64,000 bases of DNA, taken from NCBI RefSeq assembly GCF_963675975.1, contig NZ_OY780939.1, positions 1,612,001 to 1,676,000 on the forward strand, read 5' to 3'. Positions 1 to 64,000 of this stretch are shown one piece after another. The number at the start of each line of letters is the position of its first letter. The first letter of the stretch is position 1. The stretch is from Halarcobacter sp. Its GTDB lineage: Bacteria > Campylobacterota > Campylobacteria > Campylobacterales > Arcobacteraceae. Below the pieces are notes generated by a model. That model worked only from the letters and a program-made list of their open reading frames with translations. It had not been told where the DNA came from and did not search any database. The position numbers and the translations under genes were made by a program.

Positions 1-573
<573 letters not shown>

Positions 574-594
574 AAAAAGAAGAAGGAATTAATA

Positions 595-1575
595 ATGGCA
601 AAGAATGATTTAATTACTGGTTCAATTTGGGATGAATACTCAAATCAAGTAATCAGAAGAATGGATGATCCAACTCACCAAGGTGAAATTACTGAAGAAA
701 GAGCAAAAGAATTAGGTGGAAAACTAATTGTTGCTGACTTTGGAGCAGAATCATGTGGTGATGCAGTAAGACTTTACTGGTGTGTTGAAGAAAGTACTGA
801 TAAGATTTTAGATTCAAAATTTAAATCTTTTGGTTGTGGTACAGCTATTGCTTCATCTGATGCTATGGCAGAGCTTTGTATTGGTAAAACTGTTGATGAA
901 GCAGTTAGAATTACTAATATTGATGTTGAAAAAGCTTTAAGAGACCATCCAGATGTTCCTGCTGTTCCTCCTCAAAAAATGCACTGTTCAGTTATGGCTT
1001 ATGATGTTATCAAAAAAGCAGCTGGAACTTACAAGGGTGTAGATATGGAATCTTTTGAAGAAGAGTTCATTATCTGTGAGTGTGCAAGGGTTTCTTTAGC
1101 AACTATTCAAGAAGTTATTAAATTAAATGATCTTAAGACTGTTGAAGAGATTACTGATTATACAAAAGCTGGTGCATTTTGTAAGTCATGTATTAAACCA
1201 GGTGGTCATGAAGAAAAAGAGATGTATTTAGTTGATGTACTAGAAAATACAAGAGCTGAAATGGATCATGAAAGAATGAAAACTGCTGCTGATGCTAGTG
1301 AGTCTGGACAATCTTCATTTGATAAAATGACAATTGTACAAAGAATCAAATTAGTAGATGAAGTTTTAGATACTGATATTAGACCAATGCTAATGATGGA
1401 TGGTGGTAATATGGAGATTATTGATATAAAAGAAAATATTCCACATTATGATATCTATATTAGATACTTAGGTGCTTGTAATGGTTGTGCATCGGGTGAT
1501 ACTGGTACACTTTATGCTATTGAATCTGTACTTAAACAAAAAGTTGATGAAAATATTAGAGTTTTACCAATCTAA
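595..1575 (+). CDS. nifU: Fe-S cluster assembly scaffold NifU (three-domain form)
   Basis: Scaffold on which NifS sulfur and iron are assembled into Fe-S clusters. All three modules are visible in 326 residues: an IscU-like domain (about 1-145) with the three cluster cysteines C54, C81 and C131; a central BFD-like [2Fe-2S] domain with C161-x-C163 and C196-x2-C199; and a C-terminal Nfu domain (about 245-326) with the CxxC pair C295/C298 in ACNGC. The start is supported by GAAGGAATTA just upstream. It directly follows nifS and is closed by a strong terminator at about 1603-1637, so nifSU appears to form the end of its own unit. Confidence 0.97.
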   Translation: MAKNDLITGSIWDEYSNQVIRRMDDPTHQGEITEERAKELGGKLIVADFGAESCGDAVRLYWCVEESTDKILDSKFKSFGCGTAIASSDAMAELCIGKTVDEAVRITNIDVEKALRDHPDVPAVPPQKMHCSVMAYDVIKKAAGTYKGVDMESFEEEFIICECARVSLATIQEVIKLNDLKTVEEITDYTKAGAFCKSCIKPGGHEEKEMYLVDVLENTRAEMDHERMKTAADASESGQSSFDKMTIVQRIKLVDEVLDTDIRPMLMMDGGNMEIIDIKENIPHYDIYIRYLGACNGCASGDTGTLYAIESVLKQKVDENIRVLPI

Positions 1576-1602
1576 TTAATTTTAAATTAATCAAAACTCC
1601 CC

Positions 1603-1637
1603 AAAACCTAAGTTGTTTAGTCAACTTAGGTTTTTTT
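1603..1637 (+). terminator. Rho-independent terminator after nifU
   Basis: Stem AACCTAAGTTG (1605-1615) pairs perfectly with CAACTTAGGTT (1622-1632) around a six-base loop and is followed by a T run to 1637. The flanking A run before the stem could also serve the opposite strand. Confidence 0.9.
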
Positions 1638-1722
1638 ATGCTTATGTGAATCTTCGTTCAAAATTAAATTAGAATAAAAGAAAAAATGGATAAAATTTAT
1701 AAAATTATTTTGGGAGAAGTGT

Positions 1723-3294
1723 ATGTTTGGTTTTGGCAAAACTGAGGAAGAATCAGCAAGATTAGCTGCAATGGAAGAAAATTATGCGATTATATCATTT
1801 AAGCCAGATGGAACAATAATTCATGCAAATGATAATTTTTTAAATGCCTTAGGTTATACATTAAATGAAGTAGTAGGAAAACATCATAGAATTTTTTGTG
1901 ACAAAAATTACATAAATACTACAGCATACACTAATTTTTGGAAAGATTTGGCAAGTGGTATATCACAAATAGATGAGTTTGAAAGATTTCATAAAAATGG
2001 AACTTCAGTTTGGATTCAAGCTTCATATACTCCTGTAAAAGACAAAAGTGGAAAAGTAACTAGAGTAGTTAAATTTGCTCAAGATATCACTTCTGCTAAA
2101 ATTGTAATTGATAGTGTAAATAAAGCTATAGAGTTGGCACAAAATGGAATAATGAAAAATACTATAAAAGAAACAACTCAAAATACAGCTATTGAATCAT
2201 TGAAAAATGGTGTTAATGATTTATTTAAAGTAGTTTCATCTAAAGTTGACGGTGACTTAAATAATATAACAAAAGCATTAAACTCTTATCAAAAATTAGA
2301 CTTTACATATAGAATAGATGGAAATGATTTAGGTGATACAGCAAGTGGTTTAAACAGTCTTGCAGATGTAATAAATCAAATGTTAGTTGAAAATAAAGAG
2401 AATGGTTTAACTTTAGATGAAAGTTCAAATGTTTTACTTAAAAATGTTGATATTTTAAATGTAAATTCAAATGAAGCAGCAGCATCTTTAGAAGAAACAG
2501 CAGCAGCATTAGAAGAGATAACTTCAAATATTTCTCATAACACTGAAAATGTTGTAAAAATGTCAAATTTTGCAAATGAAGTTACAAATTCAGCAAATGA
2601 AGGTAAAAATCTAGCTCAACAAACTACAACTGCTATGAATGAAATAGATGATGAAGTTAATGCAATAAATGATGCTATTACAGTAATTGATCAAATAGCA
2701 TTCCAAACAAATATTCTTTCACTAAATGCAGCTGTTGAAGCAGCAACAGCAGGAGAAGCAGGAAAAGGATTTGCAGTAGTTGCACAAGAGGTTAGAAATC
2801 TAGCAGCAAGATCTGCTGAGGCAGCTAAAGAGATTAAAGATTTAGTTGAAAATGCAACAAGTAAAGCAAATAGTGGAAAAGCAATATCTGATAAAATGAT
2901 TCAAGGATATAATGGTCTTAGTGAAAATATTACTAAAACTATAGAATTGATTTCTGATATTGAAACAGCTTCAAAAGAACAATTAGCAGGAATTGAACAA
3001 ATAAATGATGCTATTAACAGCCTTGATCAACAAACACAACAAAATGCATCAATTGCAAATCAAACTCATGATATTGCTGTTCAAACTGATGAAATAGCAA
3101 AATTAGTAGTAACAAATGCAAATGAAAAACAATTTATAGGTAAAGATCAAGTTAAAGCAAAAAACTTAGGTAGTAAAAACAAAACAGTTAATTCTCCAGC
3201 TCAAACTAAAACTCAATCAAAACCAATGCCAAAAAGTGAAAATAGAAAAATTGAATCTAAAATCTCAAATGATGATGAATGGGAAAGTTTCTAA
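1723..3294 (+). CDS. Soluble PAS-domain methyl-accepting chemotaxis protein with C-terminal EWESF tether
   Basis: Chemoreceptor that would control CheA through CheW/CheV. It has no membrane segment. An N-terminal PAS domain (about 20-125, with [16 protein letters not shown] and a [10 protein letters not shown] strand) resembles the redox- or energy-sensing PAS of Aer-type receptors; a linker follows, then the coiled signalling domain with the conserved hairpin tip (about 320-370; [20 protein letters not shown] and [15 protein letters not shown]). A low-complexity Lys/Ser/Pro/Gln tail (about 465-515) ends in EWESF, matching the xWxxF pentapeptide that binds CheR/CheB in other bacteria. SD GGGAGAAG precedes the ATG. 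It is a single-gene unit between terminators. Ligand or cofactor is not evident from sequence. Confidence 0.93.
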
Positions 3295-3315
3295 AATCAT
3301 TTAATCGTTAATTTT

Positions 3316-3346
3316 AAAAGGTCTAGTTTTTACTAGGCCTTTTTTT
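3316..3346 (+). terminator. Rho-independent terminator after the chemoreceptor gene
   Basis: GGTCTAG (3320-3326) pairs with CTAGGCC (3333-3339, one G-T wobble), extended by an A run and T run, ending in seven T. Places the receptor in its own transcription unit. Confidence 0.85.
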
Positions 3347-3354
3347 ATTTATGT

Positions 3355-3360
3355 TATAAT
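3355..3360 (+). promoter_or_regulatory. -10 promoter box of the 60-residue protein gene
   Basis: TATAAT preceded by GT, 28 bases before the ATG at 3389, with a strong SD AGGAGG in the leader. No clear -35, as usual in Campylobacterota. Confidence 0.7.
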
Positions 3361-3388
3361 TATTTAAATTTATTAATAGGAGGAAGTT

Positions 3389-3571
3389 ATGACAGCACAA
3401 GATAAAGAGTTAGAACAACTTCATGATACAATAGTTGATGATGTAAAAGATTTATTAGATAAATATATGACAATTGTAGGTTGGGATGTACCAGAAAATG
3501 ATGAAGATGAAGCTAAAAAAAAGATTTTAGCTATTATAAAAGATACAATTGAAAAAATAGAAAAAGAGTAG
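3389..3571 (+). CDS. Small acidic protein of unknown function (60 aa)
   Basis: Not recognised. A 60-residue, highly charged protein (many Asp, Glu and Lys, no Cys) that reads as two helices: residues about 3-30 and 38-60, joined by a short VGWDVPEND turn. It is very likely real: it has its own -10 box at 3355-3360, a near-perfect SD (AGGAGGAAG) and a hairpin overlapping its stop codon. It stands alone between a chemoreceptor and argH, each with its own promoter, so context gives no role. A small helical adaptor or antitoxin-like protein is possible, but nothing in the sequence proves that. Confidence 0.75.
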   Translation: MTAQDKELEQLHDTIVDDVKDLLDKYMTIVGWDVPENDEDEAKKKILAIIKDTIEKIEKE

Positions 3572-3587
3572 TGCTTTGTGCACTACT
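3567..3587 (+). terminator. Hairpin overlapping the stop codon of the 60-aa gene
   Basis: AGTAGTGC (3567-3574) pairs with GCACTACT (3580-3587) around TTTGT. There is no T run after it on the plus strand, so it may be a weak terminator or an RNA 3' stabiliser. Confidence 0.5.
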
Positions 3588-3616
3588 AAACTACATTAAA
3601 CTAAATACACTTATGT

Positions 3617-3622
3617 TATAAT
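3617..3622 (+). promoter_or_regulatory. -10 promoter box of argH
   Basis: TATAAT in the context ATGTTATAATTT, 27 bases before the argH ATG; leader contains SD AGGATA. The same ATGTTATAATT string precedes the upstream 60-aa gene. Confidence 0.7.
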
Positions 3623-3649
3623 TTCACAACTATCAAAATAGGATAATTT

Positions 3650-5041
3650 ATGTCAAATCAAAATAATCAAATACTTAAAAATACTAATGCTCAAATTTTA
3701 GATGAATTTAACGCTTCAATAATGTTTGACAAAGAGTTATATGCACAGGATATTACAGGTTCAATTGCCCATTCCAAAATGCTTTGTAATCAAGGGATAT
3801 TAACAAAAGATGAACAAGAAGCAATAGAAAAAGGACTTTTACAAGTTAAAGATGAGATTGAATCGGGTCAATTTAAGTTTTCTTTAGAAACAGAAGATAT
3901 TCATATGGCAGTTGAGAGTAGATTAACTGAAATTATTGGAGAACCTGGAAAAAGACTTCATACGGCAAGAAGTAGAAATGACCAAGTGGCTACTGATTTT
4001 AGACTATATGTACAAGATAAAACTGAAAGTATAAAAGCTCAACTAAAAGAACTTATTGAAGTTTTTGTTGAAGTTGCAAATAAACATACAACAACTTTAA
4101 TCCCTGGTATGACACACTTACAACATGCTCAACCTTTAAATTTTGGATATCATCTATTAGCATATGCAAATATGTTTAAAAGAGATTTTGAAAGATTTGA
4201 AAGCTCTTATAAAAGAAACAATTTTTCACCATTAGGAAGTGCTGCCTTAGCTGGAACACCTCACAATATTGACAGATTCTTAAGTAGTGAAATACTTGGC
4301 TTTGATGCTCCAACACCACATGCAATGGATACTGTTAGTGATAGAGATTTTGCTTTAGAGATTTTATTTAATATTTCAACTTGTATGATGCATGTTAGTA
4401 GAATATCTGAGGAGTTAGTTACTTGGTCTTCTTATGAGTTCCAATTTGTAAGAATGAGTGATGAATATGCAACAACAAGTTCAATTATGCCACAAAAAAA
4501 GAATCCTGATGTACCAGAACTATTAAGAGGTAAAACAGGTAGAGTTTATGGAAATTTAATCTCTCTTCTTACAGTTATGAAAGGTTTACCACTAGCTTAT
4601 AATAAAGATACACAAGAAGATAAAGAGGGTGTTTTTGATTCAGTTAAAACTGTAGAAATATCTATAAAAATTTTAACAGAAGTTATTAGAACAATGATTG
4701 TAAATGTTGATAAAATGGAAGCTGCTTGTAAAATTGGACATTTAAGTGCAACAGATTTAGCAGATTTTTTAGTTCAAAAACAAAATATGCCATTTAGAAC
4801 AGCTTATTATATTACAAAAGATGTAGTTGCAACTGCAAACTCTTTAAATAAAGATATAAGTGAATTAACTTTAGATGAAATTAGAAGTGCAAATGAAGAG
4901 TTGAAAAATATTGATGAAGAGATACTTATGTATCTTGATTTAAGAAACTCAATGAATGCAAGAATATCATTTGGTGGTACATCAACTATTCAAACAGTAG
5001 AACAAATAAAAGTATTTGAGGAATGGTTAAAAAAAGTGTAA
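3650..5041 (+). CDS. argH: Argininosuccinate lyase
   Basis: Last step of arginine synthesis: splits argininosuccinate into arginine and fumarate in the cytoplasm. 463 residues, the usual length. The fumarase/aspartase superfamily signature [11 protein letters not shown] is at about 277-287, and [13 protein letters not shown] and [10 protein letters not shown] active-site segments are present. Own promoter (3617-3622). It stands alone; argC lies 2 kb further on in a different unit, so arginine genes are dispersed. Its stop codon enters a perfect palindrome shared with the convergent cheV. Confidence 0.98.
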
Positions 5042-5070
5042 ATATTAGATGAGTTAACTCATCTAATATT
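5041..5070. terminator. Perfect palindrome between convergent argH and cheV
   Basis: AATATTAGATGAGTT (5041-5055) is followed directly by its exact reverse complement (5056-5070), with no spacer. It starts on the last base of the argH stop and ends inside the cheV stop (5069-5071). Probable two-way terminator; T runs are short on both sides. Confidence 0.75.
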
Positions 5071-5974
5071 ATTGAAGTAGGTGTTGTTTTACAGCTTGAT
5101 AAAGAGCTTGGATATCAGTTTTACCAATAAAGTCTTCAACTCCAATTGATATCATTTTATTTTTTACTGCATCAGTTGTCATAGAAGAGTTAACAACAAT
5201 TGGAATATGACTATATTCATCATTTGTTTTAATAAATGTTGCAACTTGGAATCCATCTGCTTCTGGCATCTCAATATCTGTTATAATTAGTCCAATATCT
5301 TGTGGATCTAATTCTTGAACTCTGTTAAGTAGTTGTGCACCATTAATATAGATTTCATAGTGAGCTTTTGCTTTTTTGAAAAATTTAGTTAAAACTTCCC
5401 TTGCAACATTTGAATCTTCAGCTGCTAAAATTACTTTTGAAGTGTTAAATGCAGACTCAACATATTTATTTAATACATCTTCTCCATCATCAACCCAACC
5501 TAAATCTTTTAACATTTGCTCAGCATTAAATACTGTACAAAGTTCATCTTTATTATGAACCTTAACATATGTTGTATATGTGATTTTTGAATTAGTTTCT
5601 TCTGAATGTCTTAATTCATCTGTAGTTTTTTCTACAATATCAAGCATGTCTTTAATTAAAAAACCAACTTTTTTATGATTAAACTCACAGTATATAATTA
5701 GCTTGTAATCTTTTACATCAAGTTTTTTATGCCCTAACCATGCATCTAGGTTAACTAGTGTAACAGGTTCACCTCTAATCGTCGCTATTCCAGCAATAAC
5801 ATCTGTATTAGTTGGAGTATCATTGATAGTTACTTCTTCTGTAATTATAAATGCTTTTACTTTTGCAATATTAATTGCATAAATATTATTGTGACCAGTG
5901 TAAAATACAGCTAATTGCTGAACGTTTCTTAAATGACCTTGAGTCATTTGTTCAACACTATTGATACCACTCAT
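5069..5974 (-). CDS. cheV: Chemotaxis coupling protein CheV (CheW-receiver fusion)
   Basis: Couples chemoreceptors to CheA and adds phosphorylation-dependent adaptation. Residues about 15-160 form a CheW domain; about 180-301 a receiver with the acidic pocket E186/D187, the phospho-acceptor D233 in ITDIEMP, and the conserved lysine in FIGKTD. 301 residues fits the family. Start is supported by AAAGGG upstream on the minus strand, and a TATAAT -10 lies at 6003-6008. It is a lone gene, separated from the chemoreceptor at 1723 by argH and not in an operon with cheA or cheW here. Confidence 0.95.
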   Translation of the reverse strand: MSGINSVEQMTQGHLRNVQQLAVFYTGHNNIYAINIAKVKAFIITEEVTINDTPTNTDVIAGIATIRGEPVTLVNLDAWLGHKKLDVKDYKLIIYCEFNHKKVGFLIKDMLDIVEKTTDELRHSEETNSKITYTTYVKVHNKDELCTVFNAEQMLKDLGWVDDGEDVLNKYVESAFNTSKVILAAEDSNVAREVLTKFFKKAKAHYEIYINGAQLLNRVQELDPQDIGLIITDIEMPEADGFQVATFIKTNDEYSHIPIVVNSSMTTDAVKNKMISIGVEDFIGKTDIQALYQAVKQHLLQ

Positions 5975-6002
5975 GAAAACCCTTTATATGCTTTATTGCT
6001 AA

Positions 6003-6008
6003 ATTATA
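6003..6008 (-). promoter_or_regulatory. -10 promoter box of cheV
   Basis: TATAAT on the minus strand in CAATATAATTTAG, about 29 bases before the cheV ATG. It looks like a sigma-70 box and not a flagellar sigma-28 site. Confidence 0.6.
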
Positions 6009-6045
6009 TTGCTTTTTTTCTTATACTTAACTTTAAAAAATTATT

Positions 6046-6696
6046 TTACTTTTTACTGTTTAATATCTTTTTTACTGCAAGTGAAGCCATCATAAATCCA
6101 AATGAACCTGTAACTGCTTCAAAACTTCCCTTTTCTAGACAGTTTGGATTCTCACTTGAGAAAACAACTTTAAATTTTTTCTTAAAACCTCTTTGTTTTA
6201 ATTCATATCTTATTTTCCTAATAAATGGATCATTATAAGTTTCCCAAATTGATTTATACTCTATTTTACTAGGGTCTAGTCTTTTTGCACTACCACTTGT
6301 TGTAATCACTTTAGTGTAATATTTTTGTATAAGGTGAACTTTAGGTTTAATGTCATCTATAGCATCTAAAATTAAATCGTATTGTGAAAAATCAAAATTA
6401 TCAATCCATTCAGGAGTGATTTTTTCATTTATAGCTGTAACCTCTGGATATTTTTCTTTTAAAGAATCAACTTTTACTTTTCCAATATTTCCATGGCTTC
6501 CTAGTTGTCTATTCATATTTGATTCTTCATAGGTATCAAAATCAACAATTGTAATATTTGTAATTCCTGTATTATATAAGGAATCTAAAGCAAAACTTCC
6601 AACTCCTCCAACTCCTAGAAGAATAAGTTTTGTATTTTGAAATTTTTTGAAGTTTTCTTCTCCAAAAAGTTTTAAGGTACGGTCATATCTTTGCAT
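6046..6696 (-). CDS. tcdA: ThiF/E1-family adenylating enzyme, TcdA (CsdL)-like
   Basis: ATP-dependent E1-like enzyme. The best match is TcdA, which cyclises N6-threonylcarbamoyladenosine at position 37 of ANN-decoding tRNAs. Visible: the nucleotide loop LLGVGGVGSFALDSL (about 26-40), N-x-NRQ (NMNRQLG), the DAIDD segment and a C-terminal GSFGFMMAS helix. At 216 residues it is shorter than the enterobacterial protein (about 268) and lacks extra C-terminal sequence. There is no CxxC zinc site as in MoeB/ThiF, which argues for TcdA over sulfur-carrier activation. Single gene divergent from greA; -10 at 6723-6728 on the minus strand. Confidence 0.8.
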   Translation of the reverse strand: MQRYDRTLKLFGEENFKKFQNTKLILLGVGGVGSFALDSLYNTGITNITIVDFDTYEESNMNRQLGSHGNIGKVKVDSLKEKYPEVTAINEKITPEWIDNFDFSQYDLILDAIDDIKPKVHLIQKYYTKVITTSGSAKRLDPSKIEYKSIWETYNDPFIRKIRYELKQRGFKKKFKVVFSSENPNCLEKGSFEAVTGSFGFMMASLAVKKILNSKK

Positions 6697-6722
6697 ATCT
6701 ACTCTTTTATAAAAATTTCGGT

Positions 6723-6728
6723 ATTATA
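6723..6728 (-). promoter_or_regulatory. -10 promoter box of the tcdA-like gene
   Basis: TATAAT on the minus strand in TGATATAATACC, 26 bases before the start codon, within the divergent gap to greA. Confidence 0.6.
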
Positions 6729-6769
6729 TCAAATTAAATCAAAACATAAATTTATAAATAGGAGGCTTC

Positions 6770-7255
6770 ATGGATAAAGAGCCAATGACACGAGTAGGAT
6801 ATGAAAAAATTACAAATGAATTAGATTTTTTGAAAAGTAAAGAAAGACCTGAAACTGTAATTGCACTTGATGAAGCAAGACAACTTGGTGACTTAAAAGA
6901 GAATGCAGAATATCATGCTGCAAAAGATAAGTTAGCTTTAATTGATTCTCAGATTAGAGAATTAGGTTCAATTATTTCAAAAGCTGTGATTATAGATCCT
7001 GAAAGTTTACCTCATGATAAAGTAAGTTTTGGATCAACAGTTGAATTAGTTGATGTAGATACAGAAGAAGAGTTTACCTATGCAATTGTTGGTGGAGTTG
7101 AGTCAAATGCAGATAATGGAATGATATCTTTTAATTCCCCTTTAGCAAAACAATTATTAGGTAAAGAGGAGGGTGATGAAGTAACTGCAACATTACCTGG
7201 TGGTCAAAAAACTTTTGAAGTGTTAAGTGTATCTTATCAGGAGTTAAAATTATAA
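6770..7255 (+). CDS. greA: Transcription elongation factor GreA
   Basis: Binds the RNA polymerase secondary channel and stimulates cleavage of backtracked transcripts. 161 residues: an N-terminal coiled coil (about 1-78) with the tip motif EARQLGDLKENAEYHAAKD carrying the acidic pair, and a C-terminal FKBP-like domain. The ATG is preceded by AGGAGG. It starts a coupled unit: its stop TAA overlaps the argC ATG by one base. Co-transcription with argC is inferred from this overlap. Confidence 0.97.
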   Translation: MDKEPMTRVGYEKITNELDFLKSKERPETVIALDEARQLGDLKENAEYHAAKDKLALIDSQIRELGSIISKAVIIDPESLPHDKVSFGSTVELVDVDTEEEFTYAIVGGVESNADNGMISFNSPLAKQLLGKEEGDEVTATLPGGQKTFEVLSVSYQELKL

Positions 7256-8259
7256 TGAATGTAGCAATAATTGGAGCAAGTGGTTATACAGGTTTAGAGT
7301 TAATAAAAATATTAATTAATCATCCAAAATTTGATATTACTTATATAGCAAACTCTACAGGTGAACAAAATGTTCAAGAACTTCATCCTTGTTTAAAAGA
7401 TGTAGTAAATGCAGAGGTTCAAAAAGCAGATGCAAAAGAGGTTAGCAAAGTTGCCGATTTAGCATTTTTAGCACTACCTCACAAAACTTCAATGTCTTTT
7501 GCTAAAGAGCTTTTAGAGTTAGGTGTAAAAGTTGTTGATTTAAGTGCAGATTATAGACTTGAACTTGAAACTTATGAAAAACATTATTGTCCACATGAAG
7601 ATAAAGAGCATATAAAAGATTCAGTATATGGATTACCTGAATATTATAAAGATGAGTTAAAAGGTGCAAGTTTAGTAGCAAATCCTGGATGTTTTCCAAC
7701 AGCAGCACTATTAGCACTTTTACCTTTTATAGATTATATTGATACAAATGCACAAATTTTTATTGATGCAAAAACAGGTATGAGTGGAGCAGGTAAAGGT
7801 TTAAAAGAGGTTACTCATTTTGGACATTTAAATGAAAACTGTCATGCTTATAATCCTTTTAAACACAGACATATGCCAGAGATTGAAGAGAAGGTAAAAC
7901 TTCTTAAAAATGTAGATTGTCAAATCAATTTTGTTCCTCATCTTTTACCAATTACAAGAGGTATGTTAGTTTCTGTATTTGCTACTCTTAAAGATGATGT
8001 TGATGTTGAAAAAATATTAGAAGATAGTTATAAAAATTCAAAATTTGTAAGAGTTAGAAAAGAAGTAGTAGATTTAAAATCAACTGCAGGAACAAATTTT
8101 TGTGATATTTTTGTAGCAAAAAATGGTAAAGCATTGTTTGTTAATTCTTCAATTGACAATTTATTAAGAGGTGCTTCTTCTCAAGCAGTTGTAAATGCAA
8201 ATTTAATGTGTGGATTTGAAGAAGATGAAGGGATTCCTAAAATAGCCTATGTACCTTAA
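7255..8259 (+). CDS. argC: N-acetyl-gamma-glutamyl-phosphate reductase
   Basis: NADPH-dependent reduction of N-acetylglutamyl phosphate in arginine synthesis. 334 residues; N-terminal Rossmann GASGYTGLELIKIL; catalytic cysteine C146 in NPGCFPTAA; HRHMPEIEE segment near 205. It overlaps greA by one base and the next gene by eleven, so translation of the four genes from greA is probably coupled. Confidence 0.97.
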   Translation: MNVAIIGASGYTGLELIKILINHPKFDITYIANSTGEQNVQELHPCLKDVVNAEVQKADAKEVSKVADLAFLALPHKTSMSFAKELLELGVKVVDLSADYRLELETYEKHYCPHEDKEHIKDSVYGLPEYYKDELKGASLVANPGCFPTAALLALLPFIDYIDTNAQIFIDAKTGMSGAGKGLKEVTHFGHLNENCHAYNPFKHRHMPEIEEKVKLLKNVDCQINFVPHLLPITRGMLVSVFATLKDDVDVEKILEDSYKNSKFVRVRKEVVDLKSTAGTNFCDIFVAKNGKALFVNSSIDNLLRGASSQAVVNANLMCGFEEDEGIPKIAYVP

Positions 8260-8941
8260 TATAAAAGATGATGCTATTTTTGTAGCAGATGCTCATTATA
8301 ATGAAAAAAAGACACAATTATTAACTTTTTTAAAAAAGTTAGATTCCGGAGAGATCCGCACATCTCAACTTTTTTTAATGGGTGATATGTTTGATTTTAT
8401 TTCAGGTGAAAGTGAGTATTTTGTAAATAGAAATAATGATTTAATTGAATTAATAAACAAACTTTCAAAAATAATTGAAATAGTTTACTTAGAGGGAAAT
8501 CATGATTATAATATGAATATGCTTTTTCCTCAAGTATTAGTAATAAAACGAGAAAATCAACCAATAGTTGCCGAATATAAAGAAAAAACTGTTGAGATAG
8601 CACATGGAGATATTTTTACCCCATGGCATTATAATTTGTATTGTAAAATTATAAGAAATCATTCTTTATTGGTTTTTTTAAATATGCTTGATTTTAACTA
8701 TTTTATTTCAAAAAAAATATATTACACACTTATTAAGAAAGAGATTTGTTTTAAAATGAAAAATTTTGATGAGTTTGCAAAAAGAAGATTATTAAATTAT
8801 AAAAGTGATATTGTAATTGAAGGACATTTTCATCAAGGGAAAACCTTTGAGGATAAGCAATTATATGTAAATGTTCCATCGTTATGTTGTGAAGATAGTT
8901 ATTTTAGACTAAATAAAGTTTTTACAAGGGAAAATTTATGA
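8249..8941 (+). CDS. Calcineurin-like metallophosphoesterase (LpxH-like)
   Basis: Two-metal phosphoesterase. The full ligand set of the fold is present: D14-x-H16 in VADAHYN, GDMFD (about 45-49), GNHDYN (about 89-94), HGD (about 117) and GHFH (about 198). The layout and 230-residue length resemble UDP-2,3-diacylglucosamine hydrolases (LpxH) that remove UMP in lipid A synthesis; that substrate is inferred from family resemblance only. The ATG lies inside the end of argC (eleven-base overlap) and no better in-frame start exists before the first metal motif. It overlaps the following gene by four bases (ATGA). Confidence 0.82.
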   Translation: MYLNIKDDAIFVADAHYNEKKTQLLTFLKKLDSGEIRTSQLFLMGDMFDFISGESEYFVNRNNDLIELINKLSKIIEIVYLEGNHDYNMNMLFPQVLVIKRENQPIVAEYKEKTVEIAHGDIFTPWHYNLYCKIIRNHSLLVFLNMLDFNYFISKKIYYTLIKKEICFKMKNFDEFAKRRLLNYKSDIVIEGHFHQGKTFEDKQLYVNVPSLCCEDSYFRLNKVFTRENL

Positions 8942-9498
8942 TAAATATAAATTTAATTTATTTGGGAATTATTTTTTTAGTAATATTTATTGTTTTATTG
9001 ATTGTTTTACTTATAGTATTTACAGGGAAAAATCAAAAAACTAGTAGTAACAAAACAACTAGAAACTATCATGTATCTATGCCAACTACTTATACTTTAG
9101 ATTTGCCTAAAATAATAGAAGGTATGTCAAAAAACCAATTAAGAGATATCTCTAAAAAAATATTTGAATCATATAAATCTTTTGATTATAAAAATCAAGC
9201 AAGTTCTAGGTTATCAGAAAAAGAGTGGCATTCATGGCAAGTTTCAATACTATTAATGACTTTTAAAAGATTAGAAGAATTGGTTATTTATAACCAAGAA
9301 GATATTTTTCCTGATATTATTATAAATTCAAGTGAAAATGATATAAAAAGTCTTATGAGAGATATAATAAGAAAATATGAACAATATGTAGATTTTAACC
9401 AATCTAAAGATGCTTTATGTAAAGACTATATTTGGTCAAATAGAGATGTATCTGTTATATTTTATTTTTTAGCAAATTATAAAAACTATTCAAAATAG
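8938..9498 (+). CDS. Membrane-anchored protein of unknown function
   Basis: Not recognised. 186 residues: one strong N-terminal transmembrane helix (about 5-29, Ile/Leu/Phe/Val rich) and then a soluble, charged, mostly helical region. The few hydrophilic residues before the helix and the positive stretch after it (KNQKTSSNKTTRN) suggest the soluble part faces the cytoplasm. The ATGA overlap with the phosphoesterase gene implies joint translation, so a role at the inner membrane linked to envelope lipid work is possible but unproven. Confidence 0.75.
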   Translation: MININLIYLGIIFLVIFIVLLIVLLIVFTGKNQKTSSNKTTRNYHVSMPTTYTLDLPKIIEGMSKNQLRDISKKIFESYKSFDYKNQASSRLSEKEWHSWQVSILLMTFKRLEELVIYNQEDIFPDIIINSSENDIKSLMRDIIRKYEQYVDFNQSKDALCKDYIWSNRDVSVIFYFLANYKNYSK

Positions 9499-9557
9499 AC
9501 AATATTATTGTTTTGTAACTTATTTTAGTTATCCTACGATTTTAATTTGGAGTAATA

Positions 9558-10454
9558 ATGAAAATAGAAAAACTATATGATAAAGAGATTGAAGATATTT
9601 TAAATTATAAAGATTTTTTAGATATCTTAAAAACTAATCCTAGTGAAGAGTTTTTAAAGGATTTACATGCAAAATATGAATATCGTTCGCAAGAAGAGGC
9701 TTTAAGAACACTTCAGGTAGAACTTATAAAACTTCAAGACCATTTAGAAAAATACAATGAAAAAATGATAATCTTGATTGAGGGTAGAGATGCTTCAGGA
9801 AAAGGTGGAGCAATAAGAAGAATAACAAGATATATGAATGAAAAACACTATAGAGTAGTTGCTTTAGGTAGACCATCTGATGTGGAAAAAAATCAATGGT
9901 ATTTTCAAAGATATATTCAACACTTTCCAAAAGGTGGAGAGATAGTACTTTTTGATAGGTCTTGGTACAATAGATCAATGGTTGAACCTGTTTTTGGTTT
10001 TTGTACAGAAGATCAATATGAAACTTTTATGAAAACTGTTCCAAGATTTGAAGAAGATTTAATAGATCATGGAATTCATTTTTTAAAGATATACTTTTCT
10101 GTATCAAAAGAGGAACAATCAAAAAGATTTGAAGAGAGAGAAGAAAATCCTCTAAAGCATTGGAAGTTAAGTGAAATTGATTTACAAATGCAAGAAAGAT
10201 GGGATGAATTTACTCGTAAAAAATATAGAATGTTAAAAGAAACAAACACTAAAAAATCTCCATGGACTATTATTAGAAGTGATGATAAGTTTATTGCAAG
10301 AGTAAATGCTATTAAAACAATTTTAAATAAAGTTGATTATGAAGGAAGGGATTCTAGAATTGATTTTAAAGTTGATCCTAAAATTGTTATTTCTGCTGAA
10401 AAAGAATTAGAAATTATGGCTCAAACTGCAAAAACTAGAGAAGGAAGTAACTAG
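9558..10454 (+). CDS. ppk2: Polyphosphate kinase 2
   Basis: P-loop kinase that transfers phosphate between polyphosphate and nucleoside di- or monophosphates. 298 residues with one PPK2 domain. Visible are the Walker A IEGRDASGKGGAIRR (about 74-88), the Walker B/lid region FDRSWYNRSMVEPVFGF (about 131-147) and the basic KHWKLSEIDLQMQERWDEF segment. Start ATG follows SD TGGAG. Family members of this length are class I or III; sequence alone does not decide between GDP- and ADP-directed activity. Single gene. Confidence 0.95.
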   Translation: MKIEKLYDKEIEDILNYKDFLDILKTNPSEEFLKDLHAKYEYRSQEEALRTLQVELIKLQDHLEKYNEKMIILIEGRDASGKGGAIRRITRYMNEKHYRVVALGRPSDVEKNQWYFQRYIQHFPKGGEIVLFDRSWYNRSMVEPVFGFCTEDQYETFMKTVPRFEEDLIDHGIHFLKIYFSVSKEEQSKRFEEREENPLKHWKLSEIDLQMQERWDEFTRKKYRMLKETNTKKSPWTIIRSDDKFIARVNAIKTILNKVDYEGRDSRIDFKVDPKIVISAEKELEIMAQTAKTREGSN

Positions 10455-10492
10455 TACATACCTAAACAGTATAAAATAAATTTTTTTATACT

Positions 10493-10498
10493 ATAATG
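10493..10498 (+). promoter_or_regulatory. -10 promoter box of the triple-sensor kinase
   Basis: TATAAT in ACTATAATGC, 24 bases before the ATG at 10523. It sits after the repeat GTATAAAA...TTTTTATAC and before an AGGAAA ribosome site. Confidence 0.6.
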
Positions 10499-10522
10499 CA
10501 TAATTATTTTTAGGAAATAGTT

Positions 10523-13500
10523 ATGCATAAACTTTTATTAATCTTTATTTTATCTACTTTAGTATGGGCAAATAATATATTTACAAAAGAAGAAAATGAT
10601 TGGATTAAAAGTAATCCATCAGTTAAAATCTCTATGTTAAATAATTTTCAACCCTTTTCATATATCTCAAATAATCAACATAAAGGTTTTAGTGTAGATT
10701 TAATAAATCAAATCTCAAAAGTTAGTGGTTTGAAATTTGAAATAAAAACATCTTCATGGTCTAAAGCATTAGATGATTTTAAGAATGGAAAAACTGATAT
10801 TATTTCAGATATATCATATACAGATGAGCGTTCAGAGTATGCGCTTTTTACTGAACCTTATTATGAAATACCCACTTTTGTTTTTGGTTTAAAAAATGAT
10901 AGTACTTATAAAAACAATAAGTCATTAATAGGTAAAAAAGTAGGTGTATCAAGAAGTATATTTTATAAAAATGATTTAATAAATATGGGTTTAGATGTAA
11001 TTGAATTTGATTCAAGTAATGAAAAAGCAAAAGCAATAGTAACAGGAAAAATCGATTATTTCTTAGCATCTTATACTTCGGGAATAAAAGCAATTAATTC
11101 TCAGTCATTAATCACTCTTAAAGCTATTGATGAGTTTAAAAGTATAAAAAAAGAGGATTTAAGATTTGGTGTAAGTAAAGATAAACTTTTTTTAAAATCT
11201 ATATTACAAAAATCTTTAAATTCTTTAGAATCAAATTTTTTATTTACTCTTGCAAATACTTGGGTAGCAAAAATAGAAGAAAATGCTTATAATCAAATAA
11301 ATTTTACACAAGAAGAATTAGATTTCATAAATAAACATCCTAAGATAAAAATTGGTTCAATTGATACTTATATACCTTTTAGTTTTGTTTATAATGAAAA
11401 AAAAGTTGGCTTTACTCAAGAATTGCTAGATATTATTTCAAAAAAATCAGGTTTAACTTTTGAAAAAGTTGGAGGGACTTGGCCTGAAGTTTTTGGAAAA
11501 TTCAAAAATAACCAAATAGATGTAATAAGTGAATTGTCTTATAGAAAAGAAAGAGTATCTTATACTTTATATACAAAGCCCTATTATGAAATACCAATTA
11601 GTGTTTTTGCAAATAGTGATTTTGGTTCTTATACTGGATTAAAATCCCTTGAAAATAAAAAAGTTGGTATAGTAAAAAACTCTTATTTAATTGATGTTTT
11701 AAATCAAGATAAAGATATAAAAATAGTAGAATTCGATACAAATAATGATAAGTTTTATGCCTTAAGAGATAAAAAAGTTGATGCAGTAATTAGTGGTGCT
11801 ATTAGTATTCATAGATTAGAAAGATTACTTATAAAAGGTATAAAACCAATAGGCCTTTTTGTACATGATGAAGCAAAAAATGAAGATTTAAGATTTGGTA
11901 TAAGAAAAGAAAAACCTATTTTAGCCTCTATTATGAGAAAAACTTTAGATTCAATACCTTTTTCTACAATAACTCAATTAAAACAAAAATGGATTTTGGA
12001 CAATTATCATGATAATTTAGATGATGACAAAAAAATTGTTTTTAATGAAAAAGAAAAAGAATTTATTAAAAATAATCCTGAATTAACTTATAGTGAAATA
12101 AATTGGAAACCTTTATCTATAATTGAAAATAATACTATGAATGGGATTATGGGAGAGTATTTAAATATTATTTCACAAAGAACTGGAATAAAGTTTAAAT
12201 ATATCCCTTCTAATAATTGGTTAGAAGTTTTAGATAAATTCAAAGAAAAAAAGATTGATATTGTACCAGGTATTGGGAGTAGTCCACAAGAAACAAAATT
12301 AGGATTTACAAGTCATACATATAGCAGTTATCCTATGGTAGTTGTAACTACAGAAAAATTTAATTATATTCAAAATCTAAATGAATTATCTGGTAAAACA
12401 GTTGCTGTTCCAAAAGGGTATACTAGTTATAACTTTTTAATAGAAAATTATCCTAAATTAAATATTCGAACTACATCTGATATAAAAGAAGCATTAATTA
12501 TGGTAGAAAGTGGTGAAGCAGATGCTTTTATAGGTCATATTGCCACATCTTTGTACAATATGAGTGAACTACATTTAAGAAATTTAAAAATCAGTGGTAT
12601 TACAAATTTTACTTTTCAACATAAATATTTAATACAAAAAGATTCTCCTGTTTTAATCTCTATTATCAACAAAGTTTTAGATTCGATTACAGAGATTGAA
12701 AAAAAAGAGATTCACTCAAAATGGATTCAACCTTTAGTTGTAAAAGAAACAGTAGATTATTCACTTATTTATAAATTATTAATTGCTTTTTTAATTGTCC
12801 TAGGGATAATTTTATATTTTTTAAATAAACTTAAAAAACAGAAAAAAGAGTTTGAAACTATTTTTAAAATATCAAAAGATGGGATAGCAATTACCGATTT
12901 AAAAACAAATTTTTTAGAGTGTAATGAAGCTTATCTAAAAATGTTGGGATACACAAAAAACGAGCTAATAAATAAATCATCTATCAGTTTAACAGCACCT
13001 GAATATATAGAAAAAACTGAAAATGCTTTAGATATAGCTATAAAAGAGGGATATATTAAAAACTTTGAAAAAGTAACTATAGGCAAAAATGGAAGAAGAG
13101 TAAGGGTAAATATTACAATATCTGTTTTACCTGATAAAAAAAGATTATTATTTATTACAAAAGATGTTACTTCTCTTAAGCTTTTTGAAAATAATTTAAA
13201 ACTTGCTTCAATGGGAGAAATGATTGGCAATATTGCTCATCAATGGAGACAACCTTTAAGTGTTATTACAACAAGTGCAAGTGGTTTAAGACTTAAGAGT
13301 GAATATGGGGAAAATATAAAAGATGAAGAGATTCAAGAGTTTTCAGAAAAAATTATTGAACAAGCAAGATATTTATCAGAAACAATAGATGATTTTAAAA
13401 ATTTTATTAAAGGTACTACCGAGTTTAGAATAATAGATATTAAAGATATAATTCAATCTTCATTAAGCCTAACTTTTGCTGCAACAAATGATAACTATAT

Positions 13501-13915
13501 TAAAGTTATTAAGAAAACTGATGAATCAATAAAAATAGATGGTAATAGAAATGAACTAGAACAAGTATTAATTAATATAATAAATAATTCAAAAGACGCG
13601 CTGGTTGAAAATGTAAAAGATACAGAAAGATATATTTTTATTGAAACAAAGAAAATAAATAATAAAACACTAGAACTAAAAGTTTATGATAATGGTGGTG
13701 GAATCTTAGAAAAAAATCTAGATAGAATATTTGAACCATATTTCACTACAAAACATAAATCAATTGGTACTGGTTTAGGTTTATCAATAGTTGATAAAAT
13801 TATTAGAGAAAGACATAAACAGATGATTACTGTATATAACGAAGAGTTTAAATATGAAGGAAAATCTTATAAAGGTGCCTGTTTTAGTATTATATTTAAG
13901 TCAGATGTTATTTAG
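10523..13915 (+). CDS. Hybrid-sensor histidine kinase with three tandem periplasmic SBP_bac_3 domains
   Basis: Membrane sensor kinase of 1130 residues. Signal peptide 1-17 (ends WANN). Three tandem solute-binding type 3 domains follow (about 20-255, 262-495, 512-742), each opening with the same pattern: F-x-E-E-x-(D/E)-x-I-x2-(N/H)P, later a G-(F/I)-x-x-(D/E)-L/Y-L turn. One transmembrane helix (about 750-770), a PAS domain (about 775-882), a HisKA helix with H906 in NIAHQWRQPL, and an ATPase domain with N box NIINNSKDAL (about 1017), DNGGG and GTGLGLSI. No receiver domain and no adjacent response regulator, so its partner is elsewhere. Ligands unknown; such domains often bind amino acids. 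Confidence 0.93.
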   Translation: MHKLLLIFILSTLVWANNIFTKEENDWIKSNPSVKISMLNNFQPFSYISNNQHKGFSVDLINQISKVSGLKFEIKTSSWSKALDDFKNGKTDIISDISYTDERSEYALFTEPYYEIPTFVFGLKNDSTYKNNKSLIGKKVGVSRSIFYKNDLINMGLDVIEFDSSNEKAKAIVTGKIDYFLASYTSGIKAINSQSLITLKAIDEFKSIKKEDLRFGVSKDKLFLKSILQKSLNSLESNFLFTLANTWVAKIEENAYNQINFTQEELDFINKHPKIKIGSIDTYIPFSFVYNEKKVGFTQELLDIISKKSGLTFEKVGGTWPEVFGKFKNNQIDVISELSYRKERVSYTLYTKPYYEIPISVFANSDFGSYTGLKSLENKKVGIVKNSYLIDVLNQDKDIKIVEFDTNNDKFYALRDKKVDAVISGAISIHRLERLLIKGIKPIGLFVHDEAKNEDLRFGIRKEKPILASIMRKTLDSIPFSTITQLKQKWILDNYHDNLDDDKKIVFNEKEKEFIKNNPELTYSEINWKPLSIIENNTMNGIMGEYLNIISQRTGIKFKYIPSNNWLEVLDKFKEKKIDIVPGIGSSPQETKLGFTSHTYSSYPMVVVTTEKFNYIQNLNELSGKTVAVPKGYTSYNFLIENYPKLNIRTTSDIKEALIMVESGEADAFIGHIATSLYNMSELHLRNLKISGITNFTFQHKYLIQKDSPVLISIINKVLDSITEIEKKEIHSKWIQPLVVKETVDYSLIYKLLIAFLIVLGIILYFLNKLKKQKKEFETIFKISKDGIAITDLKTNFLECNEAYLKMLGYTKNELINKSSISLTAPEYIEKTENALDIAIKEGYIKNFEKVTIGKNGRRVRVNITISVLPDKKRLLFITKDVTSLKLFENNLKLASMGEMIGNIAHQWRQPLSVITTSASGLRLKSEYGENIKDEEIQEFSEKIIEQARYLSETIDDFKNFIKGTTEFRIIDIKDIIQSSLSLTFAATNDNYIKVIKKTDESIKIDGNRNELEQVLINIINNSKDALVENVKDTERYIFIETKKINNKTLELKVYDNGGGILEKNLDRIFEPYFTTKHKSIGTGLGLSIVDKIIRERHKQMITVYNEEFKYEGKSYKGACFSIIFKSDVI

Positions 13916-13969
13916 CTTTATAAAATATTTCAATTTGTAATATAAAACAACACATAATAAAATCTTGGA

Positions 13970-13975
13970 TATAAT
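13970..13975 (+). promoter_or_regulatory. -10 box abutting the uvrB start codon
   Basis: TATAAT followed by CCCAAA and then the uvrB ATG at 13982. The expected start of transcription coincides with the A of ATG, and no SD is present, so uvrB may have a leaderless mRNA. Confidence 0.6.
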
Positions 13976-13981
13976 CCCAAA

Positions 13982-15955
13982 ATGAGTAAATTTAAAGTAA
14001 ACAGTGAATATCAACCATCAGGTGATCAGCCAAATGCAATAAAGCAGATTAGTGATTCTATTATAAAAGGGAATCAATATACAACACTAGAGGGGGTTAC
14101 TGGTTCAGGTAAAACCTACACAATGGCAAAAGTGATAGAAAAAACACAAATGCCAACTCTTATTATGACACATAATAAAACCCTTGCAGCTCAACTTTAT
14201 AGTGAATTCAAGCAATTTTTTCCAAACAATCATGTTGAGTATTTTATTTCATACTATGATTACTATCAACCTGAAGCATATATACCTAGAACAGATCTTT
14301 TTATAGAAAAAGATTCTTCTATTAATGCAGAACTTGAAAGATTAAGACTTAGTGCAACTGCTTCATTACTTAGTTTTGATGATGTAATTGTAATTGCTTC
14401 TGTTTCTGCAAACTATGGTTTAGGGAATCCAGAAGAATACAAAGCAATGGTTCAAAGAATAGAAGTTGGTTTTGAGTATTCTCAAAAACAGTTTCTATTA
14501 AAACTTGTAGAGATGGGTTACAAAAGAAACGATAGCTTTTTTGATAGAGCAGACTTTAGAGTAAATGGGGATGTTATAGATATTTTTCCTGCTTATTATG
14601 AAGATGAATATATCCGTGTTGAGTTTTTTGGTGATGAGGTTGAATCTATTACTAAACATGAATACTTAACAAATGAAAAAACTAAAGAGTTAGATGAAGC
14701 AATAATCTATTCTGTTAATCCTTTTGTTGTTACAAGTGAAAACTTAGGACGAGCAGTTAAAGAGATAGAAGAAGAGCTTGATGATAGACTAGAATACTTC
14801 CAACAAGAAGACAAGTTGGTTGAGTATCAAAGACTAAAACAAAGAGTTGAGTTTGATTTAGAGATGATTGAGGGAACTGGTATGTGTAAGGGTATTGAAA
14901 ATTATGCTAGACACTTAACTGGTTTAAAACCTGGACAAACTCCTTATTCTCTTATAAACTATTTTGACCAAATAGGAAAAGATTTTCTTCTAATAGTAGA
15001 TGAATCACATGTTTCTTTACCACAATTTAGAGGGATGTATGCAGCCGATAGAAGTAGAAAAGAGGTTTTGGTTGATTATGGATTTAGACTTCCAAGTGCA
15101 CTTGACAATAGACCTTTAAAGTTTGATGAATTTATAAAAAAAGCACCAAGATATCTTTTTGTGAGTGCAACTCCTGCTGATTTAGAGTTAGAAAAAAGTG
15201 ATGTTGTAGCTAAACAGATTATTAGACCAACAGGACTTCTTGATCCATTGATTGATATTATAGATAGTGAATATCAAGTTGAAAAACTTCATGATGAGAT
15301 TAAAAAAGTTATTGAAAAAAATGAAAGAGTTTTAGTAACAGTTTTAACAAAAAAGATGGCAGAAGAGTTAACTTCTTATTATTCTGATTTAGGAATAAAA
15401 GTAAAATATATGCATAGTGATATTGATGCTATTGAGAGAAACCAAATCATTAGAGAGCTTAGACTTGGTGAGTTTGATGTATTGGTTGGAATTAACCTTT
15501 TAAGAGAAGGGTTGGATATCCCTGAAACTTCCCTTGTAGCTATTTTAGATGCAGATAAAGAAGGTTTCTTAAGAAGTAGAACTTCACTAGTTCAAACAAT
15601 GGGAAGAGCAGCAAGAAATGAAAATGGTAGAGTAATCTTATTTGCTAAAAGAATTACCGATTCTATGCAATATGCGATTGATTTAACTAAAAAAAGAAGA
15701 GAGATTCAAGAAGCATATAATAAAGAGCATGGAATAACTCCAAAAACTACAAAAAGAGCTTTAGATGAAAATCTAAAAATGGAAGAGTATGATGATACTG
15801 CTTGGAAAAGAGAAAAGATGAATAAAATTCCAGCAGCAGAAAGAAAGAAAATTTTAGTTGAATTAAATAAACAGATGACAAAAGCTGCAAAAGATTTAAA
15901 TTTTGAAGAAGCAATTAGATTAAGAGATCAAATAGAAAAAATAAAAAAATCATAG
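13982..15955 (+). CDS. uvrB: Excinuclease ABC subunit B
   Basis: DNA damage-verifying helicase of nucleotide excision repair. 657 residues, the usual length. Walker [14 protein letters not shown] (about 39-51), the beta-hairpin region [14 protein letters not shown] (about 88-101), DESHVS helicase box, [14 protein letters not shown] helicase VI, and a C-terminal UVR motif (about 620-655) for UvrC contact. It heads uvrB-pfpI-nth with gaps of 10 and 12 bases, a possible DNA-maintenance unit. No SD; see the -10 box directly upstream. Confidence 0.98.
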
Positions 15956-15965
15956 AAGGTATTTA

Positions 15966-16550
15966 ATGAATATAGGAATTTATATATATGATGACGCAGA
16001 AGTTTTAGACTTTTCTGGGCCATATGAAGTTTTTTCTGTAGCAAATAGATTTTTAGATGAAGAGAAAAAGCATAAGCTATTTTTTATAAATGAAGAGGGA
16101 AAAACTATAACAGCAAGAGGTAGTTTTAAGGTCTTAAGTGATTATACAATTTCAAACAGTCCAAATATTGATGTTTTAATTGTAGTTGGTGGAATACATA
16201 CAGCTCAATTAGAAAAAGAAAATGTAATAAAGTGGATAAAAGAGGTTTCTAAAAAAGCGCAAATCACTGCTTCAGTTTGTACAGGGGCTTTTTTACTGGC
16301 AAAAGCAGGTGTGATAAAAGAGCATACAGTAACAACTCACTGGGAAGATATTCCTGACTTACAAAAAGATTTTCCACTTTTAAATGTAGTTAATGATGTT
16401 AGATGGGTGGATGAGGGAGATATTATAACTTCAGCTGGAATCTCAGCAGGTATTGATATGAGTTTATATCTTATATCTAAAATTTACAATGAAGAATTAG
16501 CTTTCAAAGTAGCTAAGCAAATGCAGTTTGACTGGACTAAAAACGATTAA
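15966..16550 (+). CDS. DJ-1/PfpI family protein
   Basis: Member of the class I glutamine amidotransferase-like DJ-1/PfpI superfamily. 194 residues; nucleophile C105 sits in ASVCTGAFLLAKAG, and THWED follows 20 residues later, a pairing typical of the isonitrile hydratase-like and AraC-fused subgroup rather than PfpI proteases. It lacks a C-terminal AraC DNA-binding domain, so it is a stand-alone enzyme or stress protein. Between uvrB and nth in tight order; SD AAGGTATTTA. Substrate is not predictable from sequence. Confidence 0.85.
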   Translation: MNIGIYIYDDAEVLDFSGPYEVFSVANRFLDEEKKHKLFFINEEGKTITARGSFKVLSDYTISNSPNIDVLIVVGGIHTAQLEKENVIKWIKEVSKKAQITASVCTGAFLLAKAGVIKEHTVTTHWEDIPDLQKDFPLLNVVNDVRWVDEGDIITSAGISAGIDMSLYLISKIYNEELAFKVAKQMQFDWTKND

Positions 16551-16562
16551 AAGGAAAATAGG

Positions 16563-17216
16563 TTGCCAAGGTTAAAAAAAGCTACAAAAGAAGATATACA
16601 AATCATAAAAGAAGCATTTCAAGAGAAGTTTTCGGATGCAGTAACAGAGTTAAATTATAAAAATGATTATGAGTTATTAATTGCTATTATCCTTTCTGCT
16701 CAATGTACAGATAAAAGAGTAAATATAATCACACCAGCACTTTTTGAAAAATATCCAAGTGTATTTGATTTAGCGGAAGCTAATTTAGAAGAGGTAAAAG
16801 ATTTACTAAAAAGCTGTTCTTTTTTTAATAATAAATCTAAAAATATTATAAAAATGGCACAAAGTGTAATTGCAAATTATGGTGGAGATATTCCACATAA
16901 TCAAAAAGAGTTAATCAAATTAGCTGGAGTTGGAAATAAAACTGCAAATGTGTTTATGATAGAGTTTGAGGGTGCAAACCTAATGGCAGTTGATACACAT
17001 GTTTTTAGAGTTTCTCATAGACTTGGTTTATCTTATGAAAAAACAGTTGAAAAAACTGAAGCTGATTTAGTAAAAAAATTAAAAGATGATTTACATATTT
17101 TTCATCAAGCGATGGTATTATTTGGAAGATATACCTGTAAAGCAGTAAGTCCTGATTGTGATAATTGTCTTTTCCCCCATGTTTGTAAAACAAAAAAATC
17201 ATTTAAACCTCAATAA
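16563..17216 (+). CDS. nth: Endonuclease III
   Basis: Bifunctional DNA glycosylase/AP lyase of base excision repair acting on oxidised pyrimidines. 217 residues with helix-hairpin-helix LAGVGNKTANV carrying catalytic lysine K126, catalytic aspartate D144 in VDTHVFR (the 18-residue spacing matches E. coli K120/D138), and a C-terminal [4Fe-4S] loop C-x6-C-x2-C-x5-C. The start is TTG, preceded by AAAAGGAAAATAGG; no in-frame ATG exists before the conserved region. Third gene of the uvrB unit. Confidence 0.96.
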   Translation: MPRLKKATKEDIQIIKEAFQEKFSDAVTELNYKNDYELLIAIILSAQCTDKRVNIITPALFEKYPSVFDLAEANLEEVKDLLKSCSFFNNKSKNIIKMAQSVIANYGGDIPHNQKELIKLAGVGNKTANVFMIEFEGANLMAVDTHVFRVSHRLGLSYEKTVEKTEADLVKKLKDDLHIFHQAMVLFGRYTCKAVSPDCDNCLFPHVCKTKKSFKPQ

Positions 17217-17292
17217 ATAAAAAATAAAAAAAATTATGAAATATCCTTTTTTTATGTTATTATGTAAATAATAGATTTAAAAGGAGGGTGTT

Positions 17293-17574
17293 ATGAGAGA
17301 AAGAATCAAAGTAAAAACTATCACTTTAGCTCAATATTTTAGGGAAGATAAAATAAACATTTCTCATATTGAGAAACCATATGGTGAGTTTAGTGACCCG
17401 GTTGTAAGAATCGATAGATTTGAAAATGGTAAAACTACAGGCTTAGTTGAAATCCCTTATGAAAATCTTGAAGAAGTTATTGAAGCATTACATAAAGCAG
17501 AAGATATGTGTGATTCAATACCTCATAATGATGTTCATGGTGAATTAAAATCTAATGTGGGTGGTGGAGCTTAG
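17293..17574 (+). CDS. Conserved-looking small protein of unknown function (93 aa)
   Basis: Not firmly recognised. 93 residues: an N-terminal beta-rich half (about 5-58; with VRIDRFENGKTTGLVEIPYEN) and a helix (about 59-75), followed by a flexible tail with a GGG end. The strand-strand-helix arrangement is vaguely like small PC4/PUR-type nucleic-acid binders, but this is a weak impression. The gene is real: it has a very strong SD (AAAGGAGGG) and a downstream hairpin that includes its stop. Two cysteine-free halves, one Cys near residue 76. Stands alone between nth and a convergent cluster. Confidence 0.75.
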   Translation: MRERIKVKTITLAQYFREDKINISHIEKPYGEFSDPVVRIDRFENGKTTGLVEIPYENLEEVIEALHKAEDMCDSIPHNDVHGELKSNVGGGA

Positions 17575-17600
17575 ATAGATGTCTTTAAGGCATCTATCTA
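17572..17600. terminator. Hairpin between the convergent 93-aa and acyl-CoA dehydrogenase-like genes
   Basis: TAGATAGATG (17572-17581, includes the TAG stop of the 93-aa gene) pairs with CATCTATCTA (17591-17600); inner TC/GG pairs close a TTTAA loop. Lies five bases before the end of the leftward gene. Confidence 0.7.
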
Positions 17601-17604
17601 TAAG

Positions 17605-18588
17605 TTAGTTATTTAATAAATATTCTTCAACAAATAGTTTTTTTATTTTTTGATTAAGACCATTTGCATTGAACATTATTAGTTCTCTGTAATATCTTTG
17701 TAAAGTTTTCTCTTTTAAAATTGATTTTCCCCCATCAATAATCATAGAAAGAGTAATGATGTTTTGAAGAAGATTAAAGAGTTTTATTCTTATCTTATCT
17801 AACTCTTCTCCATCATTAGAGTTTAAAAGATCTTTTTTGATTTTTTTTAGTTTCTTTTTTGAAATATTTTTAAATTTCTCATCATTTATATAGTCTAATG
17901 CCCCTAAGCCCAAACCATATAAAGCATAATGAACAGTTTTAGATAAAGATTTATTTTTAGTATAATTTCCAATTGGATTAGTAGAAACTATATCTTCATC
18001 TTTTACAAAAAAGTTTTCAAGTCTTATATTTACTGTATTTAAAGCTTGACCAACAAAAGTTTCTGGGGTGTCAACTATAGTAAAACCTTTGATTTCTTTA
18101 AATTCAGTTAGAACTTCCATCTCAGAATCTTTATGATGAAAGCCTATTAAAAGATGATCAAAAATTTTATAGCCACTTGCCCAAGTTAGTACACCATTTA
18201 ATTTATAGCCACCTTTGCATTTTTTAGCTGTAACAAAACTTCCTTTCATCCTTAAATGGTTTATTGCAATTCCACATTTTTTATCGAAATAATACTCTCT
18301 TTTAGGGAAATTATTTTTAGACATAATTGCATTTGCAGCTAAGATTTGTATTGCTAAAAAAGTTAATGAAGCTGAATGTTTAGTAAGTTTACTAAACAGT
18401 TTTAGTTTTAGTTTATCTTGTAGTTCTTTATCATAATTATAAAGTTTAAAACAGTTGTTATTATAAGCTATGTCAAAACATTTTTTTAAGTTTTTTACAC
18501 TTTCATCAACTTTTTCTAAAGGTTGATTTTGTAACTCTTTAGAAACTAAATTTAAATTTTTTATATATTTTTTATAAGTATCAGGCAT
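17605..18588 (-). CDS. Acyl-CoA dehydrogenase-like flavoprotein
   Basis: 327 residues. The middle has the flavin-binding beta-domain pattern of the acyl-CoA dehydrogenase fold: CGIAINHLRMKGSFVTAKKCKGGYKLNGVLTWASG (given here in outline, about 105-140) followed by the DHLLIGF strand, a GFTIVDTPETFVGQALNT turn, and FFVKDEDIV, equivalent to the F-x-V-P-x-x-x-V motif. The N- and C-terminal parts are helical. It is shorter than typical members (about 380) and no catalytic Glu can be assigned; it may be a DszC/hydroxylase-type relative. It ends a leftward cluster with two small unknown genes. Function in this organism unknown. Confidence 0.7.
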   Translation of the reverse strand: MPDTYKKYIKNLNLVSKELQNQPLEKVDESVKNLKKCFDIAYNNNCFKLYNYDKELQDKLKLKLFSKLTKHSASLTFLAIQILAANAIMSKNNFPKREYYFDKKCGIAINHLRMKGSFVTAKKCKGGYKLNGVLTWASGYKIFDHLLIGFHHKDSEMEVLTEFKEIKGFTIVDTPETFVGQALNTVNIRLENFFVKDEDIVSTNPIGNYTKNKSLSKTVHYALYGLGLGALDYINDEKFKNISKKKLKKIKKDLLNSNDGEELDKIRIKLFNLLQNIITLSMIIDGGKSILKEKTLQRYYRELIMFNANGLNQKIKKLFVEEYLLNN

Positions 18589-18589
18589 T

Positions 18590-19000
18590 TTAATTTTTTT
18601 GACACTCCTCTTTTATATCATTGAAATTTTCAAATATATATTCATCTTGAATCTTTTTAACTTTTACATTATCCATTTTACAAAAATATTCTTCTTTATC
18701 TTTGTAAATAATATAATCAAAGTTATAAACAAAATTTGTTTTTGATGTTACTGTTTTATTATTAACTCTTTCATATGTGAATTTTGAAATTTTAATATTT
18801 TTTTCATTTTCATATTTTTGTTTAAATAATAATGGCACTTTTTCTTGTTGGTTTCTTGATATAAGTACAAAAACTAAACTTGATACTACAATTACTGCAA
18901 CAAGTATCATGATCTCTTTCGTACCAAATTTATTATTTATTTTATAAATAGCAAAAGCTAAAACTGCTAGAAGTACTATTATTAAAACTATTACTTGCAT
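18590..19000 (-). CDS. Small membrane protein of unknown function (136 aa)
   Basis: Not recognised. Two N-terminal membrane helices (about 1-20 and 30-48), separated by the short KINNKFGTKE loop, followed by a soluble lysine/asparagine-rich domain with two cysteines (one near 107 in YFCKMD, one at the C-terminus in EECQKN). Its ATG overlaps the TAA of the upstream 85-aa gene by one base, and it ends one base before the acyl-CoA dehydrogenase-like gene begins, so the three are probably co-translated. Confidence 0.7.
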   Translation of the reverse strand: MQVIVLIIVLLAVLAFAIYKINNKFGTKEIMILVAVIVVSSLVFVLISRNQQEKVPLLFKQKYENEKNIKISKFTYERVNNKTVTSKTNFVYNFDYIIYKDKEEYFCKMDNVKVKKIQDEYIFENFNDIKEECQKN

Positions 19001-19257
19001 TATGAACCTTTTAATCTTTTTTTGAATTCGTTTGGTGATAAATATTTACTTGTTGATGTAGATTTTGGTAAAAATTCATCTTCTAAAACTTTTTTTTGAA
19101 CTTTTTGTTTATATTTCTCTTTTGATAAGTATCTATCTTTTTCATTATTTTTACTTTCAACATTTATATTTTTTATTAGTCCTGATTTTAGATTTTTTAA
19201 AATAGTCATTACTGTTGTAAGATTTTTGTCATCAACATCTATATTTATTTTTGCCAT
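19000..19257 (-). CDS. Small basic protein of unknown function (85 aa)
   Basis: Not recognised. An N-terminal KINIDVDDKNLTTVMTILKNL strand-helix is followed by a long lysine-rich, probably unstructured region ending in a repeat-like pair: (Y)LSKEKYKQK and YLSPNEFKKR. First gene of the leftward trio; an upstream AAGGAAT supports the ATG. Net positive charge and lack of hydrophobic segments suggest a cytoplasmic protein, perhaps binding the membrane or nucleic acid. Confidence 0.65.
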   Translation of the reverse strand: MAKINIDVDDKNLTTVMTILKNLKSGLIKNINVESKNNEKDRYLSKEKYKQKVQKKVLEDEFLPKSTSTSKYLSPNEFKKRLKGS

Positions 19258-19390
19258 TAAATTCCTTTTTTGTAGTATATCATAAAAAGCAAAAAGTATT
19301 TTTACAAGCTTTTTCTTAAGCTTAGCTAAAAATTAACACTTAATTAACTTGTTATAAATAAAATATAAAAAATTATTTATAAGGATGAAG

Positions 19391-21349
19391 ATGAAGAAAG
19401 TTATAGGTTTGTCGTTTATCTGTGCTTCAGTACTTATTGCACAAGATAGTGTAGATATTGGAACTATATCAGTAGAAGAAAAAGTTAATACAAAAATTGT
19501 TAAAAATGTTAGTTCAGAGCAAATAAAATCAGCAGATTTAGCTGAAGCCTTGAGTAAAAATGTACCATCTGTAAGTTTAGTTAGAAGAAGTGGTATTGCA
19601 AATGATATTATCTTAAGGGGAGCAAAAAAAGATAATATTAATGTTTTAATAGATGATAGTAAGATTTACGGAGCTTGTCCTAATAGAATGGATCCAACTA
19701 CCTCTCATATCTTAACAAATAATATTGATAGTATAGAGATTATAGAGGGTCCTTTTGATGTGGAAAACTTTGGTACTTTAAGTGGACTTGTAAAAGTTAA
19801 AACTAAAGAGCCAACTGAAAAACTAAGTGGAGATATAAATTTAAATATTGGAAGTTTTGGTTATAGAAAAACTTCATTTAATGTAAGTGGTGGAAATGAA
19901 TATATAAAATTTTTATTATCAGCTTCAAAAGAGAAATCTGATTCTTATGAAGATGGAGATGGTAATAACTTTTATGAACAACAAGTGTATCATGGTATAC
20001 CAACTGCAAATAGATATTCTAGTTCAGATTTAGAAGCTTATGATAAGAAAACTCTTCTTGCTAAAACAATTATAAATCTTGATGACAGTTCAGAATTAAC
20101 TTTGTCATATACAGCAAATAGAAGTGATAATATTTTATACCCAAATACACCAATGGATGCTGATTATGATGATTCAAATATTTATACAGTTGAATATACA
20201 AAAAGAGATTTAGGAGAGTTTTCTAAAGAGTTGAATCTTGAATATTACTATTCTGATGTTGACCATCCTATGAGTACTACACTTAGAAATAATGGTGCTA
20301 TGATGATGACAAATCATATGAAATCTTCAATTTGGGGAACTAAACTAAAAAATAGTTTTGATTTATTTGATGGAACTTTATTAACTGGTTTAGATATGAG
20401 TGAAAGAAACTGGAAGGGTAAATACTATAATAAAATGAACTCTTATATTAGAGATTCTATTTCTAGTACAGATACAAAAAACAAAGCAGCTTTTTTAAAG
20501 TATGAAAAATCATTTGGAAAATTAGATATAGATATAGGTACAAGATATGATAGAACATCTATAGATACTGAAAATACAACAATGCAAGATAAAGATTATA
20601 ATGCTTTAAATGGGCATATCTTTGCAGTATATAATTTAGATGAAGATACAAAACTTTTTGCTGGAGTTGGGAAATCTGAAAGGGTACCTGATGCAAGAGA
20701 ATTGTATATAGTAAGTTCAACAGGAATGGTTCAAGGTAATGATAACTTAGAATCTGTAAAAAACAGAGAAATAGATTTAGGTTTTGAAAAAACTATTGGT
20801 GATTTTAATATTAAAACAAAAGTTTTTTATTCTAATTTGGATGATTATATTTATAATATAAATGGAACAACATTTCAAAATATTGATGCAAAAATATATG
20901 GTATGGAAGTTTCAGGATATTATCTATTTTCAGAAAATCTAATCTTTGATTATGGAGTATCATATTTAAGAGGTAAAAAAGATGAAGCTATTTTAGGTCA
21001 AACTGATAGAGATTTAGCTGAAATACCACCTCTAAAAGGAACTTTATCATTAACTTATGATTTTGGAGTAAGCCAGTTAACTACTCAAATGATTGCCTCA
21101 AAAGGTTGGAGTAATTATGATATAGATAATGGAGAACAAGATTTAGGAGCTTATACAGTATTTAATGCAAAGTATAATCATAAAATTAGTAAGAATTTTG
21201 ATATTACATTAGGTGTTGATAATATATTTGATAAAACATATGCTTCAACAAATACATATAATGATATTAGATATATAGGAGCTGGCAATACTGAGTTATT
21301 AAATGACCCAGGAAGATATGCCTATGTAAATTTAAAATTTAGTTTTTAA
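19391..21349 (+). CDS. TonB-dependent outer-membrane receptor, probable copper type (OprC/NosA-like)
   Basis: Outer-membrane barrel with plug driven by TonB. Start chosen at the second ATG because AAGGA lies 5 bases before it; an ATG at 19385 sits on the SD. 652 residues: signal peptide (about 1-18), plug (about 25-145; LRGAKKDNINVLIDD, SIEIIEGP), then a beta-barrel ending in the terminal aromatic LKFSF. The plug has GACPNRMDP with C96 and M100, matching the CxxxM copper site known in OprC, and the barrel has an HPM (H292-x-M294) near a methionine-rich stretch, like OprC's H-x-M. Copper is thus the likely cargo. No TonB or copper exporter gene is adjacent. Confidence 0.85.
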   Translation: MKKVIGLSFICASVLIAQDSVDIGTISVEEKVNTKIVKNVSSEQIKSADLAEALSKNVPSVSLVRRSGIANDIILRGAKKDNINVLIDDSKIYGACPNRMDPTTSHILTNNIDSIEIIEGPFDVENFGTLSGLVKVKTKEPTEKLSGDINLNIGSFGYRKTSFNVSGGNEYIKFLLSASKEKSDSYEDGDGNNFYEQQVYHGIPTANRYSSSDLEAYDKKTLLAKTIINLDDSSELTLSYTANRSDNILYPNTPMDADYDDSNIYTVEYTKRDLGEFSKELNLEYYYSDVDHPMSTTLRNNGAMMMTNHMKSSIWGTKLKNSFDLFDGTLLTGLDMSERNWKGKYYNKMNSYIRDSISSTDTKNKAAFLKYEKSFGKLDIDIGTRYDRTSIDTENTTMQDKDYNALNGHIFAVYNLDEDTKLFAGVGKSERVPDARELYIVSSTGMVQGNDNLESVKNREIDLGFEKTIGDFNIKTKVFYSNLDDYIYNINGTTFQNIDAKIYGMEVSGYYLFSENLIFDYGVSYLRGKKDEAILGQTDRDLAEIPPLKGTLSLTYDFGVSQLTTQMIASKGWSNYDIDNGEQDLGAYTVFNAKYNHKISKNFDITLGVDNIFDKTYASTNTYNDIRYIGAGNTELLNDPGRYAYVNLKFSF

Positions 21350-21356
21350 AAACTTA

Positions 21357-21383
21357 GATTAAAAGAGATTTTCTCTTTTAATC
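21357..21383. terminator. Two-way terminator between TonB receptor and HD-protein genes
   Basis: GATTAAAAGAGA (21357-21368) and TCTCTTTTAATC (21372-21383) are perfect arms around a TTT loop. The right arm contains the stop codon of the leftward HD gene (21378-21380). Confidence 0.8.
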
Positions 21384-22607
21384 AAAATCCATCCTAACCT
21401 GAGTTTGTCCAGTTGTACAAAACTCTTCATCTATATTTTTAGCTAAAGCACTAAAATCTACACCCTCAATCTCTTTTAAAGATTTCATTATTTGTTTTTT
21501 ACCATTTACTAATTCTTTTGATTTTATTCCATGTGAAATAGATAAACTAGCTTCAACAAAGGCTGAAAGTTTGTCACATTGTTTTAATGCTTTTCCATCA
21601 ACTGGATTATATCTATCCATATTATATTTTGAAATATCATCTACAAATTCAACTTTACCATCTTTATAAATTCTATTTGCAAATTCATCTTTAAAATTAT
21701 CAAACATACCTAAAATATAACAAAACTCTTCGTGGATAAAATCTGGTAGGTTTGGCAGTATCTCTTCATTTATCTTTTTATTTTCATATTCAGCTATGAT
21801 ATCTGATAAATCATCAACAGAGTATTTTACAGGAGTTATTATATCTCTTGTTAAAGCTTCTGGTAAATCATGAAATAGCGAAACAAAAAAGTTGTTTTCT
21901 ATTCTTTTTTCACAAGCATTTACCTCTAAAGAGTAAAAGTAAGAAAAAATAGCTACAGTTAACATATGCCCTAAAACTGAAGTTTCAGGTATTCTTGGTG
22001 TTTGTGCCCATCTTTTTTGAAATCTAAGTCTTCCACTTAAATCAACTATTTTTGCAAGTTTTTTCTTTAAAGCAATTTTTCTAACACCTATTAATTCATA
22101 ATAATCTTCTAGCTCATCTTCAACACTTTTTTTTACACTTTCAATATCAGAAAGAAAAGTAGAAGTTTGATAAACAATAGAAAACTCCCATCTAGTTGAG
22201 AGATATGAGGCAGCTTTTAGTATAAATCTCTCTTTTTTATAGATATTTGGATTGTTTAGGTATTCTTCAAACTTTTGTAAAAACAGTCCATTATCAATTG
22301 ATGAAATAGATTTTTCAAGATTTGCAATAACCCAAGAGTTAATCTCTTTAGCCCTTTTTTGAAGGGCATTTCTAAATACATCAGGTCTTATATCTGTTAC
22401 AACTACTCGTCTTAAAAACTCAAATATTCCAGCTTCTATTAGATGGTTATAATTTACATCTGGCTCAAATTTTGCTATAAAATAAGCTATTATAAATTTG
22501 TGTGCTTGTTTATCAAGTTCAACCAACTCAACCATTCGTGGATAGTCATTCCATCTTTGAATTGAAGCTGAGGAGAAAATATAATCTATAATTTTAGGAT
22601 TTATCAT
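21378..22607 (-). CDS. HD-domain phosphohydrolase with duplicated HD-like halves
   Basis: Metal-dependent phosphohydrolase of the HD/YfbR type (substrate unknown; nucleotides are common). Start moved to the ATG at 22607, giving 409 residues; the longer reading from 22643 adds only a basic leader and runs into an upstream small ORF. The C-terminal half has RW-x3-PR-x2-E-x5-H (R199 to H214) and the HD pair H246-D247 in LFHDLPEAL, then RDIITPV. The N-terminal half repeats the pattern RW-x3-PR-x2-E (R18 onward) and TDIRPDV at nearly the same spacing, but the HD dipeptide is absent, so it looks like a dead copy. Downstream hairpin terminates it. Confidence 0.82.
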   Translation of the reverse strand: MINPKIIDYIFSSASIQRWNDYPRMVELVELDKQAHKFIIAYFIAKFEPDVNYNHLIEAGIFEFLRRVVVTDIRPDVFRNALQKRAKEINSWVIANLEKSISSIDNGLFLQKFEEYLNNPNIYKKERFILKAASYLSTRWEFSIVYQTSTFLSDIESVKKSVEDELEDYYELIGVRKIALKKKLAKIVDLSGRLRFQKRWAQTPRIPETSVLGHMLTVAIFSYFYSLEVNACEKRIENNFFVSLFHDLPEALTRDIITPVKYSVDDLSDIIAEYENKKINEEILPNLPDFIHEEFCYILGMFDNFKDEFANRIYKDGKVEFVDDISKYNMDRYNPVDGKALKQCDKLSAFVEASLSISHGIKSKELVNGKKQIMKSLKEIEGVDFSALAKNIDEEFCTTGQTQVRMDFD

Positions 22608-22722
22608 TTTTGTCTTCTTTATCTTCTTTATTTGAATCATCAAAAAATATCATTTTTTTACCTAACATCATAAAAGCAGTTACTGTTCCAACTACTACAT
22701 AAGCTACCCAAGGTTCATGCAT
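22594..22722 (-). CDS. Small single-span membrane protein (42 aa)
   Basis: A short reading frame starting MHEPWVAYVVVGTVTAFMML: a short N-terminus, one transmembrane helix (about 5-20), then a basic-acidic tail (KK, DD, and repeated Lys/Glu/Asp). It overlaps the start of the downstream HD gene by 14 bases, consistent with translational coupling. An AAGAG lies about six bases before the ATG. Not recognised; it has the look of a small membrane subunit or regulatory peptide. It also argues for the shorter start of the HD gene. Confidence 0.6.
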   Translation of the reverse strand: MHEPWVAYVVVGTVTAFMMLGKKMIFFDDSNKEDKEDKNDKS

Positions 22723-22820
22723 GACGACTCTTTTTTTTGTTTTGATTATTCCATAACATTGATAAATAGGCCCTTATAAAATTTTTTTTAAATTTTTGAT
22801 GCAAAATGAAAAATTAGGTG

Positions 22821-22826
22821 TATAAT
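22821..22826 (+). promoter_or_regulatory. -10 promoter box of the DUF2156 gene
   Basis: Extended TGTATAAT, 34 bases before the ATG at 22861; the leader holds the ribosome site AAGGA. Confidence 0.65.
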
Positions 22827-22860
22827 TCCGAAAAATATTAATTTAAGGAAAAAGAATTAA

Positions 22861-23841
22861 ATGTCAACTTTGACAATAAGCAACTACACGTTAAAACACT
22901 TTGATTTAAAAGCAAAAGAGGTTATGGACAAATATTTAGAACTAATAAATGTAGATGTTAGTGATTATACATTTGCAGGAAATTATATTTGGCTTTCAAC
23001 TGCTACAGGATTTTATGCGATTGTAAATGATACATTTTGTTTATTTATTTTAAACTCAGGTGAATTAACTATGCTTTTACCTCCAATAGGTAAGAAAGAA
23101 AAAACATATGATGCAATTTTACAATGTTTTGAGATAATGAATACTCATAACAGCAATAGAAATTACTCAAAAATTGAGTATGTGCATGAAGATATATTAG
23201 AAGGTTTTGTGGATTACTTGGAAGAGGGTACTTTAATATATGAGATGTTAAAAGATTTTATTATAGAGAAGAAGTTAGTTGATTATATTTACAAAGTTGA
23301 TGATTTAATTGATTTAAAAGGTGATTCTTATAAATCAAAGAGAAATGAGATTAATAAATTTAAAAAAATATACCCAGAACATAAAATTGAAGTTTTAGAT
23401 ATAGATAAACATGGAAAAGCTGTTTTAGATTTATTTAACAAGTGGGTAAAAGATAGAACAACATATATGCCAAAAGAGGAAGTTGAAGTTTTCCTAGATG
23501 GTATCTATTTTGAAAGATTTGCTATAAAAAGACTTGTAAATGATTATAAAAATCTTGACATAATAGGTCTTGTTATCTATATTGATGGTGAGGTAAAAGG
23601 TTTTACTGTTGGTGAAAAAATTAATGCTAATACAGCAAGTGTTATTATAGAAAAAACAGATTTTGAAGTTTTAGGGTGTGCTCAATTTATTTTTAGAGAG
23701 TTTAGTAAAATTTTAAAAGATAAATATAGTGTTGAATATATAAATGTTGGTGATGATATGGGATTTGAAAACCTTAAAAAAGTTAAGATGTCATATAGAC
23801 CAAATAAATTAGTACCAAAATATACAATATACCAAAAATGA
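22861..23841 (+). CDS. DUF2156 protein (phosphatidylglycerol lysyltransferase C-terminal-like, GNAT fold)
   Basis: 326 residues resembling the DUF2156 family: a tandem GNAT fold related to the aminoacyl-transferase part of MprF/LysX but without the membrane flippase. Visible family traits are the N-terminal F-x-N-x-WLS strand (AGNYIWLS, about 40-47), a YKSKRNEINKFKK segment (about 159-171), IDGEVKGFTVGE (about 242-253) and the closing YINVGDDMGFENLKKVKMSYRP. The C-terminal NVGDD...LKK-x-K-x-S-Y-P pattern is characteristic. Acceptor unknown. It overlaps the following GNAT gene by four bases (ATGA), so both are made together. Confidence 0.82.
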   Translation: MSTLTISNYTLKHFDLKAKEVMDKYLELINVDVSDYTFAGNYIWLSTATGFYAIVNDTFCLFILNSGELTMLLPPIGKKEKTYDAILQCFEIMNTHNSNRNYSKIEYVHEDILEGFVDYLEEGTLIYEMLKDFIIEKKLVDYIYKVDDLIDLKGDSYKSKRNEINKFKKIYPEHKIEVLDIDKHGKAVLDLFNKWVKDRTTYMPKEEVEVFLDGIYFERFAIKRLVNDYKNLDIIGLVIYIDGEVKGFTVGEKINANTASVIIEKTDFEVLGCAQFIFREFSKILKDKYSVEYINVGDDMGFENLKKVKMSYRPNKLVPKYTIYQK

Positions 23842-24260
23842 AAATATCAAAAGCTTCTAAAAAAGATATAAAAAAACTTTTTGAGCTAGAAAATAAAGTT
23901 TTTAAAGGTGATATTATGATGATGAAACTAAGTAGTTTTTATTATCATGTGGAAAAAAACTTTTTATATAAAGTTGAAGTTGATAAACAAATTGTGGGAT
24001 ATATATTGTGGTTAAAAAGAAAAAGATTTTTTAGACTTTATTCTCTTGCAGTTTTAGAAGAATTTAGAAAATTGGGTCTGGCAACAAAACTGTTAGATTT
24101 TAGTTTAGAAAAACTAAAGAAAAAAGATTTGCAACTTGAAGTTAGAGTTTCAAATGAAAAAGCTATAAAACTTTATGAAAAATATGGATTTAAAAAAGTA
24201 AAGATTTTAGAGAAGTATTATGAAAATGAGGATGGGGTTTTAATGAGAATGGAAAGATAA
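23838..24260 (+). CDS. GNAT-family N-acetyltransferase (RimI-like)
   Basis: 140-residue acetyl-CoA-dependent acetyltransferase. The acetyl-CoA loop is visible in SLAVLEEFRKLGLATKLLDFSL (shown in part; R/Q-x-x-G-x-A pattern as RKLGLA, about 76-81), followed by LEVRVSNEKAIKLYEKYGFKKV, the usual motif B. Similar to RimI-type protein N-acetyltransferases, but substrate cannot be set from sequence. Coupled by ATGA overlap to the DUF2156 gene; its stop lies in a small hairpin before convergent rpiB. Confidence 0.88.
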   Translation: MKISKASKKDIKKLFELENKVFKGDIMMMKLSSFYYHVEKNFLYKVEVDKQIVGYILWLKRKRFFRLYSLAVLEEFRKLGLATKLLDFSLEKLKKKDLQLEVRVSNEKAIKLYEKYGFKKVKILEKYYENEDGVLMRMER

Positions 24261-24270
24261 ACTTTCCTTT
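24251..24270. terminator. Hairpin between convergent GNAT and rpiB genes
   Basis: GGAAAG (24251-24256) pairs with CTTTCC (24262-24267) around ATAAA, then TTT. The GNAT stop lies in the loop. Short stem, moderate support. Confidence 0.5.
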
Positions 24271-24273
24271 CTC

Positions 24274-24723
24274 TTAAACTCTGCAGCTTCCAAAAAGGTT
24301 ATTGATTTTATCAACTCTACCTTCGTGTCTTCCACCTTCAAAAGAAGCATTATTCCATGCGTCAACAATAGCTTCAACCATACCATATCCAGAAACTCTT
24401 TCTCCCATACATAGTACATTTGCATCATTGTGCTCTCTTGCCATTTTTGCTGAATATTCGTTATGGCAAAGTGCTGCTCTGATTCCATCAAATTTATTTG
24501 CAGCCATAGACATACCTATACCTGAACCACAAATTAATATCCCTTTGCTTCCTTCATTTGCAAGTACTTCTTGACATACTTTTGCAGCGAAATCTGGATA
24601 ATCAACTCTATCTTTTGTAAAAGGACCCATATCTATAACTTCATGTCCTCTTGCTTCAAATAGTTCTTTTACATATGCTTTAATATCAATACCTGCATGG
24701 TCTGCACCTATAAAATATTTCAT
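24274..24723 (-). CDS. rpiB: Ribose-5-phosphate isomerase B
   Basis: Interconverts ribose 5-phosphate and ribulose 5-phosphate. 149 residues with GADHAGI at the N-terminus, catalytic cysteine C65 in ILICGSGIGMS, NKFDGIRAALC and the CHNEYSAKMAREHNDANVL segment with the conserved histidine. Its ATG overlaps the lepB stop by one base (TAATG), so it is the third gene of the folD-lepB-rpiB unit. Confidence 0.97.
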   Translation of the reverse strand: MKYFIGADHAGIDIKAYVKELFEARGHEVIDMGPFTKDRVDYPDFAAKVCQEVLANEGSKGILICGSGIGMSMAANKFDGIRAALCHNEYSAKMAREHNDANVLCMGERVSGYGMVEAIVDAWNNASFEGGRHEGRVDKINNLFGSCRV

Positions 24724-25508
24724 TAATATATTCCCTCTTTATGATTTATTTCTAATTGTTTACCTTCCATATCTTTCTCTATTGAAGATGGTGTTCTAAA
24801 AACTCTGTCCCATCTAATCTCTTTATTTTCATCCCAAGAGAAATATATAAACCAAGGCTTTCCTACTATATATTTATATTTAACTGTTCCCCAAAATCTT
24901 GAATCATTTGAATGGTCTCTATTATCACCCATCATAAAGAATTCACCTTCAGGGATTTGTATTGGTAACATATCAAATAATTGATAAGGTTGTAAACCAT
25001 CTCTTGTAACTGCTGGGTCGTTATGAATTCCTGGATGGTCTTTTCTATATGGATCTACAACAAACAGTTTGTCATTTAATTCTACAATTTGATAATCTTT
25101 ATAATTCTCTTTTACATATTCATTACCTTCACTTGGGTGAAGTAAAAGATGTTTATCTTTTAAAGCGATTATATCTCCACCTGTTGCAACACATCTTTTT
25201 ACATAATGGATTGAATCATTACCTGGATATCTAAATACTACGATGTCACCTCTTTGAGGTTTATCTCCCTCTATTAGGTGCCCATTATCATTAAAATCAG
25301 GTAGTACTTTTACTTCAAGCCAAGGAATTCTAGGAACAGGTATCCCATAAGAGAATTTTTTTACAAAAAGCATATCTCCAATTAGAAGTGAGTTTTTCAT
25401 ACTTCCACTAGGAATAACAAATGCTTGTGCAATAAAAAATATAATTGTAAGTACAATTACAACGGTTCCAGTCCAAGAACTAGACCATCTATAAATTTTT
25501 CCTAGCAT
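24723..25508 (-). CDS. lepB: Signal peptidase I
   Basis: Inner-membrane serine protease that removes signal peptides in the periplasm. 261 residues: one transmembrane helix (about 13-31), then the Ser/Lys dyad S36 in PSGSM and K104 in HYVKRCVATGGD, and the box GDNRDHSNDSRFWG. A large insertion around 115-185 is usual for Gram-negative forms. Four bases downstream of folD and one-base overlap with rpiB. Confidence 0.97.
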   Translation of the reverse strand: MLGKIYRWSSSWTGTVVIVLTIIFFIAQAFVIPSGSMKNSLLIGDMLFVKKFSYGIPVPRIPWLEVKVLPDFNDNGHLIEGDKPQRGDIVVFRYPGNDSIHYVKRCVATGGDIIALKDKHLLLHPSEGNEYVKENYKDYQIVELNDKLFVVDPYRKDHPGIHNDPAVTRDGLQPYQLFDMLPIQIPEGEFFMMGDNRDHSNDSRFWGTVKYKYIVGKPWFIYFSWDENKEIRWDRVFRTPSSIEKDMEGKQLEINHKEGIY

Positions 25509-25512
25509 ATCA

Positions 25513-26367
25513 CTACTTTCTTTTATCTCTAAGTTTTGCCGCTTTTACTGTATTTTTAAGTAGCATTCCAATAGTCATTGGTCCAACTCCTCCTGGAACT
25601 GGTGTTATAAATGAACATTTATCTTTACAAGCTTCAAAATCAACATCTCCAACAAGTTTCCCTGTATCAAGTCTATTAATTCCTACATCAATAATAATTA
25701 CACCATCATTTATCATATCTTCTGTTACAAGATTTACCCGTCCAGCTGCAACGATAACTATATCTGCTCTTAAAGTATGAGCTTTTAAGTCTTTTGTTTT
25801 TGAGTTGCAAACTTCTACTGTAGCTTTTGCATTTATAAGTAATGATGCCATAGGTTTTCCAACAATATCAGAAGAACCAATTACACATACATTTTTACCA
25901 ACTAAATCTATGTTGTATTCTTCAAACATTCTCATCACACCAAAAGGAGTTGCAGGTAAAAATGCATCAAGATTTGAAACCATTCTTCCTACATTGTATG
26001 GGTGGAAACCATCAACATCTTTTAAAGGATTAATTGCTTCTAAAACTGTAGTTGTATCAATATGTTTTGGAACTGGAAGTTGAACTAAAATACCATCAAG
26101 TTTTGGGTCGTTGTTCATTTGCTCAATTAATTCTAATAGCTCTTCTTGAGTAGTAGAGGAATCTCTTTTGTGAACTTCAGAATAGATTCCAGCTGTTTCA
26201 CAAGCTTTATGTTTACTATTTACATAAGTTGCACTTGCAGCGTCATCCCCAACAAGAACAACTGCTAAACCTGGAGTTATGTTTTTTTCTTGTTTAAGTT
26301 CTTCTACTTCAACTCTTACTTCTTCTTTTATTTTATTAGATAAAGATTTACCATCTAGTAGTGTCAT
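25513..26367 (-). CDS. folD: Bifunctional methylenetetrahydrofolate dehydrogenase/cyclohydrolase
   Basis: NADP-dependent oxidation of 5,10-methylene-THF and hydrolysis to 10-formyl-THF. 284 residues; catalytic Y48-x3-K52 in TYVNSKHKAC, DGILVQLPVPKHID, the nucleotide-binding IGSSDIVGKPMASLL, and C-terminal TPVPGGVGPMTIGML. Heads folD-lepB-rpiB and is divergent from the cytochrome c gene. Confidence 0.98.
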   Translation of the reverse strand: MTLLDGKSLSNKIKEEVRVEVEELKQEKNITPGLAVVLVGDDAASATYVNSKHKACETAGIYSEVHKRDSSTTQEELLELIEQMNNDPKLDGILVQLPVPKHIDTTTVLEAINPLKDVDGFHPYNVGRMVSNLDAFLPATPFGVMRMFEEYNIDLVGKNVCVIGSSDIVGKPMASLLINAKATVEVCNSKTKDLKAHTLRADIVIVAAGRVNLVTEDMINDGVIIIDVGINRLDTGKLVGDVDFEACKDKCSFITPVPGGVGPMTIGMLLKNTVKAAKLRDKRK

Positions 26368-26424
26368 TGCTTTATAGCCTCATATATTTTTAATTTTAGG
26401 TTGATATAATATCTAAAAAATTTT

Positions 26425-26462
26425 TATACCACATTAAAATGAAAATCTAATTTGGTGGTATA
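26425..26462. promoter_or_regulatory. Inverted repeat in the folD/cytochrome divergent gap
   Basis: TATACCAC (26425-26432) and GTGGTATA (26455-26462) are exact reverse complements 22 bases apart. The right arm touches the cytochrome -10-like TATAGT. Candidate operator or looped site; no regulator identified. Confidence 0.45.
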
Positions 26463-26477
26463 GTATAAAGGTTGGAA

Positions 26478-26849
26478 TTGAGATTTCTCATTTTTTCACT
26501 TTTTTTTGTGACTTCTTTGTTCTCTCAAGAGATAGATAATTCTTTTATTACAAAATTTGAATATGGTGCAATGTTATATGATAATCCAAGGGGAATAGGG
26601 TGTGTAAAATGTCATGCAAAAGGTGACAAACCCGTAATCATTGCAAAATATAAAGAAAAAGATAAAAAAGGAAAAAAATTAATAGAAAAATCTATTATAG
26701 CCCCAGCCATAAACAATGTAAGTTTTGAAGTTTTTATTGATAAAATGACAGCCGATAAAACAGAATCAAAAATTATGCCAACATATTTTTTAACAGATGA
26801 AGAGTTAAAATCTTTATATTACTACATAAAAAATATAAATAAGAAGTAA
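26478..26849 (+). CDS. Periplasmic monohaem c-type cytochrome
   Basis: Secreted electron carrier. TTG at 26478 is preferred because AAAGG lies six bases upstream; another TTG at 26472 sits on that SD. 123 residues: signal peptide (about 1-16, ending LFSQ), one haem site C42VKCH46, and a likely axial methionine in KIMPTYFL near residue 103, the class I layout. The insert between haem and methionine is lysine-rich. No oxidase or reductase gene adjoins, so its partner is unknown. Confidence 0.88.
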   Translation: MRFLIFSLFFVTSLFSQEIDNSFITKFEYGAMLYDNPRGIGCVKCHAKGDKPVIIAKYKEKDKKGKKLIEKSIIAPAINNVSFEVFIDKMTADKTESKIMPTYFLTDEELKSLYYYIKNINKK

Positions 26850-26877
26850 CTTAAACAAAAATTAATATAAATTTAAA

Positions 26878-26883
26878 TATAAT
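26878..26883 (+). promoter_or_regulatory. -10 promoter box of rplY
   Basis: TATAAT in AAATATAATCACGC, 30 bases before the rplY ATG; leader ends with SD AAAGGAAAG. Confidence 0.65.
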
Positions 26884-26913
26884 CACGCTCTTATTTTAAA
26901 ACAAAGGAAAGTT

Positions 26914-27450
26914 ATGTTAGAGGGTATCGTAAGAGATAGTATGACAAAACAAGGAACTAAATCTTTAAGAAGAGATGGTTACTTAATTGCAAACATCTAC
27001 GGAAAAGGTTTAGAAAATATTAATGCTGCATTCAAAACGAATGAATTCATTAAATTTTTAAGAAACAAAACAACAATCGCATTTGATGTAAAAGTTGGTG
27101 ATAACACACTTAAAGTTGTAGTTCAAGAGTATCAAAAAGATCCTATCACTTCTGATTTATTACATGTTGATTTAATGGTAGCACAACCAGGTGTTGAAAC
27201 TTCATATAAAGTTCCAGTAACTGTTGAAGGTACTCCAAAAGGTTTAAAAAACAAAGGTCTTTTCATTTTCCATAAGAAAAGAGTTCCAGTAAAATGTACA
27301 ATTGAAAACTTACCAGAGTCTTTCAACTTACAAATTGCTGACCTTGACACAGGTGATTCAATCTTAATTAGAGATATGGAAATGCCAGAAGGTGTTAAAT
27401 GTTTCTTAGACCCAAGAGTTCCAGTTGTGGGTGTAATTAAAGCTAAGTAA
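26914..27450 (+). CDS. rplY: Large ribosomal subunit protein bL25 (Ctc/TL5 form)
   Basis: Binds 5S rRNA. 178 residues, the long form with a C-terminal beta domain after the RNA-binding L25 domain (about 1-90). The N-terminus has [15 protein letters not shown], the C-terminal part [24 protein letters not shown]. Codon use favours C-ending codons more than neighbours, as expected for a highly expressed gene. It leads the unit rplY-pth-lptF/G-nudix, a frequent rplY-pth order. Confidence 0.97.
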
Positions 27451-27460
27451 TTAACTTAAA

Positions 27461-28015
27461 ATGCATTTAATTGTTGGTCTTGGTAATATCGGTGAAAAAT
27501 ACGAATTAACAAGACACAATATAGGTTTTTTAGTCATCGATGAGATGACTAAAAGCTTAAATACTTCAAATATAAACAAATCAAACTTCAAAGCTGATGT
27601 TTTTAAATCAGGATACAATCTTTTCGTTAAACCAAAAACTTATATGAATCTTTCAGGTGATGCAGTTGTAGCTATAAAAGAGTATTATAAAATCGATATT
27701 GAAGATATAATTGTTATTCATGATGATTTAGATTTACCTTTTGGAACTGTAAAGTTTAAAATAGGTGGTGGTCATGGTGGTCATAATGGTTTAAAATCAA
27801 TAGATTCACATATTGGAAAAGATTATATTAGAGTTAGAATTGGTATTGGAAAACCACTTAATAAAGAAGATGTGGCAAACTATGTCTTATCAAACTTTTC
27901 AAAAGAAGAATTAAATAAATTAGAAGGTATAATCTCTCATACTATTTCAGCAATTGATGCACTTAAAAGTGGTGAATCAATTAATGAAGTAAAATCTAAA
28001 TTTACATTGAAATAA
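27461..28015 (+). CDS. pth: Peptidyl-tRNA hydrolase
   Basis: Recycles tRNA by cleaving peptidyl-tRNA. 184 residues with GLGNIGEKYELTRHNIGF holding N9 and catalytic H19, KPKTYMNLSG, HDDLDLPFG and GGGHGGHNGLKS. Ten bases after rplY and two bases before the permease gene. Confidence 0.98.
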   Translation: MHLIVGLGNIGEKYELTRHNIGFLVIDEMTKSLNTSNINKSNFKADVFKSGYNLFVKPKTYMNLSGDAVVAIKEYYKIDIEDIIVIHDDLDLPFGTVKFKIGGGHGGHNGLKSIDSHIGKDYIRVRIGIGKPLNKEDVANYVLSNFSKEELNKLEGIISHTISAIDALKSGESINEVKSKFTLK

Positions 28016-28017
28016 GA

Positions 28018-29088
28018 ATGAGTATACTTACAAAATATATATTAAGAAAATATTTACTTTATTTTATAATTGTTTTAATATCACTTGAACTATTTTTCGT
28101 AGGAATGGATTTTTTACAAAATATAAAAAAACTACCTAGTTCTGCAAATTTACAGTTTTTATATTTAATTTATAATAGTTTTTTCACATTAACTTTAACA
28201 CTTCCACTATCATTAGTTTTTGGTTGGATATTAACACTTGTTATTTTCATTAGAAATAATGAATTGGTTGCATTTACTTCATTGGGTGCAAAAAAGAATC
28301 AAATTTTCTCTCCTGTTATTTATATCTCTTTGTTTTTATTGGTATTACAACTTTTTATACAAATGACCCCTTTGGCATACTCTTATGAACAAAAGAAAAA
28401 GATTTTAGATGGTAATTATTTTACTAATACAAAATCAGATATATTTCTAAAATATAATGATAATTTTGTATTTTTCAAAAAGCTTTTACCTTTAGAAAAA
28501 AGAGCTGAAGGAATACATATTTATAAGGTTCAAAATGATGATATAGTAGAAACAATTATTGCAAAAAAAGCATACTTTCAAAATGATAAATGGTATGTAG
28601 TTGATGCAAAAATTGTTAAAAAGCCTAAATATATGAACTTTGAAAGCTCAAAACTTGAAGTTAGATATGAAAAATTTTTAAATACCTTAGATGGATTTAA
28701 ACCAAAAATTCTTGATAATGTTTATGAAGAAAAAGCAAATTTTTCAATTCTTGATGCTATTTCTGCACTTGATTTATTGTCTAAGCAAGAGATTAATACA
28801 GATAGAATTAGAGCCGCTATTTATTATGATACTTTAGTACCATTTTTTATTTTACCTTTAATGTTTGTGATTTTTGTTTTTGTCTCATATAATAGAAGAT
28901 TTTTTAACATGGGTACATTTACTTCTATGTCAATATTTGCTACACTTGTTATCTGGGGTGTGTTTTTTATGCTTCATAAGTTTTCAAATAGTGGTGTTAT
29001 GAAACCAGAACTCTCATTGCTTTTACCTATGGTAATTTGGTTTATTGTTTCATATATAATTTATAGAAAAAAAAGTAGAGTGTTATAA
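28018..29088 (+). CDS. LptF/LptG family LPS export permease
   Basis: Inner-membrane permease that, with the LptB ATPase, moves lipopolysaccharide to the LptA bridge. 356 residues: two N-terminal helices plus a third before the periplasmic jellyroll (about 125-255), then three C-terminal helices (about 262-350). The N-terminal ILRKYLLYFIIVL and FTSLGAKKNQI coupling segment are typical. LptF and LptG cannot be separated safely without a comparison. Start two bases after pth, with GAAATAAGA; stop overlaps the Nudix ATG by one base. Confidence 0.9.
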   Translation: MSILTKYILRKYLLYFIIVLISLELFFVGMDFLQNIKKLPSSANLQFLYLIYNSFFTLTLTLPLSLVFGWILTLVIFIRNNELVAFTSLGAKKNQIFSPVIYISLFLLVLQLFIQMTPLAYSYEQKKKILDGNYFTNTKSDIFLKYNDNFVFFKKLLPLEKRAEGIHIYKVQNDDIVETIIAKKAYFQNDKWYVVDAKIVKKPKYMNFESSKLEVRYEKFLNTLDGFKPKILDNVYEEKANFSILDAISALDLLSKQEINTDRIRAAIYYDTLVPFFILPLMFVIFVFVSYNRRFFNMGTFTSMSIFATLVIWGVFFMLHKFSNSGVMKPELSLLLPMVIWFIVSYIIYRKKSRVL

Positions 29089-29531
29089 TGACTAAAATAA
29101 ATGCTTATGGTATTGTATTATATAAAATAGAAAAAGATTCCATAAAAATATTATTATGTAAATCTGTTAAGAGTAGAGATAAATGGGGCTGTTTAAAAGG
29201 TATGCAAGTTTCAAATGAAACTCCTAAAGAGTGTGCTAAAAGAGAGTTCTATGAGGAATCATCAATTAAAGTAGAAACTTATCTTTTTGAAGAATATTTT
29301 GAACAAAAGAATGATGAAAAAAATGTAGGAGTTTGGTTAGTAAATACTGTAAAAATACCAAACCTTAGAAACTATTTTTTTGAAGATAAACTTTTAGATA
29401 ATTATCTTTCTTGGGAAAATTCAAAAGTTAAATTTTTTGATTTAAAAGATCTTCCCTCTATAAAGAAAAAACAAAAACATCTATTAAAACAAATTAAGGA
29501 TTTTTTGCAAAATAAGAATCAACACCATTAG
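29088..29531 (+). CDS. Nudix hydrolase
   Basis: 147-residue pyrophosphohydrolase. Nudix box spans about 41-63: G-x5-E-x7-RE-x2-EE as GMQVSNE followed later by REFYEESSI, so the metal-binding REFYEE core is intact but the usual Gly after EE-x is Ser. Preceding KWGCLKG is the usual strand. Substrate unknown. Coupled to the permease (TAATG) and its last 38 bases overlap the 3' end of the convergent amidase gene. Confidence 0.88.
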   Translation: MTKINAYGIVLYKIEKDSIKILLCKSVKSRDKWGCLKGMQVSNETPKECAKREFYEESSIKVETYLFEEYFEQKNDEKNVGVWLVNTVKIPNLRNYFFEDKLLDNYLSWENSKVKFFDLKDLPSIKKKQKHLLKQIKDFLQNKNQHH

Positions 29532-30867
29532 CAATACCAACTGCTAATGCTTCTTGATATCTTTTATTAAAAAGTCTTTTCCCCTCTTTTTTATGTGTGA
29601 TATAACCTATCTCAATTAGTACTGATGGCATTTGTGCTCCAACAAGTACCCAAAATGGTCCTTCTCTAACACCACTATCTACAACATCTTTATGTATCTT
29701 TCTTGCACTATAAAGCATATTTTTTTGTATATCAATTGAAAGTTTATGTGAAGCAGTTATTCTTGGTCTGTTTAATGATTCTAAAAAAGCTTTTTTAGAA
29801 GATCCACTCATTTTTCTTATATCTGATTTATTTTCAAGTGCAGCAACTCTTTTAGCTCTTGCACTTCTTGCTGGACTTAAGAAAAAAGTTTCAATACCTT
29901 GAAGTTTATCAACTTTTGATTTATGTGCTGCATTTGCATGAATAGAGATAAATATATCAGCTTTCTTCTTATTTGCTAGTACTGTTCTGTTTCTAACTTT
30001 GATAAATCTATCACTGTTTCTTGTAATATAAACTTTATATCCTCTTCTTTTTAAGGCATCTTCTAAGTATTTCATTACATCAAATACAGCATATTTTTCA
30101 TACATCTTTTTTCCACGTCCAATTGCACCAGAATCTTTTCCACCATGACCAGCATCTAAAACAACTACTTTATTTAATCCTGGTTTGTATACTTTTGGAG
30201 ATTTTGAAACTTTTACACTGTTTTTTATATTATTTTCTTTTACATCTAATACTTTTAATACAACTCTATTATTGTTTGTAAAATAGATAGTTTTTAAATT
30301 TTTATTATCTTCAAAAAGTATTCTAAGTGTATTTGGGTCTTCTTGTTTAATTACAATTTGATTAACACCATTTATAGATAGTTTTGTTGGATAAGCATCT
30401 TTGAAACTTCCTTTTATATCATAAATATCTTGATAGCCATTTTTAACTTTTTTTTCTTGAAATCTTACAAAGTCTTTATTAACTTTTGTTTTAAAATCAA
30501 TAATAATCATATTATTTCTATCTTCAACAGATTTTATAGTATATTTAGAGTTATCTGATATTGTTCTAATTACTGGTTTAGTAATTTTTTTAGTTTGAGC
30601 TATTTTAATAGGTTCAATTTTTCTTACTTTAGCTACTGAACCATTATATTTTTTTAATTCTTTTTCATATTTTGATACATCTTTATTTAACTTTTTCCCT
30701 GTATAAATTAAAGTTTTAAGATTTTTGATTTCACTATCGCGATTATTATTTAAAACTGCTTTTAGATAGCCTATTCTTGCTTGGGAAAAATCTTCACTAA
30801 GACTAGCAAAAGCAGTTGTAGAGATTGAAAAAATTAAAATTATTAGAAGAAAAAAATTTTTAAAAAT
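29494..30867 (-). CDS. N-acetylmuramoyl-L-alanine amidase (AmiC-like), apparent ATT start
   Basis: Zinc amidase that cuts peptide stems from peptidoglycan, mainly at division. The first in-frame ATG is at 30510, but the frame stays open upstream and encodes a clear signal peptide (KNFFLLIILIFSISTTAFAS) and a coiled linker, so the gene starts earlier. No ATG, GTG, TTG or CTG exists upstream; the best start is ATT at 30865-30867, six bases after a perfect AAGGAG and one base after the upstream stop. That gives 457 residues. Amidase_3 domain from about 232: VVLDAGHGGKDSG (Zn His), SIHANA (second His) and VLIEIGYITHKKE (catalytic Glu). Last gene of the 14-gene leftward run. Confidence 0.88.
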   Translation of the reverse strand: MFKNFFLLIILIFSISTTAFASLSEDFSQARIGYLKAVLNNNRDSEIKNLKTLIYTGKKLNKDVSKYEKELKKYNGSVAKVRKIEPIKIAQTKKITKPVIRTISDNSKYTIKSVEDRNNMIIIDFKTKVNKDFVRFQEKKVKNGYQDIYDIKGSFKDAYPTKLSINGVNQIVIKQEDPNTLRILFEDNKNLKTIYFTNNNRVVLKVLDVKENNIKNSVKVSKSPKVYKPGLNKVVVLDAGHGGKDSGAIGRGKKMYEKYAVFDVMKYLEDALKRRGYKVYITRNSDRFIKVRNRTVLANKKKADIFISIHANAAHKSKVDKLQGIETFFLSPARSARAKRVAALENKSDIRKMSGSSKKAFLESLNRPRITASHKLSIDIQKNMLYSARKIHKDVVDSGVREGPFWVLVGAQMPSVLIEIGYITHKKEGKRLFNKRYQEALAVGIANGVDSYFAKNP

Positions 30868-30868
30868 T

Positions 30869-31942
30869 TTATTCTCCTTTTGTAAGTTTTTCCATTAACT
30901 CATGAACTGAGATCACTTTATCTATTTTATATCCATTTGAACCAGTAAAGAAAAGTCCTGTGTCTCTATCTCCTTGATAAGCTGCTCCTAGTCTATCTGC
31001 AATACAATATCCAACTAGTTTAGCTTCTACTCCTCTATTACATGGAGCAACACAGTTAGAGATACAAACAACTTTTGGTGCAGTTCCATCTTCAATTGAT
31101 TTTTGTAAGTTTGTTCTAACACCTCTTGCTGGTAATCCAACAGGAGATTTCATTAGTTTAATATCATCTTCTTTTGCATCTAGTAATATTTTTTTGAATT
31201 CAGCATCTGCATCACACTCAAATGTACCAATAAATCTTGTTGCCATTTGTACTCCAGAACATCCCATATCCATATATTTATCAATATCGGTTTTGTCCCA
31301 AATACCACCAGCAGCAATTATAGGAGGATTGTTCCAATTTTTTGCTTCTTCAATAACTTCTGGTACAATATTTTCTAATTGGTATTCTTCTTGAAAACAT
31401 TGTTCATAAGTAAAACCTTGGTGTCCACCAGATTTTGGACCTTCAACAATTACTGCATCAGGAAGTTTGTTATATCTTTTCCATTTTTTACAAATAAGTT
31501 TTAAAGCTCTTGCACTTGAAACAATAGGAATTAAAGCTACATCTGGAAAATCTTTTGTAAATTCAGGCATGTTTGTAGGAAGTCCAGCACCTGTTATAAT
31601 AATATTAATACCTGCTTCACAAGCATCTTTTACAATTCTTCCATAATCATTACATGCATAAAGTATATTACAAGCTAAAGGAGAATCCCCACAAATTTTT
31701 CTTGCATTTTTAATTATTGTAGTTAAGGCATCTTTTGAATAAAAGTTTAGAACATCTACTGGCTTATCTTTTTTAGTTTTAATTTCATATTCATCACTTT
31801 TATAATAACCAGTTCCAACTCCAGAAATTACTCCTAATCCTCCTTCAAGACTAACAGTTCCTGCTAATTTGTCCCAGCTTATTCCAACACCCATTCCACC
31901 TTGGATAATTGGGTGTTTTATTTCATATTTTCCTATTTTCAA
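30869..31942 (-). CDS. Nitronate monooxygenase family FMN protein
   Basis: TIM-barrel FMN enzyme of the 2-nitropropane dioxygenase/NMO family, which includes nitronate detoxification enzymes and FabK-like enoyl reductases. 357 residues with PIIQGGMGVGISWDKLAG at the N-terminus, ITGAGLPTN, EGPKSGGHQGF with the conserved His, and PIIAAGGIWD plus GVQMATRFIGT phosphate-binding loops. The Cys-rich CISNCVAPCNRG segment near 290 is common in the bacterial NMO-like group. FabK activity is not excluded. Ten bases after tyrS and one base before the amidase start. Confidence 0.88.
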   Translation of the reverse strand: MKIGKYEIKHPIIQGGMGVGISWDKLAGTVSLEGGLGVISGVGTGYYKSDEYEIKTKKDKPVDVLNFYSKDALTTIIKNARKICGDSPLACNILYACNDYGRIVKDACEAGINIIITGAGLPTNMPEFTKDFPDVALIPIVSSARALKLICKKWKRYNKLPDAVIVEGPKSGGHQGFTYEQCFQEEYQLENIVPEVIEEAKNWNNPPIIAAGGIWDKTDIDKYMDMGCSGVQMATRFIGTFECDADAEFKKILLDAKEDDIKLMKSPVGLPARGVRTNLQKSIEDGTAPKVVCISNCVAPCNRGVEAKLVGYCIADRLGAAYQGDRDTGLFFTGSNGYKIDKVISVHELMEKLTKGE

Positions 31943-31952
31943 AATTGCCCTT

Positions 31953-33161
31953 TTATTTTATTATTATCTTAGCGAAACTTTTTTTACCTTTTTGTAAAAT
32001 ATATTCACCCGCATCTAAATTTAGTTTCTCATCATTTACTTTTTCTTGATTAATACTAACAGCATTTGCCTTTACATCACGTCTAGCTTGCGAAGTTGAA
32101 TTAACAAGTTTAGAATCAACTAAAGCTTGACATAGCCAAATACCAGCTTCCATTTCATATTCTGGCATATCAGTTGGGATATCTTTTTTTGCAAATACTT
32201 TTTCAAATTCTACTTTTGCAATTTGCCCTTGTCCTTGCCCATGAAATCTGTCAACAATCTCCATTGCTAACTCTTCTTTAACTTTTTTAGGATGTAAGCT
32301 TCCATCTTCAACACCAGTTTGAAGCTCTTCAATCTCTTTTAATGATTTTGTTGAAAGAAGTTCATAATATCTCCACATCAACTCATCTGAAATTGAAAGT
32401 GTTTTACCAAACATATCATTTGGTGCATCTGTAACTCCAATATAGTTACCTAAAGATTTAGACATTTTTTGAACCCCATCTAAACCTTCTAATATAGGCA
32501 TCATTAATACAGCTTGTTGTTTTCCTGTATTATATGCTTTTTGTAAAGTTCTTCCCATAAGAAGATTAAATTTTTGGTCTGTTCCACCAAGTTCAATATC
32601 AGTTCCCATAGCAACAGAATCATAACCTTGAAGTAGAGGATAAGTAAATTCACTAACTGCTATTGGAGTATTTGTGGCATATCTTTTTGAAAAATCATCT
32701 CTTTCTAACATTCTAGCAACTGTTAAATTTGAAGCAAGAGAGATAAGTCCACCTGTACCTAACTCTTTTAACCATTTTGAATTGAACTTAACTTCTGTTT
32801 TTTCAGGATCTAAGATTTTAAATACTTGGTCTTTATAGCTTTGAGCATTTTCTAAAACCTGATCTTCACTTAAAACTTTTCTTGTTTCACTTTTTCCAGT
32901 TGGATCTCCAATTGTTGCTGTAAAATCTCCAATTAAAAATTGAACAATTCCACCAAATTTTTGAAATGTTGCCATTTTTTGAATTAATACAGTGTGTCCT
33001 AAGTGTAAATCTGGAGCAGTTGGATCAAATCCAGCTTTTACATAAAAATTTTCACCCTTTTCATAATAGTTTCTAATTAATTTTTCAATTCCTTCAATAT
33101 CAATTATTTCTGCAGTTCCTCTTTGTATTTCTGCAAGGGCTTCTTTTACTTTCTCTTCCAT
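31953..33161 (-). CDS. tyrS: Tyrosyl-tRNA synthetase
   Basis: Class I synthetase charging tRNA-Tyr. 402 residues; HIGH-like LHLGHT (about 52-57), [27 protein letters not shown] (about 233) and a C-terminal S4 RNA-binding domain (about 338-402). This corresponds to the longer TyrZ-like layout. 12 bases downstream of spoT. Confidence 0.97.
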
Positions 33162-33173
33162 TTATCCTCTTTT

Positions 33174-35312
33174 TTATTTATTATATGCATCTTTTTTTGA
33201 GAAAAATTCAATAACTTTTGCTTTTTTCTCTATGATTTTTCTTACCTCTTCTACATTTGAGATATTTATTTCAAACTCTATATCACAATATTGTCTGTAG
33301 GAGTGTTTTTCTCTACCATAATCCACAGATAAGATATATCCTTCATATTGGCTCATATAAGATAGTAATCTAGATAATTCACCTTTAGTATTTGGTAAAC
33401 TAACAACCATTTTGTATTGATAAAGTGTATCTACGGTCCACTTACAAAATAACATAGGTTCATTACTCATAATTTGTTTATAAGCCTTGTCACACATTTT
33501 ATGATGAATTACAGCTTTATTCCCATCTTTAAAAGCTACAATTTCATCAGCAAATTTGGGATGACAACAGTGGTCAAATGATACAGAATTAATACTAAAA
33601 TTTGAATATAAAATCATATTATCAAATTTAAATTTTTTGATTTTACTAGTATATATTTTAAATCTAGCTACAAATCCTCTATCTTGAATGATTTTTTTCT
33701 CAATTTCATGTTTAACATGCTTAAAGTAGTCAATAATTTGGGGCACTTTATATAGTGAATCAAACTTGTAAACAGCTGTAACTTTATCCATATATTTTGA
33801 AAAAACAGTATTAATTATATTTCTACCTGTTAATTCATCAATCTCTTTTAATCTTTGTGAACATAAAAATCTAATCTGTTTTTTTGCTCTATTTGTTTTT
33901 ACCATGTCAATCCAAGAACATCTAGGAATTGCATAATCAACTGTTTTGATTGAAACAATGTCTGAACTATGAAGTTCAGTTAATAATGGTTTTTTGATTT
34001 TATTTATATAACACTCTACTGCATTTTTCCCAACATCTGTGTGAACAGCATAGGCAAAATCATAAGCTGTTGAACCTCTTGGTAAATTAAAAGTGTCTCC
34101 ATGTGGTGAGTATACTACAATCTCTTCTGAGTATAGATTATCTTTTGTATCTTGATAAAACTCTTCCACATTGTCATTTGAGTATTCTAAAGATTTTAGC
34201 CAATTTAGATTTGGTTGATGTTTTAAACCACTTTTATATTTCCAGTGTGCGGCAATACCATATTCAGCAACTTTATTCATCTCAAAAGTTCTAATTTGTA
34301 CTTCATAAATCTTTGAATTGTAAAATACTGTTGTATGTATAGTTTGATAACCATTCTCTTTTGGAGTTGAAACATAATCTTTAAACCTAGATATTAAAGG
34401 TTTATAAGCTAAGTGTAAAAATCCTAAGACTTTATAACAATCAATATCTTCAGGAACTAAAATTCTAATTGCAAGAAGGTCAAGAATCTCATCAATTGTT
34501 ACACCTTTTCTTTGCATCTTTAGATATATAGAATAGTAGTGTTTTATTCTACTGTTAATTTGCACAGTATTTAAATCAAAACCATTTTTTTCTAAAACTT
34601 GTTTTGTTGAAGATATAAATTTATTAAAAGTTAATTGAATAGCATGTTGATGCTCAATCATAAAGTCGTCAATTTTTTTATACTCTTCTGGATAGATGTA
34701 ATAAAATGCTAAATCTTCAAGGGTATTTTTAACTGTAGAGATACCAAGTCTATGTGCAATTGGAACATAAACAACAAGTGTTTCTTCTGCTATTCTTTTT
34801 TGTTTATTTTCTGGAAGTGCTGAAAGTGTTAACATGTTGTGAAGTCTATCACAAAGTTTGACAATTAAAACTCTTACATCATCAATTGAAGCAATTAACA
34901 TTTTTCTAAATGTCATAGCTGAAGATATTAGTTTTTTGTTTGAATCTGATGGTGGTAATTCATGCTCTCTAATAGCATCAATTTTAGTTAATCCATCAAC
35001 CATATGGGCAACATTGTCACCCCAGTTTTCCCTAACAAAGTCTAAAGTATATTCAGTGTCTTCCACAACATCATGAAGTAATGCAGTAGCAATAATATCT
35101 TCATCTTTAGAAAAGTGAGATACAACAGTCGCAACAAGAATAGGGTGTATTACATAAGGTTCGCCACTTTTTCTAAATTGACCCTCGTGAGCTTTAATTG
35201 CAAAATCAATTATACTCTCAAGTTTTTGGCTTACTTTTGTTTCTTTATGTAGTAGTGCAATAGCATCATCCAAAGTATTAATACTTTGAACTTTTAAAAT
35301 AAACGGATCCAT
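33174..35312 (-). CDS. spoT: Bifunctional (p)ppGpp synthetase/hydrolase, SpoT/Rsh type
   Basis: The stringent-response alarmone enzyme. 712 residues: N-terminal HD hydrolase domain with LLHDVVEDTEYT (HD intact, so hydrolysis likely), CDRLHNMLTL, synthetase domain with RIKHYYSIYLKM and YVSTPKENGYQTIHT (about 310-325), TGS domain (about 390-450; SPHGDTFNLPRGSTAYDFAYAVHTD) and a C-terminal zinc-finger/ACT region (DHCCHP near 572; ACT about 635-705). Typically the sole long Rsh in Campylobacterota. Follows rpoZ, as in many bacteria, with a hairpin between. Confidence 0.96.
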   Translation of the reverse strand: MDPFILKVQSINTLDDAIALLHKETKVSQKLESIIDFAIKAHEGQFRKSGEPYVIHPILVATVVSHFSKDEDIIATALLHDVVEDTEYTLDFVRENWGDNVAHMVDGLTKIDAIREHELPPSDSNKKLISSAMTFRKMLIASIDDVRVLIVKLCDRLHNMLTLSALPENKQKRIAEETLVVYVPIAHRLGISTVKNTLEDLAFYYIYPEEYKKIDDFMIEHQHAIQLTFNKFISSTKQVLEKNGFDLNTVQINSRIKHYYSIYLKMQRKGVTIDEILDLLAIRILVPEDIDCYKVLGFLHLAYKPLISRFKDYVSTPKENGYQTIHTTVFYNSKIYEVQIRTFEMNKVAEYGIAAHWKYKSGLKHQPNLNWLKSLEYSNDNVEEFYQDTKDNLYSEEIVVYSPHGDTFNLPRGSTAYDFAYAVHTDVGKNAVECYINKIKKPLLTELHSSDIVSIKTVDYAIPRCSWIDMVKTNRAKKQIRFLCSQRLKEIDELTGRNIINTVFSKYMDKVTAVYKFDSLYKVPQIIDYFKHVKHEIEKKIIQDRGFVARFKIYTSKIKKFKFDNMILYSNFSINSVSFDHCCHPKFADEIVAFKDGNKAVIHHKMCDKAYKQIMSNEPMLFCKWTVDTLYQYKMVVSLPNTKGELSRLLSYMSQYEGYILSVDYGREKHSYRQYCDIEFEINISNVEEVRKIIEKKAKVIEFFSKKDAYNK

Positions 35313-35325
35313 ATAAGTACCTAAA

Positions 35326-35355
35326 TTAGTAATAAAGCAAAAGCTTTACTACTAA
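35326..35355 (-). terminator. Hairpin between rpoZ and spoT
   Basis: TTAGTA-x2-AAAGC, loop AAAA, GCTTT-x2-TACTAA (35326-35355). It includes the rpoZ stop and lacks a long T run in the leftward direction; perhaps an attenuator or RNA processing site rather than a full stop. Confidence 0.5.
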
Positions 35356-35570
35356 TCTTTATGAACTAAACCTTCGATTTTTAAAACACCAGTTGCAATC
35401 TCGTCAATTGCAATATCAGTATATTTCATATTTTGCGTATTTTTATCAAGTAATGGTTTAGCTCCTTTACTTAATTCATCTGCTCTTTGTCCCACAGCAA
35501 TAGCTAAAATATATCTGTCATTGTTTACTTTTTTTAAAGCTTGTGACATTCTTTCTTCTAATCTCATCAT
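35352..35570 (-). CDS. rpoZ: RNA polymerase omega subunit
   Basis: Small subunit that aids assembly of RNA polymerase and ppGpp binding. 72 residues with the family core RYILAIAVGQRADELSKGA and TDIAIDEIATG. Two adjacent ATGs (35568-35570 and 35565-35567); AAGGA upstream fits either. Placed between pyrH and spoT, so ppGpp synthesis and one of its polymerase targets are co-located. Confidence 0.95.
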   Translation of the reverse strand: MMRLEERMSQALKKVNNDRYILAIAVGQRADELSKGAKPLLDKNTQNMKYTDIAIDEIATGVLKIEGLVHKD

Positions 35571-35587
35571 TAAAATTCCTTATTTTT

Positions 35588-36295
<708 letters not shown>

Positions 36296-36318
36296 TTATG
36301 TCCTTTTGTAGTTGTGCG

Positions 36319-36326
36319 ATTTTATC
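36319..36326 (-). promoter_or_regulatory. Candidate -10 box of pyrH
   Basis: GATAAAAT on the minus strand followed by CGCAC, 24 bases before the pyrH ATG, in the largest gap (60 bases) of the leftward run. Confidence 0.55.
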
Positions 36327-36355
36327 TAAAATATTCTAAAAAAAAAGTTAATAGT

Positions 36356-37423
36356 TTAACCTAATGCCCATTCATAGAAAGGTAAAACATTTATTTTTAA
36401 CTCTTTCGAGTTTATAACTTCATTGTTTGATACAGTAATAATATTAATCTCTTTTATATGGTATTCTAAAGCTGTTTTTTTTATTTTTTTAAGTTGAGCT
36501 TGCATAAGTATTGAATTAAAAAATGGTATAGATACTATTCCTATATCTTTTTTAGGGATATAAAAATCGATATAATCTAGATAAAATATCTCTTCTTGTT
36601 TATTTAACAATTCTTGAAAAATAATATTAGTAAATTCATTTTTAAATTTCTTTTTATGGCTTGTTGCACTAAAAAAAGCACTATTATATAAATAGATTTT
36701 TTTTACGGCTTTTTCTTGATTATATTTAGATATAAAATAAATAATAAAATTTTCTTCTAATAATTTACACTGTTCATAAAATTTATCTTTTGATATTTTC
36801 ATTTTGGATTTAAGGGAAAGATATAATTGATTTAAAGATTTTTTTTCATCTATATTAAAAATTAATATTTTAAGAATCTCTTCTGAAGTTTTATCTTCAA
36901 AAATAAGTTTGATTATATTTTGTAACTCTTTAAATATCCTGAAGTCAGGAGTTTGAGGTGTTTGTGGAAGATTTCCATATTTCAAAAAACTATTAAAGTT
37001 ATGAGTAATATTTTGATTTCTTTTATCATGTAATAGGTACTCTTCAAAATCTAAAGGATTAACTTTTATAGTCTTATAACCTTTCATGTTTTTTTGTATT
37101 TTTGAAGTTATTATTACACTATCACAAAAAGGTATTTTAATATCGAATAAAAAATTTTCTAATACTATAACTTTTATATTATTTCTAAAAACATACTCTT
37201 CTAGGTTTTGGGCAATCTCTTCTTTCTCATTTCTATAATCATCAAAATCTATATAAAGGTATTCTTTTGATTTAAAATTTGATAAATAATCATAAATGAG
37301 AAAACTTTTTCCAACTTTAGGTGCTCCTAAAAGTATGGTTTTAGGATGAGTTATTTTTGATTTTCTTTCTATAAAATTTATTTTTGTAAATTCAAGCTCA
37401 TGACAAAATTCTAAAGATGTCAT
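36356..37423 (-). CDS. AAA-type ATPase of unknown function (AAA_14/DUF4143-like)
   Basis: 355 residues. Walker A GAPKVGKSF (about 33-41), a possible Walker B strand KVIVLENF (about 84-91) where the usual DE is LEN, then a helical region and a C-terminal domain with DYIDFYIPKKDIGI strands that resembles the nuclease-like C-terminus of AAA_14/DUF4143 ATPases. Those proteins are poorly understood. No membrane segment. Its ATG overlaps the pdxA stop by one base, so its level is tied to PLP synthesis genes. Role unknown. Confidence 0.75.
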   Translation of the reverse strand: MTSLEFCHELEFTKINFIERKSKITHPKTILLGAPKVGKSFLIYDYLSNFKSKEYLYIDFDDYRNEKEEIAQNLEEYVFRNNIKVIVLENFLFDIKIPFCDSVIITSKIQKNMKGYKTIKVNPLDFEEYLLHDKRNQNITHNFNSFLKYGNLPQTPQTPDFRIFKELQNIIKLIFEDKTSEEILKILIFNIDEKKSLNQLYLSLKSKMKISKDKFYEQCKLLEENFIIYFISKYNQEKAVKKIYLYNSAFFSATSHKKKFKNEFTNIIFQELLNKQEEIFYLDYIDFYIPKKDIGIVSIPFFNSILMQAQLKKIKKTALEYHIKEINIITVSNNEVINSKELKINVLPFYEWALG

Positions 37424-38358
37424 TATTTTCTATCTTGTAACTCAATGGCCTCTTTGATTGCATTTATATAACTTTTACAATTTAGTTTTCTATTCTTTTC
37501 ATAAGCTATATCAAATGCAGTTCCATGGTCAACAGAGGTTCTTACGATTGGTAGATTTAAACTTACATTAATACTTTCATCAAAATATAGTGCTTTTAAA
37601 GGTGCTAAGCCTTGGTCATGATACATTGCAACAAAATACTTAAAGTTTTTTCTTGAAGCTTTTGAAAAGGCTGTATCAGGTACTAGTGGACCTTTAAAAA
37701 TATCTTTTTCAAGTTTCTTATTAGCATTTTTTATGGCTTTAAATATTTCAACCTCTTCATTCCCTAAAACGCCGTTATCACTCGCATGGGGATTTAGAGC
37801 TAAAACACCAATCCTTTCACTATTTACACTTTTATAAAAGTCAAGTAAAAATTGAGTTAGTGTTTCTTCTTCAATAGATTTTGCAACTTTTTTTAAAGGT
37901 ATATGTTCTGTATATAAAGAAACAAAAAGCTTTTTACAACCTAACATCATAATTGCATTTTTGCCAAAAAAGTCTCTTAATACTTCAGTATGGCCTTTGT
38001 ATTTTATTTTGGCTTTATTCCAAGCTTCTTTGTTTATTGGTAAGGTTGCAATTGCATCAACTTTATTTTTATTTGCTAAGTTTATTGCTTCATTAAAAGA
38101 ATCATAAGAATATTTCCCACTTTTTCTTGAAACTTTTCCTGGCTTTATTTCAAAGTCACCTTTTACGTCATAAGTTTTAAAATCTTTTGGAATCTTAATT
38201 CCAAGTATTTTAGCTGCTTGGTTTAACATAGTTTTATTTATGCAGTAAAGGGGAGTACAATATTTAGAAATCTTTTCGTGGGAAATTAGTGCAATCTCTA
38301 CACCTATACCATTTAAATCACCTATTGAGATTGCAATAGTTGGTTTAATGTGTTCCAT
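37423..38358 (-). CDS. pdxA: 4-hydroxythreonine-4-phosphate dehydrogenase
   Basis: NAD-dependent step of DXP-dependent pyridoxal phosphate synthesis; product is used by PdxJ. 311 residues with [13 protein letters not shown] at the N-terminus, [19 protein letters not shown], and [11 protein letters not shown] carrying metal-binding histidines. Coupled on both sides by one-base TAATG overlaps (pdxJ upstream, ATPase downstream). Confidence 0.97.
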
Positions 38359-39134
38359 TACAGTAAATCTTTCATATCAATAATTGCTTTTTCTAAACCT
38401 GTAAATACCGATCTTGCAATAATACTTTGTCCTATATTTAATTCTTCTATTGCTTTTATAGAAGTTATTTGAGTAACATTTTGATAGTTAAGTCCATGTC
38501 CTGCTGCAACTTTTAGATTTAAATCTTGAGCTTTTAAAGCTGCTTTTTTAATCTCTTTTCTGCTTTTTTCTAATAGTTTTTTTAATTCATCTCTTGGAAG
38601 TTCTAATTCTTTGATTGTATGGTGTGTATTTGCTAGATTACTATAAAGCATTGCATAGATATTTGCAAATGATCCGGTATGTAGTTCAACCCATTCTACA
38701 TTTAGTTTTGAAGAGGCTTCAATCATTTGTTTATTTGGGTCAATGAATAACGAAACCTCAATACCATTTTTATGAAGTTTTTTAACTGCTTTTTCAATTT
38801 TATCAAAGTATTTGATTAAATCTAATCCACCTTCAGTTGTTACTTCTTCTCTTTTTTCTGGAACTAGTGTTGCTCTCATTGGTTTTAAATTACAAACTAT
38901 ATCAATGATCTCTTCATCTATTGCACATTCTAAATTTACTGGAAGAGGTGAAAGTTTACAAATAATCTCAGCATCTTTATCATGTATATGTCTTCTATCT
39001 TCTCTTAAATGTATTGTAATCTGATCTGCATCTGCTATTTTACAAATAGAGATTGCATCTAGTGGATTAGGGTCATTTATTTTTCTTGCTTCCCTTAAAA
39101 CTGCAATATGATCAATATTTACTCCAAGTAACAA
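38358..39134 (-). CDS. pdxJ: Pyridoxine 5'-phosphate synthase
   Basis: Condenses DXP with 3-amino-2-oxopropyl phosphate to PNP. 258 residues; [15 protein letters not shown] at the N-terminus, [14 protein letters not shown] and [10 protein letters not shown] phosphate loop. Slightly longer than the E. coli enzyme owing to an insertion near 165-185. pdxJ-pdxA overlap and follow trpE by 10 bases. Confidence 0.97.
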
Positions 39135-39144
39135 AACTATTCCT

Positions 39145-40554
39145 TTATGATAAATCTTTTAATGTTGAAATATTAGCTGCAAGTTTATTTTGCACTTCTA
39201 AAAATTCAAGTTCTGGTTGGCTATCTGCAACAACTCCTGCACCTGCTTGGAAAATAACTTTATCTTTTGTAAGCATAGTTGTTCTAATAGTAATTGCACT
39301 ATCCATATTTCCATCAAATCCAAAATAGGCAATACTTCCTGAATAAAAATTTCTTTTTATCCCTTCAAATTGAGCAATAAGTTCCATCGCTCTAATCTTA
39401 GGTGCTCCTGTCATAGTTCCTGCTGTAAATGTTGCTGCAAATAGGTCAAACATATCGTATTTGTCATCAATTTTTGCTTCCACATCTGAAACCATATGCA
39501 TAACATGAGAATATCTTTCAACTCTCATAAGTTCAGTTGCTTTAACAGTTCCTGGTTTTGCAACTCTACCCACATCATTTCTTCCAAGATCAACAAGCAT
39601 AATATGTTCTGCTCTTTCTTTATCATCACCTATCATCTCTTGTTCTAGTTCTAAATCTCTGTCAAGATTTTTTCCTCTTTTTCTTGTTCCTGCAATGGGT
39701 CTTAAAAGTATATGACCATCTACTAGTCTTACCATAACTTCCGGTGAACTTCCTGCAATAGAGAAGTCTTCAAACTCTAAAAAGAAAAGATAAGGGCTAG
39801 GATTTTTACTTCTAAGGGCTCTATAAAAACTTAAGTGATCAACTCTTGCTTGTTGTACGAATCTGTTTGACATAAGTATTTGAAAAACATCTCCTGATCT
39901 AATCATTTCTTTAGATTTTTCAACCATATCAAAAAACTCTTTTTTTGTATAGTTAAATTTACCCTCATCAAAAAGTTCAGCTTTTTTTAGTGGAGTGAAA
40001 CTATATGGAGTTAAAAGTTCAAGTTCAATTTTTTCTAAATCTTCTGCTTTTTCTTCTAAAGAAGTAACCATTACAAGTTTTGAAGTTTTATGTGAGAATC
40101 CAAGGATTATATTTGGTCTGATTAGGTCTAAATCTGGAATATGAAGTTGGTCTTCTAAATCATTCATATATTTTTTTAATACAGGTTCAAACTCTTTACC
40201 TATATCATAACCAACATTCCCAATAAAACCATCAATTAGTCCAATTCCTAACTCTTCAGATTTTTGTTTGAAAAACTCTTTATCTATTGATTTATAATAT
40301 TTTTGTAAAAACTTTAAAGGATTAGATTCTACTTGGCTAATCTCTTTTTTTTCATTTTTATAATAACAAATACCATCTTCATACCAAACTCGTTCCCTAT
40401 CACCTATTACAATATATGAGTAGTTTCCATCTGCTGAATTGATTGTACTTTCAAATAAAAATGTTATTTCGTTTTTATATATATTTTTAACTTTTTCGTA
40501 GATCGAAACAGGAGTGAATTGATCTAGAAAAAGTTCTTTAGAAAAAAATTGCAT
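39145..40554 (-). CDS. trpE: Anthranilate synthase component I
   Basis: First committed step of tryptophan synthesis: chorismate plus ammonia or glutamine to anthranilate. 469 residues. N-terminal regulatory domain with an LFES-like element (FLFESTINSADG) of the tryptophan-binding site; C-terminal chorismate domain with SPEVMVR, RPIAGTRKRG, DLGRNDVGRVA, GTMTGAPKIRAMELI and YSGSIAYFG. The GTRKRG and ATF-x-AGTMTGAPK motifs favour TrpE over PabB. No trpD/G beside it; trpB is 11 kb away, so trp genes are scattered. Confidence 0.92.
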   Translation of the reverse strand: MQFFSKELFLDQFTPVSIYEKVKNIYKNEITFLFESTINSADGNYSYIVIGDRERVWYEDGICYYKNEKKEISQVESNPLKFLQKYYKSIDKEFFKQKSEELGIGLIDGFIGNVGYDIGKEFEPVLKKYMNDLEDQLHIPDLDLIRPNIILGFSHKTSKLVMVTSLEEKAEDLEKIELELLTPYSFTPLKKAELFDEGKFNYTKKEFFDMVEKSKEMIRSGDVFQILMSNRFVQQARVDHLSFYRALRSKNPSPYLFFLEFEDFSIAGSSPEVMVRLVDGHILLRPIAGTRKRGKNLDRDLELEQEMIGDDKERAEHIMLVDLGRNDVGRVAKPGTVKATELMRVERYSHVMHMVSDVEAKIDDKYDMFDLFAATFTAGTMTGAPKIRAMELIAQFEGIKRNFYSGSIAYFGFDGNMDSAITIRTTMLTKDKVIFQAGAGVVADSQPELEFLEVQNKLAANISTLKDLS

Positions 40555-40569
40555 TTATTAGATACCTTA

Positions 40570-41496
40570 TTAATATGTTAATATGAATGCACCAGTCACA
40601 TTTAAATCTCTTTTAATGTTATCTGTTGCATTTTTTGCTTGTCCTCTTGAAGAGTATGGTCCTATTAAAACTTTATGGAAAACTTTTCCATTTATTGAAA
40701 CTTTATATACTTTATATGAAAAACCTTTAGATTTAATAGTATTTAAATATTCAGCACTAGGCATCTTAGAAAAAGCACCAATTTGAACAAAAGTTCCTTT
40801 TGGTTTTGTAGTAATAGCACTAGTAGATGATGAGATGGCATTTTGTATAACTTTTGGTTGAGTTTTTTTAACTGCTGGTTTTTTCTCAACTACTTTTTTA
40901 GGTGGTGTTGGTTTTATCTCTTCTTTTACATTAAAAACATCAGGTTTAGATTCTTCAACTTTAGCCTCTTCAACTAACTCTTTTTGTTCAATTTTTTCAA
41001 GACTTAAATTTTCATCCACTTTTTCTTCAGCTTGAGCTTCTTTCTCTTTTTCTTCTTTAATGTTTTTTAATTTCTCATTGATGATTTTTTGATACTGTTC
41101 TTCTATATTTTCATTACCAATACTATTTTCAGTATTACTTGAACTATCTTTTGTAAATGAATCATTTGATGTAGAATCATTAGTTAAAAGGCGAATAATT
41201 ATTATAGTCAATAAAAAAAGAATTACAAGTATTAATCCTAAAACAAGATATTTCTTTTTACTTTGTTCATTAGAAGTATTTTTACCTAGCATTATATCAC
41301 TATATTCCCTTTCCTCTTGAATCTCAATCTCTCTATCAAGTTGACTTTGAGAAGGAGAGGGTTGTTGTGGTTGTGGTACCTCTTGTTGTTCAAAGCTAGA
41401 CTCATTGTTTTTTATCTCATTAAGTCTCTCTTCAATCTCACTTTTTTCTTGTTTTAATTGAACTTTCTTTATAAAATCTTCGCCTCTAATTTCCAT
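40570..41496 (-). CDS. SPOR-domain membrane protein
   Basis: Bitopic inner-membrane protein of 308 residues: a cytoplasmic Gln/Glu/Ser/Pro-rich N-terminus (1-80, with PQPQQPSPSQSQ), one transmembrane helix (about 83-104), a long Glu/Lys-rich and proline-lysine periplasmic linker, and a C-terminal SPOR domain (about 232-308; GTFVQIGAF and VLIGPYSSRGQAKNA). SPOR domains bind glycan strands lacking stem peptides at the septum, i.e. the product of amidases such as the one at 29494. Between glyA and trpE. Confidence 0.9.
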   Translation of the reverse strand: MEIRGEDFIKKVQLKQEKSEIEERLNEIKNNESSFEQQEVPQPQQPSPSQSQLDREIEIQEEREYSDIMLGKNTSNEQSKKKYLVLGLILVILFLLTIIIIRLLTNDSTSNDSFTKDSSSNTENSIGNENIEEQYQKIINEKLKNIKEEKEKEAQAEEKVDENLSLEKIEQKELVEEAKVEESKPDVFNVKEEIKPTPPKKVVEKKPAVKKTQPKVIQNAISSSTSAITTKPKGTFVQIGAFSKMPSAEYLNTIKSKGFSYKVYKVSINGKVFHKVLIGPYSSRGQAKNATDNIKRDLNVTGAFILTY

Positions 41497-41525
41497 AAAA
41501 TATCCTTAATACTTTTTGGTCTTAT

Positions 41526-42788
41526 TTAGTAAGTTGATTTGCTGTAAATTACAAAATCCCTAGCTAACTCTTTAAGTTCTTGTTTAATCTTAGCTTGTAA
41601 GTCTGTGTTGTTGATATCATCTAATACATCACAAATTTTATTTGCTATAAACGTAAACTCTTCCTCTTTCATACCTCTTGCAGTTAGAGCTGGTGAACCA
41701 ATTCTAATCCCTGAAGTTACAAATGGGCTTCTTGTTTCACCTGGTACTGTATTTTTATTTACAGTAATACCTGCATTTCCTAATGCTGCATCTGCATCTT
41801 TACCTGAAAACTCTTTATTTAAAAATGATACTAATACTAAGTGATTATCTGTTCCATCTGATACTATATCATATCCTCTTGACATCATCACTTCACCAAG
41901 TACTTTTGCGTTTGCTTTTACTTGTTTTGCGTAATCTTTCCAAGCTGGATCTAATATCTCTTTAAATGCTACTGCTTTTGCTGCCATTACATGTACAAGT
42001 GGTCCACCTTGTGTTCCTGGGAAAATTGCAGAGTTTATTTTTTTAGATATCTCTTCATCATTACACATTATCATACCACCTCTTGGACCTCTTAGAGTCT
42101 TATGAGTTGTAGTTGTTACTACATCTGCGTAAGGAAATGGGCTTGGGTGTTCACCAGCAGCTACTAGACCAGCAATATGAGCGATATCTGCAAAAAGGTA
42201 AGCACCAACTGCATCTGCTATTTCTCTAAATTTAGCAAAGTCAATCTCTCTTGCATAAGCAGATGCTCCGCAAACGATTATTTTTGGTTGTACTATTTGA
42301 GCTATTTCCATAACTTTATCATAGTTTATTCTTCCATCTAATTCTACACCATAGTAGAATGCTTGGTAGTTTTTACCAGAAAATGATGGTTTAGAACCAT
42401 GAGTTAAATGTCCACCATGAGAAAGATCCATACCAAGGATTTTATCACCTGCTTTAATTAATGCTGCGTATACTGCACCATTTGCTTGTGATCCTGAGTG
42501 TGGTTGTACATTTGCGTAATTACATCCAAAGATTTCGCATGCTCTATCTATTGCTAGTTGTTCTGCTTTATCTGCAAATTCACATCCACCGTAGTATCTT
42601 TTATATGGGTATCCTTCTGCGTATTTATTTGTAAATACTGAACCCATTGTTTCCATTACAGCAGGAGACGTGAAGTTCTCACTTGCTATCATCTCTAGGT
42701 GGTCTGTTTGTCTTTGTAGTTCTGCTTCTACTATATCAAATATCTCTTTATCTGCTTCTTCTAATCTTCTCTCATTTATAAAGCTCAT
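41526..42788 (-). CDS. glyA: Serine hydroxymethyltransferase
   Basis: PLP enzyme converting serine and THF to glycine and 5,10-methylene-THF. 420 residues; N-terminal [11 protein letters not shown], the PLP lysine in [13 protein letters not shown] (about 225), and [19 protein letters not shown]. Its one-carbon product feeds FolD. G-containing and C-ending codons are more frequent than in neighbours, consistent with high expression. Confidence 0.98.
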
Positions 42789-42808
42789 TTGTAAACTCCT
42801 GTATTCTT

Positions 42809-44326
42809 TTATTCTTCATCTTCGTTAATATCGAAGTTTTCTTCTTTTAATGGTTTCATTGCTGGGAATAATAGTACATCTCTAATAGAGTGTTCATTAG
42901 TAAGCATCATAACTAATCTATCTATTCCAATCCCTTGTCCAGCAGTTGGAGCCATACCGTAAGATAAAGCATTTACAAAATCTTTATCCATCTCATGTGC
43001 TTCATCATCACCACTATCTTTTGCAGCCATTTGCCCTTCAAATCTCTCAAGTTGATCAAGAGGGTCATTTAACTCACTAAAGGCATTTGCAATCTCTTTC
43101 CCTGCAATAAATAGTTCAAATCTGTCAGTTAAGTGTGGTTTCTCATCGCTTCTTCTAGCTAATGGAGAAATCTCAACTGGATATTCTGTAATAAATGTTG
43201 GGTTGATTAATTTAGCTTCAACAAACTCATCAAAAAGTTCCCCTTGAAGTTGTCCTAAATTCATATTTTCATTTACTTCTAAATTTTTCTCTTTTAAGAA
43301 AGCTATGATTTTTTCTTTATCTTCTGTAATATCAGCAGGAACTCCACCAATTGATGTTAAAGATTCGATTAATGGAACTTCACTAAATTTAGAGAAATCA
43401 ATTTTTAAATCACCATAAGGAAGTACTGTTGGTAAATCTAAATTATCAAATAAGTATTCAAAATACTCTTTTGTTAGTTCAATTAAATCTTTATATGTTT
43501 TATATGCCCAGTAAAATTCAATAGAAGTAAACTCAGGATTGTGTGTTGCATCCATACCTTCATTTCTAAAATTTCTATTGATTTCAAATACTGCTTCAAA
43601 TCCACCAACAATAAGTCTTTTTAAATATAATTCTGGTGCAATTCTTAAAAATCTATCTACACCTAAAGCGTTATGGTGAGTAACAAATGGTTTTGCATTT
43701 GCTCCACCTGCAATTGGGTGCATCATTGGAGTTTCAACTTCTAAGAAACCTTTTGATTCAAAAAATCTTCTAGTAAGTGAGATAACTTTTGATCTTACAT
43801 GGAAAGTTTTTCTAACTTCTGAGTTCATGATTAAATCTAAGTATCTTTGTCTATATCTTAACTCTTTATCTTGAATACCGTGGTATTTTTCTGGTAATGG
43901 AGAGATTGATTTTGTTAAAATTTTTAAATCATGTACATGTAAAGACAGCTCACCTTTATTTGTAATAAATGGATAACCACTTACTTCAAGGATATCTCCA
44001 ACTTCAACACTTTTTTTGAAAATTTCGTTATAAAAACCTTCTGGTAGATTATCCCTTGCAACATAGATTTGTAATATTCCACTCTCATCTTCTATTTTAA
44101 GAAATGAGGCTTTACCCATAAGTCTAAAAAATTTAATTCTTCCTGCAACTGTATATTCTCTATTTTCGTCTCTTTTCTCTTCTGTTTGAAAAAGATCACT
44201 ATTTACATTTAAATATTTTGAAATAGTTGTATTCCTTGAAGACTCATTTGAGTAAGGATTAACACCTTTTTCTCTTAAAAAATTTGCTTTGTCTATTCTT
44301 TGTTGTATATATTTATTTTCAAACAA
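42809..44326 (-). CDS. lysS: Lysyl-tRNA synthetase, class II
   Basis: Charges tRNA-Lys. 505 residues: N-terminal OB-fold anticodon domain (about 55-160), motif 1 [17 protein letters not shown], motif 2 [20 protein letters not shown], motif 3 [11 protein letters not shown]. lysS-glyA adjacency is common in Campylobacterota. 20 bases before glyA. Confidence 0.98.
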
Positions 44327-44348
44327 TCTTTAATTCCTTTAAAACTTT

Positions 44349-45113
44349 TTATTTATTTTCTTCTGTTGTAGTATTTTCTTCAGTTGTATTTTCTGTAATC
44401 TCTTTTTTAACATCATTTTTAACAGAGTCAGCTATCTCATCAACTTTTTTATCAACACTTTTTTTAACACTATCTACAACTGCTGAACCTGATTCTACAG
44501 TTTTTTCTTTAATCTCTTTTACTGTATCAGTTAACTCTTGAGTAATTGATTTTTTTTCTATTAAATCTGGATCTTCTACAATATCTTCGTCTTTAGTAAC
44601 AGAATCTTCAACTTTTTTTACAAAATCAGAAGCATCTAATTTAACTATAAAACTACCTGTTTGCACAAGAAGTGGAAATGTTATTGAGTCAGAAATTTTG
44701 TTGTTCATCAAATCTTTGAAAGATTGAACTTGAAATAATGCATATGCAATAATTGAAAAGATAAAAAATATTTTTGCACTTCCAAATAGAAATCCTAAAA
44801 TTCTATCAAAAAATCCTAAGCCACTTGCAGAAAATATTTTACTTAATATTATTCCAAGAACATAAATAATTGCCCAAAATAATATAAGTCCAAGAATAAA
44901 TCCAATTAATTTTATTGTAGCATTATTTTCAAGAGCTAAAACTGGTGCAATAGCATTTCCAATCTCAGCAGCCATTCTTGATGCTACAAAAATACCACCA
45001 ATTATTCCAATTAATCCAAAAATCTCTTTTATAAAACCTCTTAAAAGACCTTTCAATCCTAGTAATAAAGTTATACTTACTATTACTATATCAAAAACAG
45101 TAAAACTTTGCAT
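44349..45113 (-). CDS. CvpA family inner-membrane protein with long acidic-basic tail
   Basis: 254 residues. The first 165 form a CvpA domain with four membrane helices (about 8-24, 30-48, 65-88, 100-125), including GLKGLLRGFIKEIFGLIGIIGG. The remaining 90 residues are a charged tail of helical repeats (TVKEIKEKTVE, SVKKSVDKKVDE, SVKNDVKKEI) ending in a Thr/Glu stretch. CvpA was named for colicin V production but in most bacteria supports envelope integrity. It heads the leftward run, with TATAAT at 45141-45146 and SD AAGGAACC. Confidence 0.88.
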   Translation of the reverse strand: MQSFTVFDIVIVSITLLLGLKGLLRGFIKEIFGLIGIIGGIFVASRMAAEIGNAIAPVLALENNATIKLIGFILGLILFWAIIYVLGIILSKIFSASGLGFFDRILGFLFGSAKIFFIFSIIAYALFQVQSFKDLMNNKISDSITFPLLVQTGSFIVKLDASDFVKKVEDSVTKDEDIVEDPDLIEKKSITQELTDTVKEIKEKTVESGSAVVDSVKKSVDKKVDEIADSVKNDVKKEITENTTEENTTTEENK

Positions 45114-45140
45114 TTGGTTCCTTCTGTATAGTATGGCGCA

Positions 45141-45146
45141 ATTATA
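45141..45146 (-). promoter_or_regulatory. -10 promoter box of the cvpA-amidase run
   Basis: TATAAT on the minus strand in AGATATAATTGCGCC, about 28 bases before the cvpA ATG; likely main promoter of the 14-gene unit. Confidence 0.65.
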
Positions 45147-45201
45147 TCTTAGTTTTTCAAAATTAAAGTTTAATAGATTTTCTTGTGAGAATTGTCACTT
45201 T

Positions 45202-47424
45202 TTATAGATGAATTTTAAATGATGCACCATGCAATATTTCATTATTATATTCAAAATCAATATTTTCTACATCAATATTAAATCCCATATGTTTTGTCAG
45301 TATCTCTCTTGTCATATATAAACCAATACCTGTACCTTGGCTTTGGTGTTTTGTTGTAAAATAAGGTTCAAAAATTCTAGTCAATATCTCTTTTTTTATA
45401 CCTCTTGCACTATCAGTTATAGAAAGTATTTTATTTGCGTAATCTATTTTTATAATTTTAATTTTTATATCATCTTTTGAGTTTAATGCATCTATTGAAT
45501 TATTTATAATATTAAGTATTGCTTGTTGAAATTCATTTTTATAGCCAAAAAGCTCTATAGTATCATCAATATCTACAAGCACTTGTATTTGGTCATGTTT
45601 TAATTTTTCTTTCAATAAAGTTATATTTTCAGCAATAGATTTTTTTAGTAAAAAGTTACATTTCTCTCTATCTTTTTTAAAGAAGTTTTTAAAATCTTCT
45701 ATTGTTTGTGATAAATAGCTTGAATTTTTTAAAATTAAGTCACAAGTGGTATTAAAATTATTATTATCAACTATTCCTAACTCTTTTTGCAGTTTTAAAG
45801 AACTAATAGCTGCAGAAATAGAAGCTAAGGGTTGTCTCCATTGATGAGCGATATTACTTAACATTTCACCCATGGCTGCCATTTTATTTTGTTGAAAGAG
45901 CATTCTGTCTTTTTCTTTATTTTTTTCACTCTCTTCTATAACTCTTTTTTCTAAAGATTCATTTAACTCTTTTAACTCTTTTGTTTTATTCTCTACTAAA
46001 AGTTCAAGATTTCCATTAAGATTTTTTAATTTTTTTTGTTGCTCAATCTCTTGGGTGATATCTGTAAGAGTTACAATTATATAAGGTATCTCTTCTTCAT
46101 CAAAAATTGTTGAATTTACATTTAATGTAAAATGTCTTAAGATACCATCTTTTTTTATTGCAGCTTTAAATTTTTTATCTGGATTTGCTAAAATATGTTC
46201 AGCCCAATTTTTACCATTATAATCTTTATCTATTAAATAATATTTGTCATTCATATCTACAAAAGTTTGGCATATACATTCATATTTTTCTTTAAACTTT
46301 TCTAGAGATTTAAAATTGAAAAAATTAAGTAGTTGTTTATTTGAATTTTTTATATAATATCCATCTGTAATAACTATTATATTTTTTTGTGAATCTAGAA
46401 TTATTTGATTCTTTTTTTCTTGAGTTTTAATTTTTTCTAAATTATTTTCAAGTTCATTATTTAGCTTTTTTATACTTTTTGAATAAATATAGTATGAGAC
46501 AATTGTGTATAATAGAGCAAATAAAAAGATAAATAAAAATACATAAGCTTGTGAATTTCTCTTAAATTTTTTTATGTCATGTATGTTTACATTATTAAGA
46601 TTTATAGATAAAATAACATGTCCAATTAAGTTTTTACCAAATTCAACAATTTCAAAATGAGTTAGTATGTTATTATCAACTATTTTATAGTTTTTTAAAC
46701 TTAAAATATTTTCTATTCCCTCTTTTTCTACTAGGTCTATAAAGGATTTTTTAGCCCCTAAATTTGCGATATAATAATCATCTAAAAATTTGTTTGAAAA
46801 AGGATAAGTTATTTTATCTTTAAATCGTTTGTTGGCTAAAACTAAAGAATCAATTTTGTTGTTTTCTAATACTTTTGAAATTGAATTAAAGTGTGTTATT
46901 ACTTCAAAAATACCTAAAAACTCATTATTATGAAAAATTGGAACCATTGATTTAAAAGTCATATCAAATCTTCCAACACTAATAGAAGCTAAGATTTTTT
47001 TATTTTTTATTACCTCTTGTACATCTTTTCTAAATCTTAAGGAATCTGCACTTTTATCTGTCCAACTTCTATAAAAACTATTTCCATCTTTGTCAATAAT
47101 TTGAAACCAAACATTTTTAAATCTAGTGGTTTCTCTTAATTCCAAAGAGAAGTTTTTGTAATCAACATGAATATTGCTTTTACTTAAAAGTGCTTCAGCA
47201 ATCTTTTTATCTTTTGCTATAGACATAGCCATTGCTAAAGTTGCATTTTTTTTATCTGTGATTAGGGTTGAAACAGTAGTTTTTAGATTGTTAGAGATAT
47301 TTTGATATTTTTCACTTAATTGTTTTCTCTCTTCTTTATTAATATAAATAGTTGATATTGAATATATAATAAGAGAAATAAGTGTAAAAAATAAAAAATT
47401 TAAAATGAACTTATTTTTTAGCAT
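45202..47424 (-). CDS. Orphan sensor histidine kinase with periplasmic sensor and PAS domain
   Basis: 740 residues: membrane helix 1 (about 8-27), periplasmic sensor of Cache type (about 28-292; VWFQIIDKDGNSFYRSW and VPIFHNNEFLGIFEVI are Cache-like strands), helix 2 (about 293-314), coiled coil, a PAS domain (about 345-460), coiled linker, HisKA with H527 in NIAHQWRQPL, ATPase domain with NIINNSIDAL, and GTGIGLYM. The same phospho-site occurs in the kinase at 10523. No response regulator nearby. A TATAAT lies at 47451-47456. Ligand unknown; Cache domains often sense small carboxylates or amines. Confidence 0.92.
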   Translation of the reverse strand: MLKNKFILNFLFFTLISLIIYSISTIYINKEERKQLSEKYQNISNNLKTTVSTLITDKKNATLAMAMSIAKDKKIAEALLSKSNIHVDYKNFSLELRETTRFKNVWFQIIDKDGNSFYRSWTDKSADSLRFRKDVQEVIKNKKILASISVGRFDMTFKSMVPIFHNNEFLGIFEVITHFNSISKVLENNKIDSLVLANKRFKDKITYPFSNKFLDDYYIANLGAKKSFIDLVEKEGIENILSLKNYKIVDNNILTHFEIVEFGKNLIGHVILSINLNNVNIHDIKKFKRNSQAYVFLFIFLFALLYTIVSYYIYSKSIKKLNNELENNLEKIKTQEKKNQIILDSQKNIIVITDGYYIKNSNKQLLNFFNFKSLEKFKEKYECICQTFVDMNDKYYLIDKDYNGKNWAEHILANPDKKFKAAIKKDGILRHFTLNVNSTIFDEEEIPYIIVTLTDITQEIEQQKKLKNLNGNLELLVENKTKELKELNESLEKRVIEESEKNKEKDRMLFQQNKMAAMGEMLSNIAHQWRQPLASISAAISSLKLQKELGIVDNNNFNTTCDLILKNSSYLSQTIEDFKNFFKKDREKCNFLLKKSIAENITLLKEKLKHDQIQVLVDIDDTIELFGYKNEFQQAILNIINNSIDALNSKDDIKIKIIKIDYANKILSITDSARGIKKEILTRIFEPYFTTKHQSQGTGIGLYMTREILTKHMGFNIDVENIDFEYNNEILHGASFKIHL

Positions 47425-47450
47425 AAATATCCTACATGTCTAATAATTTA

Positions 47451-47456
47451 ATTATA
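47451..47456 (-). promoter_or_regulatory. -10 promoter box of the orphan kinase
   Basis: TATAAT on the minus strand, 27 bases before the ATG, with AGGAT as ribosome site; divergent from ispG. Confidence 0.6.
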
Positions 47457-47547
47457 ATAAAAAATTATTTATTTTCTAATAAAATGAACTTTAATATTAA
47501 AATTACAAATTAGCTATAAAATATTTACTAATAATTAAACTTTTTTT

Positions 47548-47555
47548 GATAAAAT
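47548..47555 (+). promoter_or_regulatory. -10 box close to the ispG start codon
   Basis: GATAAAAT followed by TCCCGCACT and the ispG ATG at 47565. The expected transcript start is only two or three bases before ATG and no SD exists. Confidence 0.55.
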
Positions 47556-47564
47556 TCCCGCACT

Positions 47565-48632
47565 ATGAATAACATTAAAAGATACCCAACAAAAAAGATA
47601 TATGTAGGTGATGTAGCTGTAGGTGGAGATGCCCCTATATCAGTACAATCTATGACATATAGTAAGACTTCAGATGTTGAAACAACAGTGGAGCAAATAA
47701 AAGCATTACACTTTGCTGGAGCAGATATCGTAAGAGTTGCTGTTCCTGATATTGAAGCAGCAAATGCACTTAAAGAGATAAAGCAAAGAAGCTCTTTACC
47801 TATTGTTGCTGATATTCATTTCAATTACAAGTTTGCACTAATAGCTGCAGAAGTTGTTGATTGTATTAGAATAAATCCTGGAAATATAGGAAACAAAAAA
47901 AGGGTTGCAGAGGTTGTAAAAGCTTGTCAACAAAGAAATTTACCTATTAGAATAGGTGTTAACTGTGGTTCTTTAGAGTCTCAATTTGAAGATAAATATG
48001 GTCAGACTCCTAAAGGGATGGTAGAAAGTGCTGATTATAATATAAAATATCTTGAAGATTTAGGTTTTGAAGATATTAAAGTATCTTTGAAAGCTAGTGA
48101 TGTACAAAGAACTGTTGAAGCTTATAGAATGTTAAGACCTATGAATAATTATCCGTTTCATTTAGGTGTAACAGAAGCTGGAACTTTATTTCACTCAACT
48201 ATAAAATCTTCTATTGCATTGGGAAGTTTACTTCTTGATGGTATTGGAGACACCTTAAGGGTCTCTATTACAGGAGAACTTGAAAAAGAGATTGAAGTAG
48301 GACGAGCAATTTTGAAAGATGCTGGAGTTACTAAAGAGGGCTTAAATATTATCTCTTGTCCAACTTGCGGAAGAATAGAAGCAGACTTAGTTAGTGCCGT
48401 TGCTGAAGTTGAAAAGAAAACAAAACATATAAAAACCCCACTTAATGTTTCAGTTATGGGGTGTGTTGTAAATGCCTTAGGTGAAGCAAAAGCAGCAGAT
48501 GTTGCAATAGCATATGGAAAAGGTGTTGGTCTTATTATTAAAAAAGGTGAGACTATAGCAAAACTTCCTACAGATAAACTACTTAATAGATTTTTAGAAG
48601 AAGTAGAGATTGAAGCTAAAAAAAATAGCTAA
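47565..48632 (+). CDS. ispG: 4-hydroxy-3-methylbut-2-en-1-yl diphosphate synthase
   Basis: [4Fe-4S] enzyme of the MEP isoprenoid route making HMBPP. 355 residues, the bacterial short form; [13 protein letters not shown] and PISVQSMT at the N-terminus, [16 protein letters not shown], and the cluster ligands in SCPTCGR and [11 protein letters not shown]. Depends on Fe-S assembly such as NifSU. Single gene, divergent from the kinase; no ribosome site visible. Confidence 0.97.
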
Positions 48633-48712
48633 TCTCTACACTTCTTTTTCTTATAAACTTACTTGTAAATAAATTTAGTTACAATTTTATCCTTAATTGT
48701 TATGGAGAATAG

Positions 48713-50152
48713 ATGGATAGTATATATAGTGTAAATATCGAAAGAGCCGTTTTAAGTTCAATACTTTTTAACCCAGAAGAGTTAGAAGATGTTTTAGGTG
48801 TATTAAAACCTAAAGATTTTTATCTTCCAGCACACCAAAAAATATTTGATGTAATGGTTCAATTACATAACTCAGATATGCCTATTGATGAAGAGTTTAT
48901 TAGAAAAAGAGTTGACTCTAAAGATGTAGATGATTCAATACTATTAGAAATACTATCAGCTAATCCAATTACAAATACACTTGCATATGTAAGAGAGATA
49001 AAAGATGGTTCTGTAAAAAGAGAACTAGCAACACTAGCAACAACAATTAAAAAAGTTGCAATAGAAGATGAAGTTACAGCAAATGAAGCTTTAGATACAG
49101 TTCAAGGGGAACTTTATAAAATCTCAACAGATAGTGCAACTTCTGAATTAAAAGATATGAATCTAATTACTGGAGATACCCTTTCATATATTAAAAAGAT
49201 GAAAGAGTTAGGAAATAAACACCTTATTGGTGAAACAACAGGGTTTTATGACCTTGATAAAAGAACAACAGGTTTTAATGAAGGGGATTTAGTAATTATT
49301 GCAGCAAGACCTGCAATGGGTAAAACAGCTCTAGTTCTTAATATGTGTCTTAAAAATGTTGAAGCAGGTAAAGGTGTGATTTTCTTCTCTCTTGAGATGC
49401 CAGCAGAACAACTTATGTTAAGGATGCTTGCAGCTAAAACTTCAATTCCATTACAGAATCTTAGAAAAGGTGATATGGATGATAACCAGTGGTCAAATCT
49501 TAATGGAGCTTTTGAAGATTTAAATAAAAAGAAACTTTTTGTTGATGATGGGGGAAGTGTTAATATTAACCAATTAAGAGCAAGGGTTAGAAAATTAGCT
49601 CAGAATGAAGATAATAATATCTCTATGGTAATTATTGACTACCTTCAACTTATGCAAGGAACTGGAAATAAAGATAGACACCAAGAGGTTTCAGATATCT
49701 CAAGGGGACTTAAAATGCTTGCTAGGGAGATGAAAATCCCAATTCTAGCCCTTTCTCAGTTAAATAGGGGACTTGAAAACAGACCAGATAAGAGACCAAT
49801 GCTTTCAGACCTTAGGGAATCTGGAGCTATCGAGCAAGATGCCGATATTATTATGTTTGTATATAGAGATGATGTATATAAAGAGAGAGAAGAAGCAAGA
49901 AAAGAGAAAGAAGCAGCAGACAAAGGTGAGGAGTATAAATCTAAATTTGTTAATAAACCTGTAGAAGAAGCAGAAATAATCATTGGTAAACAAAGAAATG
50001 GACCTATTGGAACAGTTAAATTAGACTTTCAAAAGCAATATACAAGATTTGTTGATAAAGAAAATGCAAATGATGCTCCTATTGAAGTAGTTTTCGAGTC
50101 AGTCGTAGATACAAACAAAGAAACAAATATTGATATGCCAAATATTCTTTAA
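48713..50152 (+). CDS. dnaB: Replicative DNA helicase
   Basis: Hexameric 5'-3' helicase of the replication fork. 479 residues; N-terminal DnaB domain (about 5-105; ERAVLSSILFNPE, LPAHQKIFD), Walker A ARPAMGKTAL (about 200), VIIDYLQLM Walker B, SQLNRGLENRPDKRPMLSDLRESGAIEQDAD. The C-terminus has a charged insertion EREEARKEKEAADKGEE before EIIIGKQRNGP. No intein. SD ATGGAGAATAG. Single gene. Confidence 0.98.
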   Translation: MDSIYSVNIERAVLSSILFNPEELEDVLGVLKPKDFYLPAHQKIFDVMVQLHNSDMPIDEEFIRKRVDSKDVDDSILLEILSANPITNTLAYVREIKDGSVKRELATLATTIKKVAIEDEVTANEALDTVQGELYKISTDSATSELKDMNLITGDTLSYIKKMKELGNKHLIGETTGFYDLDKRTTGFNEGDLVIIAARPAMGKTALVLNMCLKNVEAGKGVIFFSLEMPAEQLMLRMLAAKTSIPLQNLRKGDMDDNQWSNLNGAFEDLNKKKLFVDDGGSVNINQLRARVRKLAQNEDNNISMVIIDYLQLMQGTGNKDRHQEVSDISRGLKMLAREMKIPILALSQLNRGLENRPDKRPMLSDLRESGAIEQDADIIMFVYRDDVYKEREEARKEKEAADKGEEYKSKFVNKPVEEAEIIIGKQRNGPIGTVKLDFQKQYTRFVDKENANDAPIEVVFESVVDTNKETNIDMPNIL

Positions 50153-50169
50153 ATAATTTATTAGATTAT

Positions 50170-50219
50170 CTTTAGTTAAGTTTTTTAATAATATAATCTT
50201 ATTAATTATTTAACTAAAG
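50170..50219. promoter_or_regulatory. Promoter of the prepilin gene within a 10-bp inverted repeat
   Basis: CTTTAGTTAA (50170-50179) and TTAACTAAAG (50210-50219) are exact reverse complements flanking the -10 box TATAAT (50192-50197). The right arm overlaps the ribosome site AAAGGAAAG. Candidate operator. Confidence 0.45.
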
Positions 50220-50227
50220 GAAAGAAA

Positions 50228-50617
50228 ATGAAATCTGCTTTTTCCTTATTGGAATTGATTTTTGCAATTGTAATTATAGGTATAATTTCAACTTTTGCAA
50301 TTCCTAAATATCTTAATACTCGTAATCAAGCTTTAGCTTCAACAATTCAACGAGATGTAATCTCAACAATAAACTCAATACAGAGTTATTATTTAATAAA
50401 TAGAAAAATTGACAACTTAAGTGATGTAATAACATTAAATTCAAAAAATTGGAATATAGAAAATACAAAAATGACTTTTATAGAAGATGAAAATAAGTGT
50501 TTAGAACTTTCAATAATTGATAAAAAGATTTCACTTACAGTTGTAGAAGATGCAGGTGCAGTTTGTTCTGAGCTAATAAATAGGGGAATAGTAACACAAG
50601 AGATTGATTTAATTTAA
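50228..50617 (+). CDS. Type IV pilin/type II pseudopilin-like protein
   Basis: 129 residues. Class III signal: MKSA then FSLLELIFAIVIIGIISTFA, with the obligatory Glu at +5 of the mature helix. The residue before the cleavage site is Ala, not the usual Gly. After the N-terminal helix comes a small soluble domain with two cysteines (KCLELS and AVCSEL) that could form the usual C-terminal disulfide. Pilus or secretion genes are not adjacent, so it is an orphan minor pilin or pseudopilin; it may be processed by a prepilin peptidase encoded elsewhere. Confidence 0.87.
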   Translation: MKSAFSLLELIFAIVIIGIISTFAIPKYLNTRNQALASTIQRDVISTINSIQSYYLINRKIDNLSDVITLNSKNWNIENTKMTFIEDENKCLELSIIDKKISLTVVEDAGAVCSELINRGIVTQEIDLI

Positions 50618-50656
50618 ATTGGATAAAATGCATATACCAAATAAAAAAGGTCAAAT

Positions 50657-51181
50657 ATGCAAAAAGCAATTTTTTTAGATAGAGATGGTGTTGTTAATGT
50701 TGAAAAAGATTATACTTATCAAATAGAAGAGTTTGAATTTGTTGATTCTTTGTTTGATTCCTTAAAATATTTGCAAAATCTTGGTTATAAACTTTTTATT
50801 ATTACTAATCAATCGGGAATCGCAAGAGGTTTTTATACTATCAATGATTATAATAAATTAACTAATTGGATGCTTGATCAATTAGAACAAAAAGATATCC
50901 ATATCAGTCAAGTTGAATCATGTCCCCATGGTCCTGAAGATAATTGTACTTGTAGAAAACCTAAAACAGGAATGATTGATAAGATTTTAAAAAAACATGA
51001 AATAGATTTATCTCATTCTTGGCTTATTGGAGATAAAAAATCAGATATTTTATGTGCAAAAAATGCAAATATTAAATACACAATACAAGTTAAATCTGGA
51101 CATCACTTTGATGAAAAAGATTCTTTAGCAGATTTTGTTTGTAATAGTATCAAAGATGTAAAAAATATTATTAAGTCGTAG
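50657..51181 (+). CDS. gmhB: D-glycero-beta-D-manno-heptose 1,7-bisphosphate phosphatase
   Basis: HAD phosphatase that removes the C7 phosphate in ADP-heptose synthesis for the LPS core. 174 residues; nucleophile loop DRDGVVN (about 8-14), TNQSGIARG, zinc loop with Cys and His in SCPHGPEDNCTCRKPKTGM, and GDKKSDILCA. GATAAAAT lies about 29 bases upstream and SD AAAGG. The next enzyme, RfaE1, is encoded 4 kb on. Confidence 0.95.
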   Translation: MQKAIFLDRDGVVNVEKDYTYQIEEFEFVDSLFDSLKYLQNLGYKLFIITNQSGIARGFYTINDYNKLTNWMLDQLEQKDIHISQVESCPHGPEDNCTCRKPKTGMIDKILKKHEIDLSHSWLIGDKKSDILCAKNANIKYTIQVKSGHHFDEKDSLADFVCNSIKDVKNIIKS

Positions 51182-51260
51182 CTATTAGACAAACATAATA
51201 AAATTTTAGGTAAAATATTTCTCCTTTTGAAGAAGATTTAATTGTAAAGAAAGAGTTTTA

Positions 51261-51803
51261 ATGAGATTAAGTGAAGAAGATAAAGATTTAATATTTAATT
51301 CAATAAGAGATATTAAAGATTTCCCAAAAGAGGGAATTGTATTTAAAGATATAACTACACTGTTAAACAATAAAGAAGCATATCATACTTTAATGAATCA
51401 TTTAGAAGAGAGATACAAATCATATAATTTGGATTATGTTGCAGGTATTGATTCTAGAGGGTTTATTTTTGGTGCTGCATTGGCTGATAGATTAAATATT
51501 GGTTTTGTTCCAGTAAGAAAAAAAGGAAAACTTCCAAGTACAACTGTTTGTGAAAAGTATGAGTTAGAATACGGTTATGATGAGGTTGAGATTCATCTAG
51601 ATGCTTTCCCTAAAAAAAATTCTAATGTTTTGTTAATTGATGATTTAATAGCAACAGGTGGAACAGCAACTGCTGCAGCTAAGCTTATAAAAAAAATCGA
51701 TGCTAATTTAATTGAGGCTTGTTTTATTCTAAATCTTAAATTTTTAGATGGTGTAAAAAAAGTTGAAGAACATACAAAAGTTTATTCAGTATTAGATATT
51801 TAA
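51261..51803 (+). CDS. apt: Adenine phosphoribosyltransferase
   Basis: Salvages adenine to AMP with PRPP. 180 residues; [42 protein letters not shown] and PRPP loop [14 protein letters not shown]. Start at ATG 51261. Begins a tight rightward run apt-trpB-dedA-pepA-rfaE1-ychF (gaps 11, 8, overlap 11, 16, 10). Confidence 0.97.
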
Positions 51804-51814
51804 AAGAAGAGAAA

Positions 51815-53029
51815 ATGAAAGAAAACTATTATATCCCAAAAATTTCAAAGTTTGACCCAGATGAGAATGGACATTTTGGACAATTTGGTGGAAGATATGT
51901 TCCAGAAACATTAATGCCAATTTTAGAAGAATTGGAAGAAAACTATAAAAAGTTTAGACATGATGAAGAGTTTTGGAAAGAGGTTGACTTCTTACTAAAA
52001 GATTATGTGGGAAGAGAAACACCTTTATATTTTGCTAAAAATATTAGTGAAGAGTTAGGTTCAAAAGTTTATCTAAAAAGAGAAGATTTAAACCACACAG
52101 GAGCTCATAAAGTTAATAATGTAATTGCTCAAGGGCTTTTAGCTAAAAAATTAGGTAAAACAAAAGTTATAGCTGAAACAGGAGCTGGACAACATGGAGT
52201 AGCAACTGCTACTATTGCTGCACTACTTGGACTTGAATGTACAGTTTTTATGGGTGCAAAAGATGTTGAAAGACAAGAGCTTAATGTCTTTAGAATGAAA
52301 CTTTTAGGTGCAAAAGTAATTGCAGTTGAGAGTGGAAGTAAAACATTAAAAGATGCAATGAATGATGCAATTAGATATTGGGTTACAAATGCAAGGGATA
52401 CTTTTTATATAATAGGAACTGTAGCAGGTCCACATCCATATCCAATGATGGTAAGAGATTTTCAAAGTATTATAGGATGGGAAGCTAGAAAACAAATACA
52501 AGAAAAAGAGGGAAAACTTCCAGATTTTGTAGTTGCTTGTATTGGTGGAGGTTCAAATGCAATTGGTACATTCTCTCACTTTTTAGAAGATGAGGAAACA
52601 ACTTGTATTGGGATTGAAGCTGGTGGATTAGGTATAGATACAAATAAACATGGATGCTCACTAGCAAAAGGAACTCCAGGAGTTTTACATGGACAATGTT
52701 CATATCTTTTACAAGATGAAAATGGTCAAATATTAGAAGCTCATTCAATTTCTGCTGGATTAGATTATCCAGGAATTGGACCTGAGCACTCATTTTTAAA
52801 AGATGAGAAAGTTGTAACTTATGATTCTATTACAGACAAAGAAGCGATTGATGCTTTTGTTTGGTTGAGTCAAAAAGAGGGAATTATTCCTGCTTTTGAA
52901 AGTTCACATGCAATTGCTTATCTTAGAAAAGCAAAAGATAAATTTAAAGATAAACTTGTAATCGTAACACTTTCAGGTCGTGGTGACAAAGATATGGTTC
53001 AAGCAAAAAACTTATTAGATTTTAAATAG
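51815..53029 (+). CDS. trpB: Tryptophan synthase beta chain
   Basis: PLP enzyme joining indole and serine to tryptophan. 404 residues; [15 protein letters not shown] at the N-terminus, PLP lysine K99 in [30 protein letters not shown] phosphate loop, and [12 protein letters not shown]. It carries the COMM-type features of TrpB1, which normally pairs with TrpA, yet trpA is not next to it. Sits between apt and dedA. Confidence 0.97.
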
Positions 53030-53037
53030 GTTTTGTT

Positions 53038-55120
<2,083 letters not shown>

Positions 55121-55136
55121 AAGTATAGGATAAAAA

Positions 55137-56129
55137 ATGATTAAAGTAGAAAGAAAACCAAAAGTTTTAGTAATTGGTGATTTAATGATTGATTCTTATT
55201 TAATTGGTGCTTGTGATAGAATAGCTTTAGATGCTCCTGTTCCAATTGTTGATATTAAAGAAGAAAAAGATGTATTAGGTGGAGCTGGAAATGTTATTAG
55301 AAATTTAGCTTCTCTTGGTGCAAAAGTTAGTGTAATGTCTGTTGTTGGAAATGATGACAATGCAAGACTTTTAAAACATATGCTAGATGAAATTGAAACA
55401 AAATCATTCCTTTTAGAGCAAAATGGAAGAAAAACTTCTAAAAAAACTAGAATTATGTCAGCAAATCAACAAATTTTTAGATTTGATCATGAGAGTAGAA
55501 ATAATATCTCATTTGACAGTGTTAAAAAACTTTATGAGAAACTACAGGAGAAGATTAAAGCTTATGATGTAATTCTATTGGCTGATTATGGTAAAGGGGT
55601 TTTAACTAAGGACTTTACTCAAAAAATCATCTCTTATGCAAATAAAAACAATGTAAAAACTATTGTAGACCCATTTGGAATAGATTATAGTAAGTATCAA
55701 GGTGCATATTTAATTATTCCGAATAAAAGTGAAGCATCTGCAGCAACAGATATTGAGATTGAAAATAATGACAGACTTTTAGATGCATTAAAAGAGATAA
55801 AAAATAAATTTGAAACACAAGAAGCGATTGTTACATTATCAGAAGAGGGTGTTGCTTTATTAAAAGATAATAAGTTATCAGTATTACCAACTGTACCATT
55901 GGAAGTATTTGATGTAACAGGTTCAGGAGATACTCTTTTAGCTTCAATTGGATTTGCTTTAGCTTTAGATAATGATTTAGTAACATCATTAGAATTTGCA
56001 AACCTTGCAACAGGTGTTGTATTAAGAAAAGCAGGAACTGCAACGGTATCAATAGATGAAATTCAATCAGATCAAGTGTATTTAGATAGAAAAATTATAG
56101 AGACAAACTTAAGTTGTCAAGTTAAATAA
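55137..56129 (+). CDS. rfaE1: D-glycero-beta-D-manno-heptose-7-phosphate kinase
   Basis: PfkB-type sugar kinase phosphorylating heptose 7-phosphate at C1 before GmhB removes the C7 phosphate. 330 residues; IGDLMIDSYLIG at the N-terminus, GGAGNVIRNLASLGA, VDPFGIDYSKYQG, and the catalytic DVTGSGDTLLASIGFAL (about 258-274). The E. coli protein (HldE) is a fusion with the adenylyltransferase; here only the kinase half is present, so rfaE2 must be separate. Confidence 0.95.
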   Translation: MIKVERKPKVLVIGDLMIDSYLIGACDRIALDAPVPIVDIKEEKDVLGGAGNVIRNLASLGAKVSVMSVVGNDDNARLLKHMLDEIETKSFLLEQNGRKTSKKTRIMSANQQIFRFDHESRNNISFDSVKKLYEKLQEKIKAYDVILLADYGKGVLTKDFTQKIISYANKNNVKTIVDPFGIDYSKYQGAYLIIPNKSEASAATDIEIENNDRLLDALKEIKNKFETQEAIVTLSEEGVALLKDNKLSVLPTVPLEVFDVTGSGDTLLASIGFALALDNDLVTSLEFANLATGVVLRKAGTATVSIDEIQSDQVYLDRKIIETNLSCQVK

Positions 56130-56139
56130 AAGGAAATTA

Positions 56140-57243
56140 ATGGGATTAGGTGTAGGAATCGTAGGTCTTCCAAATGTAGGTAAATCAACAACGTTTAATG
56201 CGTTAACAAAAGCTCAAAATGCAGAGGCTCAAAACTATCCGTTTTGTACAATAGAACCAAATAAAGCTGTTGTGCCAGTACCGGATAAAAGATTAGATGA
56301 GTTAGCAAAAATAGTTATACCAGATAAAATTCAACACTCTACAATTGATTTTGTAGATATTGCTGGACTTGTAAGAGGAGCTTCAAAAGGTGAAGGTCTG
56401 GGAAATCAATTTCTTTCAAATATCAGAGAAGTTGAAGTTATTTTGCATATGGTTAGATGTTTTGATGATGGAAATATTACTCACGTAGAAGGAGATGTTA
56501 ATCCTATTAGAGATATTGAGATTATTGAAACTGAATTGATTTATTCTGATATTTCACAATTAGAAAAAAAGATTGAAAAATTAAAAAAACAATCAAAAGG
56601 TTCAAAAGAAGCAGCAGCTATGTTAGTTGTAGCAGAACAAGTTTATAAGCATATTGATGAGTTACAACCTGTAAAAACTTTTGAAGATAAAGAGAGTGAT
56701 CTATTTATTCAACTTGATAAAGAGTTAAGATTTTTATCAAATAAAGATGTGATTTATGGTGCAAATGTTGATGAAGATTCTTTAGCTGAAGGTGGAAACC
56801 AATATGTTGATACATTAAAAGCTCATGCTACTGAAGTTGGTGCAGATGTTATTGTTCTTTGTGCTAAAATTGAAGAAGAATTAGTAGGTCTTGAAGAGGA
56901 TGAAGCAAAAGAGTTTTTAACAGATTTAGGTGTGGAAGAATCAGGTTTAGAACAAATTATTCAAAAAGCATTTGATAAATTAGGACTTCAATCTTATTTT
57001 ACAGCTGGAAAAGTTGAAGTAAGAGCATGGACTATTAAAAAAGGTACTAAAGCTCCTCAAGCAGCTGCAGTAATCCACAATGACTTTGAAAAAGGTTTTA
57101 TTAAAGCTGAGGTTATCTCTTATGGTGATTTTGTGGAGTTTGGTGGTGAATCAAAGTGTAAAGAGGTTGGTAAGTTAAGATTAGAAGGAAAAGATTACAT
57201 TGTTCAAGATGGAGATGTAATGCACTTTAGATTTAATACTTGA
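56140..57243 (+). CDS. ychF: Ribosome-binding ATPase YchF (Obg family)
   Basis: Obg-like P-loop protein that favours ATP over GTP. 367 residues; G1 GIVGLPNVGKSTTFNAL, G3 DIAGLVRGASKGEGLGNQFL, a coiled-coil insert (about 125-200) and C-terminal TGS domain (about 285-365; KGTKAPQAAAVIHNDFEKGF). Linked to translation and oxidative stress in other bacteria. Last of the apt run. Confidence 0.97.
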   Translation: MGLGVGIVGLPNVGKSTTFNALTKAQNAEAQNYPFCTIEPNKAVVPVPDKRLDELAKIVIPDKIQHSTIDFVDIAGLVRGASKGEGLGNQFLSNIREVEVILHMVRCFDDGNITHVEGDVNPIRDIEIIETELIYSDISQLEKKIEKLKKQSKGSKEAAAMLVVAEQVYKHIDELQPVKTFEDKESDLFIQLDKELRFLSNKDVIYGANVDEDSLAEGGNQYVDTLKAHATEVGADVIVLCAKIEEELVGLEEDEAKEFLTDLGVEESGLEQIIQKAFDKLGLQSYFTAGKVEVRAWTIKKGTKAPQAAAVIHNDFEKGFIKAEVISYGDFVEFGGESKCKEVGKLRLEGKDYIVQDGDVMHFRFNT

Positions 57244-57259
57244 TACAATAATAAATTGG

Positions 57260-57265
57260 TATAAT
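57260..57265 (+). promoter_or_regulatory. -10 promoter box of the HDOD gene
   Basis: TATAAT in GGTATAATTAAA, 26 bases before the GTG at 57292. Confidence 0.6.
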
Positions 57266-57291
57266 TAAATAATTAGCTGTAGGAGTTTTAT

Positions 57292-58110
57292 GTGAATGAA
57301 AATATTATAGAAAAAATTGAGTCTTTACCTCCTTTACCAAAAACAATAATTGAGATTGAAGAGTTTAGACAACAGCCAGAAAAAGAGGCATTTGAATTAT
57401 TAAAGATTATTGAAAAAGATGCTTTAATTGTTTCAACACTATTAAAAGTTTCAAACTCTGCAATGTTTGGCTTTAGAAGTAAGGTTGAAACTGCGAGTAA
57501 AGCTATTAATCTTTTAGGTATTAATTTTACTATATCAATTGCAATTGGTGGTACAATACAAAATTTACTTAAAACTAACCTTACTGCTTATGGAATAAAC
57601 AGTGATGATTTTATGCGAGCCTCAAATTTAGCTACTACACTTGCTTCATTATGGTTAAATAAGATCTCTTTTGAACTAAAAGAAGAATTAGTTTTACCTG
57701 CATTATTGCAAGAAGCTGGAAAGTTTGTATTGGCAGATATTATTGAAACAAGTGAAAAAACTGAAGAGTTCAAAGAATTAATAGCTGCTGGTAAAACATT
57801 AGCTCAAGCTGAAAAAGAGATTGTTGGAATGACAAGCTCTGAAATCACAGCTAAAATTTTCAAACACTGGAAATTAAGTGATAATTTAATCAATGTAATT
57901 GAATATGTTGATGAACTTGATAAATGTGAGCCTTTATATTTAGAAAGATCTAAAATATTAAATGTAATAAAAACAATTTGTAATGTAACAAATGCATTTA
58001 GTGAAGAAAATATAGCATTAGGTTTAGAAAAAGCAAAAGCATTTGGTTTGGATACAAAGTCTTTACAAGATGCTATTGATAAACTAGAAGAGAGACTTCT
58101 AGATGAATAA
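57292..58110 (+). CDS. HDOD domain protein
   Basis: 272-residue signalling-associated protein made of one HDOD domain (about 1-210): LPPLPKTIIEIEEF, KDALIVSTLLKVSNSAMFG, AINLLGINFT, then helical LPALLQEAGKFVLADI. HDOD domains are related to HD hydrolases but usually lack the metal site; here the HD pair is absent, so a binding role is likely. GTG start with AGGAG six bases upstream. Own promoter; convergent with the 801-residue GGDEF-like gene. Confidence 0.88.
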   Translation: MNENIIEKIESLPPLPKTIIEIEEFRQQPEKEAFELLKIIEKDALIVSTLLKVSNSAMFGFRSKVETASKAINLLGINFTISIAIGGTIQNLLKTNLTAYGINSDDFMRASNLATTLASLWLNKISFELKEELVLPALLQEAGKFVLADIIETSEKTEEFKELIAAGKTLAQAEKEIVGMTSSEITAKIFKHWKLSDNLINVIEYVDELDKCEPLYLERSKILNVIKTICNVTNAFSEENIALGLEKAKAFGLDTKSLQDAIDKLEERLLDE

Positions 58111-58134
58111 TTAAGAGTTTAACTCTTAATTATT
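58106..58134. terminator. Palindromic two-way terminator between HDOD and 801-aa genes
   Basis: AATAATTAAGAGTT (58106-58119), one T, then the exact complement AACTCTTAATTATT (58121-58134). It contains both stop codons: 58108-58110 (plus) and 58130-58132 (minus). Confidence 0.8.
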
Positions 58135-60535
58135 TAAACTCATAATATTTATTATGATTCTCTTGTGCAAGATTCATTGATAAAGTAGATTTTTCTACAA
58201 TATTTGTTCTATCTCCCCATGAAACTCCTATTGTCAATTTTGGCTTTATAGTTTCATCTTTTGTTAAAAAATCAATATTTCTTATTTTTTCTATAATAGA
58301 CTTATAGTCATCATTTTGTTCAAGAACTAAAGCTAGACTAGGTCCATTTAATCTATATATTTGATGAATATCATTTAGTTTAAGTGCATACTCTTTAAAA
58401 TATATATTTGTTTTTTCATATCCATATTTCTTATTTAAATTTATTAAATCATTAATATGAATCTCTATAAAAATAAACTCTTTATCATCTCTTTTTAATA
58501 AATCAATTTTTAATTTTTCTATGTTGTACAGGGTTGTTATAACATCATTATAGATAGGGATACTTTTTAAATAACAAACAATAAGATTGATAATATTTTG
58601 TTTTATATATGAAATATTATCTTCAAATATTTTTTCAAAAATATGTTTATATACTTTAGAATAAGCAATTTTTAGAGTAAACTTATCAAAAAGTGGTATA
58701 TCAATTCTCTCATAACCCAAATCAATTAGTTTACATTTTTTTTGACATAAACCTTCAACTGCCACAAAAGTTAGTCCATGAAAAATATCATTTGAGATAA
58801 AGTTTTCTATATGAGAATTTAATAAATCATCATTTAAACCGTCATCTGTAAAAATTTGTGTAATTATATTTGAAAGTTTTTGATTTATATTATATTTTAG
58901 AGTTATCTCTTCTTGTATAATAAATTTTTCAAGTGTTTTTTTACCAATATCTAAAGCCTTTTCTTTATTTATTGAGATATTGTCAAATTTTAAATCCTCA
59001 AAATATCTATTCCCATGATTTAATAAGATATTTCTATTTAACTTTTCAAATTCATTTTCTAATAGATCATAGCCATTAATTTTTACATAATAAAAATAAA
59101 AAAGTTTTGACTTTTCAATAGATATAAAATCATTACATAAAGAATAATATGCAGAAAGTGTTAAGTATATTTTAGAATAAATAGACATAAGATGAGATGC
59201 AATCTTATTCTTTTTTACATAATCAATTATTTGATTAATTAAAATATCATCTAATATTAGTTTATTAGAATCAACAAATTTTTTTATAATGACATCACAT
59301 ATAGTTAGTTTTAAAAACTCATGATAATCATTTCTATATTTTTCTGTAGAGATTAGTTTTTTTAGAAGTTTTATTAGCATCTCATCATCAATATCATTTG
59401 AAAAAAGTACTATAGCATGAAGAATAAATGTATTTGAATAATCTTCAATTTTATCTTCTAAAAAATCTTCAATTACAGTTTTATAGCTTAAATCTTTTCT
59501 ATGTTCATCATAAATAAACATATAATTACTCAATAATATAGAATTAAATTCATCTAATGTTTTAAAATCAATAAATGGTGTATGATTTATCTCTTCTTTA
59601 TATAAGGTAATAATGTCTTCAAAATAAGATAAGTCATTATATAACTCTTTAGGATAGTTTCTTTCAAGTTTATATAAAAGGTTACAAATTAATGTTGTAC
59701 TTGAGTTTAAAAATATTTTATAATGCTCATTTTTTGTTCCTTCATTTGCAAAGTTTGCATTTTTAGATAATTCATATCCATCACAAGTTTTTGCAAAATT
59801 AAAATGAAACTCATCAATAAGATATTTTGTATCTTTATTTGAAGCATTAATAAAAGGTATATGTGAATAGTAAAAAAGTAATTTACCTAAAATATTATTT
59901 AAAATATTAATCTTTTCTTCTGAAAGTTTTATATTAAATTTAATTAAATTTATTGTTTCACTAATTACTTCTATTAGTGGCTTTATAGTTTTTTTTCTAA
60001 TAACATCCATAGAATTTATAGAACAAACTTGATTTATAGTTTCTATTAACATTGAATATTGTTTAAAAGTGATATCAAAATCTAATTCGTCACCTTTTTC
60101 TTCTAACTCTTTTAACCTATCTTCATATGTCCTAAAGAGTGATGATAAATTATCTAAATTGTAAGTATTATAGTTTTCAAAAATATTAAAATTGTTTCCC
60201 ATTGATAATAGATCTATAATAGTAACAATCTCTTTAAAAACTATAGTAGTACTATCAAAAAGAATATTATTCATCTTTTCTTCGATAACTAAAATTATAA
60301 CTGATTTTAAATTTTTGTTATTGATTATCTCTTCTATAATATCAAAGGGGATACTTTTTTGTTCAAAATACAAATCACTAATATAAGCAATTAAAGCTTT
60401 ATAGTCATCTGTAGCACTATATAAAAAAGAATCATCAGTTTTTATTTTATAATTTTCAATTAAATTAATAATATTTAAATCTTCACTACTTGTATCTAGT
60501 AATCCTAAAAATTCGTTTTCTTCTTGAATATCCAT
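58130..60535 (-). CDS. Large helical protein with C-terminal degenerate GGDEF-like domain
   Basis: 801 residues with no signal peptide or membrane helix. Residues 1 to about 660 are helix-rich, Asn/Ile/Lys-rich and unlike a family I know. The last about 120 residues resemble a GGDEF fold: IEIHINDLINLNKKYGYEKTN (in outline) matches the D-x-D-x-FK-x-IND-x-x-GH region, and IYRLNGPSLALVLE matches R-x-GGDEF-x-x-x-L with NGPSL in place of GGDEF. The active-site glycine and acid residues are therefore lost, so no cyclic di-GMP synthesis is expected; it may bind or signal. Own -10 box. Other identity open. Confidence 0.7.
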   Translation of the reverse strand: MDIQEENEFLGLLDTSSEDLNIINLIENYKIKTDDSFLYSATDDYKALIAYISDLYFEQKSIPFDIIEEIINNKNLKSVIILVIEEKMNNILFDSTTIVFKEIVTIIDLLSMGNNFNIFENYNTYNLDNLSSLFRTYEDRLKELEEKGDELDFDITFKQYSMLIETINQVCSINSMDVIRKKTIKPLIEVISETINLIKFNIKLSEEKINILNNILGKLLFYYSHIPFINASNKDTKYLIDEFHFNFAKTCDGYELSKNANFANEGTKNEHYKIFLNSSTTLICNLLYKLERNYPKELYNDLSYFEDIITLYKEEINHTPFIDFKTLDEFNSILLSNYMFIYDEHRKDLSYKTVIEDFLEDKIEDYSNTFILHAIVLFSNDIDDEMLIKLLKKLISTEKYRNDYHEFLKLTICDVIIKKFVDSNKLILDDILINQIIDYVKKNKIASHLMSIYSKIYLTLSAYYSLCNDFISIEKSKLFYFYYVKINGYDLLENEFEKLNRNILLNHGNRYFEDLKFDNISINKEKALDIGKKTLEKFIIQEEITLKYNINQKLSNIITQIFTDDGLNDDLLNSHIENFISNDIFHGLTFVAVEGLCQKKCKLIDLGYERIDIPLFDKFTLKIAYSKVYKHIFEKIFEDNISYIKQNIINLIVCYLKSIPIYNDVITTLYNIEKLKIDLLKRDDKEFIFIEIHINDLINLNKKYGYEKTNIYFKEYALKLNDIHQIYRLNGPSLALVLEQNDDYKSIIEKIRNIDFLTKDETIKPKLTIGVSWGDRTNIVEKSTLSMNLAQENHNKYYEFK

Positions 60536-60566
60536 GATAATATCCTAATCAATAACATTATTATTA

Positions 60567-60572
60567 ATTATA
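60567..60572 (-). promoter_or_regulatory. -10 promoter box of the 801-aa gene
   Basis: TATAAT on the minus strand in AGTATATAATTAAT, 32 bases before the ATG; leader has TAGGATA. Confidence 0.6.
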
Positions 60573-60584
60573 TACTTTTTAAAC

Positions 60585-61202
60585 TTATAGTCCTTGAAGT
60601 ATTATTTTCCATAAATAGTCAACCTCTTCATCTTCAAAAGATATAATTCTTTTTTCTTCATAAAGTTCTTTTATTTTTTTTAATTTAAAGCTTTTACTGT
60701 ATGTACAAGAAGCATGAACTGGCATAAAACTTCTTACTAGTGAGATGTCTTTTTTTATCTCTTGCTCACATAATAAGCAATGGTAATCCGTATGAAGTCT
60801 ACCTTCATAATCAAGCAATTTTATATATGATTTACAAATAGCTCTTTTAGGGTTTTGTTTGATCATTTTGTGGGATAATTTATCCAAAAGTTTAAAGTAG
60901 AAATCATCTATAGTTTCTACATCTTTTAAGTGGGGATAAAATAGTTTAATAAATCTTTGCCAACAATATAGTTTATCATTGTCAAATATCCATTGAAATC
61001 CTAATTGAATTACATCTTTTAGCCTAGGAATAGAGCTTTTTATATTTGTTTCTAATTCAAAGTCTATTTTATAGCCTACATTTATATTTGAGTGTCTAGC
61101 CCCATAAAATCTGTATGTTGTATAAATGTGTGATTCTGTTAAAATTGATACTATTAAATCATCATCTTTAACAGCTTTAATATCTATAATGTAACCTTGC
61201 AT
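60585..61202 (-). CDS. recO: DNA repair protein RecO, campylobacterial short form
   Basis: Loads RecA with RecR on SSB-coated DNA. 205 residues, shorter than the usual about 240. N-terminal OB-fold (about 1-75; MQGYIIDIKAVKDDDLIVSIL, YTTYRFYGARHSN) and a helical part with an apparent zinc loop: C in YHCLLCEQEIKK (CxxC) and HASCTYS. Family placement rests on this layout and length. Own -10 at 61232-61237. Confidence 0.85.
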   Translation of the reverse strand: MQGYIIDIKAVKDDDLIVSILTESHIYTTYRFYGARHSNINVGYKIDFELETNIKSSIPRLKDVIQLGFQWIFDNDKLYCWQRFIKLFYPHLKDVETIDDFYFKLLDKLSHKMIKQNPKRAICKSYIKLLDYEGRLHTDYHCLLCEQEIKKDISLVRSFMPVHASCTYSKSFKLKKIKELYEEKRIISFEDEEVDYLWKIILQGL

Positions 61203-61231
61203 ATAACTTTCTATTTATAAAATTGAAAAAA

Positions 61232-61237
61232 ATTATA
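61232..61237 (-). promoter_or_regulatory. -10 promoter box of recO
   Basis: TATAAT on the minus strand in CGCTATAATTTT, about 30 bases before the ATG. Confidence 0.6.
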
Positions 61238-61286
61238 GCGAATAATAAATAGAAATTTGCTTCAAATAAATATTATGGTACTATTC

Positions 61287-61292
61287 TATAAT
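61287..61292 (+). promoter_or_regulatory. -10 promoter box of ppnP
   Basis: TATAAT in TTCTATAATTAA, 24 bases before the ATG; leader has SD AAAGGGA. Confidence 0.65.
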
Positions 61293-61316
61293 TAATTTTT
61301 ACTAAAGGGAAATTGG

Positions 61317-61640
61317 ATGGATTTTACAAATGTTTCTATAGCAAAAGAGGCAAATATTTTATATGATGGTAATATCACAAGTAGAAGTATTACTTTTGAA
61401 AATGGTAGTAAAAAAACACTTGGAATTATGTTACCAGGAGAGTATGAATTAAACACAGTTAATAAAGCAACAATTGATATAAACTCAGGTTCACTTGAAG
61501 TTATGCTACCAGCAGAAGATTGGGTTGAGTATGTTGCACCTGCAAGTATTCAAATTGCACAAAATTCAAAATATAAATTAAAAGTAACATCATTAGTTGA
61601 TTATTGTTGTTCTTTTGAAAAAGTTAAATATTGTAAATAA
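61317..61640 (+). CDS. ppnP: Pyrimidine/purine nucleoside phosphorylase (PpnP, DUF1255)
   Basis: Small cupin-fold phosphorylase that cleaves several nucleosides with phosphate. 107 residues; characteristic NVSIAKEANILYDGNITSR, TLGIMLPGEYELNT, EVMLPAEDW and the closing DYCCSF. Slightly longer than the roughly 94-residue E. coli protein. SD spacing six bases. Single gene, with a strong terminator starting at its stop. Confidence 0.92.
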   Translation: MDFTNVSIAKEANILYDGNITSRSITFENGSKKTLGIMLPGEYELNTVNKATIDINSGSLEVMLPAEDWVEYVAPASIQIAQNSKYKLKVTSLVDYCCSFEKVKYCK

Positions 61641-61677
61641 AAAAAGGTAAGAGTATTAAAACTCTTACCTTTTTTTT
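61639..61677. terminator. Bidirectional terminator between ppnP and the superoxide reductase gene
   Basis: GGTAAGAGT (61646-61654) and ACTCTTACC (61661-61669) around ATTAAA, with seven A before and eight T after: T runs on both strands, so it can end both convergent genes. Confidence 0.92.
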
Positions 61678-61694
61678 GCATGAATATTTAGTGA

Positions 61695-62081
61695 CTACTC
61701 AGCAACTGAAACAGTTACAGGCGTACCTTCCCAAATACCATGCTTAGTACAGTAACCATGTGCAACTAAGTTAAGTTTTTTACCAGTTGGAATAATTGTA
61801 AATGTTGTAGTATTATGAGCTTTTACATTTCCTAATGTTCCTGGAACATATGAAGCTTTTGCTAATAATGTTTCTCCATTAAATAATGAAACAGACTCAA
61901 TATAATGATCAAAATCATCTGGGTGAGTATATTCGTTACCCATTTTTACAGTTACTTCAAATGGCTCTCCTGCTTTTGCAGTCTCAGCACAGTGAATAAA
62001 TGGTGAGTGTCTATCAATTAAATCTTTTTTTGCTTCTCTTTCTACAGTATCGATATCAACATATTTGTTAATCTTTGGCAT
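61695..62081 (-). CDS. Class II superoxide reductase (neelaredoxin type)
   Basis: Reduces superoxide to peroxide without making O2. 128 residues, no N-terminal desulforedoxin domain, so only centre II. All five iron ligands can be assigned: H25 (DRHSPFI), H53 and H59 (THPDDFDHYIESV), C111 and H114 (GYCTKHGIW). The usual Glu-Lys pair before H25 is Asp23-Arg24. Strong SD (TAGGAG) and its -10 box lies inside an inverted repeat, suggesting stress or iron control. Convergent with ppnP. Confidence 0.93.
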   Translation of the reverse strand: MPKINKYVDIDTVEREAKKDLIDRHSPFIHCAETAKAGEPFEVTVKMGNEYTHPDDFDHYIESVSLFNGETLLAKASYVPGTLGNVKAHNTTTFTIIPTGKKLNLVAHGYCTKHGIWEGTPVTVSVAE

Positions 62082-62093
62082 ATTTTTTCTCCT

Positions 62094-62123
62094 AATAATG
62101 TGGTAAAATATTATACCATTATT
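62094..62123. promoter_or_regulatory. Promoter of the superoxide reductase gene inside an inverted repeat
   Basis: AATAATG-TGGTA (62094-62105) and TACCATTATT (62114-62123) are near-exact complements; the minus-strand TATAAT box is at 62110-62115. Candidate operator for a repressor. Confidence 0.5.
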
Positions 62124-62134
62124 TTTTTAAAGTA

Positions 62135-62157
62135 TTTAGGATAATTTTTATCCTAAA
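62135..62157. repeat. Perfect inverted repeat upstream of thiL
   Basis: TTTAGGATAA (62135-62144), TTT, TTATCCTAAA (62148-62157). Lies between the divergent superoxide reductase and thiL promoters, about 50 bases before the thiL start; operator or weak terminator possible. Confidence 0.55.
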
Positions 62158-62197
62158 AAAATTTAAGAAAAATATCAGAAAGCAAGCTTCAATATGG

Positions 62198-62203
62198 TAA
62201 TAT
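62198..62203 (+). promoter_or_regulatory. Candidate -10 box directly before the thiL start
   Basis: TAATAT followed by TCCCC and the ATG at 62209. Resembles the uvrB and ispG arrangement; would give a leaderless mRNA and rules against the ATG at 62194. Confidence 0.45.
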
Positions 62204-62208
62204 TCCCC

Positions 62209-63036
62209 ATGAATAAAGAAGATTTTTTTATAAAACAATTTAATAAAAACTCAAAAATAATTGGCGATGATGGCGCTGTAGTTGGTGACTTGGTATATAG
62301 CAATGATGCTTTTTTTGAAGATGTACATTTCAAAAGGGATTGGTTTACTTTAAAACAAATAGCAAAAAAAGCGATGCTTGTAAATATCTCTGATGCTATT
62401 GCTATGAATGCAAAACCAAAATATGCTTTATTGACTGTTGCAATACCTAAAAGTTATTCAAAAAAAGATATGAAGAGTTTAGCTTCTGGTTTTTTAGAAG
62501 TTGCAAAGAGATATAATATAGAGATAATAGGTGGAGATACTATATCAAACACTAAACTTGATATAAGTGTTACAATAATTTCAAAAACAAAAAAACCAAT
62601 ATTAAGAAGTGGCATAAAACAAAATGATTATCTTTGTTATACAGGTGAATTGGGAACTTGTAAAAAAGATTTGAATACATTATTATGTGGTGGAAAGATA
62701 TCAAACTCTTCTAAATTTATTGAGCCAAAACTAAATGCAGATTTTTTCTATGAAATATCAAAATATGTTAATGCCTCAATGGATATTTCAGATGGTTTGT
62801 TTTTTGAATTGGAAAGAATGTCGAAACAAAGTAAAAAAGGGTTTAAGTTTTTTTATCATATCTCTAAAAGTGTAGGTTGTTCAGGGGAAGAGTATGAATT
62901 ACTTTTTTCTTTTTCACCTAAAAATAGAATTAAAATAGAAAAAATAGCTAAAAAACACAATATAAAATTAAATATTTTTGCAAGAGCTGTAAAAGGTAAA
63001 TTTAAAAGCGATTGTAAAAATCACCATTTTGAATAA
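62209..63036 (+). CDS. thiL: Thiamine-monophosphate kinase
   Basis: Final step of thiamine diphosphate synthesis (TMP to TPP). 275 residues from ATG 62209, where family homology begins (NKEDFFIKQF); an ATG five codons earlier lies in the likely -10 box. Visible: IGDDGAVVGD, VNISDAIAMNAKPKYALLTVAIP (key D and N), GGDTISNTKLDISVTIIS, and MDISDGLFFELERM. No SD. Followed 9 bases later by truD. Confidence 0.92.
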   Translation: MNKEDFFIKQFNKNSKIIGDDGAVVGDLVYSNDAFFEDVHFKRDWFTLKQIAKKAMLVNISDAIAMNAKPKYALLTVAIPKSYSKKDMKSLASGFLEVAKRYNIEIIGGDTISNTKLDISVTIISKTKKPILRSGIKQNDYLCYTGELGTCKKDLNTLLCGGKISNSSKFIEPKLNADFFYEISKYVNASMDISDGLFFELERMSKQSKKGFKFFYHISKSVGCSGEEYELLFSFSPKNRIKIEKIAKKHNIKLNIFARAVKGKFKSDCKNHHFE

Positions 63037-63045
63037 GGAAAATAG

Positions 63046-64000
63046 TTGGAAAATTTACAAAGATATTTAACTCACTCTAAAATAGATGTATTGTTTAAAC
63101 AAACAAAAGATGATTTTGTAGTGACAGAAGTTCCTCTTTATGAGTTTAGTGGAGAGGGTGAACACATCATAATTAAATTTAGAAAAAAAGAGTTAACAAC
63201 TTGGACTGCTGTACAGATATTCTCAGAGCAATTAGGATGCAAATCAAGAGATATAGGTTATGCTGGATTAAAAGATAAAAATGCAATGACAATTCAACAT
63301 ATCTCTGTTCCAAAAAGTTGTGAAGAAAATATAGATAAGTTTAATCATGAAAATATCAAAATCTTAGAAGTTATGAAACATAACAATAAGATTAGAGTAG
63401 GGCACTTAAAAGGAAATAAGTTTTTTATCAGATTAAAAAGAGTTACCCCATTAGATGCAAAAAAGATTGAAGAAGCTATTTCAAATATTTCACAATTTGG
63501 AATGCCAAACTATTTTGGTTTTCAAAGATTTGGAATAGAAGGTGATAACTATAAAAAGGGTGAAGCTATCATAAATGGTGAACTTAGAGAAAAAAATAGA
63601 AAACTAAAACAGATGTATGTTAATGCTTATCAAAGTTACCTTTTTAATAACTGGCTTTCAAAAAGAATAGAGCTTTCAAAATTAGTTAATGCTTTTGAAC
63701 CAAAAGAGATTTATGAAAAATTGTCCTTACCTTTAGATGAAGTATCAAGTATGAAAAAACAAGAGCATCCTTTTAAAGTAATCACTGGAGACTTAATGAG
63801 TCATTATCCATATGGTAAGATTTTTCATGTGGAAGATTTAGAAAGTGAATCTCAAAAGTTTTTTGAAAGAGATAGAGTACCAACTGGCTTATTAAGTGGG
63901 AAAAGAGTTAAAAAATCTGAAAGTTTAGCTTATGAATTAGAAAAAGATTTTGATAAAAAAATTTCTGAGGATGGAGCTAGAAGATTTGCTTGGGTATTTC
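63046..64000 (+). CDS. truD: tRNA pseudouridine synthase D, N-terminal part (3' end outside window)
   Basis: Makes pseudouridine 13 in tRNA-Glu. Starts at TTG 63046, preceded by AAGGAAAATAG; reads MENLQRYLTHSKIDVLFKQT and remains open to the window end (318 complete codons). Visible family marks: FVVTEVPLYEFSGEGEH, the catalytic region SRDIGYAGLKDKNAMT with its Asp, GHLKGNKFFIRL, NYFGFQRFG, and late RVKKSESLAYELEKDFD. Coupled with thiL by a nine-base gap. Confidence 0.95.
   Translation, partial: MENLQRYLTHSKIDVLFKQTKDDFVVTEVPLYEFSGEGEHIIIKFRKKELTTWTAVQIFSEQLGCKSRDIGYAGLKDKNAMTIQHISVPKSCEENIDKFNHENIKILEVMKHNNKIRVGHLKGNKFFIRLKRVTPLDAKKIEEAISNISQFGMPNYFGFQRFGIEGDNYKKGEAIINGELREKNRKLKQMYVNAYQSYLFNNWLSKRIELSKLVNAFEPKEIYEKLSLPLDEVSSMKKQEHPFKVITGDLMSHYPYGKIFHVEDLESESQKFFERDRVPTGLLSGKRVKKSESLAYELEKDFDKKISEDGARRFAWVF

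Follow-up and report, generated by a model that had tools for sequence, protein, structure and literature searches.

The 64,000-nucleotide stretch of the Halarcobacter sp. genome that we analysed, hereafter the window, carries a tight cluster of four genes on its minus strand. The first encodes a RelA/SpoT-type (p)ppGpp synthetase/hydrolase (33174..35312; Pfam HD_4, RelA_SpoT and TGS). It is followed by the tyrosyl-tRNA synthetase gene tyrS (31953..33161; Pfam tRNA-synt_1b), by a gene for a nitronate monooxygenase, NMO (30869..31942; Pfam PF03060, E = 8.7e-83), and by a gene for an N-acetylmuramoyl-L-alanine amidase of the Amidase_3 type (29494..30867; Pfam PF01520, E = 1.3e-45). The gaps between successive genes in the order rsh-type gene, tyrS, NMO and amidase are 12, 10 and 1 bases. 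At its 3′ end the amidase gene converges on a plus-strand NUDIX hydrolase gene (29088-29531), and the two overlap by 38 bases (29494-29531). The first start codon of the NMO gene is a TTG at 31940-31942 (AGGGCAATT TTG AAA ATA), so that two adjoining genes of the cluster apparently have non-AUG starts.

The reading frame of the amidase opens after a stop codon at 30897-30895 and runs TGG AAA AAC TTA CAA AAG GAG AAT AAA, then ATT TTT AAA AAT. The sequence-only reading had placed the start at this ATT (AUU in the mRNA; 30865..30867, minus strand) and had claimed that no canonical start codon lies in frame upstream of the first ATG at 30510. Inspection of the codons confirmed this: counted from the ATT, that ATG is codon 120, and GTG, TTG and CTG are absent from the entire frame. 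The ATT is preceded by a Shine-Dalgarno sequence (SD), AAGGAG (30874..30879), which lies inside the last sense codons of the NMO gene (AAA GGA GAA), and by the spacer AATAAA (30873-30868), which overlaps the NMO stop codon TAA (30871..30869). The spacings given earlier, six bases from AAGGAG to ATT and one base from the preceding stop, are exact.

Read from the ATT, the amidase is a protein of 457 amino acids. It begins with a signal peptide, MFKNFFLLIILIFSISTTAFA (30805..30867; cleavage point inferred), followed by a linker and by the Amidase_3 domain at residues 235-450. The metal-binding and catalytic motifs of the HEHE type were found (DAGHGG, YEKY, SIHANA and EIGY), and the nearest solved structures are AmiA (8c2o) and AmiC (4bin). 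The signal peptide is encoded only when translation begins at the ATT. Sixty open reading frames of the window have conserved counterparts in syntenic relatives, and among these sixty the amidase is the outlier, since its first canonical codon lies 128 codons from the opening of the frame; the next highest distances, 52, 27 and 25 codons, belong to one shadow open reading frame and to genes with an ordinary ATG. No second ATT start was found among the other 59 conserved open reading frames of the window.

If translation began instead at the ATG at 30510, which is the sole canonical start available to an annotation program, the part of the frame upstream of it would be untranslated. Such a start would remove the signal peptide together with 119 codons that align to relatives as protein, and it has no SD. 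In 97 close pairs of genomes the first 30 codons of the amidase gave a pN/pS of 0.33 in their own frame, compared to 0.79 and 1.74 in the shifted frames, a value that places codons 2-30 under constraint at the protein level. The translation and this coding-type ratio agree with the earlier claim that the open frame upstream of 30510 encodes a signal peptide and a linker. Moreover, the first downstream canonical codon of most relatives lies near codons 29-40 and not at a place homologous to 30510. We therefore regard initiation at 30510 as extremely unlikely.

In order to compare the start site between species, we searched for the amidase gene in related genomes. It was present in 15 of the 16 genomes searched in the genus, 101 of 104 in the family and 385 of 399 in a sample of the order. 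The NMO-amidase junction was read in 140 loci (about 100 family genomes and 41 loci outside the family), and in every one of them the NMO gene lies directly upstream of the amidase gene. In diverged loci the start codons were assigned by eye from a table of in-frame codons. Seventy-five of the family genomes, belonging to 13 genera that include Arcobacter, Malaciobacter and Poseidonibacter (according to the titles of named hits), form what we refer to as the core clade; AUU, AUA and AUC are collectively termed AUH. The genera named agree with the Arcobacteraceae, the family in which the sequence-only reading had proposed to look for relatives.

The amidase start codon is ATT in 67 core genomes, ATA in four, ATC in three and TTG in one; ATG, GTG and CTG do not occur. 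One of the 67 ATT assignments (L087) is ambiguous, as a TTG follows directly 3′ of the ATT. Within the genus, the ATT is common to all 15 genomes with the amidase gene. When the ATT was first seen there was nothing beyond a single genome to set against an error of sequencing or assembly that turned ATG into ATT, and the sequence-only reading had named an ATG at the same position in relatives as the observation that would speak against it. No relative in the genus has one, and AUH occupies the site in 74 of the 75 core genomes. As the ATT is common to relatives, such an error is excluded, its probability being practically nil, and the ATT is confirmed as real.

None of the 74 core genomes with AUH has an in-frame ATG, GTG, TTG or CTG upstream of it. 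The stretch between the opening of the frame and the AUH is just four or five codons long in 33 of them, which leaves no alternative start in the right place. A basic and hydrophobic, signal-peptide-like N-terminus follows the AUH in all 74, as judged by hydropathy and not by a dedicated predictor. Downstream, the next canonical codon is mostly reached past the signal peptide; codons 29-40 are its usual place, and in the present genome it is codon 120. Taken together, these comparisons make the placement of the putative amidase start at the ATT 30867-30865 well supported.

The distance between the NMO stop codon and the AUH is 0, 1 and 2 bases in 2, 20 and 52 core genomes, respectively, and it differs even within single genera (g1, g2 and g18). 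The spacing between the SD and the AUH stays at 5-7 bases across the core clade despite the changing gap. These observations bear on the possibility that the amidase is an extension of NMO, made by programmed frameshifting or by readthrough of the stop codon, in which case the ATT would be merely an isoleucine codon. Consistent with such a fusion, the codon varies only among isoleucine codons, in proportions that resemble those of other isoleucine codons, and in many genomes the amidase frame runs unbroken past the NMO stop. However, each of the three possible frames of the amidase with respect to NMO occurs, close relatives differing in this too, and the amidase is never lost; this combination in effect excludes a fusion of this kind. 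In addition, the signal peptide would be buried within a soluble enzyme, and the NMO stop codons are TAA or TAG with no common slippery context. We consider the fusion very unlikely.

The SD is written into the coding sequence of NMO, whose C-terminus is Gly-Glu-stop. In 74 of the 75 core genomes the terminal glycine codon is GGA (70 genomes) or GGG (4 genomes), while elsewhere in the same NMO genes these two codons make up half of the glycine codons (1355 of the 2734 that were fully read). In the rest of the family, where starts are mostly canonical, GGT or GGC is common at this position. GGAG or GGGG lies 5-7 bases before the AUH in 73 of 74 core genomes. Across the family, GGAG or GGGG was present in 74 of 75 AUH genomes compared to 10 of 24 genomes with a canonical start (Fisher p = 7e-10, not corrected for relatedness). 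Once shared descent was taken into account, about six independent pairs contributed to the association between SD and AUH, of which on average 3.2 were concordant, 0.1 discordant and 2.7 not differing (sign test p ~0.25). Selection thus appears to hold the SD within the NMO codons, although the case for it is thinner after the correction for descent. GGAG or GGGG is lacking from just one AUH genome of the family (L057, genus g13; GGTGAATAAAAATT), which has kept the ATT; this genome is fragmented and the locus lies near a contig end.

Outside the core clade the start codon is more variable. Deep-branching members of the family (g6, g8, g9, g10, g12 and g20) have a TTG, ATG or GTG start, and g11, represented by a single genome (L061), has an ATT. 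Most other families use a canonical start, usually ATG or GTG, that often overlaps the NMO stop codon. AUH starts were found in three of them: family f4 has ATA in all three loci (L129, L136 and L143), family f18 has ATT or ATC in five of six (L112, L113, L114, L149 and L132), and family f7 has ATT in two of seven. A distant metagenome-assembled genome (L038) has a CTG start. Mapping these codons on the NMO tree gave 10 changes between AUH and canonical starts. The AUH start would thus be either ancient, with several losses, or the outcome of several separate gains.

We also asked how much the letters at the start codon reveal by themselves. The share of ATT among the core AUH starts (67 of 74) is barely above that at the most ATT-rich conserved isoleucine codon of NMO (66 of 75), and at 15 of 85 conserved four-fold degenerate NMO codons G is lacking in every core genome. 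With such controls the base counts alone are no proof of selection, and the claim that ATG is selected against, when drawn from letter counts alone, was rejected as too weak given the 15 of 85 control codons.

The same controls bear on a further explanation, in which the AUU serves as the start without any selection for low output. It would be a relic that is tolerated and free to drift between AUU, AUA and AUC, since coupling to NMO and the strong SD would make the identity of the codon nearly irrelevant. The three codons do swap within one genus, and in these AT-rich genomes third-position G is rare, so that ATG may seldom arise; for this reason the lack of reversion to ATG is only moderately informative. 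Against drift, AUG is the norm in most sister families, and yet, with deep sampling at the level of genera, ATG or GTG was regained in none of the 75 core genomes and TTG in one. We consider a relic of this kind rather unlikely, while giving it appreciable weight.

Other features that could accompany an unusual start were sought as well. The RNA at the NMO-amidase junction folds no more strongly than shuffled sequences (z = -1.06). No initiator tRNA with an altered anticodon was seen in the loci around 51 tRNA hits, where the initiator-type tRNAs carry CAU and tRNA-Ile carries GAT. Elsewhere in the genome, outside the window, lies a 93-nt tRNA-like gene (G000:C1:891350-891442, minus strand; L208:151-243 and L210:1501-1593) with a long variable arm, a CUA (amber) anticodon and an encoded CCA. 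It was called tRNA-Pyl by ARAGORN, scores above the Rfam tRNA cut-off and adjoins a Peptidase_U32 gene (PF01136). Among the 104 genomes of the family, similar tRNA-like genes were found in only two others; the anticodon is CUA in one of these and CCG in the other.

In E. coli, infC and pcnB start with AUU. The amidase resembles them in that a chromosomal gene has AUU as its sole possible start behind an SD, an arrangement thought to keep output low. It differs in encoding a periplasmic amidase, in having its SD inside the preceding gene and in implying no autoregulation by IF3. The infC gene of the Halarcobacter genome itself (near 1003404-1003613, L151) starts with TTG and overlaps the thrS stop codon, unlike the AUU of E. 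coli.

Two Staphylococcus aureus genes, cvfC1 (AUU) and ccpN (AUA), have conserved starts with a strong SD that yield about 10% of the output of AUG in poor medium (PMC13009471). The AUU or AUA start conserved among relatives and the strong SD are shared with the amidase, whose start differs in lying 0-2 bases after an upstream stop codon and in interchanging AUU, AUA and AUC. In Borrelia burgdorferi pncA/BBE22 the true N-terminus of PncA is at an AUU, and the database entry is a truncated protein (PMC13398362). There, as probably here, AUU is the true start of a protein that annotation otherwise cuts short, but the Borrelia start was demonstrated by essential N-terminal residues and not by export; the protein has no signal peptide, and no argument from coupling is involved. 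Among studied periplasmic amidases of the order, the nearest one found by our literature search is AmiA of Campylobacter jejuni (PMC6767375). In contrast to the core clade, the family that we read as Campylobacteraceae (f10, name inferred) starts its amidase with ATG in four of five loci and with GTG in one, overlapping the NMO stop codon.

The reading that we consider likely is that the amidase is initiated, through its SD and probably by coupling to NMO translation, at a weak AUU, and that this yields low amidase output. Translation would begin with fMet at the AUU 30867-30865, on which the AAGGAG inside the last NMO codons would position the ribosome. Most likely, many of the initiating ribosomes or 30S subunits would come straight from termination on NMO, one base upstream. 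The AUH codons are poor partners for fMet-tRNA, and IF3 rejects the complexes formed on them. For both reasons each pass would yield little amidase, while the yield would be kept above zero by the strength of the SD and by ribosomes arriving from the end of NMO. In E. coli, excess IF3 reduces reinitiation at a coupled start, and does so less when an SD is present (PMC2268962). The signal peptide, which depends on the ATT, would then direct export of the amidase, whose level is expected to be low, to track NMO translation and possibly to respond to IF3. The place of the start, its deep conservation as AUH, the kept SD with its spacing and the independence from the NMO frame are borne out by the comparison of genomes. 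Termination-reinitiation coupling, sensitivity to IF3 and selection for low output of the hydrolase are parts of this scheme that we infer. A limited output tied to NMO translation would fit the anatomy of the junction and the published AUU cases.

A broader version, which we put forward tentatively and hold to be somewhat short of probable, is that a deliberately weak AUH start fed by ribosomes terminating on NMO governs a division or cell-wall amidase family-wide. The synthesis of the amidase would then read the availability of IF3 and 30S subunits as well as the translation of the rsh-tyrS-NMO operon, and the same device would operate in at least two further families. If true, its presence in further families of the order would reflect descent or convergence.

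Our literature search, which covered few subscription journals, found no earlier report of a non-canonical start for this amidase. To our knowledge, very few bacterial genes have been described with a conserved AUU, AUA or AUC start. AUH starts themselves are thus already known; the amidase is a new and unusually well conserved case, with the added feature that the AUH lies at a conserved stop-start junction and that its SD is encoded by the preceding gene. Annotations of the amidase are probably truncated and lack the signal peptide; in the window, starting at the first ATG, GTG or TTG costs 119 residues. The amidase is able to damage the cell wall, and the AUH start of its gene can be traced here across about 75 genomes from a single clade. 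As a natural test, the case bears on two questions: whether selection favours weak starts for the limit they set on output, and whether such starts are rescued by coupling.
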